Shown in pieces: positions 1 through 41,517 of a stretch of 41,517 bases of DNA (positions are counted from its first letter, which is position 1; each line of letters begins with the position of its first letter). The DNA is from a virus. Both the position numbers and the translations under genes were made by a program. Below the pieces are notes generated by a model. It was given only the letters and a program-made list of their open reading frames with translations, was not told the DNA's origin and did not search any database. The DNA is taken from positions 1 through 41,517 of the IMG/VR virus record IMGVR_UViG_3300028873_000040; one strand, written 5' to 3'.

Positions 1-555
1 TAAATTATTAGCACCAAGCGATAACGCATATCCCGAAACATACATAAAATTTGGTCTATTTTGCCCGTCCGAATACAGGGCATACCCATTACTTACCGAT
101 GGTGTTGTCGTGGTAGAAAAAACCTGCATAGGTTGGTAGAAAGTGTGCGTATTCGTCCATGCGTATGTTACACCCTCGTTTAATCCAAGCACGTTTGAGG
201 AATATGTTATTGGAGATGTTACAGTAAATGCCGGGGACTTGCCATTAAACGTATTCCAATCGGTTGAGGATAAATAGCCATTTGTTGAAGTTGTGGCCAA
301 TGAAATACCAATAGTGCCGCTGGTAGTGATTGTCCCACCAGTCAACGGTGCGCTGGTAGTGATTGATGTCACCGTACCCGTCCCGCCAAATGCGGTGTAT
401 GGAACATTCACATTGCAATATCCCCCGCATCCAGGCTGCAAGGCAACAATCCATGTTGAACTTCCGGGGCTTACCAGCGGAAACGAGGACAATTTTTGCA
501 GTTGCGCCGTAGCCGGAGTTGATAAAAATACTAAAATAATGAGTATATATCTCAT
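1..555 (-). CDS. Tail fibre / receptor-binding protein, N-terminal part (runs off the left edge)
   Basis: The frame is open from an ATG at 555 to the window edge (185 codons). It begins with a hydrophobic Sec-like signal peptide (MRYILIILVFLSTPATAQ). A Gly/Thr/Ser-rich stretch of the kind common in Bacteroidota phage fibres follows, including TSGTIGISLATTSTNGYLSS and DWNTFNGK. No stop is reached. The frame continues exactly in register into the open frame at the right edge (40261-41517), so the whole gene would be 603 codons if the sequence is circular. Such proteins normally form the distal fibre that contacts the host. A consensus promoter lies immediately upstream, with its -7 box only four bases from the ATG. 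Fibre function is inferred from composition and from its position after the tail-tip gene. Confidence 0.8.
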   Translation of the reverse strand, partial: MRYILIILVFLSTPATAQLQKLSSFPLVSPGSSTWIVALQPGCGGYCNVNVPYTAFGGTGTVTSITTSAPLTGGTITTSGTIGISLATTSTNGYLSSTDWNTFNGKSPAFTVTSPITYSSNVLGLNEGVTYAWTNTHTFYQPMQVFSTTTTPSVSNGYALYSDGQNRPNFMYVSGYALSLGANNL

Positions 556-559
556 GTGG

Positions 560-592
560 CAAATGTAATGAAAAATAAACAAATTTATCAAA
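560..592 (-). promoter_or_regulatory. Bacteroidota-type promoter of the tail-fibre gene, leaderless spacing
   Basis: On the minus strand TTTG (592-589) is followed by 21 bases and TACATTTG (567-560), matching the TTTG/TAnnTTTG consensus. Only CCAC separates the -7 box from the ATG at 555, so the mRNA should start at or within a few bases of the start codon. Confidence 0.65.
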
Positions 593-602
593 TCCAACTA
601 AT

Positions 603-3563
603 CTACCCACCAATCGCCGTACCGCCTGACTCTGTTTCTACCGTGCCACCATCTTCCGTGCCTAAATAAGTAACAGTAGGTGCAATATAACCACCGCCTG
701 ATCCGTAATCATCCGGCGTACCCCATAGCGTCATTTCTACGGCTGAATTATTGGCAATCTGTTTCGCATTAACCACAAATCCCCTGTAAATAGGTCGCAC
801 ATAACCCTCGGACTGCCAAGTAAATTGCACGTAACCCCGGTTATTGGTATTCAGGATTTCAAACAGCGTATCGCCGAACGCGCTGTTTAATTGGTTTGTT
901 CGCGCCGTAATCGTAAATATATTTCCTGAAAATAACGCATCGGGCAATGTGTTTATGGGAATATCCGTTTGCTCGTAAATAGGTTGCTTACCTTCAGCTA
1001 CTGCGAGATTTGATGCAAAAGATGGGTTTTCCGGCGAAACGCTATTATTAAACTGCATTATGTAAGTGTTCCTGAATGTCAGATATGCATCATCCTGTAA
1101 ATACATATATGACCGTATTAAAGCCCCCGTATCGCGAAAACAGGCGCGTTTTGGTGATAAATTCCAATTCTGATCAGTATCGGGATATGGACTGCAAACG
1201 ATAAATGGAGCTATTCTTGCTGTCGGATCGGATTGCTGTGCCGCAGGGTATGTTACCCACTGGTAAGCCATTACAGATAACGCATTATTTAGCGGATCAT
1301 AAGGTTGCAGTAAACCGTAAGTTGCATTTGGCAGATTTTGTGTTGTGGCCCCCTGTACATAGCAGGCATAGCAGTTATTTGTTTGCGAGGGCTGCGCCGG
1401 GTTATACGCCTGTCCCACGGGTTGATTTGTGATTTGGGCGCGCGCTTTTTCCTTCGCAAACTGGTTTGTGATTATAACGTCGTGTTCAAAATCCATAATC
1501 ACACCGGGGCATTGCGTCATGGGCGTGTTAAAAAATAATTCCGTGTTGGGGTTATTTGTACCGAAATCGCTATTTAAGTCCTCTTGCTGGTAGCCGAATT
1601 TCATTTGCGCCCCTACACCATCCTTTAATGGGCTGATCTTGAAATCAGTAACGGTGTTTCCGAGGTCCAGTATTTTGGTGGTATTATCAAAGAAGTACCC
1701 TAAATTTTCCACCCTGAAAACTGTCGGGTTATTATCCGTGTCATTTTCAATCGCGCATCCGCACCCAGCAACTTTTTTGAAGAAGTCAAACAAATCAGTA
1801 GCCGCCATTGTGATGTACGATTGCCCTTCCAAATCATGGATCATGTAATCAGATGTGAATAATATTTGCTTAGGGCATAAGTCTTGTACATTTACGGTCG
1901 GATCAGTCAGGAAGTTTGAAACGGTTGTGAACGGGTTATCAACAGCAACGGGAAAACCATAAGCGTTTGTGGTAATGGTCGGTAATGCTTGTATGAGCTT
2001 ACTAAATAGCGTAAACCCGTCAAATGCCGGGTAAACGGTGGCTGGTAATACCGGAGCCGCCACGGGCATTGTGGCCGTGCCGCCTGCGCTTTCGTTGTAG
2101 GTGGATTGGAATGTAAGGGTTGTGTCGGATACACAAAACAATAATGAATTAGTTGGGTCAGTGGATGCAATTCTTCCCAAAGTAAATATATTACTGTCAA
2201 ATAGCATTGCCAATACGTAGCAAACCCCGGTTGATTTGATTTCTACTATTGGCGGGTTTTTTAAGTAGTACGTTCCAGGCCCTATGTACGTAAAATTTGG
2301 CAACTCCACGGGTAACGTTGTGCCTGCCGCTATAAATATTAATGTATTCCCCACCAAGGTAGGGTATATTTCTCCGGTATAATTAGTTCCCATTAATTGC
2401 AATATAGGAATATAATTAAACGAGGTTTGGCCTGTACCAAATGCAGTTGTGGAAATCGCATCCGTCCATCCGTTTTCTGGTGTCGGAAATGCCGGGAGCG
2501 GCACATTTGGGCCTACTTCAAACAATGCAAACGTAACCATTGACGAAATGCTTGCATTAAATAGGTCAGGTACTACACCTATAAAACCCGTTGGGGTTGC
2601 CACGGTCGTAACCGACATGGACGCACCGACCGAAAACGGCACGGGCGTACCATTTACCGACTTTAAATTATTTGTTATAATATTATTTGCGCGGGTATAT
2701 GGTTGCGCTGTGTTTGCGCCCGCGAAATGAACCTCATTGACGTTAGTAATTTGTGGTGACGTGAAACCTATTGAACTTATAGACGTGCCCGGTTGCTGCG
2801 CCTGCGGTAAAATGACATTTGTCATTAAATCATTGGCGATAAATGTAGTTGCCCCATTATTTGCCACTTGGTTGAATGGGTTCATTTCGAGTACGGAATG
2901 ATTTCCTTGGCCTGGGCCAAACTGTCCCCCTGCATTTCCAAACAATAAGTAATTTATCGGGTTCGTAGCCGTAGCTTGCCCCGTCCAAAGTTGCTGGTAT
3001 CTCGTTTTTATCCCATCATCCACTATCCACTTCAAATCAGGATCGGCAACAAATGACGTACCCGCGTCACCCGATGTATCAATAAAACACGGTATATTTA
3101 CTTGTGTGCTGCCAAATGCGTCCCAGTATCTTTTCAGGTATGTTTCTAAAAGTTGCGTAGATAATTTATACCTGATCATGTCATCGTCGAACGTACTGAA
3201 GTCCACTTGACATTGGTAAAAAACAACGTAAAAGTTATGCTCGTCGCTCCATTGCCACATGGTCATCAGGCAATAACCTTGTAATCCTTGCGTGTCCCTG
3301 ATGGATTGCAGTATAGCCCTCCCATCTGCCGAAAACGATAAAGCATCACTTGTGCTGCTACGAAATATGCCCATGTAGTTTAAATCCCGAATCCATTGGA
3401 TTGCTACCTTATCCCATCCGTCGGGCAGGTTTTTTATGGGCGAAAACAAAGATGTATCGTGCGTTACAGTCCATATTCCATATTGGCTCTTGGTAGCCTG
3501 ATAATAGTTGTTGTCGGAATCCTGTAATGTCACTAAGTATGAAGATCGCCACGCTGTTAACAT
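603..3563 (-). CDS. Large tail-tip / baseplate hub protein, 986 aa
   Basis: This is the largest structural protein after the tape measure. It lies between the tape-measure region and the fibre gene, where siphoviruses keep distal-tail and tail-associated (hub) proteins. The N-terminal 150 residues are rich in aromatic residues. The middle is a long beta-rich, Asn/Thr-rich region. Around residues 590-700 there is a hub-like stretch, with LFTSDYMIHDLEG and later MKFGYQQEDLNSDFG. The C-terminus is Gly-rich. No catalytic motif was recognised. The role is inferred from gene order and size. It could instead be a fused distal tail plus hub protein. The start is an ATG four bases after a TATATTTG box. 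Its stop lies 48 bases before the fibre start. Confidence 0.65.
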   Translation of the reverse strand: MLTAWRSSYLVTLQDSDNNYYQATKSQYGIWTVTHDTSLFSPIKNLPDGWDKVAIQWIRDLNYMGIFRSSTSDALSFSADGRAILQSIRDTQGLQGYCLMTMWQWSDEHNFYVVFYQCQVDFSTFDDDMIRYKLSTQLLETYLKRYWDAFGSTQVNIPCFIDTSGDAGTSFVADPDLKWIVDDGIKTRYQQLWTGQATATNPINYLLFGNAGGQFGPGQGNHSVLEMNPFNQVANNGATTFIANDLMTNVILPQAQQPGTSISSIGFTSPQITNVNEVHFAGANTAQPYTRANNIITNNLKSVNGTPVPFSVGASMSVTTVATPTGFIGVVPDLFNASISSMVTFALFEVGPNVPLPAFPTPENGWTDAISTTAFGTGQTSFNYIPILQLMGTNYTGEIYPTLVGNTLIFIAAGTTLPVELPNFTYIGPGTYYLKNPPIVEIKSTGVCYVLAMLFDSNIFTLGRIASTDPTNSLLFCVSDTTLTFQSTYNESAGGTATMPVAAPVLPATVYPAFDGFTLFSKLIQALPTITTNAYGFPVAVDNPFTTVSNFLTDPTVNVQDLCPKQILFTSDYMIHDLEGQSYITMAATDLFDFFKKVAGCGCAIENDTDNNPTVFRVENLGYFFDNTTKILDLGNTVTDFKISPLKDGVGAQMKFGYQQEDLNSDFGTNNPNTELFFNTPMTQCPGVIMDFEHDVIITNQFAKEKARAQITNQPVGQAYNPAQPSQTNNCYACYVQGATTQNLPNATYGLLQPYDPLNNALSVMAYQWVTYPAAQQSDPTARIAPFIVCSPYPDTDQNWNLSPKRACFRDTGALIRSYMYLQDDAYLTFRNTYIMQFNNSVSPENPSFASNLAVAEGKQPIYEQTDIPINTLPDALFSGNIFTITARTNQLNSAFGDTLFEILNTNNRGYVQFTWQSEGYVRPIYRGFVVNAKQIANNSAVEMTLWGTPDDYGSGGGYIAPTVTYLGTEDGGTVETESGGTAIGG

Positions 3564-3567
3564 AAGG

Positions 3568-3575
3568 CAAATATA
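3568..3575 (-). promoter_or_regulatory. Possible -7 box of the tail-tip gene
   Basis: TATATTTG on the minus strand fits TAnnTTTG and is separated from the ATG at 3563 by exactly four bases (CCTT), the same layout as at the fibre gene. No TTTG is seen 19-21 bases upstream, so the promoter is weaker or a chance match. Confidence 0.35.
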
Positions 3576-3673
3576 AATAAAAAAAACAGCTTGGTTTTAT
3601 GAGTTACATGCTACCATAATCATTATCGCCATGGACCGATTAATCTGTTTTCTCCTGATTTCATGTGTTTTAT

Positions 3674-3874
3674 TTAGCTTTTTTTTGAAAGAAATAATAT
3701 TTTTTTATATCGGCTTTTGTTTTCAAATCTTTTCAAACTTTTAAGGCTTGTAATTTCACTTCTTCTTCTGATTATTTTATGCCAATTAAAAAATCTGGAC
3801 ATTCTCTTTCTATTTTCAGAGGCGAGAATGATGACAAGTTTTAAATGAAAGTACTTTAATGTTTTAGTGGTCAT
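3674..3874 (-). CDS. Small very basic hypothetical protein, 66 aa
   Basis: The frame starts five bases after the stop of the ASCH gene, behind an A-rich leader, and encodes a Lys/Arg-rich peptide with no recognised motif. It would be the second gene of the ASCH moron transcript. The coding evidence is only position, start context and absence of stops in an AT-rich segment, so it may be fortuitous. The rest of 3564-3879 is AT-rich. A 37-codon hydrophobic plus-strand frame from 3632 was also seen there and not accepted. Confidence 0.4.
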   Translation of the reverse strand: MTTKTLKYFHLKLVIILASENRKRMSRFFNWHKIIRRRSEITSLKSLKRFENKSRYKKILFLSKKS

Positions 3875-3879
3875 TTTTT

Positions 3880-4515
3880 TTACTTTTTCAGGTTGAATTT
3901 AAACAACCAAACAAATATGTTGTTGTCCCATGCTTTCTGACCGAATTTGTCTATAATATACTTGTAATACTGTTGTACGCATTCTATCATTGATGGTGTG
4001 TTGTAGCCCAATATCCTTGCATCTACGTCTTGCACCCTCATACACTTAACATCTTCAATAGTAGCAAATAAACGGGCTGCGGATTTGGGCATCGTAGTAG
4101 CACTTCTCCATGAAGGCCAAACCCTTTTATCATGTCCAAATAATAAGTAGCAATGACTATCACTCATATCGCATGGCCTACCATCCATAGTGTCTGCCTT
4201 GTATAGTGTCATAGGCTTTGCATAATCTACGATGTCGCTATCATCTAACTCATATCCTGACCACCACAGCTCTAGAAAGTATGTCTCTTGCCCGATACGA
4301 AAGGGGCAAATATCTCTTGCTGTTATAGGTTCATGATCCCTATTAAAAAAATAATTGCCATTTTTATCGAGTACGCCATACGCATCTAAATCAGTACGTT
4401 TAGGGTCATTTGCCTCAAAAGAAAGTTTATGCTTCACAGGCTCTATAAAAGCCGTTATCCGTCCCTCCCGTATGCCCTTAGCGGTTTTTGCTGATACTAT
4501 TGTGGAGTTTTTCAT
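3880..4515 (-). CDS. ASCH-domain (PUA-like) protein
   Basis: The protein has the layout of phage ASCH proteins. It opens with KNSTIVSAKTAKGIREGR. Next come CPFRIGQETYFLELWW (the usual CPYG..GD.LW.RE.W position), MPKSAARLFATIEDVK followed by the RVQDV segment, and a C-terminal W-aN-x-VW-x-F pattern (AWDNNIFVWLFKFN). ASCH proteins bind RNA or modified nucleosides, and some hydrolyse N4-acetylcytidine or cleave RNA. The role in phages is mostly unknown. I chose the ATG at 4515, where the conserved domain begins and which sits behind a TAATAATG junction. An in-frame ATG at 4560 would add 15 residues. The gene has its own consensus promoter and interrupts the tail genes, so it looks like a moron. 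Confidence 0.75.
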   Translation of the reverse strand: MKNSTIVSAKTAKGIREGRITAFIEPVKHKLSFEANDPKRTDLDAYGVLDKNGNYFFNRDHEPITARDICPFRIGQETYFLELWWSGYELDDSDIVDYAKPMTLYKADTMDGRPCDMSDSHCYLLFGHDKRVWPSWRSATTMPKSAARLFATIEDVKCMRVQDVDARILGYNTPSMIECVQQYYKYIIDKFGQKAWDNNIFVWLFKFNLKK

Positions 4516-4601
4516 TATTAATTTTGTTTGATAAATCCTTTTCCTTCGCATTTCGGACAAGTTGTTTCCAAATACTTACCACCTTCCGTGTTTTTACACC
4601 G

Positions 4602-4633
4602 CAAAGATAGTAAACAAAAACTTACTAAGCAAA
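4602..4633 (-). promoter_or_regulatory. Consensus promoter of the ASCH moron
   Basis: On the minus strand TTTG (4633-4630), 20 bases, then TATCTTTG (4609-4602). The 14 bases ending in the -7 box (GTTTACTATCTTTG) are identical to those of the rightward promoter at 22064-22095, including one half of the palindromic operator there. Transcription should start near 4597. Confidence 0.75.
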
Positions 4634-4641
4634 TAATATTT

Positions 4642-7600
4642 TTACCTCCTCCCATTAACCCTATAAACAAAACCCTTACCGTCGCCTGATTTTACATTAA
4701 CGATTATAGGCTGTTTCCTTGCGCTTACGTCTATCAAATCTTTGAGGGTATCAACTATACGCCCGTCTGTCATTGCCGCCGTATTGGATTCCTTTTCGAT
4801 ATAGCGGGGCATTACACCTATATATTTCATTGCCCATTGCGCCGTTTCTGCGGCGGTATCAATATGTGTTCCGATTGGCGCACTGTAAACGGCATCACGC
4901 GGGGCAATAAATGTTTGCCCTGCCGGCGTTGTCATTTTTTCTGGTCCCGATTCCCCAGCCCTGAATAGTGCCGTAGTCGTAGTACCCCCAAATTCAAACT
5001 GCGGCAATGGAGTTGATGCGGCGGCGGCATATTGCACCGCCCCAATACCCGTAATAATCGCTATTTCCGCTGCGGCAAATGGAGCTGTAACAGGATCGGC
5101 TAACATAGGTAGTGTCTTAGTAATCGCCAATGCTGTATTCATTATAATTCCGGCTTCTGCCGCCTCTTTTTGGAAAATAGCCTGCTTTAACGCTAACTGG
5201 TTTTGCTGGTTCTGTATTGCGTTTTGTTGAGCCGCATTACTTGCCGCCTGCTTCGCCAATAAATTATCCTTCGTGATGGCATAACCAGAAGTGGCGTTTA
5301 TAGCCTCGATCTGCTGTTGGTTTTGCACCTGCTGCTCACGCGCTTTAATTTGCAAATTTTGCTCCTCTACCGCAAATTGGTTATTAGTGATAGCGATTAT
5401 CGCACTCGCCGTTTCTTGGGCAAGGTTTACGGCAAGATTAGCGACTTCTTCACGGGCTTGTTTTTCTTTGGCGATATTATCTAATACCTTTTGCGTTTTC
5501 AGCGCATCAGCATCCCCAGTTGCCGTTGCGCTGTCTTGCGCCGACTGAGCCAGCCATTTGTTATATTCATCCTGTGCCGTTTTCTGTTTCGCTATATCCT
5601 CATCCCGCTTTTTTGCAGACGTAGGGCCTGTTACGTTATCGCTTTGGACTGCGAAATTTGCCGTGTCCAATCTGTCTTTTGCAGTATTGGTGCGTTCATT
5701 ATCTACGCGTACTTTATCCTCATCGATACTTCTCACGGCATTAGCCTGGTCGTATTGCGTTTTGCGGTCCGGCAGATGGGCGCGGTTGCGGGTTATTTGC
5801 CCGATAACTAAACGGCTCTGTAAATCGCTTTGTATTTCAGCTATTTTTTGTTGCGACTGGTATAGCTTGTTTAAATATTCTTCGTTTGCCTTTTCACCCT
5901 TTTTATTTTCGGCGGCAATTTCATCATCTACCTGCCGTTTTGTTGCCGCACTTGCGGCAAGCAAAGCAAATTCATCTTTATTCAGTTCGCCGAGTTTTGC
6001 CTTATACTCATCAGCAAAATCCGAATGGTGTTTAAAGTAGTCGTCCAATAATGCTTTGCTATCTGCGTAAGCCTTTTTTTCATGGTTTATCTTTTCGTCA
6101 AGCAATTTATATTCATCGTCGTAATCTTTTGCGCTCTGTTCATATTCAAGTTTGCTTTCCGCATCTTTTTGTTCGCGGAACTCTTTTATCGCACGTAGTT
6201 GCTCGTCAAGGTTTTTGTTGTTTTCTTTTTTTACGTGTTGGCTTTTTTTATCAGGCACTACAAGTACCCCGGCTGCATCTACCGCATATTTTTTAGATTT
6301 ATCAAGATATTTATTTACATCCGCATCTGCCGCCAATATTTGCGCTGCTATCTTTTTTATTTGTGCTTCATTTTGGTCAAGTGCGGTTTTGGATTCATTA
6401 ACAATTCCCTCGTTCTCACTCCCCTGTTTTATTTGCCCATAATCGGCTTTCATTCTTTGTTGCACTTGGGCTAATTCTTTTTTCAGGGATTCTCTTTCTT
6501 TATAGGCATCTTTTAATTTATCTTCTAAATCCGCTTTTGTATCGGCTGATTTTTGGGCTTTTGATTCATTGGCTTGCATCATTACCTTTGCGTAAAGTGC
6601 ATCTGTCAAATCATTGTACGCTTTTGTAATATCCCCGGCCAATATTTTTTCAGCGGTCATGTTTTTAAAGTATTCGGGATATGTGGTTTGCAACTCTTTT
6701 ACGGCCTCTAACCGCAAATTCATGGCCGTACTTGTACTTGTGGCAATCGCCACCAATTCACTTGCGTTTGCTTTTTCTGAAATAAACGAGGATGCAGTTT
6801 TGTCGTCAATATCTTTCATGGCTTTTGCGTATTCTTTCGCTGCTTTGGCATCCGCTTTCCACGCTTCGGTTAATTTACCGATAGCCTCAAATGCCAAAGT
6901 AAACAAAGCCAACTCAATAAGCTGCCCCGGCAATCTATAAGCCATGCGCTTTGCTGCTTCCATTGCCTTATACGCGTACGTGTTTTTTTCCGCAGCGATA
7001 GTCGCGGCATTTACTTGCGCTATTTCCCTGCTTTGCGCTGCGATAAGTTGCCTTTCCTGCGCCGCTGTTATTTGTATCAGGCTGTTTTGTTCTGCTATAA
7101 TCCCATTTTCTGCTTTTAATGCCGCTATTTTTTTTTCTGTGTCAGCGATAGCTTGCGCCCCTATTGCACCGCCACCGCCTGATTTCATAAGGGCATTTAA
7201 CCCTATAAGCCTGTCTTCCAGGCTCCTGATTTGGGCGTTTACCTTATCTATACTTTCTTCATTTTTTACGTTTGCCGCACTGTTTTCATTTGTCGCGGTT
7301 GTACCCAATGCCGTTGCCGCCGCCAAATCAACTTGTGCACTGATTCTCTTTCTCAGATTTTCTAATTGCTGCTCCGGCGTTTCTTCACCACTTGCACCGG
7401 ATGTACTTATGGGTGCATTTTGTAATCCCTGTGCATAATATTGTTCTTTGTATGATTTTGCGGCATCGTCCGATCCTGCCGTAACCGGAGACTGACCCGG
7501 CGTAGTAGACAACCTTACTTTATCTTGCGCAGCCACAAAACCCAACGCTCTTTCCGTAAGAAAAGCATACATTTCACCAGTGGATTCTCCTGCCAATTCT

Positions 7601-8253
7601 AACCGCACCATTTCAGCCCTTACCCCCGAAAGAGAATTATAAATAGACATATAAGCGTTTTTTTGCGATTCGGCTAACTTTTGATCTATTTCTATTTCAT
7701 CTTGCTTTGACTTTATATTTTTTTGTGTTTGTGCATCTGCTAATTTCTGCATTTGCACAGATTCTTTACGAGCTGTGGTTTCAGCATTAAGCGTATTTTT
7801 CACAATGACTTGCGCATCTGACAATGACTTTGCCCGGTCTGATAATTTGGCGTACATATCAGAATTTATTTGACCTTGGGCTATAAGGTCAATCATTGCC
7901 TGCTTTATTTTGCCAAGTGATGTGCTTGTCAATAATGCCACATCATTTGATTTTTGTACATACTCTGCATTTTTTCGCAAAGCACTGCCATACTGGTCAA
8001 CAAGTACAGTTAATTGGTTGGTATTGTCAGAATAATCCTTTTGGATTCCCGAAAGTGATTTTATGGTGTTGGCGTATTGCTTTGCCGCATCATTCAAGTC
8101 ATTTATGCTTTCTGGATTATTAACCTTCAAATCAATACCGTTTTGGGACATGGTTTTTAGCTGCGCATCCAGGTCGGATAGCTTGCCGCTTATTGCCGAT
8201 ATCTGGTCAAGTACCGCCTGCTGGTCAAATACACTATTTATTTGGTCTGCCAT
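4642..8253 (-). CDS. Tail tape-measure protein, 1203 aa
   Basis: The protein is long, Ala/Lys/Gln/Glu-rich and mostly helical or coiled-coil over residues 1-900. It has a hydrophobic segment near residue 445 (IELALFTLAFEAIG) and a second hydrophobic Ala/Ile-rich block at about 1020-1080. A Gly/Pro-containing C-terminal domain follows (FEFGGTTTTALFRAGESGPE). This is the standard architecture of tape measures, which set tail length and help DNA entry. At roughly 1.5 angstrom per residue the tail would be about 180 nm. The first 20 bases overlap the end of the upstream gene. The next gene downstream has its own promoter. Confidence 0.9.
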   Translation of the reverse strand: MADQINSVFDQQAVLDQISAISGKLSDLDAQLKTMSQNGIDLKVNNPESINDLNDAAKQYANTIKSLSGIQKDYSDNTNQLTVLVDQYGSALRKNAEYVQKSNDVALLTSTSLGKIKQAMIDLIAQGQINSDMYAKLSDRAKSLSDAQVIVKNTLNAETTARKESVQMQKLADAQTQKNIKSKQDEIEIDQKLAESQKNAYMSIYNSLSGVRAEMVRLELAGESTGEMYAFLTERALGFVAAQDKVRLSTTPGQSPVTAGSDDAAKSYKEQYYAQGLQNAPISTSGASGEETPEQQLENLRKRISAQVDLAAATALGTTATNENSAANVKNEESIDKVNAQIRSLEDRLIGLNALMKSGGGGAIGAQAIADTEKKIAALKAENGIIAEQNSLIQITAAQERQLIAAQSREIAQVNAATIAAEKNTYAYKAMEAAKRMAYRLPGQLIELALFTLAFEAIGKLTEAWKADAKAAKEYAKAMKDIDDKTASSFISEKANASELVAIATSTSTAMNLRLEAVKELQTTYPEYFKNMTAEKILAGDITKAYNDLTDALYAKVMMQANESKAQKSADTKADLEDKLKDAYKERESLKKELAQVQQRMKADYGQIKQGSENEGIVNESKTALDQNEAQIKKIAAQILAADADVNKYLDKSKKYAVDAAGVLVVPDKKSQHVKKENNKNLDEQLRAIKEFREQKDAESKLEYEQSAKDYDDEYKLLDEKINHEKKAYADSKALLDDYFKHHSDFADEYKAKLGELNKDEFALLAASAATKRQVDDEIAAENKKGEKANEEYLNKLYQSQQKIAEIQSDLQSRLVIGQITRNRAHLPDRKTQYDQANAVRSIDEDKVRVDNERTNTAKDRLDTANFAVQSDNVTGPTSAKKRDEDIAKQKTAQDEYNKWLAQSAQDSATATGDADALKTQKVLDNIAKEKQAREEVANLAVNLAQETASAIIAITNNQFAVEEQNLQIKAREQQVQNQQQIEAINATSGYAITKDNLLAKQAASNAAQQNAIQNQQNQLALKQAIFQKEAAEAGIIMNTALAITKTLPMLADPVTAPFAAAEIAIITGIGAVQYAAAASTPLPQFEFGGTTTTALFRAGESGPEKMTTPAGQTFIAPRDAVYSAPIGTHIDTAAETAQWAMKYIGVMPRYIEKESNTAAMTDGRIVDTLKDLIDVSARKQPIIVNVKSGDGKGFVYRVNGRR

Positions 8254-8995
8254 GTTCCGCGTTTTGTTCTTTAATCATTTTTATATAATCACGCAACCGC
8301 ACTACGGCGACACAATATGTTTCTACCATTTGATTGTTCCAGTCTGTAAAATGCCCCTCGTTTTTGTTTATGTCCATAAACATATTGGCAAATATTTCCC
8401 GTACTGTTTTCTTGCGTCCCGGTGTGGTTTGCGCCGCTTCTAATTCCTTAATCCACCCCTTATACTTGCGCCGGTTGGCAACCTCTATGTTTTGTGCATG
8501 TTTAGTGTCCTGATTCCAGCTTTCGGGCGTGAATAGTAATTTATGCTGTGCATAGAATTTTTGCAGAATTTTTGCCGCATGTTCATTGTACCGGGCATTG
8601 AGTATAGCCGCCAAATTTTCTACGGCTTGCCATCGGTACTCCATGTATTTTATATCGGCGCGTAGTTTTACCTCTGATTTTACATTGTCGTCACTGCATG
8701 CGCGGTAATAATCAGAAAGTATTTTGCCCCATGCCTCATTTAATTGATCGGGCGTGGCTGTTGTGGATAGCGCTGAAAGGTTACCGGCATAGCAGGTTAT
8801 GAAATCCCTCATTAACAGCGTGGTAATTGTGGGCGGCGTAAACGGCTGTATGGCTATTGGTGGTACAACTTCGGGCTTTTTACGCCTGATTAGTACAAAT
8901 GCCCTACGCCACGTATTGGGGTTAGGAATAAGGCACAAAACAAGAAAGGAAAAGCCCATCCATGGGCGAAGATGCAATAGGAGTGAAAACACCAC
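8234..8995 (-). CDS. Membrane-anchored protein upstream of the tape measure, start disrupted at an A10 tract
   Basis: The in-frame start available here is a GTG at 8995, which cuts into a hydrophobic segment. Upstream, an ATG at 9048 followed by ten A residues is one base out of frame. With one more A the frame would read MKKKNLQIQIFTTIAIIGVV into this gene, giving a Lys-rich N-terminus and two membrane segments. The real start is therefore probably 9048, reached through an indel or slippage on the A tract. Residues from about 60 on are soluble and helical. No family was recognised. The position just before the tape measure is where tail assembly chaperones usually lie, but the membrane segments argue for a lysis or membrane role. 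Confidence 0.7.
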   Translation of the reverse strand: MVFSLLLHLRPWMGFSFLVLCLIPNPNTWRRAFVLIRRKKPEVVPPIAIQPFTPPTITTLLMRDFITCYAGNLSALSTTATPDQLNEAWGKILSDYYRACSDDNVKSEVKLRADIKYMEYRWQAVENLAAILNARYNEHAAKILQKFYAQHKLLFTPESWNQDTKHAQNIEVANRRKYKGWIKELEAAQTTPGRKKTVREIFANMFMDINKNEGHFTDWNNQMVETYCVAVVRLRDYIKMIKEQNAEHGRPNK

Positions 8996-9087
8996 GCCAA
9001 TTATGGCAATAGTGGTGAAAATTTGTATTTGTAAGTTTTTTTTTTCATGTTAGTTAACGTTACCATCTTTATCCAAATTATGTGGCA

Positions 9088-9552
9088 TCATATCCCCAGC
9101 AAATAACCATCGTTATCAATCTCGCCAGCTTTGTAAGCGGCAAGCAAATCAGTAGGGTTTTCAGGGTGGCCATTCCTGAACTCAAAATGCGGCTTATCGA
9201 TTAAATGCACCCAGCTACCACCCCACTCCAAACCGTATTTTTGCGCAATGGGGACTAACGTAGCATTATCGTAATTCCAGTCGACCCCGCCATTGGCGAT
9301 GACACACAAATCAACCGCCAATCCGAAATTATGGTAAGACGTGCCTCCCGGAGCATTTGTTACTATATTACCGGGAGTGGTACGCCCTTGGGCATATAAT
9401 GCGTCTTGCTCCGCTATTGTGCGTAAAACAGGCAACATAATACGCAAGGTTATGCCCAACGTATTTTCGCACTCCGTAATGAAGTCGGTAAAACGCTGCC
9501 GCACCTGCGGGTGTAATTGCTGTATCCTTTGTATGCTGATGGGATCGTTCAT
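9088..9552 (-). CDS. Endolysin, M15-type L-Ala-D-Glu / D-Ala-D-Ala peptidase
   Basis: The 154-aa protein has the M15 zinc peptidase signature: S-Y-H74-x-x-G-x-A-x-D81 (SYHNFGLAVDL) followed by PH122FEF. The middle WNYD and YGLEWGG stretches are typical of Ply500/CwlK-like lysins, which cut peptidoglycan cross-bridges. There is no signal peptide, so release would depend on a holin. The holin-like gene lies just upstream in the same transcript. Between the two is a tandem octamer repeat that places CTTACCAACG directly before the ATG. Length is normal for single-domain M15 lysins. Confidence 0.9.
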   Translation of the reverse strand: MNDPISIQRIQQLHPQVRQRFTDFITECENTLGITLRIMLPVLRTIAEQDALYAQGRTTPGNIVTNAPGGTSYHNFGLAVDLCVIANGGVDWNYDNATLVPIAQKYGLEWGGSWVHLIDKPHFEFRNGHPENPTDLLAAYKAGEIDNDGYLLGI

Positions 9553-9554
9553 CG

Positions 9555-9605
9555 TTGGTAAGTTGGTAAGTTGCTAAGTTGGTAAGTTGCTAAGTTGCTG
9601 CTAAG
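9555..9605 (-). repeat. Tandem 8-bp repeat directly upstream of the endolysin start
   Basis: Five consecutive copies of TTGSTAAG (S is G or C), read on the plus strand from 9555 to 9594, plus one diverged copy to 9605. They fill the whole gap between the holin-like stop and the endolysin ATG. Copy-number change would alter the distance between these two genes. Confidence 0.85.
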
Positions 9606-9609
9606 TTAA

Positions 9610-9885
9610 CTACTTTTTCGGAATGTTCGCAAATTCCACCCGCAACGTATTTATATCCCGAACCATATCCTGATGCTCAACTATGTCATGATCTGATTTT
9701 TTCCATAACTCCTGCGTTTCTACCTGCAATTGAGATACGTTATTTTGCAAAGTAGTAAATGCTGCCGTAAGTTGTATTAGCAACATTGTACCTTTAATGC
9801 CCGTACCCACTCCACCCGACAATAGCAGTACTTTTAGAACGTCAAAAGTCCGCTTCCATGCTTTTTCTTTTTCTAATTCGCTCAT
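9610..9885 (-). CDS. Putative holin, 91 aa
   Basis: The protein has a charged N-terminus, one or two hydrophobic stretches over residues 17-45 (VLKVLLLSGGVGTG then TMLLIQLTAAF), and a C-terminal amphipathic coiled-coil with many Gln/Glu. Size, topology and position immediately before the endolysin suggest it permeabilises the inner membrane. No family signature is strong enough to name. An XhlA-like or spanin-like membrane protein is an alternative. Confidence 0.55.
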   Translation of the reverse strand: MSELEKEKAWKRTFDVLKVLLLSGGVGTGIKGTMLLIQLTAAFTTLQNNVSQLQVETQELWKKSDHDIVEHQDMVRDINTLRVEFANIPKK

Positions 9886-9901
9886 GGTTATATAGTATAT
9901 T

Positions 9902-10357
9902 TTAAACCTGTAACATTTCCCGTGCCAATCCTATGATAATGGGTGTTACGATTTCATTTGTGATTTCCTTGCTATCGGGTGTAAGCCCCATTATTTCGCT
10001 GCCGTTCCATTTGGTAAGCCATTCCGATTTTAATTCGCCTTGCGCCGTTTGCGCAGGGCTGTTAATCTCAAATTCCCCTGCCGCCACGTCAACTCGTAAA
10101 TTCATTTCTCCGTGGAATTGCCCAGTCAAATCTAAAGTGGTTTCACCAGACATGCCATACAACTCTTTTGCAAGTGCATATTGATGGCTATAACGGCGAA
10201 GCGGTTCATTGTTGCTATCAACATGATCTATTTCATGTTGCCCGATTACAAGCCCGATAATTTCAGACTTGTTTTCCATCATAGCATTGCCTACAATTTC
10301 CGGCAAACCACTTGCCAACTGCATTAAGCGCGCTTGCATTTCGGAGATGGTACACAT
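9902..10357 (-). CDS. Putative virion morphogenesis protein, 151 aa
   Basis: The protein has an N-terminal helix and a central stretch with Y-x-x-x-K-x-x-x-G and LDLTGQFHGEMNLRV. It resembles small Bacteroidota-phage structural proteins that carry a (D/T)LxLTGxF motif. It lies two genes downstream of the tail tube, suggesting tail completion or assembly. Its ATG comes four bases after the preceding stop. The function is inferred from position and the single motif. Confidence 0.5.
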   Translation of the reverse strand: MCTISEMQARLMQLASGLPEIVGNAMMENKSEIIGLVIGQHEIDHVDSNNEPLRRYSHQYALAKELYGMSGETTLDLTGQFHGEMNLRVDVAAGEFEINSPAQTAQGELKSEWLTKWNGSEIMGLTPDSKEITNEIVTPIIIGLAREMLQV

Positions 10358-10361
10358 GGCG

Positions 10362-10601
10362 TTACTTACGCTTTATACGTTCTTTTGCCGCAGCCTCATT
10401 TTTTATAAACAAATACACGGCATCATCAACATCGGTAAGCCCTTCTTCAAGTTCATCGGCCTCAACATTCTTACCGGTGATTGATTCGTAGTCTTCGATT
10501 ATTTCTGCATGGGGCATACCGAAGCCCAAACCCCATTGCAGAAACTCCTTGAACGTGATGGATTTAACCCACATTTCGTTATATGACGCTTTTTGTGCCA
10601 T
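10362..10601 (-). CDS. Small acidic protein after the tail tube, 79 aa
   Basis: This is an acidic helical protein with no recognised domain. It follows the tail-tube gene and its terminator, the usual place of tail assembly chaperones, but there is no overlapping frame or obvious slippery site joining it to the next gene. The start ATG is two bases after TATTTTTG, which could be a -7 box, though no -33 element is visible. Confidence 0.6.
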   Translation of the reverse strand: MAQKASYNEMWVKSITFKEFLQWGLGFGMPHAEIIEDYESITGKNVEADELEEGLTDVDDAVYLFIKNEAAAKERIKRK

Positions 10602-10604
10602 TGC

Positions 10605-10643
10605 AAAAATATTAAAGGTAGCCCCACATTTGCAGGGCTACCT
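10605..10643 (-). terminator. Rho-independent terminator after the tail-tube gene
   Basis: A 9-bp perfect stem (AGGTAGCCC / GGGCTACCT, 10616-10643) with a 10-base loop is followed on the minus strand by TTAATATTTTT. It would cap transcripts of the abundant tail-tube protein. Confidence 0.75.
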
Positions 10644-10649
10644 CGTTAA

Positions 10650-11735
10650 TTAAAATGTTTTCACCGCGCAATTGGCACCATTTACGCCTGCCTGTATAAC
10701 TGCGGTAATCAGGTTTGAAAGAGCAACTATCGCATTTAATGCAGCAGGAGCAGCCAATGATACCTGAACTAAATTTGTGGCAGTAGGCGCAGCGCTAAGG
10801 CGCAAAGCAATGAAATAATAGGTTTGACCCGCAACCTGTATCATCCCATTTCCGCCAGTTGGTATTGACGCAATTGTAGCCGTTGCCCCGGTGGATAAAT
10901 TATACGCCGTGAAACATGCTGCCGTGAGTGTGTTCGTCCCCAGTGCGCCATAGTCCTGAATTATATCGTCAGACCCTTCTCCTGCTTTGCAGGTTACAAT
11001 TATGTCAGTAGTAGCCGCATATGTATAGCTGCCACCGATTGACGCGCCGATGATTGAAGACACATCCAACAACACTGCATTTTGCAGTCCATTTATTGAC
11101 GTGGGGTCAATCCCGGCATCGAAGTAAGCAAACTTGCTGTTCAACTGCTGGTAGTTGCTAAATGACGCGCTAACCATGTACTGGTTATTGTTGCTTTTAG
11201 CATTACGCCGCGTAACGTTATCGATCTGAAGTTCTGCGAACGTATAAGGGCAAAGCATCCCTGATCCGGATGGATCTATCTGTCCGTTCCACACAAAATT
11301 ACTGTCGATAACATAGGCATTATAGTAATTCTGCTGCTGGTTGAATGCTCTCGTTTCGATAAACATCCCCATGTTTATCATATTACGCCATGTCCATTTT
11401 GTGGGATATTCAAAAATAGTCAGCGCAAAACGCCCCGTGTCTTCTGTGGCTGGTTTCTTCGTGTCATCCTTGAAATCATCCATCCCCAACCCGCCGGCGG
11501 CAAGTAAAAACCATTGCGTCTGCCTTGTGGCCGCACCCGTTCCATTAAAGAACGCGTTTACGTATGTCGAGAAAGCCGCTTGGCTCACTATGTCCGCAGC
11601 GGGTATGCCGGTAAAGGACTTTGGCACTAACACGATTGCGATAGGAACACCCGGCTCCTTGTATTTAGACTGATATCCGGTCTGTCCGCTGTTTGCGCCA
11701 AACACGGCATTTACGTTTGATGTTAATTCTGCCAT
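10650..11735 (-). CDS. Major tail (tube) protein, 361 aa
   Basis: Size, a beta-rich and Ala/Gly/Thr-rich composition, and a location between the connector-like genes and the tape measure fit a tail-tube subunit. A strong terminator directly after the gene agrees with the high dose such a protein needs. The N-terminal two thirds carry an aromatic-rich core (e.g. FPTKWTWRN-like segment at about 110-120). The last ~100 residues are Ala/Thr/Gly-rich and could be an added surface domain. The identification rests on context. A sheath is unlikely because there is no second large tail gene beside it. Confidence 0.65.
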   Translation of the reverse strand: MAELTSNVNAVFGANSGQTGYQSKYKEPGVPIAIVLVPKSFTGIPAADIVSQAAFSTYVNAFFNGTGAATRQTQWFLLAAGGLGMDDFKDDTKKPATEDTGRFALTIFEYPTKWTWRNMINMGMFIETRAFNQQQNYYNAYVIDSNFVWNGQIDPSGSGMLCPYTFAELQIDNVTRRNAKSNNNQYMVSASFSNYQQLNSKFAYFDAGIDPTSINGLQNAVLLDVSSIIGASIGGSYTYAATTDIIVTCKAGEGSDDIIQDYGALGTNTLTAACFTAYNLSTGATATIASIPTGGNGMIQVAGQTYYFIALRLSAAPTATNLVQVSLAAPAALNAIVALSNLITAVIQAGVNGANCAVKTF

Positions 11736-11740
11736 GATAT

Positions 11741-12346
11741 TTAGTTTTTAATGTTTTGATATAATAGCGGATTCCAAATCAATTCAAAATCCACGGAAAA
11801 AGAAAATCTGTTGCCAACATTTTTTGTCAGCGCGTCTTGCTTGAAGGGGCCTGAATAACGATCGTACACTTTATCAATACTTTTTTCATTGCTGATAACA
11901 TTGAAATTTGATGCTTTGGTTACATTAAACCAGTTCACTAAATCCCACATTGCAATATCATCAAGCCTTGACTCCGGATATGCGTTTGCTATTCCAGCAG
12001 GCGTTATCTGGTCAAGTCGCAGAGATGTTACCATCCTGATAACGCTTCTTACATCGCGCCCTTGGTGGTATTTCGTAGATATTTCGTCAAAGAACGAAAA
12101 TCCGGAAACGCTATCAGAAAAAAACATGCCGCCATTATTCTGCGTCCCCTCCGGTGTAGTATTGCCGCCGTTGTAATAAACCTCCGGGTAATACCCTTGC
12201 CCCACTGCTTTATTCCTATTCGACCTTCCAAACAAATTATATTCATTTTCCGGGTTCCATATTAACAGTGCCTTACCATACCACATAGTTTGCAGTTGCG
12301 TTATTATCGCATCAAGTCCATACGTGTTTGGTTGCAGGTAGTTCAT
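11741..12346 (-). CDS. Head-tail connector or tail terminator-like protein, 201 aa
   Basis: The 201-aa protein begins NYLQPNTYGLDAIITQLQ, is rich in Asn/Tyr/Phe, and has no catalytic motif. It starts two bases after the 57-aa EVAP gene and ends five bases before the tail tube, where head completion and tail terminator proteins sit. It is assigned as a virion or neck component by position only. Confidence 0.5.
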   Translation of the reverse strand: MNYLQPNTYGLDAIITQLQTMWYGKALLIWNPENEYNLFGRSNRNKAVGQGYYPEVYYNGGNTTPEGTQNNGGMFFSDSVSGFSFFDEISTKYHQGRDVRSVIRMVTSLRLDQITPAGIANAYPESRLDDIAMWDLVNWFNVTKASNFNVISNEKSIDKVYDRYSGPFKQDALTKNVGNRFSFSVDFELIWNPLLYQNIKN

Positions 12347-12347
12347 T

Positions 12348-12521
12348 TTATATGAATAAGTGGGCTAATGCCGGGTTATTGAATTTCGATTCGATCGCCT
12401 CGATACGTTTCTTGAGTGCGGCGATCTTGGATTCGGTACTTTCTTCTGGCGCAACTTCTGGCGCAACTTCCGGCGCAACTTCTGGCGCAACTTCTGGCGC
12501 AACTTCTTCTTGGTTTTCCAT
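12348..12521 (-). CDS. 57-aa protein with five EVAP repeats and a coiled-coil tail
   Basis: The ATG at 12521 overlaps the stop of the upstream gene (TAATG), so translation is probably coupled. After MENQE come five tandem EVAP units encoded by near-identical 12-bp repeats, then a charged amphipathic helix (KIAALKKRIEAIESKF). A stiff Pro-rich spacer joined to a short coiled coil suggests a structural linker or minor neck protein. No family is recognised. The 12-bp DNA repeat could change copy number without breaking the frame. Confidence 0.75.
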   Translation of the reverse strand: MENQEEVAPEVAPEVAPEVAPEVAPEESTESKIAALKKRIEAIESKFNNPALAHLFI

Positions 12522-13819
12522 TATATTTGCGTTATTGTTGTTTTTTCAAATGAGCCTTTTAATTGAGCCAATGATTTTTTAATCCTGTCATACAAACCCG
12601 GTATTTTCGGCTTTCCTTCTTGCCAATTTCCGGGGTCTCCATTGAGTGCCACGTTTAATTTTTCTACCGTCCATGACCCCATTATGCTGCGCTGTATGCT
12701 GTTTGACTGGTAGCTGTTCACGCACATTTCCATAATCTTCGCCGTCATCACCAACCCTATTGGCTCATCAAATAATGATTTGTTTTGGACAATCCTATTT
12801 GAACCATCCTTGAACGTTGACACTTCCATATTCAAACCATACATAAGGTTGTTTGCTCCTACATTATTCCTTGAAAAGTTCCGGTTATTATTAATATCTA
12901 TTGTCATTTGTGAAGCAAAAGACATAATGCTGCATGGGTGGAAGCTGTCGTATTCTCCGGGATAATATATTGCTATGTTGTTTGGGTTGTTTCCTAATTC
13001 GGGATTAACCATGTCTTCTTGGTAATATCCAAAATACCACATGCCCGATTTGTAAGCTTTTGGCACTAAGTTATTTAGTATCAAAGTTTCCCCAAAGTCA
13101 ATAATCGTTTCTTCGCCGGCATTGCATACTATCGGTATCGTCATTATCGGGTTAATGAAAAAATCATTGTATAGATAAAGATTTATAGTTGTGGCGCAGG
13201 TGAATATTGCAATCAAGCTATTAACCTTGATGGCGTGGTCTCCTTTACCTACATACATCCTCATACCCACAAACTGGTTTTGGTTCTGTGCGTTTTGGAA
13301 AGGCAATGACGGTACGTCACCTCTCCAAAAAACTAGTTTAGGTTCGTCAATCAAAGCAGGTTCTGTATATGCACTGCTTATAACCTGCATAACCACCGCC
13401 CTTTGTTTGTTGTCTAAAAATGTTGTCAAAGAACTTCCTTCAAGATTTGCAATTGCGGTTATTATAGTGGTATTGTTGATTTCGTGAAAATCTTCAAAAT
13501 ACTGGTTACTATCGCTTATTGCGCCCTGCGATTGCCATAATACTCTGTTCTGCAATGCGGGGTAAACATAGTTGAAGTTTAAACCGCTTGTTAACCCGTT
13601 TTGGGATTGCACCGTTAAATTAAGTGCCGTATTATTCCCTGATACCGTATAAACCACCTGCGTAAACCCCGGCGCGACTGCCGTAACATTTCCACTTGCA
13701 TCAACTGTGGCAATTGCCCCGTTAGTTGTTGACCATATGCCGCCTGGGGTTGAATCCGTATAAGCGGAAACAGAACCAACGTTTAATATGGCCGCTCCTT
13801 GTATGGGGTTTACTGGCAT
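12521..13819 (-). CDS. Virion protein with N-terminal bacterial Ig-like (Big2) domain, 432 aa
   Basis: The start at 13819 overlaps the preceding stop (TAATG). An upstream in-frame ATG at 13861 lies inside that gene and is less likely. Residues 1-75 look like a Big_2 fold: NVGSVSAYTDSTPGGIWST, IATVDASGNVTAVAPG, then a VVYTVSG strand. The remaining ~350 residues have aromatic, Asn-rich virion-type sequence and no enzyme motif. Ig-like domains on capsid or tail proteins usually project outward and bind surface glycans. The body could be a neck, decoration or minor capsid protein. Which one is not clear. Confidence 0.65.
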   Translation of the reverse strand: MPVNPIQGAAILNVGSVSAYTDSTPGGIWSTTNGAIATVDASGNVTAVAPGFTQVVYTVSGNNTALNLTVQSQNGLTSGLNFNYVYPALQNRVLWQSQGAISDSNQYFEDFHEINNTTIITAIANLEGSSLTTFLDNKQRAVVMQVISSAYTEPALIDEPKLVFWRGDVPSLPFQNAQNQNQFVGMRMYVGKGDHAIKVNSLIAIFTCATTINLYLYNDFFINPIMTIPIVCNAGEETIIDFGETLILNNLVPKAYKSGMWYFGYYQEDMVNPELGNNPNNIAIYYPGEYDSFHPCSIMSFASQMTIDINNNRNFSRNNVGANNLMYGLNMEVSTFKDGSNRIVQNKSLFDEPIGLVMTAKIMEMCVNSYQSNSIQRSIMGSWTVEKLNVALNGDPGNWQEGKPKIPGLYDRIKKSLAQLKGSFEKTTITQI

Positions 13820-14397
13820 TAGTATGCAACGTAAGGTGTTAATGAATACGTAAATGTACAAGTACCCGTAGCCGTCAATTTGATTTGGTGGATAGGATAA
13901 ACATCTGCATCAAGAGGCAAAAACCACTGGTAATGGGTGGTGCCCGACCCGGTAAGCGTTGCTGATGCACCGACGCTTCCGGTTGCGTATGTAGTGTTTC
14001 CCGTAATTGTGTACCACGTTTGCCCGTCGTAGCTGCCTTGTAATATTGCAGTACCCGCCAGCGTACCGGTAAGGGATTTTATTGATAGGTCAAATCCCTT
14101 AGTAACCCGGCTGTTATAACTAAATTGGGCATATCCGATAGTAGAATCGTAGCCGCCGTTTGTTTGCCCAGGGCTTTGCATCGTGTCCGGTCGCGTTGTT
14201 GGGGTAACAACACCTCCTGTAATAACGTAAGTCGTTACGGATTGGCTATACCCAATAGGCAGGTATGAACCCGCCACGGTTACCCCGCCTGTTCCCCGCG
14301 TGGCCGATTTGGTTACGTTCGTGGTATATGCCGGGAAAGTCTGCGCCCGCAAAGATACTCCTGCAAAAATTAATAATATTAAAATTGTGTTTTTCAT
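13819..14397 (-). CDS. Signal-peptide-bearing virion or surface protein next to the capsid gene, 192 aa
   Basis: The N-terminus is a clear Sec-type signal (MKNTILILLIFAGVSLRAQ) with a likely cut after RAQ. The remainder is Thr/Gly/Ser-rich and beta-strand-like (ILQGSYDGQTWYTITG, TYATGSVGASATLTGSG). It lies directly downstream of the major capsid gene, where decoration proteins are common, yet a virion protein should not need export. The tail-fibre gene has the same kind of N-terminus. Either the leader is a structural helix, or the protein acts in the periplasm or on the cell surface. Confidence 0.65.
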   Translation of the reverse strand: MKNTILILLIFAGVSLRAQTFPAYTTNVTKSATRGTGGVTVAGSYLPIGYSQSVTTYVITGGVVTPTTRPDTMQSPGQTNGGYDSTIGYAQFSYNSRVTKGFDLSIKSLTGTLAGTAILQGSYDGQTWYTITGNTTYATGSVGASATLTGSGTTHYQWFLPLDADVYPIHQIKLTATGTCTFTYSLTPYVAY

Positions 14398-14422
14398 TTT
14401 GGTTTTTTAAAATTAATAAGTA

Positions 14423-14485
14423 ATGATTATGGTTTCAGCGCAAATGATTATGGTTTCAGCGCAAATGATTATGGTTTCAGCGCAA
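14423..14485 (-). repeat. Three tandem 21-bp copies of the capsid gene's 3' end
   Basis: The unit atgattatggtttcagcgca+a is repeated three times (14423-14443, 14444-14464, 14465-14485). On the minus strand each unit reads TTT GCG CTG AAA CCA TAA TCA, the last five codons and the stop of the capsid gene plus one codon. Since 21 is divisible by three, the copies remain in frame. Confidence 0.9.
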
Positions 14486-15590
14486 AGAAATAAATGGGGC
14501 TTTCGTTTGTGTTGCTGATATATTGCTGCACATAAGCTATATAATACCCTACCTGAATCTGAACCACGCTATCCTGCGTGTACCCGTGGCCTCCGCTTAA
14601 AGTGGTATCAGCCTGGGTTCTCCATCCGTGTACCATATATTCCATTCCGGGCATCATTTCATCTGCCACAGTGCCATATCCACCTGCATAATCCTCCATG
14701 TTTCCCGATCCATCCATGTAAATACGGGGCATCCATGGTATAAATGCGAATGAGTTTTTTGGTAATGCTATTGCGCCTCCTGCACTGTACCCGCCAACGT
14801 AAGGCACCCCGCCGGGTTGGCCTAAAAGCACATCTTCATATATACCGCCCAACCGTCCGGCTTTATTGCCCATTACTGGGTCTTTAGTGAATTGGTAGGC
14901 AAGGTTTTGCGCGTTCTCAACACCTTGGGCCTGCTGGTATTCGTAAGATGTTGCATGAAGAAGGCTGTCGGCAAATATTTCATACCCTGAATAACCATAC
15001 TTATTGGTGCGCATCGTGGATGTGATGCTTGACCATGGGGTCGTGGCTGCGCTTCCTGATATTTCCCAAGTATTGTATGCCGTATTTAGTGATGCTAATG
15101 GTAAAACGGTATTGCCGTTATATGTCGCACCCGTACGGGCATTGTATGTTTGCTGCAACGTCCATGTATAAATGCGTTCGCGGAGATTGCGCTGGGCTTG
15201 GCTCATTTCATTTTTAAACAATGAGTATTTATCATTGCCCGGAAATAAAGCGGAATCCATTGCTTCTGTCTCATTGATATAGAATTCTTCCGTAAATGCT
15301 ATCCACTGGATTACCTGTTGTGCCGCCGTGCCGCCTATGCCTGTATGGAAGGCTGTCATAGCGGTGCCGTTCGTTGATGGTTTGCGCACTTTAACGTAAG
15401 CATATACCGGCCGGTTAACGCTTTCTTTTATTTTGGTAATATTGCTTACCTGTAAAAAGTTTTGGTTTTGCAACCCGTAGTAAAGCATTTGCTCGGGGAG
15501 TTCGCGTAATTCAGCGGCGTTAAATTCTTCTTCAACTGGCCCCTGAAATGCAAGGAGTGCCGCATCGTAGTAGTTTGATTGCTGTGCCAT
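14469..15590 (-). CDS. Major capsid protein (HK97-fold type), 373 aa
   Basis: The protein follows the scaffold gene and precedes neck and tail genes, and is about the usual length for an unprocessed HK97-like capsid subunit. It has an acidic N-terminal arm (EEEFNAAELRELPEQ), a long helix (NEMSQAQRNLRERIYTW, as in the spine helix) and a late DEMMPGMEYMVHGWRTQAD segment typical of the P-domain/A-domain end of Bacteroidota phage capsids. It has a dedicated promoter with a structured leader. Its last codons and stop are present in three tandem copies. The identification combines order, size and composition. Confidence 0.75.
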   Translation of the reverse strand: MAQQSNYYDAALLAFQGPVEEEFNAAELRELPEQMLYYGLQNQNFLQVSNITKIKESVNRPVYAYVKVRKPSTNGTAMTAFHTGIGGTAAQQVIQWIAFTEEFYINETEAMDSALFPGNDKYSLFKNEMSQAQRNLRERIYTWTLQQTYNARTGATYNGNTVLPLASLNTAYNTWEISGSAATTPWSSITSTMRTNKYGYSGYEIFADSLLHATSYEYQQAQGVENAQNLAYQFTKDPVMGNKAGRLGGIYEDVLLGQPGGVPYVGGYSAGGAIALPKNSFAFIPWMPRIYMDGSGNMEDYAGGYGTVADEMMPGMEYMVHGWRTQADTTLSGGHGYTQDSVVQIQVGYYIAYVQQYISNTNESPIYFFALKP

Positions 15591-15671
15591 TAGGCAAGAA
15601 TTGGGATAAAAACAGGAAATGGATATTGTTTGTCGGAGTTGCAGGAAACCATCCTGTTATCCTTGCTTATT

Positions 15672-15731
15672 GGGCGACAATCCCACGGGCAACAATCCCG
15701 GCGTTAAGAAGGAAGCGCAATTGCTTAACGC
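15672..15731 (-). promoter_or_regulatory. Structured 5' leader of the capsid mRNA
   Basis: A perfect 8-bp inverted repeat (GCGTTAAG 15701-15708 / CTTAACGC 15724-15731, 15-base loop) lies at the 5' end of the predicted capsid transcript. A 13-bp direct repeat (GGGCRACAATCCC at 15672-15684 and 15687-15699) follows it. A 5'-terminal hairpin could protect the mRNA from decay. Confidence 0.5.
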
Positions 15732-15735
15732 GGCA

Positions 15736-15768
15736 TAAAGGTATAAATAAAGTATTGATATTGCCAAA
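15736..15768 (-). promoter_or_regulatory. Promoter of the capsid gene
   Basis: On the minus strand TTTG (15768-15765), 21 bases, then TACCTTTA (15743-15736), one base off the TAnnTTTG consensus. It gives a leader of about 140 bases and lies between the tRNA terminator and the capsid ATG. Confidence 0.55.
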
Positions 15769-15776
15769 TTTATTTT

Positions 15777-15805
15777 AAAAATAAAAAAACCGCCGTGAAG
15801 CGGTT
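15777..15805 (-). terminator. Rho-independent terminator after the tRNA
   Basis: On the minus strand a 6-bp perfect stem (AACCGC / GCGGTT) with a 6-base loop is followed by a run of T residues and ATTTTT. It lies about 50 bases after the tRNA, so the tRNA is probably its own transcription unit. Confidence 0.7.
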
Positions 15806-15852
15806 CGTTTATGCATATTTATTACTGTGGCTATGCTCACACTTCTTAAATG

Positions 15853-15926
15853 TTGCGGGAGTGGGATTTGAACCCACGACCTAAGGATTATGAGTCCCTC
15901 GCGCTAACCAACTGCGCTATCCCGCG
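15853..15926 (-). tRNA. tRNA-Met (anticodon CAT)
   Basis: The cloverleaf is complete: acceptor CGCGGGA/TCCCGCA, D-stem GCGC/GCGC, anticodon stem AGGGA/TCCTT with loop CTCATAA, variable AGGTC, and T-stem GTGGG/CCCAC with loop TTCAAAT. The first pair is C1-A72, a mismatch typical of bacterial initiator tRNA. However, the D-stem has C11-G24 and the anticodon stem lacks the three consecutive G-C pairs of initiators. It could serve as elongator Met, as Ile after lysidine modification, or as a hybrid initiator. CCA is not encoded. It sits between scaffold and capsid genes with its own promoters and terminator. Confidence 0.9.
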
Positions 15927-15929
15927 ATG

Positions 15930-15971
15930 CAAAGATACTGCAAAGATACAAAAAAACAAAAAACCGACAAC
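15930..15971 (-). promoter_or_regulatory. Tandem promoters of the tRNA gene
   Basis: Two TATCTTTG boxes lie 11 bases apart (15937-15930 and 15948-15941). The first has TTTG (15960-15957) 19 bases upstream. The second has GTTG (15971-15968) at the same spacing. The proximal box ends three bases before tRNA nucleotide 1, so transcription may begin at the mature 5' end. Confidence 0.7.
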
Positions 15972-16009
15972 GTAGAAACGCCATCGGTACTTTATAAACA
16001 CACAAAAAT

Positions 16010-16864
16010 TTACGCCATCTGCGACTGCAATGTCCGTACATAATCCCGGCGTTGCTTATCGCGGCCGGGTGTTTTGTCTTTTGGATATTTTTTATCTACC
16101 TCTGCCATTATCGCGTCAAAATCCGCATATTTTGGCTTACCGCCGCCGTTAGCGGAGTTTTTAACTGCGTGGGTTTTCTTTTTATCGTCCAGGGTCGGAT
16201 CTGGTTTATCTTGCTTGTGCCAATTCTTGTATTTATCTTTCTTGCGCTCTGCCGCCCATGCTTCTTTTACTGGTATTGTATTGGCTTTGTCGTCTTCTAT
16301 AAACTTCTGGGTTGCATTATCAAACAAACCCACAATACCTTTTGAGTCTGCTTTTATTTGGAAGTTCTTTTTTAGCCGTACAATCCACTCCTCGTCATCC
16401 AATGAATCCGACATTTCCGGCCAAAACAGTTGCCGGTATTCGCGTTCGCCAACCAATGTTTCATATTTGGTTTTATAATCATTAGCCGTTGTTTCGTGAG
16501 TTGTTGCCGCATCCTGGAGTGTCTTAAATTTATCCTCCCAATCTTTGGGCGTTGAACCCGGCGCAATCTTTGCTTTTAATGCTGCTTTTACCTTGTCTTT
16601 ATCCTTCGCGTCTTTTGCGGATAACCCAAGTTCAAAATCATCTGTCAAGGTGCGCAATGTTGCCTCCCGCGTTTCGCGCTCGTATTTATCTTTAAGATTT
16701 GTTTCCAGCGTCGTTCGCCCTGCCGTATCGTAAACAGTCACGGCAGGTAATTCCGCTTCTGGAACATCCACTTCGTCAGTGCTTTCCACATATTTTGTTA
16801 TCATGTCTTCTGTCCAATGCAGTGCTTTTAGTTGCTTTATAAGCAAATCTTTTTTTAGTGCCAT
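16010..16864 (-). CDS. Capsid scaffolding protein, 284 aa
   Basis: The protein is highly charged, Lys/Asp/Glu-rich and mostly helical, with a coiled-coil centre (EDKFKTLQDAATTHETT, ANDYKTKYETLVGERE). It has a basic C-terminal region (KKYPKDKTPGRDKQRRDYV) suited to capsid binding. It is encoded between portal-side genes and the capsid gene, the standard scaffold position. There is no protease motif. The N-terminus (KKDLLIKQLKALHWTEDMI) is like scaffolds of other Bacteroidota phages. Confidence 0.75.
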   Translation of the reverse strand: MALKKDLLIKQLKALHWTEDMITKYVESTDEVDVPEAELPAVTVYDTAGRTTLETNLKDKYERETREATLRTLTDDFELGLSAKDAKDKDKVKAALKAKIAPGSTPKDWEDKFKTLQDAATTHETTANDYKTKYETLVGEREYRQLFWPEMSDSLDDEEWIVRLKKNFQIKADSKGIVGLFDNATQKFIEDDKANTIPVKEAWAAERKKDKYKNWHKQDKPDPTLDDKKKTHAVKNSANGGGKPKYADFDAIMAEVDKKYPKDKTPGRDKQRRDYVRTLQSQMA

Positions 16865-16870
16865 AATTTG

Positions 16871-17398
16871 TTAGATTGGTTTAGAAAATGCTTTTGTCTT
16901 AGTTTCCTTAGATTCCGGTTTTGTGAATTTCCGCTTTCCTTCATCGCTGATATATCCTTTTTTGTCCAAATGTACCTCCAGTCCCGTTATAAGGTAGTTG
17001 CCTAAACCGTCTGTGGCTTTCACTAACATATCATCCCCGTCCGGGTCCGGCATTGTTATTTCCCGGTATGTGTCGTTTGCTTTGAATACGTCATTTTCCT
17101 TTGCTTTTCCGTGCGGAAAATACATGCTGGTGGTAAATTCCCCATCGTCCATTACTTGGGTATATCCGGCCCCGCCATTTAGCGAATCAACCAATTCCTG
17201 TTCCATCGGTATTTTAGAACGTATTAGTTTTTTTACCGTAACGGCAGTGCTGATTACCGGCGTAGGTTTTGCCCCTTGCTGCCGCGATATGCCGCAAAAG
17301 AAATGGTCAAAATATAATACCTTGGTTTCTCCGTCAAGATATAACGGTTCATTTTTGTCGTTTACGGGGAACTCCGCTGCTTTTCTTGCTTTTGCCAT
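16871..17398 (-). CDS. Hypothetical protein between portal and scaffold, 175 aa
   Basis: The protein is soluble and Lys-rich, with mixed alpha/beta character and no recognised domain. Conserved-looking segments are the YFDHFFCGISRQQGAKPTP stretch and the GDDMLVKATDGLGNYLITG stretch. It starts 33 bases after the portal stop and ends six bases before the scaffold ATG, so it is part of the head morphogenesis operon. A minor head or portal-associated protein is possible. Confidence 0.6.
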   Translation of the reverse strand: MAKARKAAEFPVNDKNEPLYLDGETKVLYFDHFFCGISRQQGAKPTPVISTAVTVKKLIRSKIPMEQELVDSLNGGAGYTQVMDDGEFTTSMYFPHGKAKENDVFKANDTYREITMPDPDGDDMLVKATDGLGNYLITGLEVHLDKKGYISDEGKRKFTKPESKETKTKAFSKPI

Positions 17399-17431
17399 AA
17401 CTGTAATTTATTGGTTAATGAAATGTTCATG

Positions 17432-19351
17432 TTACTGGTTGTTTTCAATTAAATTCTGCCCGGTAGGTACTTTATATAAATCCCCTACGCTATATCCAAA
17501 TACGCCGTCCATACCTTGGCCGGATAGTGTAGCCTCACCATCTGTAATATCTGCAATTTTATATTGCTTACCGCTGTGCTGTGGTTTTTTTTCCTTGCCC
17601 CAAATTATCTTCACATCATCTCCGATTGCCAATACTTGGCCGGCAGCATTAAGGATTAGGGATTCCATGTTTTTTTCAGAAACATACCTGCCTAACACGT
17701 ATTGCTGCAATAAACCCCGCAATATTTCCGCGCCACCTTGTTCTGGGGTATTGGCTATATCTTCATCGGAAATTGTGTTTGTCCATTCGTCAAAATATTT
17801 TTTCATCAGGCGGCTAACCAGAGGCAATTCAGGGTCTGGCCATATAACCGCAACCGATTCATGTACAAAGGGCTCAACCTGTCTTAGCAATTCCGCCTTG
17901 CGCAGTTCTATTGGATTGTCTTGGTAAAGGTTTTCATTCATCCCGCGCAATATACCATCGAGCATGTACATCGGTAACGGGTTGGCTAAATTAGTAGCCT
18001 TGGCATACCTGTCGATACTTGCATCCGGGCTTTCAATCAAATACCTGTCGCCAGGCGTAATGGCGCAACCTTCGTAATCTTCTGGGTAAATAATTTGACC
18101 GCAGCAATCTGTGACAAAAGACTGAACTGATACTTTCCATTTTGCAAATAAGCGCAAACGCTTAATCCGGGGTTCTTCATTTTTTTGTGTTTCATAAGCG
18201 GTTTTTTCAATATCGCCGCCTTTGCCCCCTTGTGGTCCTTGATTGCCAACCCCTAATTGCGGCTTCACCCCCCACATTGTATATTCCATCCATTCTTCTA
18301 ACCCCATGTTATGCTCTTTCATAAACGAAAGGGCTTCCACGTCCGACGCTATGCGGCCAATCGGTGGCGTAGGTATATTATTTGCCCCGTCCTTCGCCCA
18401 ATCAACTTTTGCCACGTCTGCGACTCTAAGAAATGGCAGGTTACCACTCCCCTTGCATTCGGGGCAACTTTTGCCATTTATTTGTTTTTCGCCGTCACAC
18501 GTTGGGCATGTGAATAGTTGACTCCACTCTTTAGGAAAAGATTCGCGCCAATAGGCCCACTTAAACAATCCGGCATCGTTTAGTAAATCTAACAGCAAAT
18601 TGATGATGCAAGTTAGCGGGCTATCCCTCAACTGCTTGTCATATCCCCGGATGTCGCTTATAATTTGAGCCGGAACGTATTGCCATTGATTAGGCGCTTC
18701 ATCACATAGTTGCGCTGATTTGCCTTTCATTATTACAATTCGATCCGTGGTGTCGTCAATAACCCTGTAAACAGGGGTTTTAGCAGGCGTATTGGCCGGT
18801 ATCCATCCGTTTGCTTCATATTCCGCACGCTCTTCATCAGTTGCTATGAATATCACATATTCCAGCGCGCGGCCATTTGGTTTATAGCATTCAATATCAA
18901 AAATATTACGGACTTCAGGATATGGTTCTCCATATTCGTTAACATCAATATATACCAAACCGTTGGGGTTAATGAAATATTCGTTCTGCACGCATTGACG
19001 TATCCATTCCGACAACGAAATTCCTTCCGTGATATTTGAAATAAATGTGATAAATTCAGATTGCAATTCCTCCGGCAGGTTGTAATGTTCCATGCCTCCC
19101 TTTGCGGTATATATTGCCCCTATGGGCTGCATAACGCGATGTATTGTGTCCGAAAGGCTGTGCATCATGTTTATAAGCGTATCTATCTGCCCTGGTCTCA
19201 TAAACTCTGGCTTATCCATCACATAATCTTCTATGCCAACACCGGTAACAAACATATACATAATAGCATATTGATCACGCATCTTTTGGAATTGTGATCT
19301 ATATGCTTTTTTATTAATTATGTTTTCTATGTCTGTTAATTGCAATATCAT
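17432..19351 (-). CDS. Portal protein with an inserted zinc ribbon, 639 aa
   Basis: The length, the location after terminase, and a central acidic/aromatic core match portal proteins, which form the dodecameric DNA channel at the capsid vertex. Recognisable parts are an N-terminal helical region, the DIECYKPNGRALEYVIF beta segment, and a long helical C-terminal half ending in a small beta domain (VLAIGDDVKIIWGKE). Residues 282-303 carry CPTC-(10)-CPEC followed by GSG, a DnaJ-like double CxxCxGxG pattern not expected in a generic portal. The zinc ribbon could bind DNA or a partner at the neck. Confidence 0.8.
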   Translation of the reverse strand: MILQLTDIENIINKKAYRSQFQKMRDQYAIMYMFVTGVGIEDYVMDKPEFMRPGQIDTLINMMHSLSDTIHRVMQPIGAIYTAKGGMEHYNLPEELQSEFITFISNITEGISLSEWIRQCVQNEYFINPNGLVYIDVNEYGEPYPEVRNIFDIECYKPNGRALEYVIFIATDEERAEYEANGWIPANTPAKTPVYRVIDDTTDRIVIMKGKSAQLCDEAPNQWQYVPAQIISDIRGYDKQLRDSPLTCIINLLLDLLNDAGLFKWAYWRESFPKEWSQLFTCPTCDGEKQINGKSCPECKGSGNLPFLRVADVAKVDWAKDGANNIPTPPIGRIASDVEALSFMKEHNMGLEEWMEYTMWGVKPQLGVGNQGPQGGKGGDIEKTAYETQKNEEPRIKRLRLFAKWKVSVQSFVTDCCGQIIYPEDYEGCAITPGDRYLIESPDASIDRYAKATNLANPLPMYMLDGILRGMNENLYQDNPIELRKAELLRQVEPFVHESVAVIWPDPELPLVSRLMKKYFDEWTNTISDEDIANTPEQGGAEILRGLLQQYVLGRYVSEKNMESLILNAAGQVLAIGDDVKIIWGKEKKPQHSGKQYKIADITDGEATLSGQGMDGVFGYSVGDLYKVPTGQNLIENNQ

Positions 19352-19362
19352 ATCTTATCGGG

Positions 19363-19851
19363 TTAGTGGATTATAGATTTTTTAGCGCGTTCCTGCGCAT
19401 CTATTTCTTTTTGAAGCTTGACTAATTCGTCAATCACCTTTTCGCGTTTCGGGGATATTATTTGATCTATATTAACCCTCATTTTTTCCATTTCTGGAAT
19501 AACGACATTCGCCCATTCGCATATTGCGTCGCCTGGTTCGTGGTTTAATATTATGTTGCATGCTTTTTGTAGTGTTGGAAATGACATATTTTTTGGATCC
19601 ATTTCTACCATTTCCTGATATTGGGAAAGTGGGCATTGAATTGACGGGAAACTTCTTTTCATTAAAGCCAGCAACAGCCATCCGCGCATATCCTTATGTA
19701 TTTCTTTTTGCGGATATGTTACGCCGCGCATAGCCTCACTAAATTTAGGCATGAAATCCGGGTGGTTCAAGAATTGATTCCTGTATTGTTGCGTGGCTGC
19801 TGCATTATTGCCAAGTGGTGCTGCTGCATTATTGCCAAGTGGTGTATTCAT
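19363..19851 (-). CDS. Hypothetical protein between terminase and portal, 162 aa
   Basis: This is a helical protein with no recognised family. The N-terminus has two PLGNNAAA units encoded by a perfect 24-bp tandem repeat (19803-19850 region), then a Gln-rich linker. The C-terminal third is a charged helix (KREKVIDELVKLQKEIDAQE). It ends 11 bases before the portal start. It may assist packaging or portal assembly. Confidence 0.65.
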   Translation of the reverse strand: MNTPLGNNAAAPLGNNAAATQQYRNQFLNHPDFMPKFSEAMRGVTYPQKEIHKDMRGWLLLALMKRSFPSIQCPLSQYQEMVEMDPKNMSFPTLQKACNIILNHEPGDAICEWANVVIPEMEKMRVNIDQIISPKREKVIDELVKLQKEIDAQERAKKSIIH

Positions 19852-19895
19852 TTCACAAATGTATAAATAATTATTTTACGCCGACGTATTTTTAT

Positions 19896-21386
19896 TTACC
19901 GGCCTCCAACCGTGGCGTTCCGCCCGTTTCCTTTTGCGCAATACTTATCGAATTCGTTTTTTAATAATTTGCATATAAAGTATCGTTTTGCATCTGAGAA
20001 ATGCCCTATAGGTTCGTATGTTTTCTTTGTGACCTTATCAGTTACTTTAAATTTAACCATTCCCCCAACATTACCAGGCCGGCTGTCTTCCTGTACAGAA
20101 ACATAATCATTGATTGAAGTTTTGCATTTATCTGAAATTTGTATTGAAAATCCCTGATATTCAAATTCGTAAATGTCGTTTATAAAACTTGCAGACATGG
20201 CCACCCTGGGTGCGCTACGCTCCACGCGCGAAACAACGAGAAACCCGCAGCTGCGCAATGTTTCAATAAACTTATCAAAAAAAGAAGAATTGTTTACATC
20301 GATTGTTGTACGGCTCTGCGCCGAAGGATCTCCGTATATGTAAACAATATCAGCATATGATATGGATCGCAAGTAGGCCGCAAGTTTAATCGCAGCCTTC
20401 ACTGCATTGTTATACGGGCTTTCGCATGGCAGTTCCATAATTTGCCGGATTGTTTTGCCGTCCGTTTGCCACAACGATTGCGTTACGTATGGTATAACGT
20501 TGTTATCTAATGAAACGTGTATTGGAAAACCAGGCTCATAACCAAATGCGGCAACGTGTTTTATTTCGTTAAAATGTTTCCAAAATTCGCCACCAGTGCG
20601 AATTACCCCGCGATCTCCGTTTGCATATATCCGGTAATAATTTGGCTTATGAATTCGATCAAATTCGTAAGCCGCTAATGTGTGTGTGTCTTTAAAGCCG
20701 GCTTTCCCGTCCGGCCGGCCCATGATCCACCAGTTGTCTCTATAAGTAGTTTTGATCCAAATGGAATCCCCGGCGGCGTTTATTCGTTTGAATGAATATT
20801 CAGGGTCCAAACCACTAAAAATGGATGGGCAATCTTGCACTTTCAGCGGCAGATCGGTCCATATATCAATATCTATGAGATTTTTATAAATCCAAAGTTC
20901 GCTGGAAATCGGGTTCCAGTCGTATATAAATTTCTGGTTTTCTTTCCCGCGCAAACGTTTGCGCATTTGATCATTTTCCAGCTCCATAAACTGGCTAAAC
21001 TCATTCATATACACAAACATTATATCCTCAAGGCCCTTGACGTTTTCCTCGCCGTCCAGTCCGTCAAACCTTATTTCAGCAGTTTTGTCGGCTTTTCTGA
21101 TGCAGCCTTCAATTGTTTGCAGGAATGGCAATAATTTTAATTTCTTTGCAGCAAGTTTGAATGATTTATATATAGTGTCTTTTATATCTACGTTCTGCTT
21201 TCTGACGACATATGTTGACCAGGCACATTCTAAAAGGAGCTCCGTGAGTACTTGGCAGATGGTATATGTCTTACTGGCGCTGCTCCCTCCCTCTATATAT
21301 ATATATCTTATTGATTTGTCTTTCAATAGTGGCTTTAAATGCCAATAAAGTGGGTTATAATTTCGCCTGTCTATTATCGCTTTCAT
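19896..21386 (-). CDS. terL: Terminase large subunit
   Basis: This is the ATPase-nuclease packaging motor. The ATPase half has Walker A GGSSASKT (33-40), Walker B MFVYMNE (123-129) and coupling motif YDWNP (155-159). The nuclease half has three acidic positions in the expected order: D294 in VSLDNN, D353 in YGDPSAQSR, and D465 in GHFSDAKRY. At 496 aa it is of normal length. The Walker A lacks the usual GK pair order (SASKT), a variant seen in Bacteroidota phage terminases. The start lies in a tandem repeat that carries four copies of GATATAATGAAA. Only the last one opens this frame. Confidence 0.93.
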   Translation of the reverse strand: MKAIIDRRNYNPLYWHLKPLLKDKSIRYIYIEGGSSASKTYTICQVLTELLLECAWSTYVVRKQNVDIKDTIYKSFKLAAKKLKLLPFLQTIEGCIRKADKTAEIRFDGLDGEENVKGLEDIMFVYMNEFSQFMELENDQMRKRLRGKENQKFIYDWNPISSELWIYKNLIDIDIWTDLPLKVQDCPSIFSGLDPEYSFKRINAAGDSIWIKTTYRDNWWIMGRPDGKAGFKDTHTLAAYEFDRIHKPNYYRIYANGDRGVIRTGGEFWKHFNEIKHVAAFGYEPGFPIHVSLDNNVIPYVTQSLWQTDGKTIRQIMELPCESPYNNAVKAAIKLAAYLRSISYADIVYIYGDPSAQSRTTIDVNNSSFFDKFIETLRSCGFLVVSRVERSAPRVAMSASFINDIYEFEYQGFSIQISDKCKTSINDYVSVQEDSRPGNVGGMVKFKVTDKVTKKTYEPIGHFSDAKRYFICKLLKNEFDKYCAKGNGRNATVGGR

Positions 21387-21448
21387 TATATCGATTTCAT
21401 TTTCATTATATCGCTTTCATTATATCATTTTCATTTTCATTATATCAT
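21381..21448 (-). repeat. Tandem 34-bp repeat between terminase subunits
   Basis: Two 34-bp units (21381-21414, 21415-21448) each hold two copies of TTTCATTATATC (starts 21381, 21401, 21415, 21435). The array fills the gap between the small and large terminase genes and includes the large-subunit start codon. It could bind the small terminase during packaging initiation. Confidence 0.85.
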
Positions 21449-21452
21449 TTCA

Positions 21453-21980
21453 TTATTCTTCGCCGGTATCATATCCAATAATAATAGTATTTGTATTTGG
21501 AAGTGGCTTGTCTTTCTCGTACGCCCCAGTGTGCTTCATTAGCTTGTCAAGTGCGAAATCACGGCTATACAATTCAAATTCAAATTCACCGTTTTTACAT
21601 ATTTTTATTTTTTTAATATTTTTTGTTTTCATGCTTGCGCTGTCTTTGATCTTTACAGATACGGTATTTAACAATACCACTTCTTTAGTAATAGCATCAA
21701 TAACATTATATTCTACATTGTTAAATTCCAAATAATTACTAATATCATCAAAAGCAATATCTCGCAGCTCTGAAACTACCTCGTCCGACTTCAGTTCCAC
21801 CCGCGCAGCCCGGGCATCCATCGCAGACTGGATCGCGCCGGCAACTTCTGGCTTTAACATTAGTTGGTTTGATAATGCGTCTGGGTGCGCCGACTGGTAC
21901 CCAGCTCTAATTACGGCAGCGGACCCGTTTAAATCAACCAAATATTCGCGTATGAACACTTTTTGCTTGTCAGATAACAT
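21453..21980 (-). CDS. terS: Terminase small subunit (Terminase_2 family)
   Basis: The N-terminal DNA-recognition domain has the family pattern LSDKQKVFIREYLVDLNGSA, then AVIRAGYQSAHPDALSNQLM and LKPEV. The middle is helical, and the C-terminus has KLMKHTGAYEKDKPL, as in other Bacteroidota small terminases. It would select viral DNA and activate the large subunit. It is the first gene of the leftward structural operon. No consensus promoter was seen between it and the divergent early promoter. A TAACTTCG box at about 22008 is one mismatch from TAnnTTTG and lacks a -33 element. Confidence 0.85.
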   Translation of the reverse strand: MLSDKQKVFIREYLVDLNGSAAVIRAGYQSAHPDALSNQLMLKPEVAGAIQSAMDARAARVELKSDEVVSELRDIAFDDISNYLEFNNVEYNVIDAITKEVVLLNTVSVKIKDSASMKTKNIKKIKICKNGEFEFELYSRDFALDKLMKHTGAYEKDKPLPNTNTIIIGYDTGEE

Positions 21981-22063
21981 AATACAGTTTTTTACAGTTC
22001 ATTTGCGAAGTTAATAATAATTACGATAAGCGTTTTCTTTAACATTATTTTAACTAAAAATAG

Positions 22064-22095
22064 TTTGTTTGGTAAACTAAAGTTTACTATCTTTG
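22064..22095 (+). promoter_or_regulatory. Rightward promoter with palindromic operator
   Basis: TTTG (22064-22067), 20 bases, then TATCTTTG (22088-22095). The spacer holds a perfect 16-bp palindrome GTAAACTAAAGTTTAC (22072-22087), placed so that a bound dimer would block RNA polymerase. It controls the gene at 22140 and those after it. Confidence 0.8.
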
Positions 22096-22139
22096 TGTAA
22101 CAAATCAGGAAATGGTTTCTTGTTTAAAAAAAAAACAAA

Positions 22140-22439
22140 ATGTACACAGCAAACAAAGTAAACGGAATAGGTGAAGTGATAGCACGGGATGTAAATATCA
22201 TAACTGTTTATTTTTCTGAAACAGATAAGACGACTAAATATCCTGTTGCTTATGGACCTGTAATGTATGCTACCATTGAAGAGGCGGAAGCATCATTTGA
22301 CGTTAAAGATAGCGCCGAAACAATGACCGCTATCTATAATGCAAATGTAGAGGCTGATAAAATAGCAGCAAGCAACAGGGGTGCAAGTGACTGGCTGGCT
22401 GAAAAGAATAGGGAAAACGCAATAAAGAACATGAAATAA
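22140..22439 (+). CDS. Hypothetical early protein, 99 aa
   Basis: This is the first gene behind the operator-bearing promoter, with an A-rich leader (AAAAAACAAAATG) and no Shine-Dalgarno. The acidic 99-residue protein has an N-terminal beta-like segment (GIGEVIARDVNIITVYF) and a helical, Ala-rich C-terminal half. No family was recognised. The position suggests an immediate-early role such as host takeover. Confidence 0.65.
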   Translation: MYTANKVNGIGEVIARDVNIITVYFSETDKTTKYPVAYGPVMYATIEEAEASFDVKDSAETMTAIYNANVEADKIAASNRGASDWLAEKNRENAIKNMK

Positions 22440-22467
22440 TATACTTAACCACTTAAAACAAAACAAA

Positions 22468-22743
22468 ATGAAAGTAATAATCAATGCAACCGTTCCAAAA
22501 TCTTACCAGACGCCATCACTTCGTCACTTCGGTATGGGATGCAACGCAAATGGCAATGGTCGCTATTCCGCGTCAATGACCTTCGATACAATGAAGGAAG
22601 CAAAAGAATTTCTTGTAACACGTGCTGAATACTATTTTGAAGATGAAAAATCTTTGAAGAAAGCAAAAAGAGCTATACGCATGTATGGCGTGTTACGCAT
22701 TGATGCAGTTTCTGCACGAATAGAAAAAATCGAAACTGAATAA
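22468..22743 (+). CDS. Hypothetical early protein, 91 aa
   Basis: The basic protein has a Gly/Asn-rich N-terminal half (GMGCNANGNGRYSASM) and a helical C-terminal half (TMKEAKEFLVTRAEYYFEDE). It follows the preceding gene by 28 bases with a leader AAAACAAAACAAAATG. No family was recognised. Confidence 0.65.
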   Translation: MKVIINATVPKSYQTPSLRHFGMGCNANGNGRYSASMTFDTMKEAKEFLVTRAEYYFEDEKSLKKAKRAIRMYGVLRIDAVSARIEKIETE

Positions 22744-22779
22744 GTTGCCGGAATTTCTTAACCACAAAACCAAAACAAG

Positions 22780-23097
22780 ATGACCGATCAACAAAAGAGC
22801 TGCAAGGAACTAATATTAAAGACATTTAGCGGATGGGATATTTACTTTTTAAGCGCTTCCGGTAGCTCAGTATCTTTATATTTTGAAATAAATGGCCTAA
22901 AATGTAGATTCTCGAATCATGGTATTTCAAATAAAGTAAGAATGGATACCGAAATATGCTTTGATCTTCCAAATGCAAGTGGCTCTAATATTTTGCAGTG
23001 CGAATATTCGTTTGAGTTAAGGGCTAAAATATATAAGGCACGTCTGACCAATAAACAAAAGAGGGCGTATTCTGGATGGCTTCAAATGGAGTGTTAA
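22780..23097 (+). CDS. Hypothetical early protein, 105 aa
   Basis: The protein has alternating strands and short helices (GWDIYFLSASGSSVSLYFEI) and four Cys residues without a zinc-finger spacing. It is the last gene of the first rightward transcript and is followed by a terminator about 80 bases on. No family was recognised. Confidence 0.6.
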   Translation: MTDQQKSCKELILKTFSGWDIYFLSASGSSVSLYFEINGLKCRFSNHGISNKVRMDTEICFDLPNASGSNILQCEYSFELRAKIYKARLTNKQKRAYSGWLQMEC

Positions 23098-23178
23098 AGG
23101 CTAACGAGGGGTGCGGGAGAAACAGCACATGGGAGTACGTACTTTTATTTGATTAATTTCTTGCCCTACCTTTTCGTA

Positions 23179-23209
23179 ACGGCCGACTGGAAACGGGGCC
23201 GTATTTTTT
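23179..23209 (+). terminator. Rho-independent terminator closing the first rightward unit
   Basis: A perfect 6-bp stem ACGGCC (23179-23184) / GGCCGT (23197-23202) is followed by ATTTTTT. It separates the three early genes from the AT-rich region. Confidence 0.65.
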
Positions 23210-23660
23210 ATGTGAAAAATCGCTATAACTGTTTACGGGGCATAAAATGAAGGATGCGGATGGAGAAATATATTAACTTACTACTTTATATATTGTGCAT
23301 TTATTATAAAATTCAGATATATTAATGCTGTTTTCTTATATTACAGTTACTACTATACTCATACCTTACTCAGTGTTAACTATTGTCTTACTCAATTGAT
23401 TTCCAATACTTTAAGTATAAAATAGTTAAAATAAGGGGAAATTGGAATAAGAAAAATAAAAAAAGCAAAAAAGGACAAATAAACAGTTATAAAGCGTAAT
23501 AATAATATAAAATACTGATTATAACTGTTTATTTGAGAAAATACAAAAAATAATTAGGCCCTGTTTGGCGCGAAATCTTAACTACTTTCGCATAACAGCC
23601 CTGGGCGCGGTTTTTCAGTGAGTAGGGTTTGAGGAACATGTATTATAGTAAAGTATATTC
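23210..23660. other. Candidate replication origin (AT-rich, iterons and hairpins)
   Basis: This is the longest non-coding stretch (23098-23702). It is very AT-rich and lies upstream of the primase-helicase. TATAACTGTTTA occurs at 23224-23235 and again, in opposite orientations, inside a 17-bp perfect inverted repeat (23476-23492 / 23519-23535, arm CAAATAAACAGTTATAA). A second hairpin (CTGTT..GCGAAA..TTTCGC..AACAG, 23561-23598) follows in a GC-richer patch. No open frame of note was found. Iterons, inverted repeats and position suggest an origin. An RNA element or a repressor array is an alternative. Confidence 0.45.
23476..23535. repeat. 17-bp perfect inverted repeat with 26-base loop
   Basis: Arms CAAATAAACAGTTATAA (23476-23492) and its exact complement (23519-23535) flank an AT-only-like loop. 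Each arm carries the iteron TATAACTGTTTA that also occurs 240 bases upstream. Confidence 0.9.
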
Positions 23661-23689
23661 TTTGATGTAAAATAATACTACTACTTTTG
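23661..23689 (+). promoter_or_regulatory. Possible promoter of the 127-aa gene
   Basis: TTTG (23661-23664), 17 bases, TACTTTTG (23682-23689). The -7 box fits the consensus but the spacer is shorter than in the other promoters here. The ATG at 23703 lies 13 bases beyond. Confidence 0.4.
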
Positions 23690-23702
23690 TAAAAAAAACA
23701 AA

Positions 23703-24086
23703 ATGGCAACTTTAAAATTATACGTGCATCAAAGGGCAGTTATCAATTTAACTGCCGGGGAAATAAAAGCACTTACGGCTAAATTCGGAAGCGTGGATTT
23801 AGGAATTAAAACATTCCTTGACGAAGGTTTTTTAAAAATAGGTTTTTATGGTTATGAAAAAGAAGAATTACAGCCATCGGATATAATTCTTCTTTTTTTT
23901 GAACCGGGGACGAAAGCAGACGGAACACCGATGATATTGCGCGAGGTCAAGGAATATTTGCTAAATAAAAAACAACCTTATAGAAAAATAACCACTACAT
24001 CTATGCACTTAGCTGGATTTACGTTAATAAAAAATCTATTGCCCAACCGCAGTGCTGGGTATTACGTAAAGGTTAAAAATATATAA
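23703..24086 (+). CDS. 127-aa protein sharing the C-terminal domain of the primase-helicase
   Basis: Residues 77-122 align without gaps to residues 677-722 of the primase-helicase encoded 300 bases downstream, with 17 of 46 positions identical. The shared pattern is M-x-L-x-x-x-K-x-YL-x-x-K, then AGF-x4-NL-x-PNRS-x-G-x-x-V. The first 76 residues are different (LTAGEIKALTAKFGSVDLGI) and look like a small alpha/beta domain. Such a tail domain in VirE-type helicases is probably a winged-helix-like DNA or partner binding unit. A stand-alone copy beside the putative origin may load, compete with or recruit the primase. The function is inferred. Confidence 0.75.
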   Translation: MATLKLYVHQRAVINLTAGEIKALTAKFGSVDLGIKTFLDEGFLKIGFYGYEKEELQPSDIILLFFEPGTKADGTPMILREVKEYLLNKKQPYRKITTTSMHLAGFTLIKNLLPNRSAGYYVKVKNI

Positions 24087-24142
24087 TCAGTATATTTGGT
24101 TTTCAAGAAATAAATAGTATTATTGCGTATCATTTATAAAAT

Positions 24143-24373
24143 ATGGAACAGACACTTATAAGGGGTGGACGCGGGTACGTTGACGAATCCCGCGCTGAAA
24201 TCATCAGGGCTTACGTTTTCAAATACATTGGAGATTGGCATACGTTTGAATGCGATAATATTGCATCTTTTAAATCAGCGCACTACCGTTATTTAGCGGC
24301 AAACAAACTTGCCTATATTTTCCGATTCGAGCATCTCGGCAACACGAACTGGCGTGTAAAGCGCGTTTCATAA
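24143..24373 (+). CDS. Hypothetical protein, 76 aa
   Basis: The small basic protein has mixed helix and strand (ESRAEIIRAYVFKYIGDWHT) and a basic end (NTNWRVKRVS). It lies between the 127-aa gene and the primase, 19 bases before the primase start, and could be a replication accessory protein. No family was recognised. Confidence 0.6.
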   Translation: MEQTLIRGGRGYVDESRAEIIRAYVFKYIGDWHTFECDNIASFKSAHYRYLAANKLAYIFRFEHLGNTNWRVKRVS

Positions 24374-24392
24374 CTTTTTTTTCGTCAAAAAT

Positions 24393-26660
24393 ATGCCCGA
24401 TACCGTCATTAGCTTTTATAGTGATATTCACGATACGAAGTCTAAAAAAGAATATATTTTACAATACTTTTTGTCCGACATAAAAACCGGCAAGTGGGAG
24501 GATTTTGTAAATAAAATAAGGCTGGAAAAAGATAAAGTAAAACAGCGGGCCGCAAAAAAAATGTGTCCGTCTGTTACAATTTCCGGCCATTTCGCAAGCG
24601 AGCGCACAGATGGTTCATTAACGAAGCATAGCGGATTTATAGCTCTGGATTTTGACGATTTAGGAAATGACGTTGAGTTGTTTAAATCGCTCATAAATGC
24701 AGATCCGTACACTTACGCGAGCTGGACGACTATACGCGGGGTTGGGGTGTGTGTTCTATTCAGGATCGACGGCAAAAAACACCGCGAAAGCTTTGAGGGC
24801 ATCCAGCAATATATTTACGAAAAATATCCAGAATTTTCTCCCAACCTCGACAGCAGCTGCCTCAATGAAAGCCGCGCGAGGTTTGTTAGCTTCGACCCCC
24901 ATTTATTTGAAAGGCACGATCCATACGAAGTGCCTGTTTTTAAACAGTACCCGAAAAAAGAAAAGGTACAAAAAATAGAAAAAATAATTTACGTACAAAG
25001 CGATTTTGAGCGTATTATACAAGAAATTCAGCAAAAACATATACAGATAATCCCGGATGACGCGGATGGGTATAAGAATTTATTACGATGCGGTTTTGCG
25101 CTGGCTGATAAATTTGGCGAATCGGGCCGTAATTATTGGCACTCATTATGCCATCTAAACAAAGGGTACTCCCCGCGTACCGCTGATAAAAGATACACAT
25201 CTTGCCTGAAAGCAAAAGGCAATGGCGTTACAATGGGGTCGCTTTATTATTACGTAAAAAAAGCAGGCATTGAAATATATTCCCCGGAAACAACCAATAT
25301 AATCCGCGCAACGTCCAACCTGCGGAAATCAGGGCTTACGCCGGACGCAATCGCGACTCAACTGTTTAAAAAAGAAGGGATTGCAAAAGAAATAAGTCTG
25401 CCGGTCATAAATGAGGTAATCAATAACCAATTTGTTTTAAAAGACGAAACAGAAAGTACCGAAGATGAGATAATGAATTTTCTTAAAATGAATTATGAGA
25501 TTGAGGAAAATTACATTACAAATAAACTGGAAATTGAAGGAAAGGTTTTGACGACAAAGGATTTAAACAGTATGTACGTCGATGTGAAGCGGACGATTGA
25601 AAAGGCGAAAACAATAGCTATAAAAGAGATCTTGCATAGTAATTTCGTGAAAACATACAATCCATTTCAAAGATTTTTTTCTGACAATGAGGGCAAAATC
25701 CCACAGAACCCGGAAAAATTTATACACTCATTTTTGAAATGCCTCAATACCGACAACCGGGCATACCTTGAAAAATTTACCACGAAATGGATGGTTTCTA
25801 TCATTCAAGCAATGCAAGGCGGCTATTCGCCTCTATTTCATATTTTATGCGGCGATCCCGGAACTGGAAAGACGCATTTTCACAGGTATTTATTGCCTGA
25901 ATATCTTTTGCCTTATGTCACTGAAGATAATTTGGCGGACCTCAATAAAAAGAAAGTGGATACGGAAAAATTATTGATTGACAATCTTTTGTTGATCATG
26001 AACGACATAGACGAATCTTTTTTGCGTAAAATTTCACAAAACAAATCACTGACGGACAGCCGGATATTCGAGGGCCGGTTAGCCTATGCGGAAACATCCG
26101 AAAAGCGCAAGCGGCTGGCCGTGCTTTGTGGAAATGCTAACATTTATAATATAGTACATGATCCGTCTATAAACAGGCGTTATGTGCCATGTTCAATTAC
26201 CGGACCTATGCAGCAGTCCATTTATAATTCATGCAACAAAACAGAATTGCTGATGGCTTGCTATCAGTTGCATAAAGAAGGATATGTTTGGCAGATATTG
26301 GGAGAAGACATTAACGAATTGGATTTGCATACTCGGGAGTTTCACGAATATGGGGATGGTGTGAACCTGCTTAAAAAGTATTTCAAACCAGGAAATCCGC
26401 AAGACAGCTGGGCAAAGAAAATGACATTGACCGATATAAAATCATATTTGGCGAGTAAAACGTCATTGAAAATATCATTGAGCCGGGCGGAGGTTCAAGG
26501 GGCTGGATTTCCTTATTATGTAAATTTATTCCCCAACCGGTCCCCTGGTTTTGTCGTTGAGGAAATAAGTGATTACGGCGGTATAATCCCGCCTGCAAAC
26601 ACCGGATACCAAACCCCGTCTAATAATAATTTTGGCAACGGTTCCGACTTACCATTTTAA
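24393..26660 (+). CDS. Bifunctional primase-helicase (BT4734/VirE_N-like primase fused to VirE helicase), 755 aa
   Basis: The protein should prime and unwind DNA at phage forks. Residues 75-170 form a BT4734-like primase domain with the acidic motif ALDFDD (84-89), SWTTIRGVGVCVLF (110-123) and NESRARFVSFDP (158-169). Residues 224-292 resemble PriCT_2 (GYKNLLRCGFALADKFGESG, then YVKKAGI). The SF3/VirE-type helicase follows, with Walker A GDPGTGKT (487-494) and Walker B LLLIMNDIDE (532-541). The C-terminus (677-722) is shared with the 127-aa neighbour. It ends in a Gly/Asn-rich acidic tail, DLPF, like SSB-type tails. The downstream gene has its own promoter. Confidence 0.9.
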   Translation: MPDTVISFYSDIHDTKSKKEYILQYFLSDIKTGKWEDFVNKIRLEKDKVKQRAAKKMCPSVTISGHFASERTDGSLTKHSGFIALDFDDLGNDVELFKSLINADPYTYASWTTIRGVGVCVLFRIDGKKHRESFEGIQQYIYEKYPEFSPNLDSSCLNESRARFVSFDPHLFERHDPYEVPVFKQYPKKEKVQKIEKIIYVQSDFERIIQEIQQKHIQIIPDDADGYKNLLRCGFALADKFGESGRNYWHSLCHLNKGYSPRTADKRYTSCLKAKGNGVTMGSLYYYVKKAGIEIYSPETTNIIRATSNLRKSGLTPDAIATQLFKKEGIAKEISLPVINEVINNQFVLKDETESTEDEIMNFLKMNYEIEENYITNKLEIEGKVLTTKDLNSMYVDVKRTIEKAKTIAIKEILHSNFVKTYNPFQRFFSDNEGKIPQNPEKFIHSFLKCLNTDNRAYLEKFTTKWMVSIIQAMQGGYSPLFHILCGDPGTGKTHFHRYLLPEYLLPYVTEDNLADLNKKKVDTEKLLIDNLLLIMNDIDESFLRKISQNKSLTDSRIFEGRLAYAETSEKRKRLAVLCGNANIYNIVHDPSINRRYVPCSITGPMQQSIYNSCNKTELLMACYQLHKEGYVWQILGEDINELDLHTREFHEYGDGVNLLKKYFKPGNPQDSWAKKMTLTDIKSYLASKTSLKISLSRAEVQGAGFPYYVNLFPNRSPGFVVEEISDYGGIIPPANTGYQTPSNNNFGNGSDLPF

Positions 26661-26696
26661 AAGCGCAAAAATAGTTTGAAAATTTTTTAAAATAAA

Positions 26697-26727
26697 TTTG
26701 GTTTAAAACAAAATGGTTGTATCTTTG
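26697..26727 (+). promoter_or_regulatory. Consensus promoter
   Basis: TTTG (26697-26700), 19 bases, TATCTTTG (26720-26727), in the gap after the primase. The leader is about 35 bases and A-rich before the ATG at 26767. Confidence 0.75.
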
Positions 26728-26766
26728 TTCTGAAATCAAATCATAACAATTAAAACAACCAAAATT

Positions 26767-27294
26767 ATGAACCAAGCAAAGAAGTTTACCGAATTAGTTG
26801 CAGCCGCTAACATTCAGTTCCCAGGATTTGGAATTACTGAAATAATCATAGGCTATGAAGGATTTGAGGACCAGGACGAAGTAGCTACCACGTCCATGTA
26901 TGACCTTCCAACAGAAGTAAGGGAGTGGATAAAAACACAGGTGAAAATTCACACTGCTTTGAAAGCAAAAACAATAGAAGTTCTTACTGTTTTAGGATTT
27001 GATTTTTCGCAGTTTGATAATGGATCTGAATTATCGGAAATCAAAGAAAGGGCAATTGAATTTTTACAGGCACATTCGAGCGAATTAGAACAAAATAGCG
27101 ATGAATGTGAAGTACACGGAAACGGAAGTAGGCAGTCTGTAAATTATGATGACTCTTATTTGTATGCTTATGCTGCTGCTGATGCTGCTGATGCTGCTGC
27201 TGATAAGTATCTACTTATATCAGCTAATATCTGTTTAGAAGCATTAAAAGAGCTTAAAAGTCCGGGTGTAGAATTCTTATATCTTTGTGATTAA
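26767..27294 (+). CDS. Hypothetical protein with an alanine-repeat segment, 175 aa
   Basis: The acidic protein has an N-terminal alpha/beta part, a Ser/Glu-rich middle, then YAYAAADAADAAADKYL at about residues 133-149 and a helical end. The repeat is encoded by a GCT/GAT trinucleotide run (27164-27205) that could slip. The Y/A/D pattern resembles the Ala-rich repeats of the Imm-5-like protein encoded near 30100, suggesting related folds. It is transcribed from its own promoter. The gap 27295-27536 after it shows no gene, terminator or promoter that I can support. Confidence 0.65.
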   Translation: MNQAKKFTELVAAANIQFPGFGITEIIIGYEGFEDQDEVATTSMYDLPTEVREWIKTQVKIHTALKAKTIEVLTVLGFDFSQFDNGSELSEIKERAIEFLQAHSSELEQNSDECEVHGNGSRQSVNYDDSYLYAYAAADAADAAADKYLLISANICLEALKELKSPGVEFLYLCD

Positions 27295-27536
27295 GTGTTC
27301 TTCATGCAATAAAATTCGACCCAAGCTATCTTAAGTGCAGCCCAAACATTGAATATATGGCAGCGGTTCTTTTTTATACTATTAATAAAAACCACAAAAA
27401 ATTAAAACTGTCCGTCACCTCTACCTAGATAGATTATCCATTAGTTATGGGTAGTTGATTGGTCGGGAAATTGATTCAGATTAGAAAAAACATATTGATT
27501 TCAATAAATATTAATTCACATAAAAAACAAAACAAA

Positions 27537-27788
27537 ATGAAACTTGCAAATAAAAATAGAAATAGAAAATTATTAACTCCTGCTCAAATGAAGGACGGAG
27601 ACATTGGAGTTATTAGAAAATGGTCTTACACTCTTGCTTATATTGGGGATATAGTTCAAAAATTTGAAAATGATAAATTAATTACTTTGGGTAAAAACTG
27701 GAAGCATAGTTTCAAAAATGCTGATAAAATTACTTCCGACGATTGTCTAATTGAAATATTGCCACCAGGAACATTATTAGAAATATAA
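27537..27788 (+). CDS. Hypothetical basic protein, 83 aa
   Basis: The ATG at 27537 follows the recurrent leader AAAAACAAAACAAA. An upstream in-frame start at 27459 is unlikely. The lysine- and asparagine-rich protein has a beta-rich centre (GDIGVIRKWSYTLAYIGDIV) and ends in a short hydrophobic strand. It could be a small SH3/OB-like barrel. No family was recognised. Confidence 0.6.
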   Translation: MKLANKNRNRKLLTPAQMKDGDIGVIRKWSYTLAYIGDIVQKFENDKLITLGKNWKHSFKNADKITSDDCLIEILPPGTLLEI

Positions 27789-27824
27789 ACCTATACAGTT
27801 TATCCACTACCAAAAACAAAGATT

Positions 27825-28073
27825 ATGAAGCAGCAATGTATAAAATTCATAAAATGGGTGATAGATAAATGGAAGTTAAACAGGGGTCACTTGGCTTTTA
27901 AAATGGGTATGCCGAAAGGCACATTCAACAACAAACTGAACCCCACACATGCCTCTAATTTCAGCAATGAGGAAAACATTAAGCTGATAGGGGTATTGCG
28001 GAAAATGAGCAAGGATATTGACAGCGTAACGGATATTGATTTTAATGACGCTTTAAAAGCACTTGTAAAATGA
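27825..28073 (+). CDS. Small HTH-like regulator (paralogue A), 82 aa
   Basis: Residues 17-67 read as a helix-turn-helix (WKLNRGHLAFKMGMPKGTF, then NNKLNP) followed by two helices. They align without gaps to the 72-aa protein at 28976 with 20 of 51 identical residues. The end overlaps the next gene by ATGA, so it is translationally coupled to the PAPS-reductase-like gene. A CII/Cro-like regulator or an adaptor for the coupled enzyme are both possible. Confidence 0.65.
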   Translation: MKQQCIKFIKWVIDKWKLNRGHLAFKMGMPKGTFNNKLNPTHASNFSNEENIKLIGVLRKMSKDIDSVTDIDFNDALKALVK

Positions 28074-28909
28074 ACCTTATAGACCTAAATGGCAAAATTA
28101 TTGGTTGCCCTCAATCTGCTGGTATAAATTCCGCTGCTGCATTATGTCGGTTAATAGAGGCGGGAATTAAGCCAAAGGAACTACATATATTCTATGCTCA
28201 CTTTACAGAACATAGCCCCGGTTCGCTTGAATTTGTAGAGGCACTAATTGAACTGGCAAAAAATAACTTTCCTGTTGTAAAATCAAAAATCACCTATAAC
28301 AGCGTATTGGAATTTTTTGAGCGTGAAAAAATGATACCACACCCTATTTCATCACCTTGCAGTAGAAAGTTGAAGATAATACCAGTAACTGAATACAACG
28401 TAGAAAACAGGATAGAAATTGATTTGATAGGGTATATACGCACAGAGCAAAAGCGTATCGTTAATCAGGAAAAGAGAGGCGGAAATGATATGTTTCTATC
28501 AAAGGGCTACCCCGTTGCAGACCTTGACGAAGAACAATGTTTTACAATAGTAAAAAAGTGGTTATGTTGGTATCCTGCTATATATGATTTAAGATGGAAT
28601 AATGCAGGTTTTATCTTGTATGTAACCGCTAATCTGCATAGGTTCACGGAAGATATACAGCGTAAGTTATTGAAGAAAATAGGCACAGATAAGCGTGTTT
28701 TCAAGCATAACAACTGCCTACCATGTAAGAACATGAACATAGATGATATGTTAGCGGTTGAATACTTCTACCCTGAATACATGAAAGCGGCAAATGAACT
28801 ATCGGATAGGTTAAATGCTTACTGGGGTAGAAGTGCAGACCAATATTATACCACATTCGGCAAACAAGATTATGAGGTAAAGGCATGTGAAGTTTGCCAG
28901 TTCGATTAA
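28070..28909 (+). CDS. PAPS-reductase-like (adenine nucleotide alpha-hydrolase) protein, 279 aa
   Basis: The fold is suggested by an N-terminal PP-loop position (QSAGINSAAALCRLIEAG, residues 15-32), SPCSRKLKIIPV (95-106) where PAPS-reductase-like proteins have C-(S/T)-R-x-L-K, and a late NNCLPCKN Cys pair (C216, C219). A second CEVC pair ends the protein. Family members activate or transfer sulfur, as in DndC-type phosphorothioation, or are of unknown role in phages. The PP-loop is degenerate: SAGINS instead of SGGKDS. It may therefore bind nucleotide differently or have lost activity. It is coupled to an HTH-like gene. No other dnd-type genes were seen. Confidence 0.7.
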   Translation: MNLIDLNGKIIGCPQSAGINSAAALCRLIEAGIKPKELHIFYAHFTEHSPGSLEFVEALIELAKNNFPVVKSKITYNSVLEFFEREKMIPHPISSPCSRKLKIIPVTEYNVENRIEIDLIGYIRTEQKRIVNQEKRGGNDMFLSKGYPVADLDEEQCFTIVKKWLCWYPAIYDLRWNNAGFILYVTANLHRFTEDIQRKLLKKIGTDKRVFKHNNCLPCKNMNIDDMLAVEYFYPEYMKAANELSDRLNAYWGRSADQYYTTFGKQDYEVKACEVCQFD

Positions 28910-28930
28910 AACATGGGGTTTGCCCACACT

Positions 28931-28944
28931 TAGCAATATTGCTA
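28931..28944. promoter_or_regulatory. 14-bp palindrome, possible operator
   Basis: TAGCAATATTGCTA is a perfect palindrome in the 66-base gap before the second HTH-like gene. Position and symmetry fit an autoregulatory site, but no consensus promoter is visible beside it. Confidence 0.35.
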
Positions 28945-28975
28945 TGACATTACCTTAAAAAAAAAATAATCGAAA

Positions 28976-29194
28976 ATGGAACAACACCCCCAACACACCG
29001 CAATACAGAATTTAATAATGAGATGGAAATTAAATAAGGTAGCCTTGGCTGCTAAGTGCGGCATCAATGCCTACACTTTTAAAATGAAACTTGCAGGTAA
29101 GCCCCATTATAAGTTCACGGACGGCGAAGTAGAAAAAATAACAGAAGTTTTGAAAGAATTATCAAAAGAAATTAAAAATACAATAGACAAATGA
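28976..29194 (+). CDS. Small HTH-like regulator (paralogue B), 72 aa
   Basis: The helix-turn-helix region (WKLNKVALAAKCGINAYTF) and following helices align without gaps to the 82-aa protein at 27825. Its end overlaps the VRR-NUC gene by ATGA, the same coupling seen for paralogue A. A 14-bp palindrome lies just upstream. Confidence 0.65.
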   Translation: MEQHPQHTAIQNLIMRWKLNKVALAAKCGINAYTFKMKLAGKPHYKFTDGEVEKITEVLKELSKEIKNTIDK

Positions 29195-29706
29195 ATGTAA
29201 TCAGCAGCGTATTTGCGACAGAGAAGCAGTTTCAGGCAGCGGCATTTAAGTGCCTGAATAATGAAGACGAGTTTATCAGATTTCGCGGATTAGTCCACCA
29301 CATCCCCAACGAGAATCTAAGCGAATCGGCGCGGTTATTTCTTGCCACACAGGGCGTGATACCTGGGCCACCTGATTTATCATTGCCTTTTTGTTGCCAT
29401 ACATTTTATGCAGAGCTAAAAATGTTGAAATCTATAAAATTCAACAAGAATAAAAAAAGCAACGATTACGGAAAGGATTTCACTAATTATGTGGAAGTAG
29501 TATTGGAGTTGCAAAAAATAAAGGAAAGCAGGATTTCCGCGAAATCGTATCTGAGCGCGGCACAAAAAGCATGGCACGCGACGTATGAAAAAACGTCAGC
29601 AAGAATACCAATATACATTCTTTTCCCCGAATGGGACGCGGAACACGGGGATTGGTTATTACAAGTACGCCGGTGGGGCCGCATGGTGCGGGAATTTGTT
29701 AGGTAA
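29191..29706 (+). CDS. VRR-NUC-type nuclease, 171 aa
   Basis: The core of the PD-(D/E)XK VRR-NUC family is visible: E11-K-Q near the N-terminus, GVIPGPPDLSLP (55-66, catalytic D62), FYAELK (72-77, E75 and K77) and SAAQKAWHA with Q125. These enzymes cut branched or ss/ds-junction DNA and in phages often act in recombination or genome resolution. The stop is followed at once by a decayed P63C-domain reading frame. It is translationally coupled to the upstream HTH-like gene. Confidence 0.8.
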   Translation: MNVISSVFATEKQFQAAAFKCLNNEDEFIRFRGLVHHIPNENLSESARLFLATQGVIPGPPDLSLPFCCHTFYAELKMLKSIKFNKNKKSNDYGKDFTNYVEVVLELQKIKESRISAKSYLSAAQKAWHATYEKTSARIPIYILFPEWDAEHGDWLLQVRRWGRMVREFVR

Positions 29707-29988
29707 ATGCAAGGCGAAGCTTGAAAACGGCAACAGAATAATAACACAAACAGCCGTCTTTAAAGCGTTTGGGCGACCTATGAGGGGGTCCAGGCATGAG
29801 GCTGATCAAGAAGGGGGGAAATTGCCCTCTTTTATAGATGCAAATAACCTACAAACCTTTGTGGGAGATGATTTGAGGGTGTGATCAATCAGATAGATTT
29901 TTTAGACAAAAACGGCAACGCGAAGCCTGATAATTACCATAAAATAAGATCATCATCATTTTGCGCCGATACCGGCATAGAGATTTAG
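29700..29988 (+). pseudogene. Decayed P63C-domain gene
   Basis: From about 29706 a frame encodes CKAKLENGNRIITQTAVFKA, then FGRP, KLPSFIDANNLQTFVGDDLR. This is the N-terminal signature of P63C proteins (xLEDGxRVLTQ, then LPxFLxAKNLKPFI). The frame stops at 29884. A -1 shift restores VINQIDFLDKNGNAKP, the next part of the family, until a stop at 29988. The N-terminus is fused to the VRR-NUC end, and the C-terminal half of the family is absent. P63C proteins are mobile-element and phage proteins of unknown activity. This looks like a relic unless the shift is programmed. Confidence 0.7.
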
Positions 29989-30031
29989 GACTTTAATTTT
30001 CTTTATCATAATTGGAGTTTCTCCCGCGCCA

Positions 30032-30613
30032 TCATATCTGTATAATTTCCGGCTTTTCAATGAATTTTTTCAACATATCCAATAAGGCGTAGTCGTAGTC
30101 GTTGGCGTAGGCGTGGGTGTTGGCGTAGGCGTAGGCGTAGGCGTTGGCGATGGCGTAGGCGTTGGCGTAGTCGTAGTCGTTGGCGATGGCGATGGCGTAG
30201 GCGTGGGTGTTGGCGTAGGCGTAGGCGTAGTCGTAGTCGTTGGCGTAGGCGTGGGTGTTGGCGTTTCTTTTTTCATTGAATTCACTCAAGCTTATTACAC
30301 CGTTGGTATATTGTTCACATATGCCGATCAATTCTGCAACTTCCTTTTTTTCAAACCATCCATTTTTTTTGCACTCGGATTTGTACTGGAATAAATTCAC
30401 TTTTGCGCAATTCAAATTCAATATTTGTTTTTCTTTTGTTGTCAAATCGCAATTTTTGAATACAAACCAAAACTTATGCTCCACCGGTATTTCAAGATTT
30501 AGTATTTCCTGAATTTCCATGCTTTCAGGAAATTCGTGGCGCCGGTCAACGCAATTTTCAGGCTCAAAATAACATCCAAAATCTACTTCTTCTTTTTTAA
30601 ATTGATGCTTCAT
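30032..30613 (-). CDS. Imm-5-like protein with alanine-repeat C-terminus, 193 aa
   Basis: Residues 1-110 form a small conserved-looking domain (CDLTTKEKQILNLNCAKVN, then WFEKKEVAELIGICEQYTNG). Residues 117-180 are a pure A-x-A-x repeat with Y, N, D, H, T and I between alanines, followed by a short helix. Long Ala/Tyr/Asp repeats after such a start resemble Imm-5-like putative immunity proteins common in phages and bacteria. The repeat is encoded by a hexanucleotide-type minisatellite. It is the last gene of the leftward operon, 39 bases after the 41-aa gene. Confidence 0.6.
   Translation of the reverse strand: MKHQFKKEEVDFGCYFEPENCVDRRHEFPESMEIQEILNLEIPVEHKFWFVFKNCDLTTKEKQILNLNCAKVNLFQYKSECKKNGWFEKKEVAELIGICEQYTNGVISLSEFNEKRNANTHAYANDYDYAYAYANTHAYAIAIANDYDYANAYAIANAYAYAYANTHAYANDYDYALLDMLKKFIEKPEIIQI
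30087..30262 (-). repeat. Minisatellite of 6-bp-type units inside the Imm-5-like gene
   Basis: About 175 bases built almost only from GGCGTA, GGCGTT, GGCGAT and GTAGTC units on the plus strand. A roughly 37-bp block (GTAGTCGTAGTCGTTGGCGT...) recurs at both ends. Any change by whole units keeps the A-x-A-x reading frame. Confidence 0.9.
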
Positions 30614-30652
30614 AAATGTTTTCGGCTTACCTGCCTCGTCGGTGTATGGTGG

Positions 30653-30778
30653 TTAATCACATACAGAACATTGCGCGATCGCAATAGTTTTTATCTCTGC
30701 CAAATAATCTTTGATTGTTGATTCCGGGTTAATCCTTATCAACATATTAATAAGTTTTTCTTTGTCTTGCTGGGTCAT
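30653..30778 (-). CDS. 41-aa protein ending in a CxxC motif
   Basis: The ATG overlaps the stop of the SF2 helicase gene (ATGA). The peptide is helical (QQDKEKLINMLIRINPESTI) and ends AIAQCSVCD, so the two Cys could bind metal or form a disulfide. It is accepted because of the coupling and its place in an operon of overlapping small genes. Confidence 0.6.
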   Translation of the reverse strand: MTQQDKEKLINMLIRINPESTIKDYLAEIKTIAIAQCSVCD

Positions 30779-32697
30779 ACCGTTTGTAATTTATCAGTGA
30801 GTAATTCAACTTTAAAATCAGGATAAAGTTTCCGTGCGCGCTGCGCCATGTATTCTTTTATCTTTTCATTCATGCCACGCCAAACCCCGATATGTTTTGT
30901 TTTGTCGGGGTTTTGATTTTGGATCGCCTTCCATTTTTTGCCAATTTCTTTCCCGATCTCCCAAAGTTGCAAAAATAATTCCATATCCATACCGCCGGAA
31001 TTTACATCGTGCCAGTCCTGTACCAGTTTTTGCGTTTCCGATTTCAGCGCTTCAAAAGGGGTCATGCTTTTTGATTCAAAAAGATCCAGCAACTTCACCA
31101 AAATATTTTGGTCTATTTTTTCCTTTTTCAGTTTGAAAGCCACAAAATCAGGCTCTTCTACGAGCTTGACGGGGAAAACATATCCACACGGAACCATTAG
31201 CGGCTGGTTGCAAGGCAGAAATAAAGTATCATCAATGATATTATCGCATGATGTATCTTCATTTGCGTTTGCAGCCCCACAGAAGGGGCAAGATGGCAGG
31301 CATTTGTTTTGGGTGCATATCCGGGCGGCGGCGTGGTTTATGCCCTTGCATTGAGGGCAAAACTTAGTAGGCGCAATTCCGTTACCCGGCTTGCCGGGAT
31401 TCCAAAATATTTCTGCCAAATCACGATCTGCGTCCCAATCCCCAAGCAATGCAGTACTATTGTGCATATCAAGAAATATAAAATATTCTTTTCCCTGAAA
31501 CGTGCGTGAGAAACGCCCCGCAATCTGCATCATAAGAGGCCAACTATTCACGTACCTGTTTAATATGCATACTTGCAGTGATGGTATATCTATACCAGTA
31601 GTGGCAAGGTCGCCGCCGAAATTGCCCACCGCGCCAGGGTAATGCTCCCACCATTGCCAAAACCATTTACGGTACGATTCGTAATCATTCCACTTACCAT
31701 CTGCATCAGTGCGCCATTCAGGGTCGTACATTTCGCTTTTTTCATCACCTGGCCAATTATCGCCATCCAGGTGCCGCGCGTTGTAACCGTCGGCCACAAA
31801 TGCAGCAGTCATGGCTAATGAGTGTTCAATGCTCGAATTATAGCATCCGATTTGTTGGCCACGAAATTTTTCCGCTTCCCTCAAAACCGCTTTAATAAAT
31901 TTTGGTTTTTTTAATATACGCCCTTCGTGCGCGAGGTCAATTTTGCCGGATCCTACAATTGTTTTTTTATCCAATGCGTCTAATCCGTCGTCGGGGATTA
32001 CGGAAACACAATCCACCAGCCCTTCTCTCTGATTTTTTTTATGCCATGCCTGCAATTCACTAATTTGAGGACCTGTAATGATCTGCCCATAATTCGGTAC
32101 GCCAATCCTATTTTGCTTGTATGTTACAATAGTTTGATATCGCGATTTTAGCGGCAGTTTTTTAGTTGCGCTTTTTGGCGTAGCGGTGAAGCCGATAATT
32201 TTAATACCGCGATCTTTCATTTGGTTTTCAAAAGCCACATGCTCGCCTCTGTGACATTCGTCAATGATAACTAAACCGATATTATCGTAAAGTGATGCAA
32301 GTCCGTGGCTATCTCTTAATGAATTTGCTTTTTTGATACGGTTCATAACCGTCCGTACCATGGCCACATAAACCCGGCTGGGGCGTATTTTTTTGGCGTT
32401 TGCGTCAATGACCGTTGCAATTAGTTCGTTTCCGTTGGTATCTATAATTGCGGTGCGGATGCTGTTACGCATACCCTCTACCAATTTATCCCTGTGAAAT
32501 ACGGTCAGGACTGATTTTGTGGGATTTGCCGCTAAGAATCGCTGGATTATCATAGCGGCCTCGAAGGTCTTCCCTGCGCCCGTCGGGCGACATAAAACGG
32601 CTGTAGAGTAGTTCTCTACATACAGAGTGCGGATAGTGGCGTTACATCCGTCAGTTTGCCAGTAACGGGGTTGGAAATTTGGCGAAAGTGTGTACAT
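30775..32697 (-). CDS. SF2 DEAD/DEAH-like helicase with C-terminal zinc ribbons, 640 aa
   Basis: Helicase motifs are in order: motif I RPTGAGKT (37-44), II IIDECH (145-150), III FTATP (171-175), and VI QIAGRFSR (392-399). A large insert lies between the two RecA lobes (residues 310-360, Trp-rich). Residues 448-505 carry Cys pairs CPQC, CPFC and further Cys, typical of stacked zinc ribbons. The C-terminus is helical. Similar proteins in Bacteroidota phages and integrative elements are thought to remodel DNA in replication or recombination. It is encoded directly after a 35-aa membrane peptide and overlaps the next gene. Confidence 0.85.
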   Translation of the reverse strand: MYTLSPNFQPRYWQTDGCNATIRTLYVENYSTAVLCRPTGAGKTFEAAMIIQRFLAANPTKSVLTVFHRDKLVEGMRNSIRTAIIDTNGNELIATVIDANAKKIRPSRVYVAMVRTVMNRIKKANSLRDSHGLASLYDNIGLVIIDECHRGEHVAFENQMKDRGIKIIGFTATPKSATKKLPLKSRYQTIVTYKQNRIGVPNYGQIITGPQISELQAWHKKNQREGLVDCVSVIPDDGLDALDKKTIVGSGKIDLAHEGRILKKPKFIKAVLREAEKFRGQQIGCYNSSIEHSLAMTAAFVADGYNARHLDGDNWPGDEKSEMYDPEWRTDADGKWNDYESYRKWFWQWWEHYPGAVGNFGGDLATTGIDIPSLQVCILNRYVNSWPLMMQIAGRFSRTFQGKEYFIFLDMHNSTALLGDWDADRDLAEIFWNPGKPGNGIAPTKFCPQCKGINHAAARICTQNKCLPSCPFCGAANANEDTSCDNIIDDTLFLPCNQPLMVPCGYVFPVKLVEEPDFVAFKLKKEKIDQNILVKLLDLFESKSMTPFEALKSETQKLVQDWHDVNSGGMDMELFLQLWEIGKEIGKKWKAIQNQNPDKTKHIGVWRGMNEKIKEYMAQRARKLYPDFKVELLTDKLQTV

Positions 32698-32805
32698 TTA
32701 CTTAATATGCATCATTTTTATAATACAAAAAACCAAAAAAACCGTAAGGCAGCAAGTCGCTACTACCAAACATAATTTCATTATTAAATCCATTATCCTA
32801 TCCAT
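32698..32805 (-). CDS. 35-aa single-pass membrane peptide
   Basis: From MDRIMDLIMK the peptide runs into a strong membrane helix (LCLVVATCCLTVFLVFCII) and a short basic end. Its start region, including a real Shine-Dalgarno (AAGGAG seven bases before ATG), lies inside the 62-bp duplicated leader. The stop abuts the helicase ATG. Function unknown. Confidence 0.65.
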   Translation of the reverse strand: MDRIMDLIMKLCLVVATCCLTVFLVFCIIKMMHIK

Positions 32806-32860
32806 TTTGCTTCTCCTTTTTCGCCCTGCGGCGTTTTTTGTTATCAATATCCCGATGTTT
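32799..32860 (-). repeat. 62-bp direct repeat, copy 1 (copy 2 at 33555-33616)
   Basis: The two copies differ at one base (GCGGCG / GCGACG) and lie 756 bp apart in the same orientation. Copy 2 covers the end of the 49-aa gene plus the Shine-Dalgarno and start of the 113-aa gene. Copy 1 supplies the same initiation region to the 35-aa membrane peptide and is otherwise non-coding. Confidence 0.95.
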
Positions 32861-32861
32861 A

Positions 32862-33191
32862 TTACCAGTTCATTTTTTCTATCCATCTGTAATGAAATTT
32901 AATTAAAAAAGACTGAGGTAAGTAGCGATTGCCGGTAAATAGCCACTTAAAAGGAAGCGCCATTATCATGCAGGTACAATATATTATAAACACCGGAGCG
33001 GTCAATCTCCACAGGAAATTATTTTTTATTATTTTCCTTCGTTTATAAAATTGAAATGGCGCAAAACGAATTACTTCTTGTTCTTTAAATCTACTTATGT
33101 GATAAGCCGATACATTATACTCTTTAAGTAGTTCTTCAAACCACTTTTCTACTTCATAATCACGGGCGACTTCAAGTCTGCTAAAGTTCAT
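32862..33191 (-). CDS. Hypothetical membrane protein, 109 aa
   Basis: The N-terminal half is soluble (DYEVEKWFEELLKEYNVSAY). Residues 68-92 form a membrane segment (LTAPVFIIYCTCMIMALPF), followed by a basic tail. Its stop lies directly before the first copy of the 62-bp repeat. No family was recognised. Confidence 0.6.
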   Translation of the reverse strand: MNFSRLEVARDYEVEKWFEELLKEYNVSAYHISRFKEQEVIRFAPFQFYKRRKIIKNNFLWRLTAPVFIIYCTCMIMALPFKWLFTGNRYLPQSFLIKFHYRWIEKMNW

Positions 33192-33219
33192 ATTATTATT
33201 GTTTTAAAAAATTAAAAAA

Positions 33220-33561
33220 TTACTCTTTTTTTGCTTTTTCGGTCATATCGTCTATCCAGTCATTGACATCGGACAAATTCTCAATCTGGTTCACTTTTTC
33301 AAACAAAATAGCCAGATCATAGGCTCTGTCGGATTGTATTTCTTGGCGCAATATTTTTGCTGTATGAGGCGACTTAGACACTATATTGTTGAAAAACCTA
33401 TTAACACCATTTTTCTGATTTTGAATATCTACCTTCATCCACGAAGGGCAAATCTCCGATGCCGCCAGCCAATCTAACTGCCGCTTAAGTATTTCTTGGA
33501 AATATAAAGTCCGTCTCAGATCGTTCCGAAATTCTGTTTCTCTATTTGTGAGTTTATCCAT
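33220..33561 (-). CDS. Hypothetical helical protein, 113 aa
   Basis: The start at 33561 has AAGGAG seven bases upstream and overlaps the end of the 49-aa gene by eight bases. The protein is helical (LRRTLYFQEILKRQLDWLAA), charged, and has no recognised family. Confidence 0.65.
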   Translation of the reverse strand: MDKLTNRETEFRNDLRRTLYFQEILKRQLDWLAASEICPSWMKVDIQNQKNGVNRFFNNIVSKSPHTAKILRQEIQSDRAYDLAILFEKVNQIENLSDVNDWIDDMTEKAKKE

Positions 33562-33703
33562 TTTGCTTCTCCTTTTTCGCCCTGCGACGTTTTTTGTTAT
33601 CAATATCCCGATGTTTCTTTTCGGGTGTGTCTCCGTTTAGTTCTCCGGCTATAACCCCGGTTGGGTAGTCAGCCCAATCGAATATTTTGCGTGGTGGTTT
33701 CAT
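33554..33703 (-). CDS. 49-aa protein with a strongly basic C-terminus
   Basis: It starts MKPPRKIFDWADYPTGVIAG and ends in a Lys/Arg cluster (KKHRDIDNKKRRRAKKEKQ). The ATG overlaps the stop of the previous gene (ATGA), and its own stop overlaps the next start. The basic tail is what the 62-bp duplicated sequence encodes in this copy. Nucleic-acid or ribosome binding is possible. Confidence 0.65.
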   Translation of the reverse strand: MKPPRKIFDWADYPTGVIAGELNGDTPEKKHRDIDNKKRRRAKKEKQNG

Positions 33704-33939
33704 TTGTATTTATTAAAAAAGTTATCAAAATCCGCGATTGGGATGTTTCGGAATTTTTCCGAAAAAGTATTTATTTTATCTTCGTCAACAATAGAAAGGT
33801 CACTGCTCATTATAATATAAACCATGGGGTTAATAAAGGGTTTTATCTCCCTGATATATTCTATTATATCTTCTATTTCAAAATCAGATAATTCCACATC
33901 ATCTGGCGTTATTGTCGGCACGTGGTATCGTTTTTTCAT
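33700..33939 (-). CDS. Hypothetical acidic protein, 79 aa
   Basis: The acidic helical protein (TPDDVELSDFEIEDIIEYIR) overlaps genes on both sides by ATGA. No family was recognised. Its charge is opposite to that of its 49-aa neighbour, so the two might interact. Confidence 0.6.
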   Translation of the reverse strand: MKKRYHVPTITPDDVELSDFEIEDIIEYIREIKPFINPMVYIIMSSDLSIVDEDKINTFSEKFRNIPIADFDNFFNKYK

Positions 33940-34127
33940 TTTACAAATTTTAAAACATTTAGGTATAATTTATAATAAGCTAATTTAGCGTACAACCCTG
34001 TTAATTTGTCTGCGAATTTTATATAAAAACCGCACTTCCCGCACACTTGTTTTAAGTGTGGGCCGGCGAAGTAAAAATTACCCGACCCTTCGTAGTTGCA
34101 TTTGTGGCACTTGTGTGTATATAGCAT
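33936..34127 (-). CDS. Zinc-ribbon protein, 63 aa
   Basis: Two Cys pairs, HKCHKC (residues 5-10) and CGKC (29-32), enclose a short beta region. A basic helix follows. This is a minimal zinc ribbon likely to bind nucleic acid or protein. It starts one base before the end of the helicase-methyltransferase gene. Confidence 0.7.
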   Translation of the reverse strand: MLYTHKCHKCNYEGSGNFYFAGPHLKQVCGKCGFYIKFADKLTGLYAKLAYYKLYLNVLKFVK

Positions 34128-36416
34128 TTAGTAAAGTATTAAGTCATTATCGTTATCGTCAACAGGTTCTTGTATTTGTTCGCTAAATATTAGTTTAGGT
34201 GTTTTTAAATCCATTTCAGCGTCGCGGATATTTTTTATCGACTCATTGAAGTACGAAGTTTTTAGCTCAAAACTAATAGCCTTGCGCCCCATTTTAACCC
34301 ATGTGTAACTTTCTGACCCGATGCCGCCAAACATGCTGAGGCACGTATCGCCATGGTTTGTCCAAAGCATCGTGGCGCGTTCTATTGTTTCCAATTGCAA
34401 TGGGCAAATGTGCTTTTCGTCGTCGTTTTCCCGCGCTTTACGCCCGTTCAGGGTTTTGGTTTGGTTAACATCCATCCATACGGGCGATGCTATTTGCTGC
34501 CATTTTGCAACAGGTATGTAATTCGGCAGTGTCGGGTTGGTGTCTTGGTTTACCACGGGATTTTCATTATTGCCGGGTGCCCGGAAAACTAATAAATAAT
34601 CGGGCATCCCCACTCGGCTCATAGAGCTGTCTTTTTTCACCTGCTTATGCAGCAAACCTAATGCTTTAGTCCGCTGCATTTCGGTTACGGGGTCTTTCCA
34701 TATCGTTACGCGGCAATGGTAAATAAACCCTGCGTCTGTCATTTGTTTAACCAACATGCCCGACCAGTCCCGCAATCCGATAAAGCCTTCTTTGCCCTTC
34801 ATTATAGGCGTATCCATGCAATGTATTGCCACATTTCGCCCTGGTTGCATAACCCTCAATAGCTTGGGCGGGATAAAGGAAAAGAATTTATTAAATTCGT
34901 CATAATCCTTGCAGTTGCCCAAATCTTCGGGTTCGGAGCTGTAAACATACAGCTCAGGGAATGGCGGCGAAAACATAGAGAACCCGATGCTTTTATCAGC
35001 CAGTTGGTCAACGCATTGGATGCAGTCACCCAAATAACCTGTCCAATTTTCCGTTTTCTCAATCCTTATTTCCCGCGCCGGCAAGTGGTCTGTTTTAAAA
35101 ATTTCCGACATTGCTATTTGCATTTCGTGTTGCATTTCTGTGAATTTTCTTTGTTTTTCCCTGAGTGAAACAACAATATTTTCCATTGTGTCGGTACTGA
35201 TAATATAAGCGTTTACGGTTAATTTTTGCCCAAACCGCCATTCCCTGCGGATGGCTTGGTAAAGCCCCTCGAATGAAAAATCAGGGCTTGCAAAAATCAT
35301 ATTCCGGCAATTTTGGTAATTCAACCCCATCCCGGCAATTTTTATTTTCGTTATCAGGATGCGGAAATTACTTTTTGAAAATCCCAAAAGGATTTCTTTT
35401 TTAAATTCGGGTGTGTCCGACCCGGTTACTTCAAAGTATTCTTTTTCATCAATTCCGGATGCCGCAAACATTTTGCGTAATGTTTCCCCTTCCTCATTTT
35501 GCTTAACCCAAATAATAAAAGATTCTTTGCTTTCTTTCACGATATTTACAACTTCGTCCATCCGTTGTATTTTCGTCAACCTCAATTCAGCATTATGAGT
35601 GGTTGCAGAAACGGTGTTATCGTTAAACAATTTGGCATTTTCTTTTTTTGGGGTGATAATTAATTTTTCGATATACTCTAATGGCGGCAAGGCATAACCG
35701 TCATCTGAAAATCCAATATCGGAAGGTTTGCTTAACATTATTGCCCAACTGGATACCCACGCCCAAAAGCGTTTTTTCCCGTGGCCTTTAATCCGCCAAA
35801 CACCCGTATCGCCGCTGTCATGGACAAAGAACATGGCCAGCATTACATTATGCTGCAAAATGCCCAAAAATTCGCTGTGGCTACCTAATTCCGTTGGGTC
35901 GTTAGGTGATGGGGTGGCGGTGCAGCATAATTTATAGGCGGTGTTTTTAAAACCATTTATAAGTTTCTCTTTATAAACCCCGTCAAAAGATTTAATAATG
36001 CTGGATTCATCCAATACGATGCCGGAAAATAAATCAGTTTTTATGTTGTCTATTTGTTCATAGTTAGTTATGTATATACCGGAAATTACAGGGTAATCCG
36101 GGTTATATTCCGTAACATTTATCCCTATTGCCGCCCCCTCTGCAATAGTCTGCCCAATCACGGCTAATGGCGCAAATATTATAACCGGGTTGCCCGTATG
36201 GCGTACTACTTCATTTGCCCACGTTAGTTGTTGGCGGGTTTTGCCTAAACCACAATCCTCGAATAATGCGAAACGGCCGTATTCGAGTGCTTTTTTGACA
36301 CAAAACGATTGAAATGGATACAGCCATGGCCAATTATTTTCGCAAACAAAACCGCACGGGATATGTTTTTTTTCTTTGGCGGCTAAAAGTTGGAGATATT
36401 CTTTGTTATCGCTCAT
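34128..36416 (-). CDS. SNF2-like helicase fused to a DNA amino-methyltransferase, 762 aa
   Basis: Residues 35-440 are an SF2/SNF2-type helicase: motif I CGLGKT (55-60), II LDESS (135-139), III CTATP (165-169), VI QAIRREWRFGQ (387-397). Residues 455-730 are a beta-class N4/N6 methyltransferase. Motif IV SPPF (483-486) comes first, then the KHICPLQLETIER region (669-681) and the AdoMet-binding FGGIGSES (696-703) with an acidic ELK (717-719). Such fusions methylate phage DNA, probably against host restriction. No nuclease domain or specificity subunit was seen, so it is an orphan enzyme and not a restriction system. SPPF as against DPPY suggests cytosine-N4 or a relaxed adenine-N6 type. Confidence 0.85.
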   Translation of the reverse strand: MSDNKEYLQLLAAKEKKHIPCGFVCENNWPWLYPFQSFCVKKALEYGRFALFEDCGLGKTRQQLTWANEVVRHTGNPVIIFAPLAVIGQTIAEGAAIGINVTEYNPDYPVISGIYITNYEQIDNIKTDLFSGIVLDESSIIKSFDGVYKEKLINGFKNTAYKLCCTATPSPNDPTELGSHSEFLGILQHNVMLAMFFVHDSGDTGVWRIKGHGKKRFWAWVSSWAIMLSKPSDIGFSDDGYALPPLEYIEKLIITPKKENAKLFNDNTVSATTHNAELRLTKIQRMDEVVNIVKESKESFIIWVKQNEEGETLRKMFAASGIDEKEYFEVTGSDTPEFKKEILLGFSKSNFRILITKIKIAGMGLNYQNCRNMIFASPDFSFEGLYQAIRREWRFGQKLTVNAYIISTDTMENIVVSLREKQRKFTEMQHEMQIAMSEIFKTDHLPAREIRIEKTENWTGYLGDCIQCVDQLADKSIGFSMFSPPFPELYVYSSEPEDLGNCKDYDEFNKFFSFIPPKLLRVMQPGRNVAIHCMDTPIMKGKEGFIGLRDWSGMLVKQMTDAGFIYHCRVTIWKDPVTEMQRTKALGLLHKQVKKDSSMSRVGMPDYLLVFRAPGNNENPVVNQDTNPTLPNYIPVAKWQQIASPVWMDVNQTKTLNGRKARENDDEKHICPLQLETIERATMLWTNHGDTCLSMFGGIGSESYTWVKMGRKAISFELKTSYFNESIKNIRDAEMDLKTPKLIFSEQIQEPVDDNDNDLILY

Positions 36417-36658
36417 AAAGCATCTATATTAGTGCGTTCGTTAATAATACCATCAGCGCATTGCACGATGGCTATTTCCTTCCATTTGTCGTTACCGCTC
36501 CCGGCGAGGTAGCCCTGCAATGCGGCGTATTTAAGGGTTATATCGTAATCCGACCGCAGCCTTTCCGAAAGCAATATCTTTTCGTTATGCGTTAGATAGT
36601 TGTTATGCGCCTTAAGCCTTCTTTTGCGCATGTCATTTGGAATATCCGTTAGTACCAT
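36413..36658 (-). CDS. Hypothetical protein, first gene of the leftward operon, 81 aa
   Basis: The 81-aa helical protein begins MVLTDIPNDMRKRRLKAHNN, has many charged residues and no recognised domain. It overlaps the helicase-methyltransferase start by ATGA. A -7 box lies only 17 bases upstream of its ATG. Confidence 0.6.
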   Translation of the reverse strand: MVLTDIPNDMRKRRLKAHNNYLTHNEKILLSERLRSDYDITLKYAALQGYLAGSGNDKWKEIAIVQCADGIINERTNIDAL

Positions 36659-36674
36659 CTCTTATAATTTTCGA

Positions 36675-36682
36675 CAAAGCTA
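36675..36682 (-). promoter_or_regulatory. -7 box of the leftward operon promoter
   Basis: TAGCTTTG on the minus strand fits TAnnTTTG exactly and is 16 bases from the ATG at 36658. The -33 region is only GTTT-like. It is back-to-back with the rightward promoter at 36719. Confidence 0.55.
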
Positions 36683-36718
36683 CAAAAATTTCTGAATAAA
36701 AAAAACTTTTTACAAAAA

Positions 36719-36749
36719 TTTGGAAATAAGGAAAAGTTGTTTAATTTTG
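36719..36749 (+). promoter_or_regulatory. Promoter of the recombination operon
   Basis: TTTG (36719-36722), 19 bases, TAATTTTG (36742-36749). Together with the box at 36675-36682 it forms a compact divergent control region for two operons. Confidence 0.7.
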
Positions 36750-36803
36750 CGGTATAAAAGGAAATTTCGATTATTATTTTAACCTCTTTTAACGCCGGAT
36801 AAC

Positions 36804-36911
36804 ATGCATTCCGAAAAAGAAACAGATTTTGACCCGGTAAGCAAATCCATCCTGATTGCAATTGCAATATTGGTTTTTGCATTGACTATTAAAAACTTAT
36901 TTTATAACTAA
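36804..36911 (+). CDS. 35-aa single-pass membrane peptide
   Basis: After an acidic N-terminus (MHSEKETDFDPVSKS) comes one membrane helix (ILIAIAILVFALTI) and a short KNLFYN end. It is the first frame behind the consensus promoter, with a leader of about 50 bases, and lies 15 bases before the annealing-protein gene. It could be an early superinfection or membrane-modifying peptide. Confidence 0.6.
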   Translation: MHSEKETDFDPVSKSILIAIAILVFALTIKNLFYN

Positions 36912-36926
36912 ACAACAAAATAGAGT

Positions 36927-37496
36927 ATGGAACAAAACCAGCAACTTGCAAGGCAAGATTCATTACCGCCGGAAATTATGGAGAGCATAGTTACCAAAGG
37001 CGATTTGTCGGGTCTTACCCCCGCGCAAATGACGCAATACTATATACAGTATTGCCATGCATTGGGGCTTAATCCGACGACAAAACCATTTACGGTTTTA
37101 ACTTTTCAAGGCAAAAAAATCCTTTATGCCGGACGCGAAACCGCAGCGCAATTGAATAAACTTTACTGCGTTTCCCACGAGGTTTTAAAAAGATACGTGG
37201 AAAATGGATGTTATTGCGTTGAGGTTCGCGCTTTACTGCCGGACGGCCGTGTTACTGAATCTATTGGTATTGTCAACATTACCCGACGGGATGCACAAGA
37301 TAAAGAAATCGGCCTTATGTTTGGCGAAACGTATGCCAATGCCATTAAAAAAGCGGAAACCCAAGCAAAACGCCGCGCCACTTTGGATATTTGCGGATTA
37401 GGGATGAATGACGAAGAGACGGAACGTATGCCGGAATCTAAAGAACCTAATGAATCCAATATTAATCAGCCTTCCAAAAAAGTAACAATAATATGA
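36927..37496 (+). CDS. Putative single-strand annealing protein (RecT/Rad52-like), 189 aa
   Basis: The sequence pattern is shared by many small phage recombinase-like proteins: LGLNPTTKPFTVLTFQGKKI, then LYAGRETAAQLNKLY, then FGETYANAIKKAETQAKRRA with TLDICGLGMNDEE. The last block (KAET-x-AKRR-x-T-L-x-I-x-GLG-x-x-DE) resembles the AETKA(I/K)GRAL region of Rad52/RecT-type annealing proteins. The next gene is a YqaJ exonuclease, overlapping by ATGA, and an SSB-like gene follows, which makes a two-component recombination system likely. The exact family was not assigned. Confidence 0.65.
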   Translation: MEQNQQLARQDSLPPEIMESIVTKGDLSGLTPAQMTQYYIQYCHALGLNPTTKPFTVLTFQGKKILYAGRETAAQLNKLYCVSHEVLKRYVENGCYCVEVRALLPDGRVTESIGIVNITRRDAQDKEIGLMFGETYANAIKKAETQAKRRATLDICGLGMNDEETERMPESKEPNESNINQPSKKVTII

Positions 37497-38881
37497 GCAA
37501 CATACACAACAAAATAGAAACCGGGCTTGGTCTTATTACTGGATCGGAAGTGTGGAAACTTATGCCTGCTGCATTGGGTAAGATAACACCGGAATCGGAA
37601 TTATCAGTAGGTGCAAAAACCTATATTGAAGAGCGTTTTTGGATGCTTGCGGATGGATTTTCACCGGACGTAAAGGCATCAAGCCTGCAATATGGCATAG
37701 ACCATGAGCCAATAGCGTTAGCGGCACTTAGCGGCGTTGTAGGCCAACCTATTGAGCGCGGCACTTTTTTAAGGCACGAGTTGGGTTTTTTCGGATGCAC
37801 CCCTGATACAAAGCCGGTAATGTATAATGGCGAAATTCACAGCGCGGAAATCAAATGCCCGTCCACAGGCCGGAGCCACCGCGAAAACAGGGAAATCTGC
37901 ATATCTTACAAAAACGAAACAAACCATTGGATGGATAGTGTTTGGGTAAAAAAATATCCTGAATTATTTTGGCAGACGCAGATGGAAATGTATATGGATG
38001 GAACCAAAAAATGTATATTTATGTCTTACCATGATACATCTGCCGGTTTAAATCTTGACACGGATATTGTAATGTGTGTATTCAACCGCCGGGACGAAGC
38101 GATAGAATTGCTTTTGATGCAGCTTAAAAAAGCATGGGCATATTATCAAGAATATGCGTCAAGTGAGCTCATAGACGGCAAAGCACTTGACGTTGCAAAA
38201 GTGCTAGGTATCGAAAAAACAAAATTGGTCCCGATTGGTATCAGGGTTGACGAACCCGGCAAAATGGAAATGGAACATGCTGGATTGCAGGTAAACATGG
38301 ATGCTGCCCCTGCGCCTGAAAAGACGAAAAAGGAAACCGCAAAAGAGAGAAAAGCGCGCGAGGAAAAAGAGTTTGCGGAAAAATTAGTGGAGTACACTGC
38401 TAAATTGCAGGCTTGCACCACGCCCGAGGAACTTGACGATTTACGGCAAAAAGATAATGAGCCGTTTTTGAAGGCGACATTGGCTCATTACATTGAGATG
38501 CGGGATAAAATGAATCGGCCAGTTGCAATAACCAAAGCCACTGCCGAAATATTGCCAAATGGCGACTTGGGTACGATCAAGGGCAGTATTCCACCCGTTG
38601 AGCCGGAAACCGAAACACAAAAAAACGATTTACCAGCCCGCAAAAATGATGCGCTGTACGTGCAATTTGATGCCATAAAAACGGAGTTGACGGAGGATGA
38701 AATAACTGGGGCGTTTAAATTTGAACCGATGCTTAAATTTATGATGGATAATGCCAATTACATCGGCAGCGTAAATCCCAAACCCGAATACGATGCCGAT
38801 TTCCGAAACTACGTAATCCCATTACTAAAAGAATTAGGATATACAGATTGGATGAAAGCAAGAGTAACAAAGACCGTTTAG
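37493..38881 (+). CDS. YqaJ-type (lambda-exonuclease-like) viral recombinase, 462 aa
   Basis: The N-terminal ~220 residues carry the YqaJ nuclease core: ITGSEVWKLMP, YGIDHEPIAL (E72), GFFGCTPD (D105), AEIKCPS (E119 and K121), and FWQTQMEMYM (Q161). It degrades one strand of duplex ends to feed the annealing protein. Residues 270-320 are a Lys/Glu-rich helix (KETAKERKAREEKEFAEKLV). The last ~130 residues are extra compared with a typical 200-300 aa YqaJ protein and may contact the annealing protein or SSB. The start overlaps the previous gene by ATGA. Confidence 0.85.
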   Translation: MSNIHNKIETGLGLITGSEVWKLMPAALGKITPESELSVGAKTYIEERFWMLADGFSPDVKASSLQYGIDHEPIALAALSGVVGQPIERGTFLRHELGFFGCTPDTKPVMYNGEIHSAEIKCPSTGRSHRENREICISYKNETNHWMDSVWVKKYPELFWQTQMEMYMDGTKKCIFMSYHDTSAGLNLDTDIVMCVFNRRDEAIELLLMQLKKAWAYYQEYASSELIDGKALDVAKVLGIEKTKLVPIGIRVDEPGKMEMEHAGLQVNMDAAPAPEKTKKETAKERKAREEKEFAEKLVEYTAKLQACTTPEELDDLRQKDNEPFLKATLAHYIEMRDKMNRPVAITKATAEILPNGDLGTIKGSIPPVEPETETQKNDLPARKNDALYVQFDAIKTELTEDEITGAFKFEPMLKFMMDNANYIGSVNPKPEYDADFRNYVIPLLKELGYTDWMKARVTKTV

Positions 38882-38950
38882 CATATCAAGACACGATTAC
38901 GCCACCCTGCCATAACACGGCGGGGTTTGGCGGTAAAAAAAAACAAGCAA

Positions 38951-39241
38951 ATGACATACGCAATAACCGGCAAACTGATTGCCAAATTAGGGACATTAAC
39001 GGTAAATGACAAGTTTAAAAAACAAGAATTTGTCATTGAAGTATCGGAAGAAGTTAATGGAAATGTTTATCCCAACCCCATTAAAATGCAGTTGGTGAAT
39101 AACAGATGCTCTTTGGTGGATTTGGTGCCAATTGGCGCAAACATCAAATGCTCATTTAATATTAAGGGTAATTCATGGCAAAAAGATGGGAAAGCAAATT
39201 ACATGGTCAATCTTGATTGCTGGAAAATAGAAAACGCTTAA
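38951..39241 (+). CDS. OB-fold single-strand binding-like protein (DUF3127-like), 96 aa
   Basis: From the ATG at 38951 the protein reads YAITGKLIAKLGTLTVNDKF, then KKQEFVIEV, YPNPIKMQLVNNR, and IKCSFNIKGNSWQKDGKANY. This is the strand pattern of DUF3127 proteins, Bacteroidota SSB-like OB folds. An upstream TTG at 38927 would add eight residues but has no support. It should coat single-stranded DNA during recombination and replication. It follows the exonuclease by 69 bases. Confidence 0.75.
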   Translation: MTYAITGKLIAKLGTLTVNDKFKKQEFVIEVSEEVNGNVYPNPIKMQLVNNRCSLVDLVPIGANIKCSFNIKGNSWQKDGKANYMVNLDCWKIENA

Positions 39242-39244
39242 ATC

Positions 39245-39796
39245 ATGCAAATAACCATCCCCGATAACTACGCCGCCGCAATACAAGATAACGTCAATCT
39301 CGCCATTGCCGCCAACGAAGCGCTCACAACAGTTAATGATCTACTTTATGACGAATTGGGCATTGCGATAGAAATAACGCCTCATTTGGTGGAGCAAATC
39401 ACCGAACTTATTGCGCCATTAGCAAAACGTTTTGATGAAAAGGCACGTACGCTATGGGGTGTGATACCTCATTTAGTGCCGCACGATAACTACGTGGTAC
39501 GGATCGGGCAAGAATTTAATCGCCGATGCACGGAGGTTGAAAATAACATGATTGAGCATGTCGATATTGTTTACCGTGGTGCGGTGAAAAATATTAGCAT
39601 GGAGTACTTCAGGTTGCATATTGCGTATCTAAAAAATACCGCACCGAATTGGGGATTGAAATCTCCAAATTTTAACTTTGGGAATACCTATGCGATGAAC
39701 CTATGGGCTACAAAACCCGATATTTTTTGGCAGTCGAGATACAACAAAATGATAGATGATGCTTTTATTAATTTTGAAAATGATAAGGAGATATGA
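39245..39796 (+). CDS. Hypothetical protein of the recombination operon, 183 aa
   Basis: The N-terminal half is helical and acidic (NYAAAIQDNVNLAIAANEAL). The C-terminal half is aromatic and Asn-rich (PNWGLKSPNFNFGNTYAMNL). No family was recognised. It starts three bases after the SSB-like stop and its own stop overlaps the next ATG (ATGA). Confidence 0.6.
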   Translation: MQITIPDNYAAAIQDNVNLAIAANEALTTVNDLLYDELGIAIEITPHLVEQITELIAPLAKRFDEKARTLWGVIPHLVPHDNYVVRIGQEFNRRCTEVENNMIEHVDIVYRGAVKNISMEYFRLHIAYLKNTAPNWGLKSPNFNFGNTYAMNLWATKPDIFWQSRYNKMIDDAFINFENDKEI

Positions 39797-39918
39797 CACG
39801 CAAAGAAAGAAAGCACACATTACTTACCGCATTCTATATGTACCTACATATAGCGGAGAATGCAAGGAACAAAAAGAAAGCCGGGAATAAACCAAGACCG
39901 CATATTTTAAAGTTTTAA
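39793..39918 (+). CDS. 41-aa basic protein
   Basis: The ATG overlaps the preceding stop and has AAGGAG three bases upstream. The peptide is Lys/Arg-rich (MTRKERKHTLLTAFYMYL, then a KKKAGNKPRP end). Its C-terminal codons contain a 20-bp sequence repeated in the terminator after the next gene. Confidence 0.6.
   Translation: MTRKERKHTLLTAFYMYLHIAENARNKKKAGNKPRPHILKF
39874..39893 (+). repeat. 20-bp direct repeat, copy 1 (copy 2 at 40169-40188)
   Basis: AAGAAAGCCGGGAATAAACC occurs twice, 295 bp apart, followed in both cases within 10 bases by CATATTTT. The copies flank the 77-aa gene. In copy 2 the sequence forms the 5' half of the terminator. Confidence 0.9.
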
Positions 39919-39932
39919 CCAACTAAAACAAA

Positions 39933-40166
39933 ATGAAAAGCAACAGCACACTTATAGCACTACATGAGAAGTGCATCAAGATACAAGAAATGATAAAGAC
40001 CTGTGAAGACCGGATAAACGGGCATGAGCGATCTGCAAAATTTCACTTTGAATTAAGAAATGCCGATGCCTGTAAGTGGCAAATTGAACGGCTAGAGGTG
40101 AACAAATGTATGATTGACCGGTTGAAATTGTACTATGTCAACACGTTTATTAAGTTAGTTATTTAA
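39933..40166 (+). CDS. Hypothetical coiled-coil protein, 77 aa
   Basis: The charged helical protein has three Cys residues (e.g. LIALHEKCIKIQEMIKTCED) and a likely coiled coil (NADACKWQIERLEVNKCMID). It is preceded by the leader AACTAAAACAAAATG and followed by a terminator. It lies between two 20-bp direct repeats and may have arrived as a small cassette. Confidence 0.6.
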   Translation: MKSNSTLIALHEKCIKIQEMIKTCEDRINGHERSAKFHFELRNADACKWQIERLEVNKCMIDRLKLYYVNTFIKLVI

Positions 40167-40173
40167 GCAAGAA

Positions 40174-40204
40174 AGCCGGGAATAAACCCCGGCTACATAT
40201 TTTT
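40174..40204 (+). terminator. Rho-independent terminator of the recombination operon
   Basis: A 7-bp perfect GC-rich stem AGCCGGG / CCCGGCT (40174-40194) with a 7-base loop is followed by ACATATTTTT. It faces the tail-fibre gene, which is transcribed from the other direction. Confidence 0.8.
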
Positions 40205-40260
40205 AACCTTTTAAAGGTATATCCAACGCATAAATGATGTTATAAATCATGCCATCACTA

Positions 40261-41517
40261 TTAGTTATACTCTACAATATAAGACCATTCGTAAACGGAT
40301 GTTGATCCAAGATTTGTTATATCTTGGTAATTAAATCCTGACGCAGTACTTGTGGCAAAAAAACCTACGGTTATTCCAACATTTGCAGCTGCAATGTTAT
40401 TCGGAAATAAAACCACATGCGAATTATTCGGGTAACTTTGGGTGTAAGCCAGATGAAAAATACTGCCCGTAGTTGACACTGCTCCGGTCGTAATCTGTAT
40501 CACCCCGCTCCGATCATCCGATCCCGGCAATAGTACGTATGTTCCACCGGTACCGGCGGCAATCCCTAACGTTATGGTAGGGGGTTGTAGGTCGCCTATA
40601 ATTTCTACTATGCCGGACCGTTGAGGAAATGTGTCTGTCACATCAGAACCGCTGTGCGGGTTTGTTATAAGTATATTATTATGGTTTGAAGTGCCGTCTA
40701 TCAGTTCCAAACCACCGAACGTTGACGGGTAACCAGAACAAAATATACCCCCAATCATGTTACCGGATGAGTTGGCCCAGTTCGCGCCATATCTGTTAAA
40801 ATTCCCGACAACAAAGCCACTGTTAAACATCTGAATTGCGGCTGGTTCATATTCTGTATATATACTCGAAAGATTGCCTACATTTATGGGATTGATTGTT
40901 GTATGCGTTACGAATGAGTTATTGAATGCTGACGCAGTATTTGTTTCGTCAGGCAGATAGTAGTTGCGGTTACCGGTAAGTGGGTTATCTTGTATTGATG
41001 CTGAGTAAGAGCTACTTATGTCCGCTAACTCAATATCTGGTTGGGCAGACCCATTACCTGAACTTGCAGACATCAATAGGCGGCCGCCATCGTCACGGTA
41101 ATCCCAATAATCAGCACCCATGGCACCACTATAACCTGATGAATTTAGCAACTGAAAATAGTTTGTTCCACCCCCTGAATTAGACGCAGTATTACCATTG
41201 TTCAATACATTCTGAAATAAGCAAGTACATCCGCTTGTAATTGCGCTGTAAATAGCATCGTATCCGCTATCTGCTATGTGCATTGCGCTATCGGTTGCGC
41301 CCCCCACTACGAATGGACCTACACTGTTTGGTGCGGTCTGCGTTGTGATGTTTGCGTCCACCGTAGCCCGTTGGCTGTTGACCCATGTATTGAATTGCGC
41401 TGGTGTTGGCGCTTGCGCTGAACTGTCTACACCAGATGCGATAGCTACTACTGTCATGGCAGCTACTGTAATAGATGTGCGGATTCTTTGACCCCATACT
41501 TTTCCCGGTATCAGTTC
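40261..41517 (-). CDS. Tail fibre, C-terminal part (runs off the right edge)
   Basis: The frame is open from the window edge (first codons E-L-I-P-G-K) to the TAA at 40261. An internal ATG at 41457 gives 398 codons but would start inside an open frame. A hydrophobic stretch follows (TVAAMTVVAIASG), then NTWVNSQRATVDANITTQTA and a long beta-rich region. The end domain (GTGGTYVLLPGSDDRSGVIQ to SYIVEYN) is the type found at fibre tips of uncultured phages. It joins in frame to the 1-555 gene if the sequence is circular. A separate gene starting at 41457 is the alternative. Confidence 0.75.
   Translation of the reverse strand, partial: ELIPGKVWGQRIRTSITVAAMTVVAIASGVDSSAQAPTPAQFNTWVNSQRATVDANITTQTAPNSVGPFVVGGATDSAMHIADSGYDAIYSAITSGCTCLFQNVLNNGNTASNSGGGTNYFQLLNSSGYSGAMGADYWDYRDDGGRLLMSASSGNGSAQPDIELADISSSYSASIQDNPLTGNRNYYLPDETNTASAFNNSFVTHTTINPINVGNLSSIYTEYEPAAIQMFNSGFVVGNFNRYGANWANSSGNMIGGIFCSGYPSTFGGLELIDGTSNHNNILITNPHSGSDVTDTFPQRSGIVEIIGDLQPPTITLGIAAGTGGTYVLLPGSDDRSGVIQITTGAVSTTGSIFHLAYTQSYPNNSHVVLFPNNIAAANVGITVGFFATSTASGFNYQDITNLGSTSVYEWSYIVEYN

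Follow-up and report, generated by a model that had tools for sequence, protein, structure and literature searches.

Q-rule signal peptides on a capsid-adjacent protein and the tail fibre of a tailed phage

Two proteins encoded in the virion module of this locus, one beside the major capsid gene and the other the tail fibre, begin with leaders like those of secreted host proteins. The assembly of tailed phages is cytoplasmic, which raises the questions of whether these leaders are genuine, where they would direct the proteins, and how such proteins could become part of a particle.

The window analysed here is an entire virus record of 41,517 bases. Its virion genes are found on the minus strand in the order terminase, probable portal, capsid, a 192 amino acid protein, a Big_2/adaptor-like protein, tail genes and fibre, wherein the terminase gene was assigned by Pfam and the portal gene by its position, as in Pseudanabaena phage Pan5. 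The fibre gene begins at position 555 (minus) with MRYILIILVFLSTPATA|QLQK, and its reading frame leaves at base 1 and resumes in frame at 41517 to give 603 amino acids from that Met. The N-terminal part thus lies at 1-555 and the C-terminal part at 40261-41517 (both minus). The continuity of this frame across the two ends points to a genome that is probably complete and either circular or permuted, though a search for exact terminal repeats of 10-300 bases gave none. The virion module also contains a tRNA-Met gene (15852-15926, minus), placed upstream of the capsid gene. Elsewhere in the record, a protein with a low-complexity AYANTHAYANDYDYAYA repeat stretch is encoded at 30032-30613 (minus), and a 762 amino acid ORF (34128-36416, minus) appears by eye to join a helicase-like N-terminus to a DNA-methylase-like C-terminus.

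Signal peptides of the window proteins

The major capsid protein gene (14469-15590, minus) encodes a protein with 32% identity to the capsid protein of Pan5, and 71 bases separate it from the start of the downstream ORF for the 192 amino acid protein (13819-14397, minus). This protein starts with MKNTILILLIFAGVSLRAQTFPAY..., in which a basic n-region and an uncharged, hydrophobic core are followed by LRA|QT, and the signal peptide corresponds to codons 1-18 (14344-14397, minus). The signal peptide of the fibre comprises codons 1-17 (505-555, minus), with a likely cut at ATA|QL. An earlier note on this DNA had described the leaders as ending in AQ. Both residues are indeed present, and more exactly the capsid-adjacent protein is likely cut between them, with A18 as the last residue of the leader and Q19 as the first residue of the mature protein. 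Three tandem 21-bp copies of the 3' end of the capsid gene, comprising its last codons and stop (14422-14484), precede the signal-peptide gene, and the identical contig L003/L004 has the same three copies.

A leader ending in this manner is an instance of the Bacteroidetes Q-rule. According to the available parts of two reports, signal peptidase I (SPI) of these organisms exposes Gln in most of its substrates, including >60% of those in P. gingivalis, and a glutaminyl cyclase caps the exposed Gln (PMC5837995; PMC10653852). The capsid-adjacent protein likewise combines a Sec signal with a Gln-exposing cut, but it differs from the known substrates in being encoded by a phage, beside the capsid gene, and in being a possible virion protein.

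Signal peptides were called with a heuristic of our own rather than with SignalP, using a threshold of 6 and a bonus of 0.5 for Q at position +1. Removal of this bonus leaves the sites of both window proteins unchanged. There are 37 signals among the 823 called ORFs from 34 sources, and 25 of these belong to the capsid-adjacent family; Q occupies +1 in three of the 12 other ORFs. By the same heuristic, members of the family have an n-region, a hydrophobic h-region and an SPI site, whereas the Cys at +1 that is expected of an SPII lipoprotein is replaced by Gln.

Conservation of the capsid-adjacent family

Searches with the single window protein gave little. There was no match to the 192 amino acid protein in Pfam, NCBIfam or PADLOC, none by tblastn against phages up to an E-value of 1, no significant match in a PDB sequence search, and one weak match (E 0.013) in PHROGs. 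Scans of viral contigs with either this protein or the capsid protein recovered one contig only, which is 100% identical. Relatives were collected through a capsid alignment (A1) of 41 viral loci. The 43 capsid loci discussed below correspond to this set plus L007-L010 and minus L003 (the same as the window) and L020 (the same contig as L007), and some of them are near-duplicates. The A1 profile also matches a solved capsid protein (PDB 9ww9_F, E 1.7e-32), which is a possible template for the head.

A signal-peptide gene is the first gene after the capsid gene in 29 of the 43 loci, including L019, in which the start was set at an internal Met. The adaptor gene directly follows the capsid gene in 12 others, and there the capsid-adjacent gene is absent. 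Of the remaining two, L030 has a post-capsid gene without a signal, and the L014 contig stops at the capsid gene. The signal-peptide gene lies 1-68 nucleotides from the capsid gene (29 loci) and -8 to 19 nucleotides from the next gene (26 loci), which is the spacing of one operon. In the window, the next gene (12521-13819, minus) encodes a Big_2 Ig-like domain followed by a region resembling the 'adaptor' protein of Pan5, and it shares a TAATG stop/start overlap (13817-13821, minus) with the 192 amino acid gene, which likely permits translational coupling.

There are 29 distinct proteins among the 33 entries of the family, which include the window protein and second copies in L032, L034 and L037. 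All 29 carry [AGS]Q within residues 14-24, and the cut site chosen by the heuristic leaves Gln at +1 in 28 of them with the Q bonus and in 24 without it. In an alignment of 25 rows (A4), wherein the other 24 rows are 14-28% identical to the window protein, the only invariant positions are M1 and Q19; a further alignment (A7) falls just short of an invariant Gln column because MAFFT gaps some rows differently. The pN/pS ratio is 0.74 in the signal region and 0.28 in the mature part, as calculated from eight pairs with few sites, which tips the balance neither way. The leaders of the capsid-adjacent proteins and of the fibres are almost certainly real, selected signals, and this degree of confidence is retained after removal of the Q bonus because the Q column of the alignment is independent of the scorer. 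The earlier note was right that both leaders look genuine and resemble those of host proteins, and leaders of this kind are conserved well beyond the window phage.

Could the leaders nevertheless be passive, roleless leftovers from captured genes for host secreted proteins? Host secreted proteins do carry Q-rule leaders, and some of the fibres have enzyme-like domains. However, a leader that is kept at identities to the window protein as low as 14%, with an invariant Q, makes such an origin very hard to credit. Another possibility is that the leaders stay uncut and act as hydrophobic anchors or assembly tags, either in the virion or at the membrane during assembly, much as the earlier note had suggested. 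Such an arrangement might sidestep the topology problem. Yet an anchor needs no SPI site, and no position of the family other than M1 is as well conserved as the Q of the A|Q site; we thus consider retention of the leader improbable.

Relatives of the capsid protein are also present in Flavobacterium and Polaribacter phages. In a Bacteroidetes MAG (L053), the homologue of the capsid-adjacent protein has kept its signal, and its gene is separated from the capsid gene by two genes and located among tail genes. The same 184-kb contig encodes a TonB receptor with CarboxypepD_reg domains, which suggests that the relative is integrated in a Bacteroidota genome. Two phages named for other organisms, L008 (ON968456, Pseudanabaena phage Pan5) and L010 (OP947161, 'Rhodobacteraceae' phage LS06-2018-MD05), have Q-rule signals together with the same capsid module, and their true hosts may be Bacteroidota. 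Q-rule proteins are also encoded at other places in related phages. A small one is encoded on the other strand, immediately ahead of the capsid gene (L007:12846-13235 and L021:9486-9875, both minus), and another (LPVDPATHLITFTG... and similar) is located about 7.5 kb downstream of the capsid gene (L036:18605-19135 and L035:8549-9082) in phages without the capsid-adjacent gene. The latter protein may resemble host DUF4468.

Predicted fold, fibres and virion records

The predicted structure of the window protein has a helix at the signal, followed by a stretch of poor prediction and then a beta-sandwich. The model is weak, with a mean pLDDT of 60 and blocks of residues 101-192 at 61-84. Residues 19-70 (14188-14343, minus) are of low confidence and are in part an insertion missing from most relatives, whereas residues 71-191 (13825-14187, minus; 84-95 of low confidence) are predicted to form a jellyroll. 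A compact relative (L026) gives a better jellyroll model (pLDDT 87, pTM 0.75), which is closest in fold to XepA (Z 11.4, 2.7 A, 104 aligned). Next come a protease domain and a GOLD domain at Z 10.7-10.8, within 1 of XepA, and the cement proteins of KHP40 (Z 9.5, 4.1 A, 111 aligned) and BPP-1 (Z 8.2, 3.1 A, 104 aligned) are found among many other jellyrolls. Jellyrolls are common and Z scores of 8-9.5 are not diagnostic; the predicted fold fits a cement protein without proving it. Like the small jellyroll cement proteins of BPP-1 (3j4u) and KHP30/KHP40 (7dn2, 7dou), the capsid-adjacent protein is modelled as a small beta-sandwich, and it is encoded beside the capsid gene among late genes. We know of no signal peptide on the cement proteins of these three phages. 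The homologue at the same place in Pan5, Pan5_07, has the signal TQA|QA and was named 'cement protein' by its depositors, and the accessible part of the Pan5 paper does not remark on the signal (PMC9837993). The predicted models and the gene position make a jellyroll head decoration (cement) protein the most likely identity of the capsid-adjacent protein.

The likeness to XepA offers a different reading, in which the capsid-adjacent protein would be exported to the envelope and never enter the virion, serving instead as a lysis helper, as a block to superinfection or as a mask for receptors. Its place in the structural operon would then only ensure late, high expression, and the signals on fibres may be a separate matter. 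XepA and YomS of Bacillus prophages are phage-encoded, exported jellyroll sandwiches, as is proposed here, and XepA is absent from mature particles according to the portions of its description available (PMC6834076). In the same vein, five Q-rule proteins of unknown function in the P. gingivalis Nixviridae phages are read by their authors as potentially modifying the outer membrane, and the available parts of that report describe neither a capsid-adjacent family nor virion data for them (PMC10367356). Unlike the present family, XepA and YomS have a Gram-positive host, a two-domain pentameric form and a place in a lysis cassette; they are not in particles. Against a role outside the virion there are the tightly spaced position between the capsid and adaptor genes in 29 loci, the fold matches to cement proteins, the L053 gene, which is relocated but still lies among tail genes, and the lack of a match to the anti-phage defence models of PADLOC for any of three proteins. 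Together with the virion records below, these observations cause us to regard a non-virion role as unlikely, albeit worth serious consideration.

Signals on fibres were surveyed in 11 related records in which 14.5 kb or more could be read downstream of the capsid gene; eight more records had less. Long signal-bearing ORFs, numbering one to three per record and 288-1509 amino acids in length, are present in nine of the 11 and absent from G023 and G015. They start 11.4-16.6 kb downstream of the capsid gene, compared with 13.9 kb for the window fibre. Two of the nine, G017 and G022, represent a single kind, in which the capsid-adjacent gene is missing. The site picked for G018 is ATS|YS, with SYS|Q two residues further. 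G003, which has a signal-bearing ORF of 632 amino acids, was excluded from the count, as the capsid probe lies outside the fetched stretch. The 973 amino acid Pan5_18 is also signal-bearing. Pfam domains were found in four of the ten fibre-position proteins scanned (Peptidase_S74, K1-lyase C-terminal domain, beta-helix and GDSL lipase), and of six such proteins compared with PHROGs, three hit virion or tail-spike families and one hit a polysaccharide deacetylase, with no match for the remaining two.

Evidence for signal-bearing proteins in virions comes from MS/MS notes in the GenBank records of Cellulophaga phages, which are not peptides or N-termini; notes that end at 'part of structural virion' were counted as MS/MS-noted. 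An [AGS]Q signal is present in three of 12 noted proteins examined in phi18:3 (gp85-87), three of 14 in phi19:1 (gp101-103, with a weaker signal lacking Gln in gp104) and four of 12 in phi10:1 (gp91-94). One of these, phi10:1 gp93, matches a PHROG named pectate lyase, whose class is moron and not structural. No signals were found in the MS/MS-noted proteins of phi13:1 (0/11), phi18:1 (0/9) or the crass-like phi14:2 (0/18 examined of 19). The six phages together thus have 10 signal-bearing proteins among 76, always encoded side by side. Without the Q bonus, the best site of the scorer remains the Gln site in seven of the 10, and phi18:3 gp85 falls to 5.8, below the threshold. Although preparations can carry contaminants, these records suggest that tailed virions of two families, Assiduviridae and Pachyviridae, have components with host-type export signals.

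A general rule for Bacteroidota phages is ruled out by phi13:1, phi18:1 and phi14:2, and equally by phi38:1 (none in 21 late-region genes, with one below threshold) and B124-14 (none in 10 genes examined). In phage 11b, one of 10 genes is lipoprotein-like and is not a known virion gene. The crass-like phi14:2 carries a gene annotated as OmpA-domain (KC821624, 283-1278) with an apparent signal peptide and AQ.

The export signals and the virion MS/MS notes could also be reconciled by a dual fate, wherein part of the protein is exported and the remainder is retained in the cytoplasm for assembly in the normal manner. However, the window protein has no near internal Met (the next is residue 73), and the signal scores are high rather than marginal in most members, such that we consider a divided population unlikely.

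Signal peptides have been noted in related contexts. According to the parts of the reports at hand, signal peptides have been predicted for the major capsid proteins of P. gingivalis phages, and their removal is attributed to prohead proteases (PMC10367356); the rumen Bacteroides phages phiBrb01 and phiBrb02 have two and one predicted signal peptides, respectively, which are interpreted there as a sign of cleavage and of contact with the host membrane; the genes of the latter phages are not tied there to virion parts, unlike those described here (PMC5723332). A literature search found no report of the capsid-adjacent family or module, or of Q-rule signals on virion proteins. Three points go beyond the earlier note, namely the recognition of AQ as the Q-rule, the same signals on MS/MS-noted Cellulophaga virion proteins, and the conserved family with a predicted jellyroll fold.

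A possible route through the periplasm

Where would the exported proteins go? Display on the host surface, as raised in the earlier note, is possible but not favoured. Delivery by the type IX secretion system (T9SS) was considered, and none of 19 fibre and capsid-side sequences matches the C-terminal sorting-domain models of NCBIfam at E-values up to 0.1. With no such match and no lipobox at the cleavage site, the periplasm is the default destination. Oxidative folding was set aside as a reason for export, given 0-3 Cys after residue 20 in the 29 capsid-side proteins; seven MS/MS-noted fibres likewise have 0-3 Cys each.

The reading that we favour is that both are surface-exposed virion proteins, made from late structural genes and exported via the host Sec machinery. 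Cleavage at A|Q would follow, and the host glutaminyl cyclase would probably convert the new N-terminal Gln to pyroglutamate. Heads and tails would meanwhile be built in the cytoplasm, and the exported parts would be added as the inner membrane is broken open at lysis, or shortly after release. Such late joining of exported parts is the simplest reading that accommodates the cleavage site, the Gln, the place in the operon and the virion notes together. It would need an unusual joining step, because the assembly of tailed phages is otherwise cytoplasmic. Fibres and decoration proteins of T4, P22 and other phages can be added in vitro to particles that are already complete. The routing of virion proteins by Sec is familiar from filamentous phages, whose coat proteins carry signal peptides, but those particles are extruded through the envelope and the present phages are tailed.

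Virion membership is supported for fibres, and for the capsid-side protein we infer it. In the window phage itself, we infer the presence of both proteins in the virion, their export and cleavage, and the time of joining. The likeness to XepA, the 12 of 43 relatives without the gene and the signal-free Bacteroidota phages argue against the chain of export, trimming and late joining, and we judge the whole chain in this phage to be evenly poised between true and false. More tentatively still, and on balance short of an even chance, several families of tailed Bacteroidota phages may build their virions in two compartments, wherein a cytoplasmic core would be completed at lysis as Sec-exported, trimmed and pyroglutamate-capped decoration proteins and receptor-binding fibres or depolymerase spikes snap on.

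If the outer parts of these virions do pass through the periplasm, then the last step of assembly would take place at lysis, and the host glutaminyl cyclase would be a maturation factor for the phage. Perhaps fibres could in this way be kept from glycan precursors in the cytoplasm, or could mask receptors on debris. For uncultured phages, a Q-rule signal may also give a simple indication of the host phylum, and in Bacteroidota phages it may help to recognise surface proteins without any sequence match.
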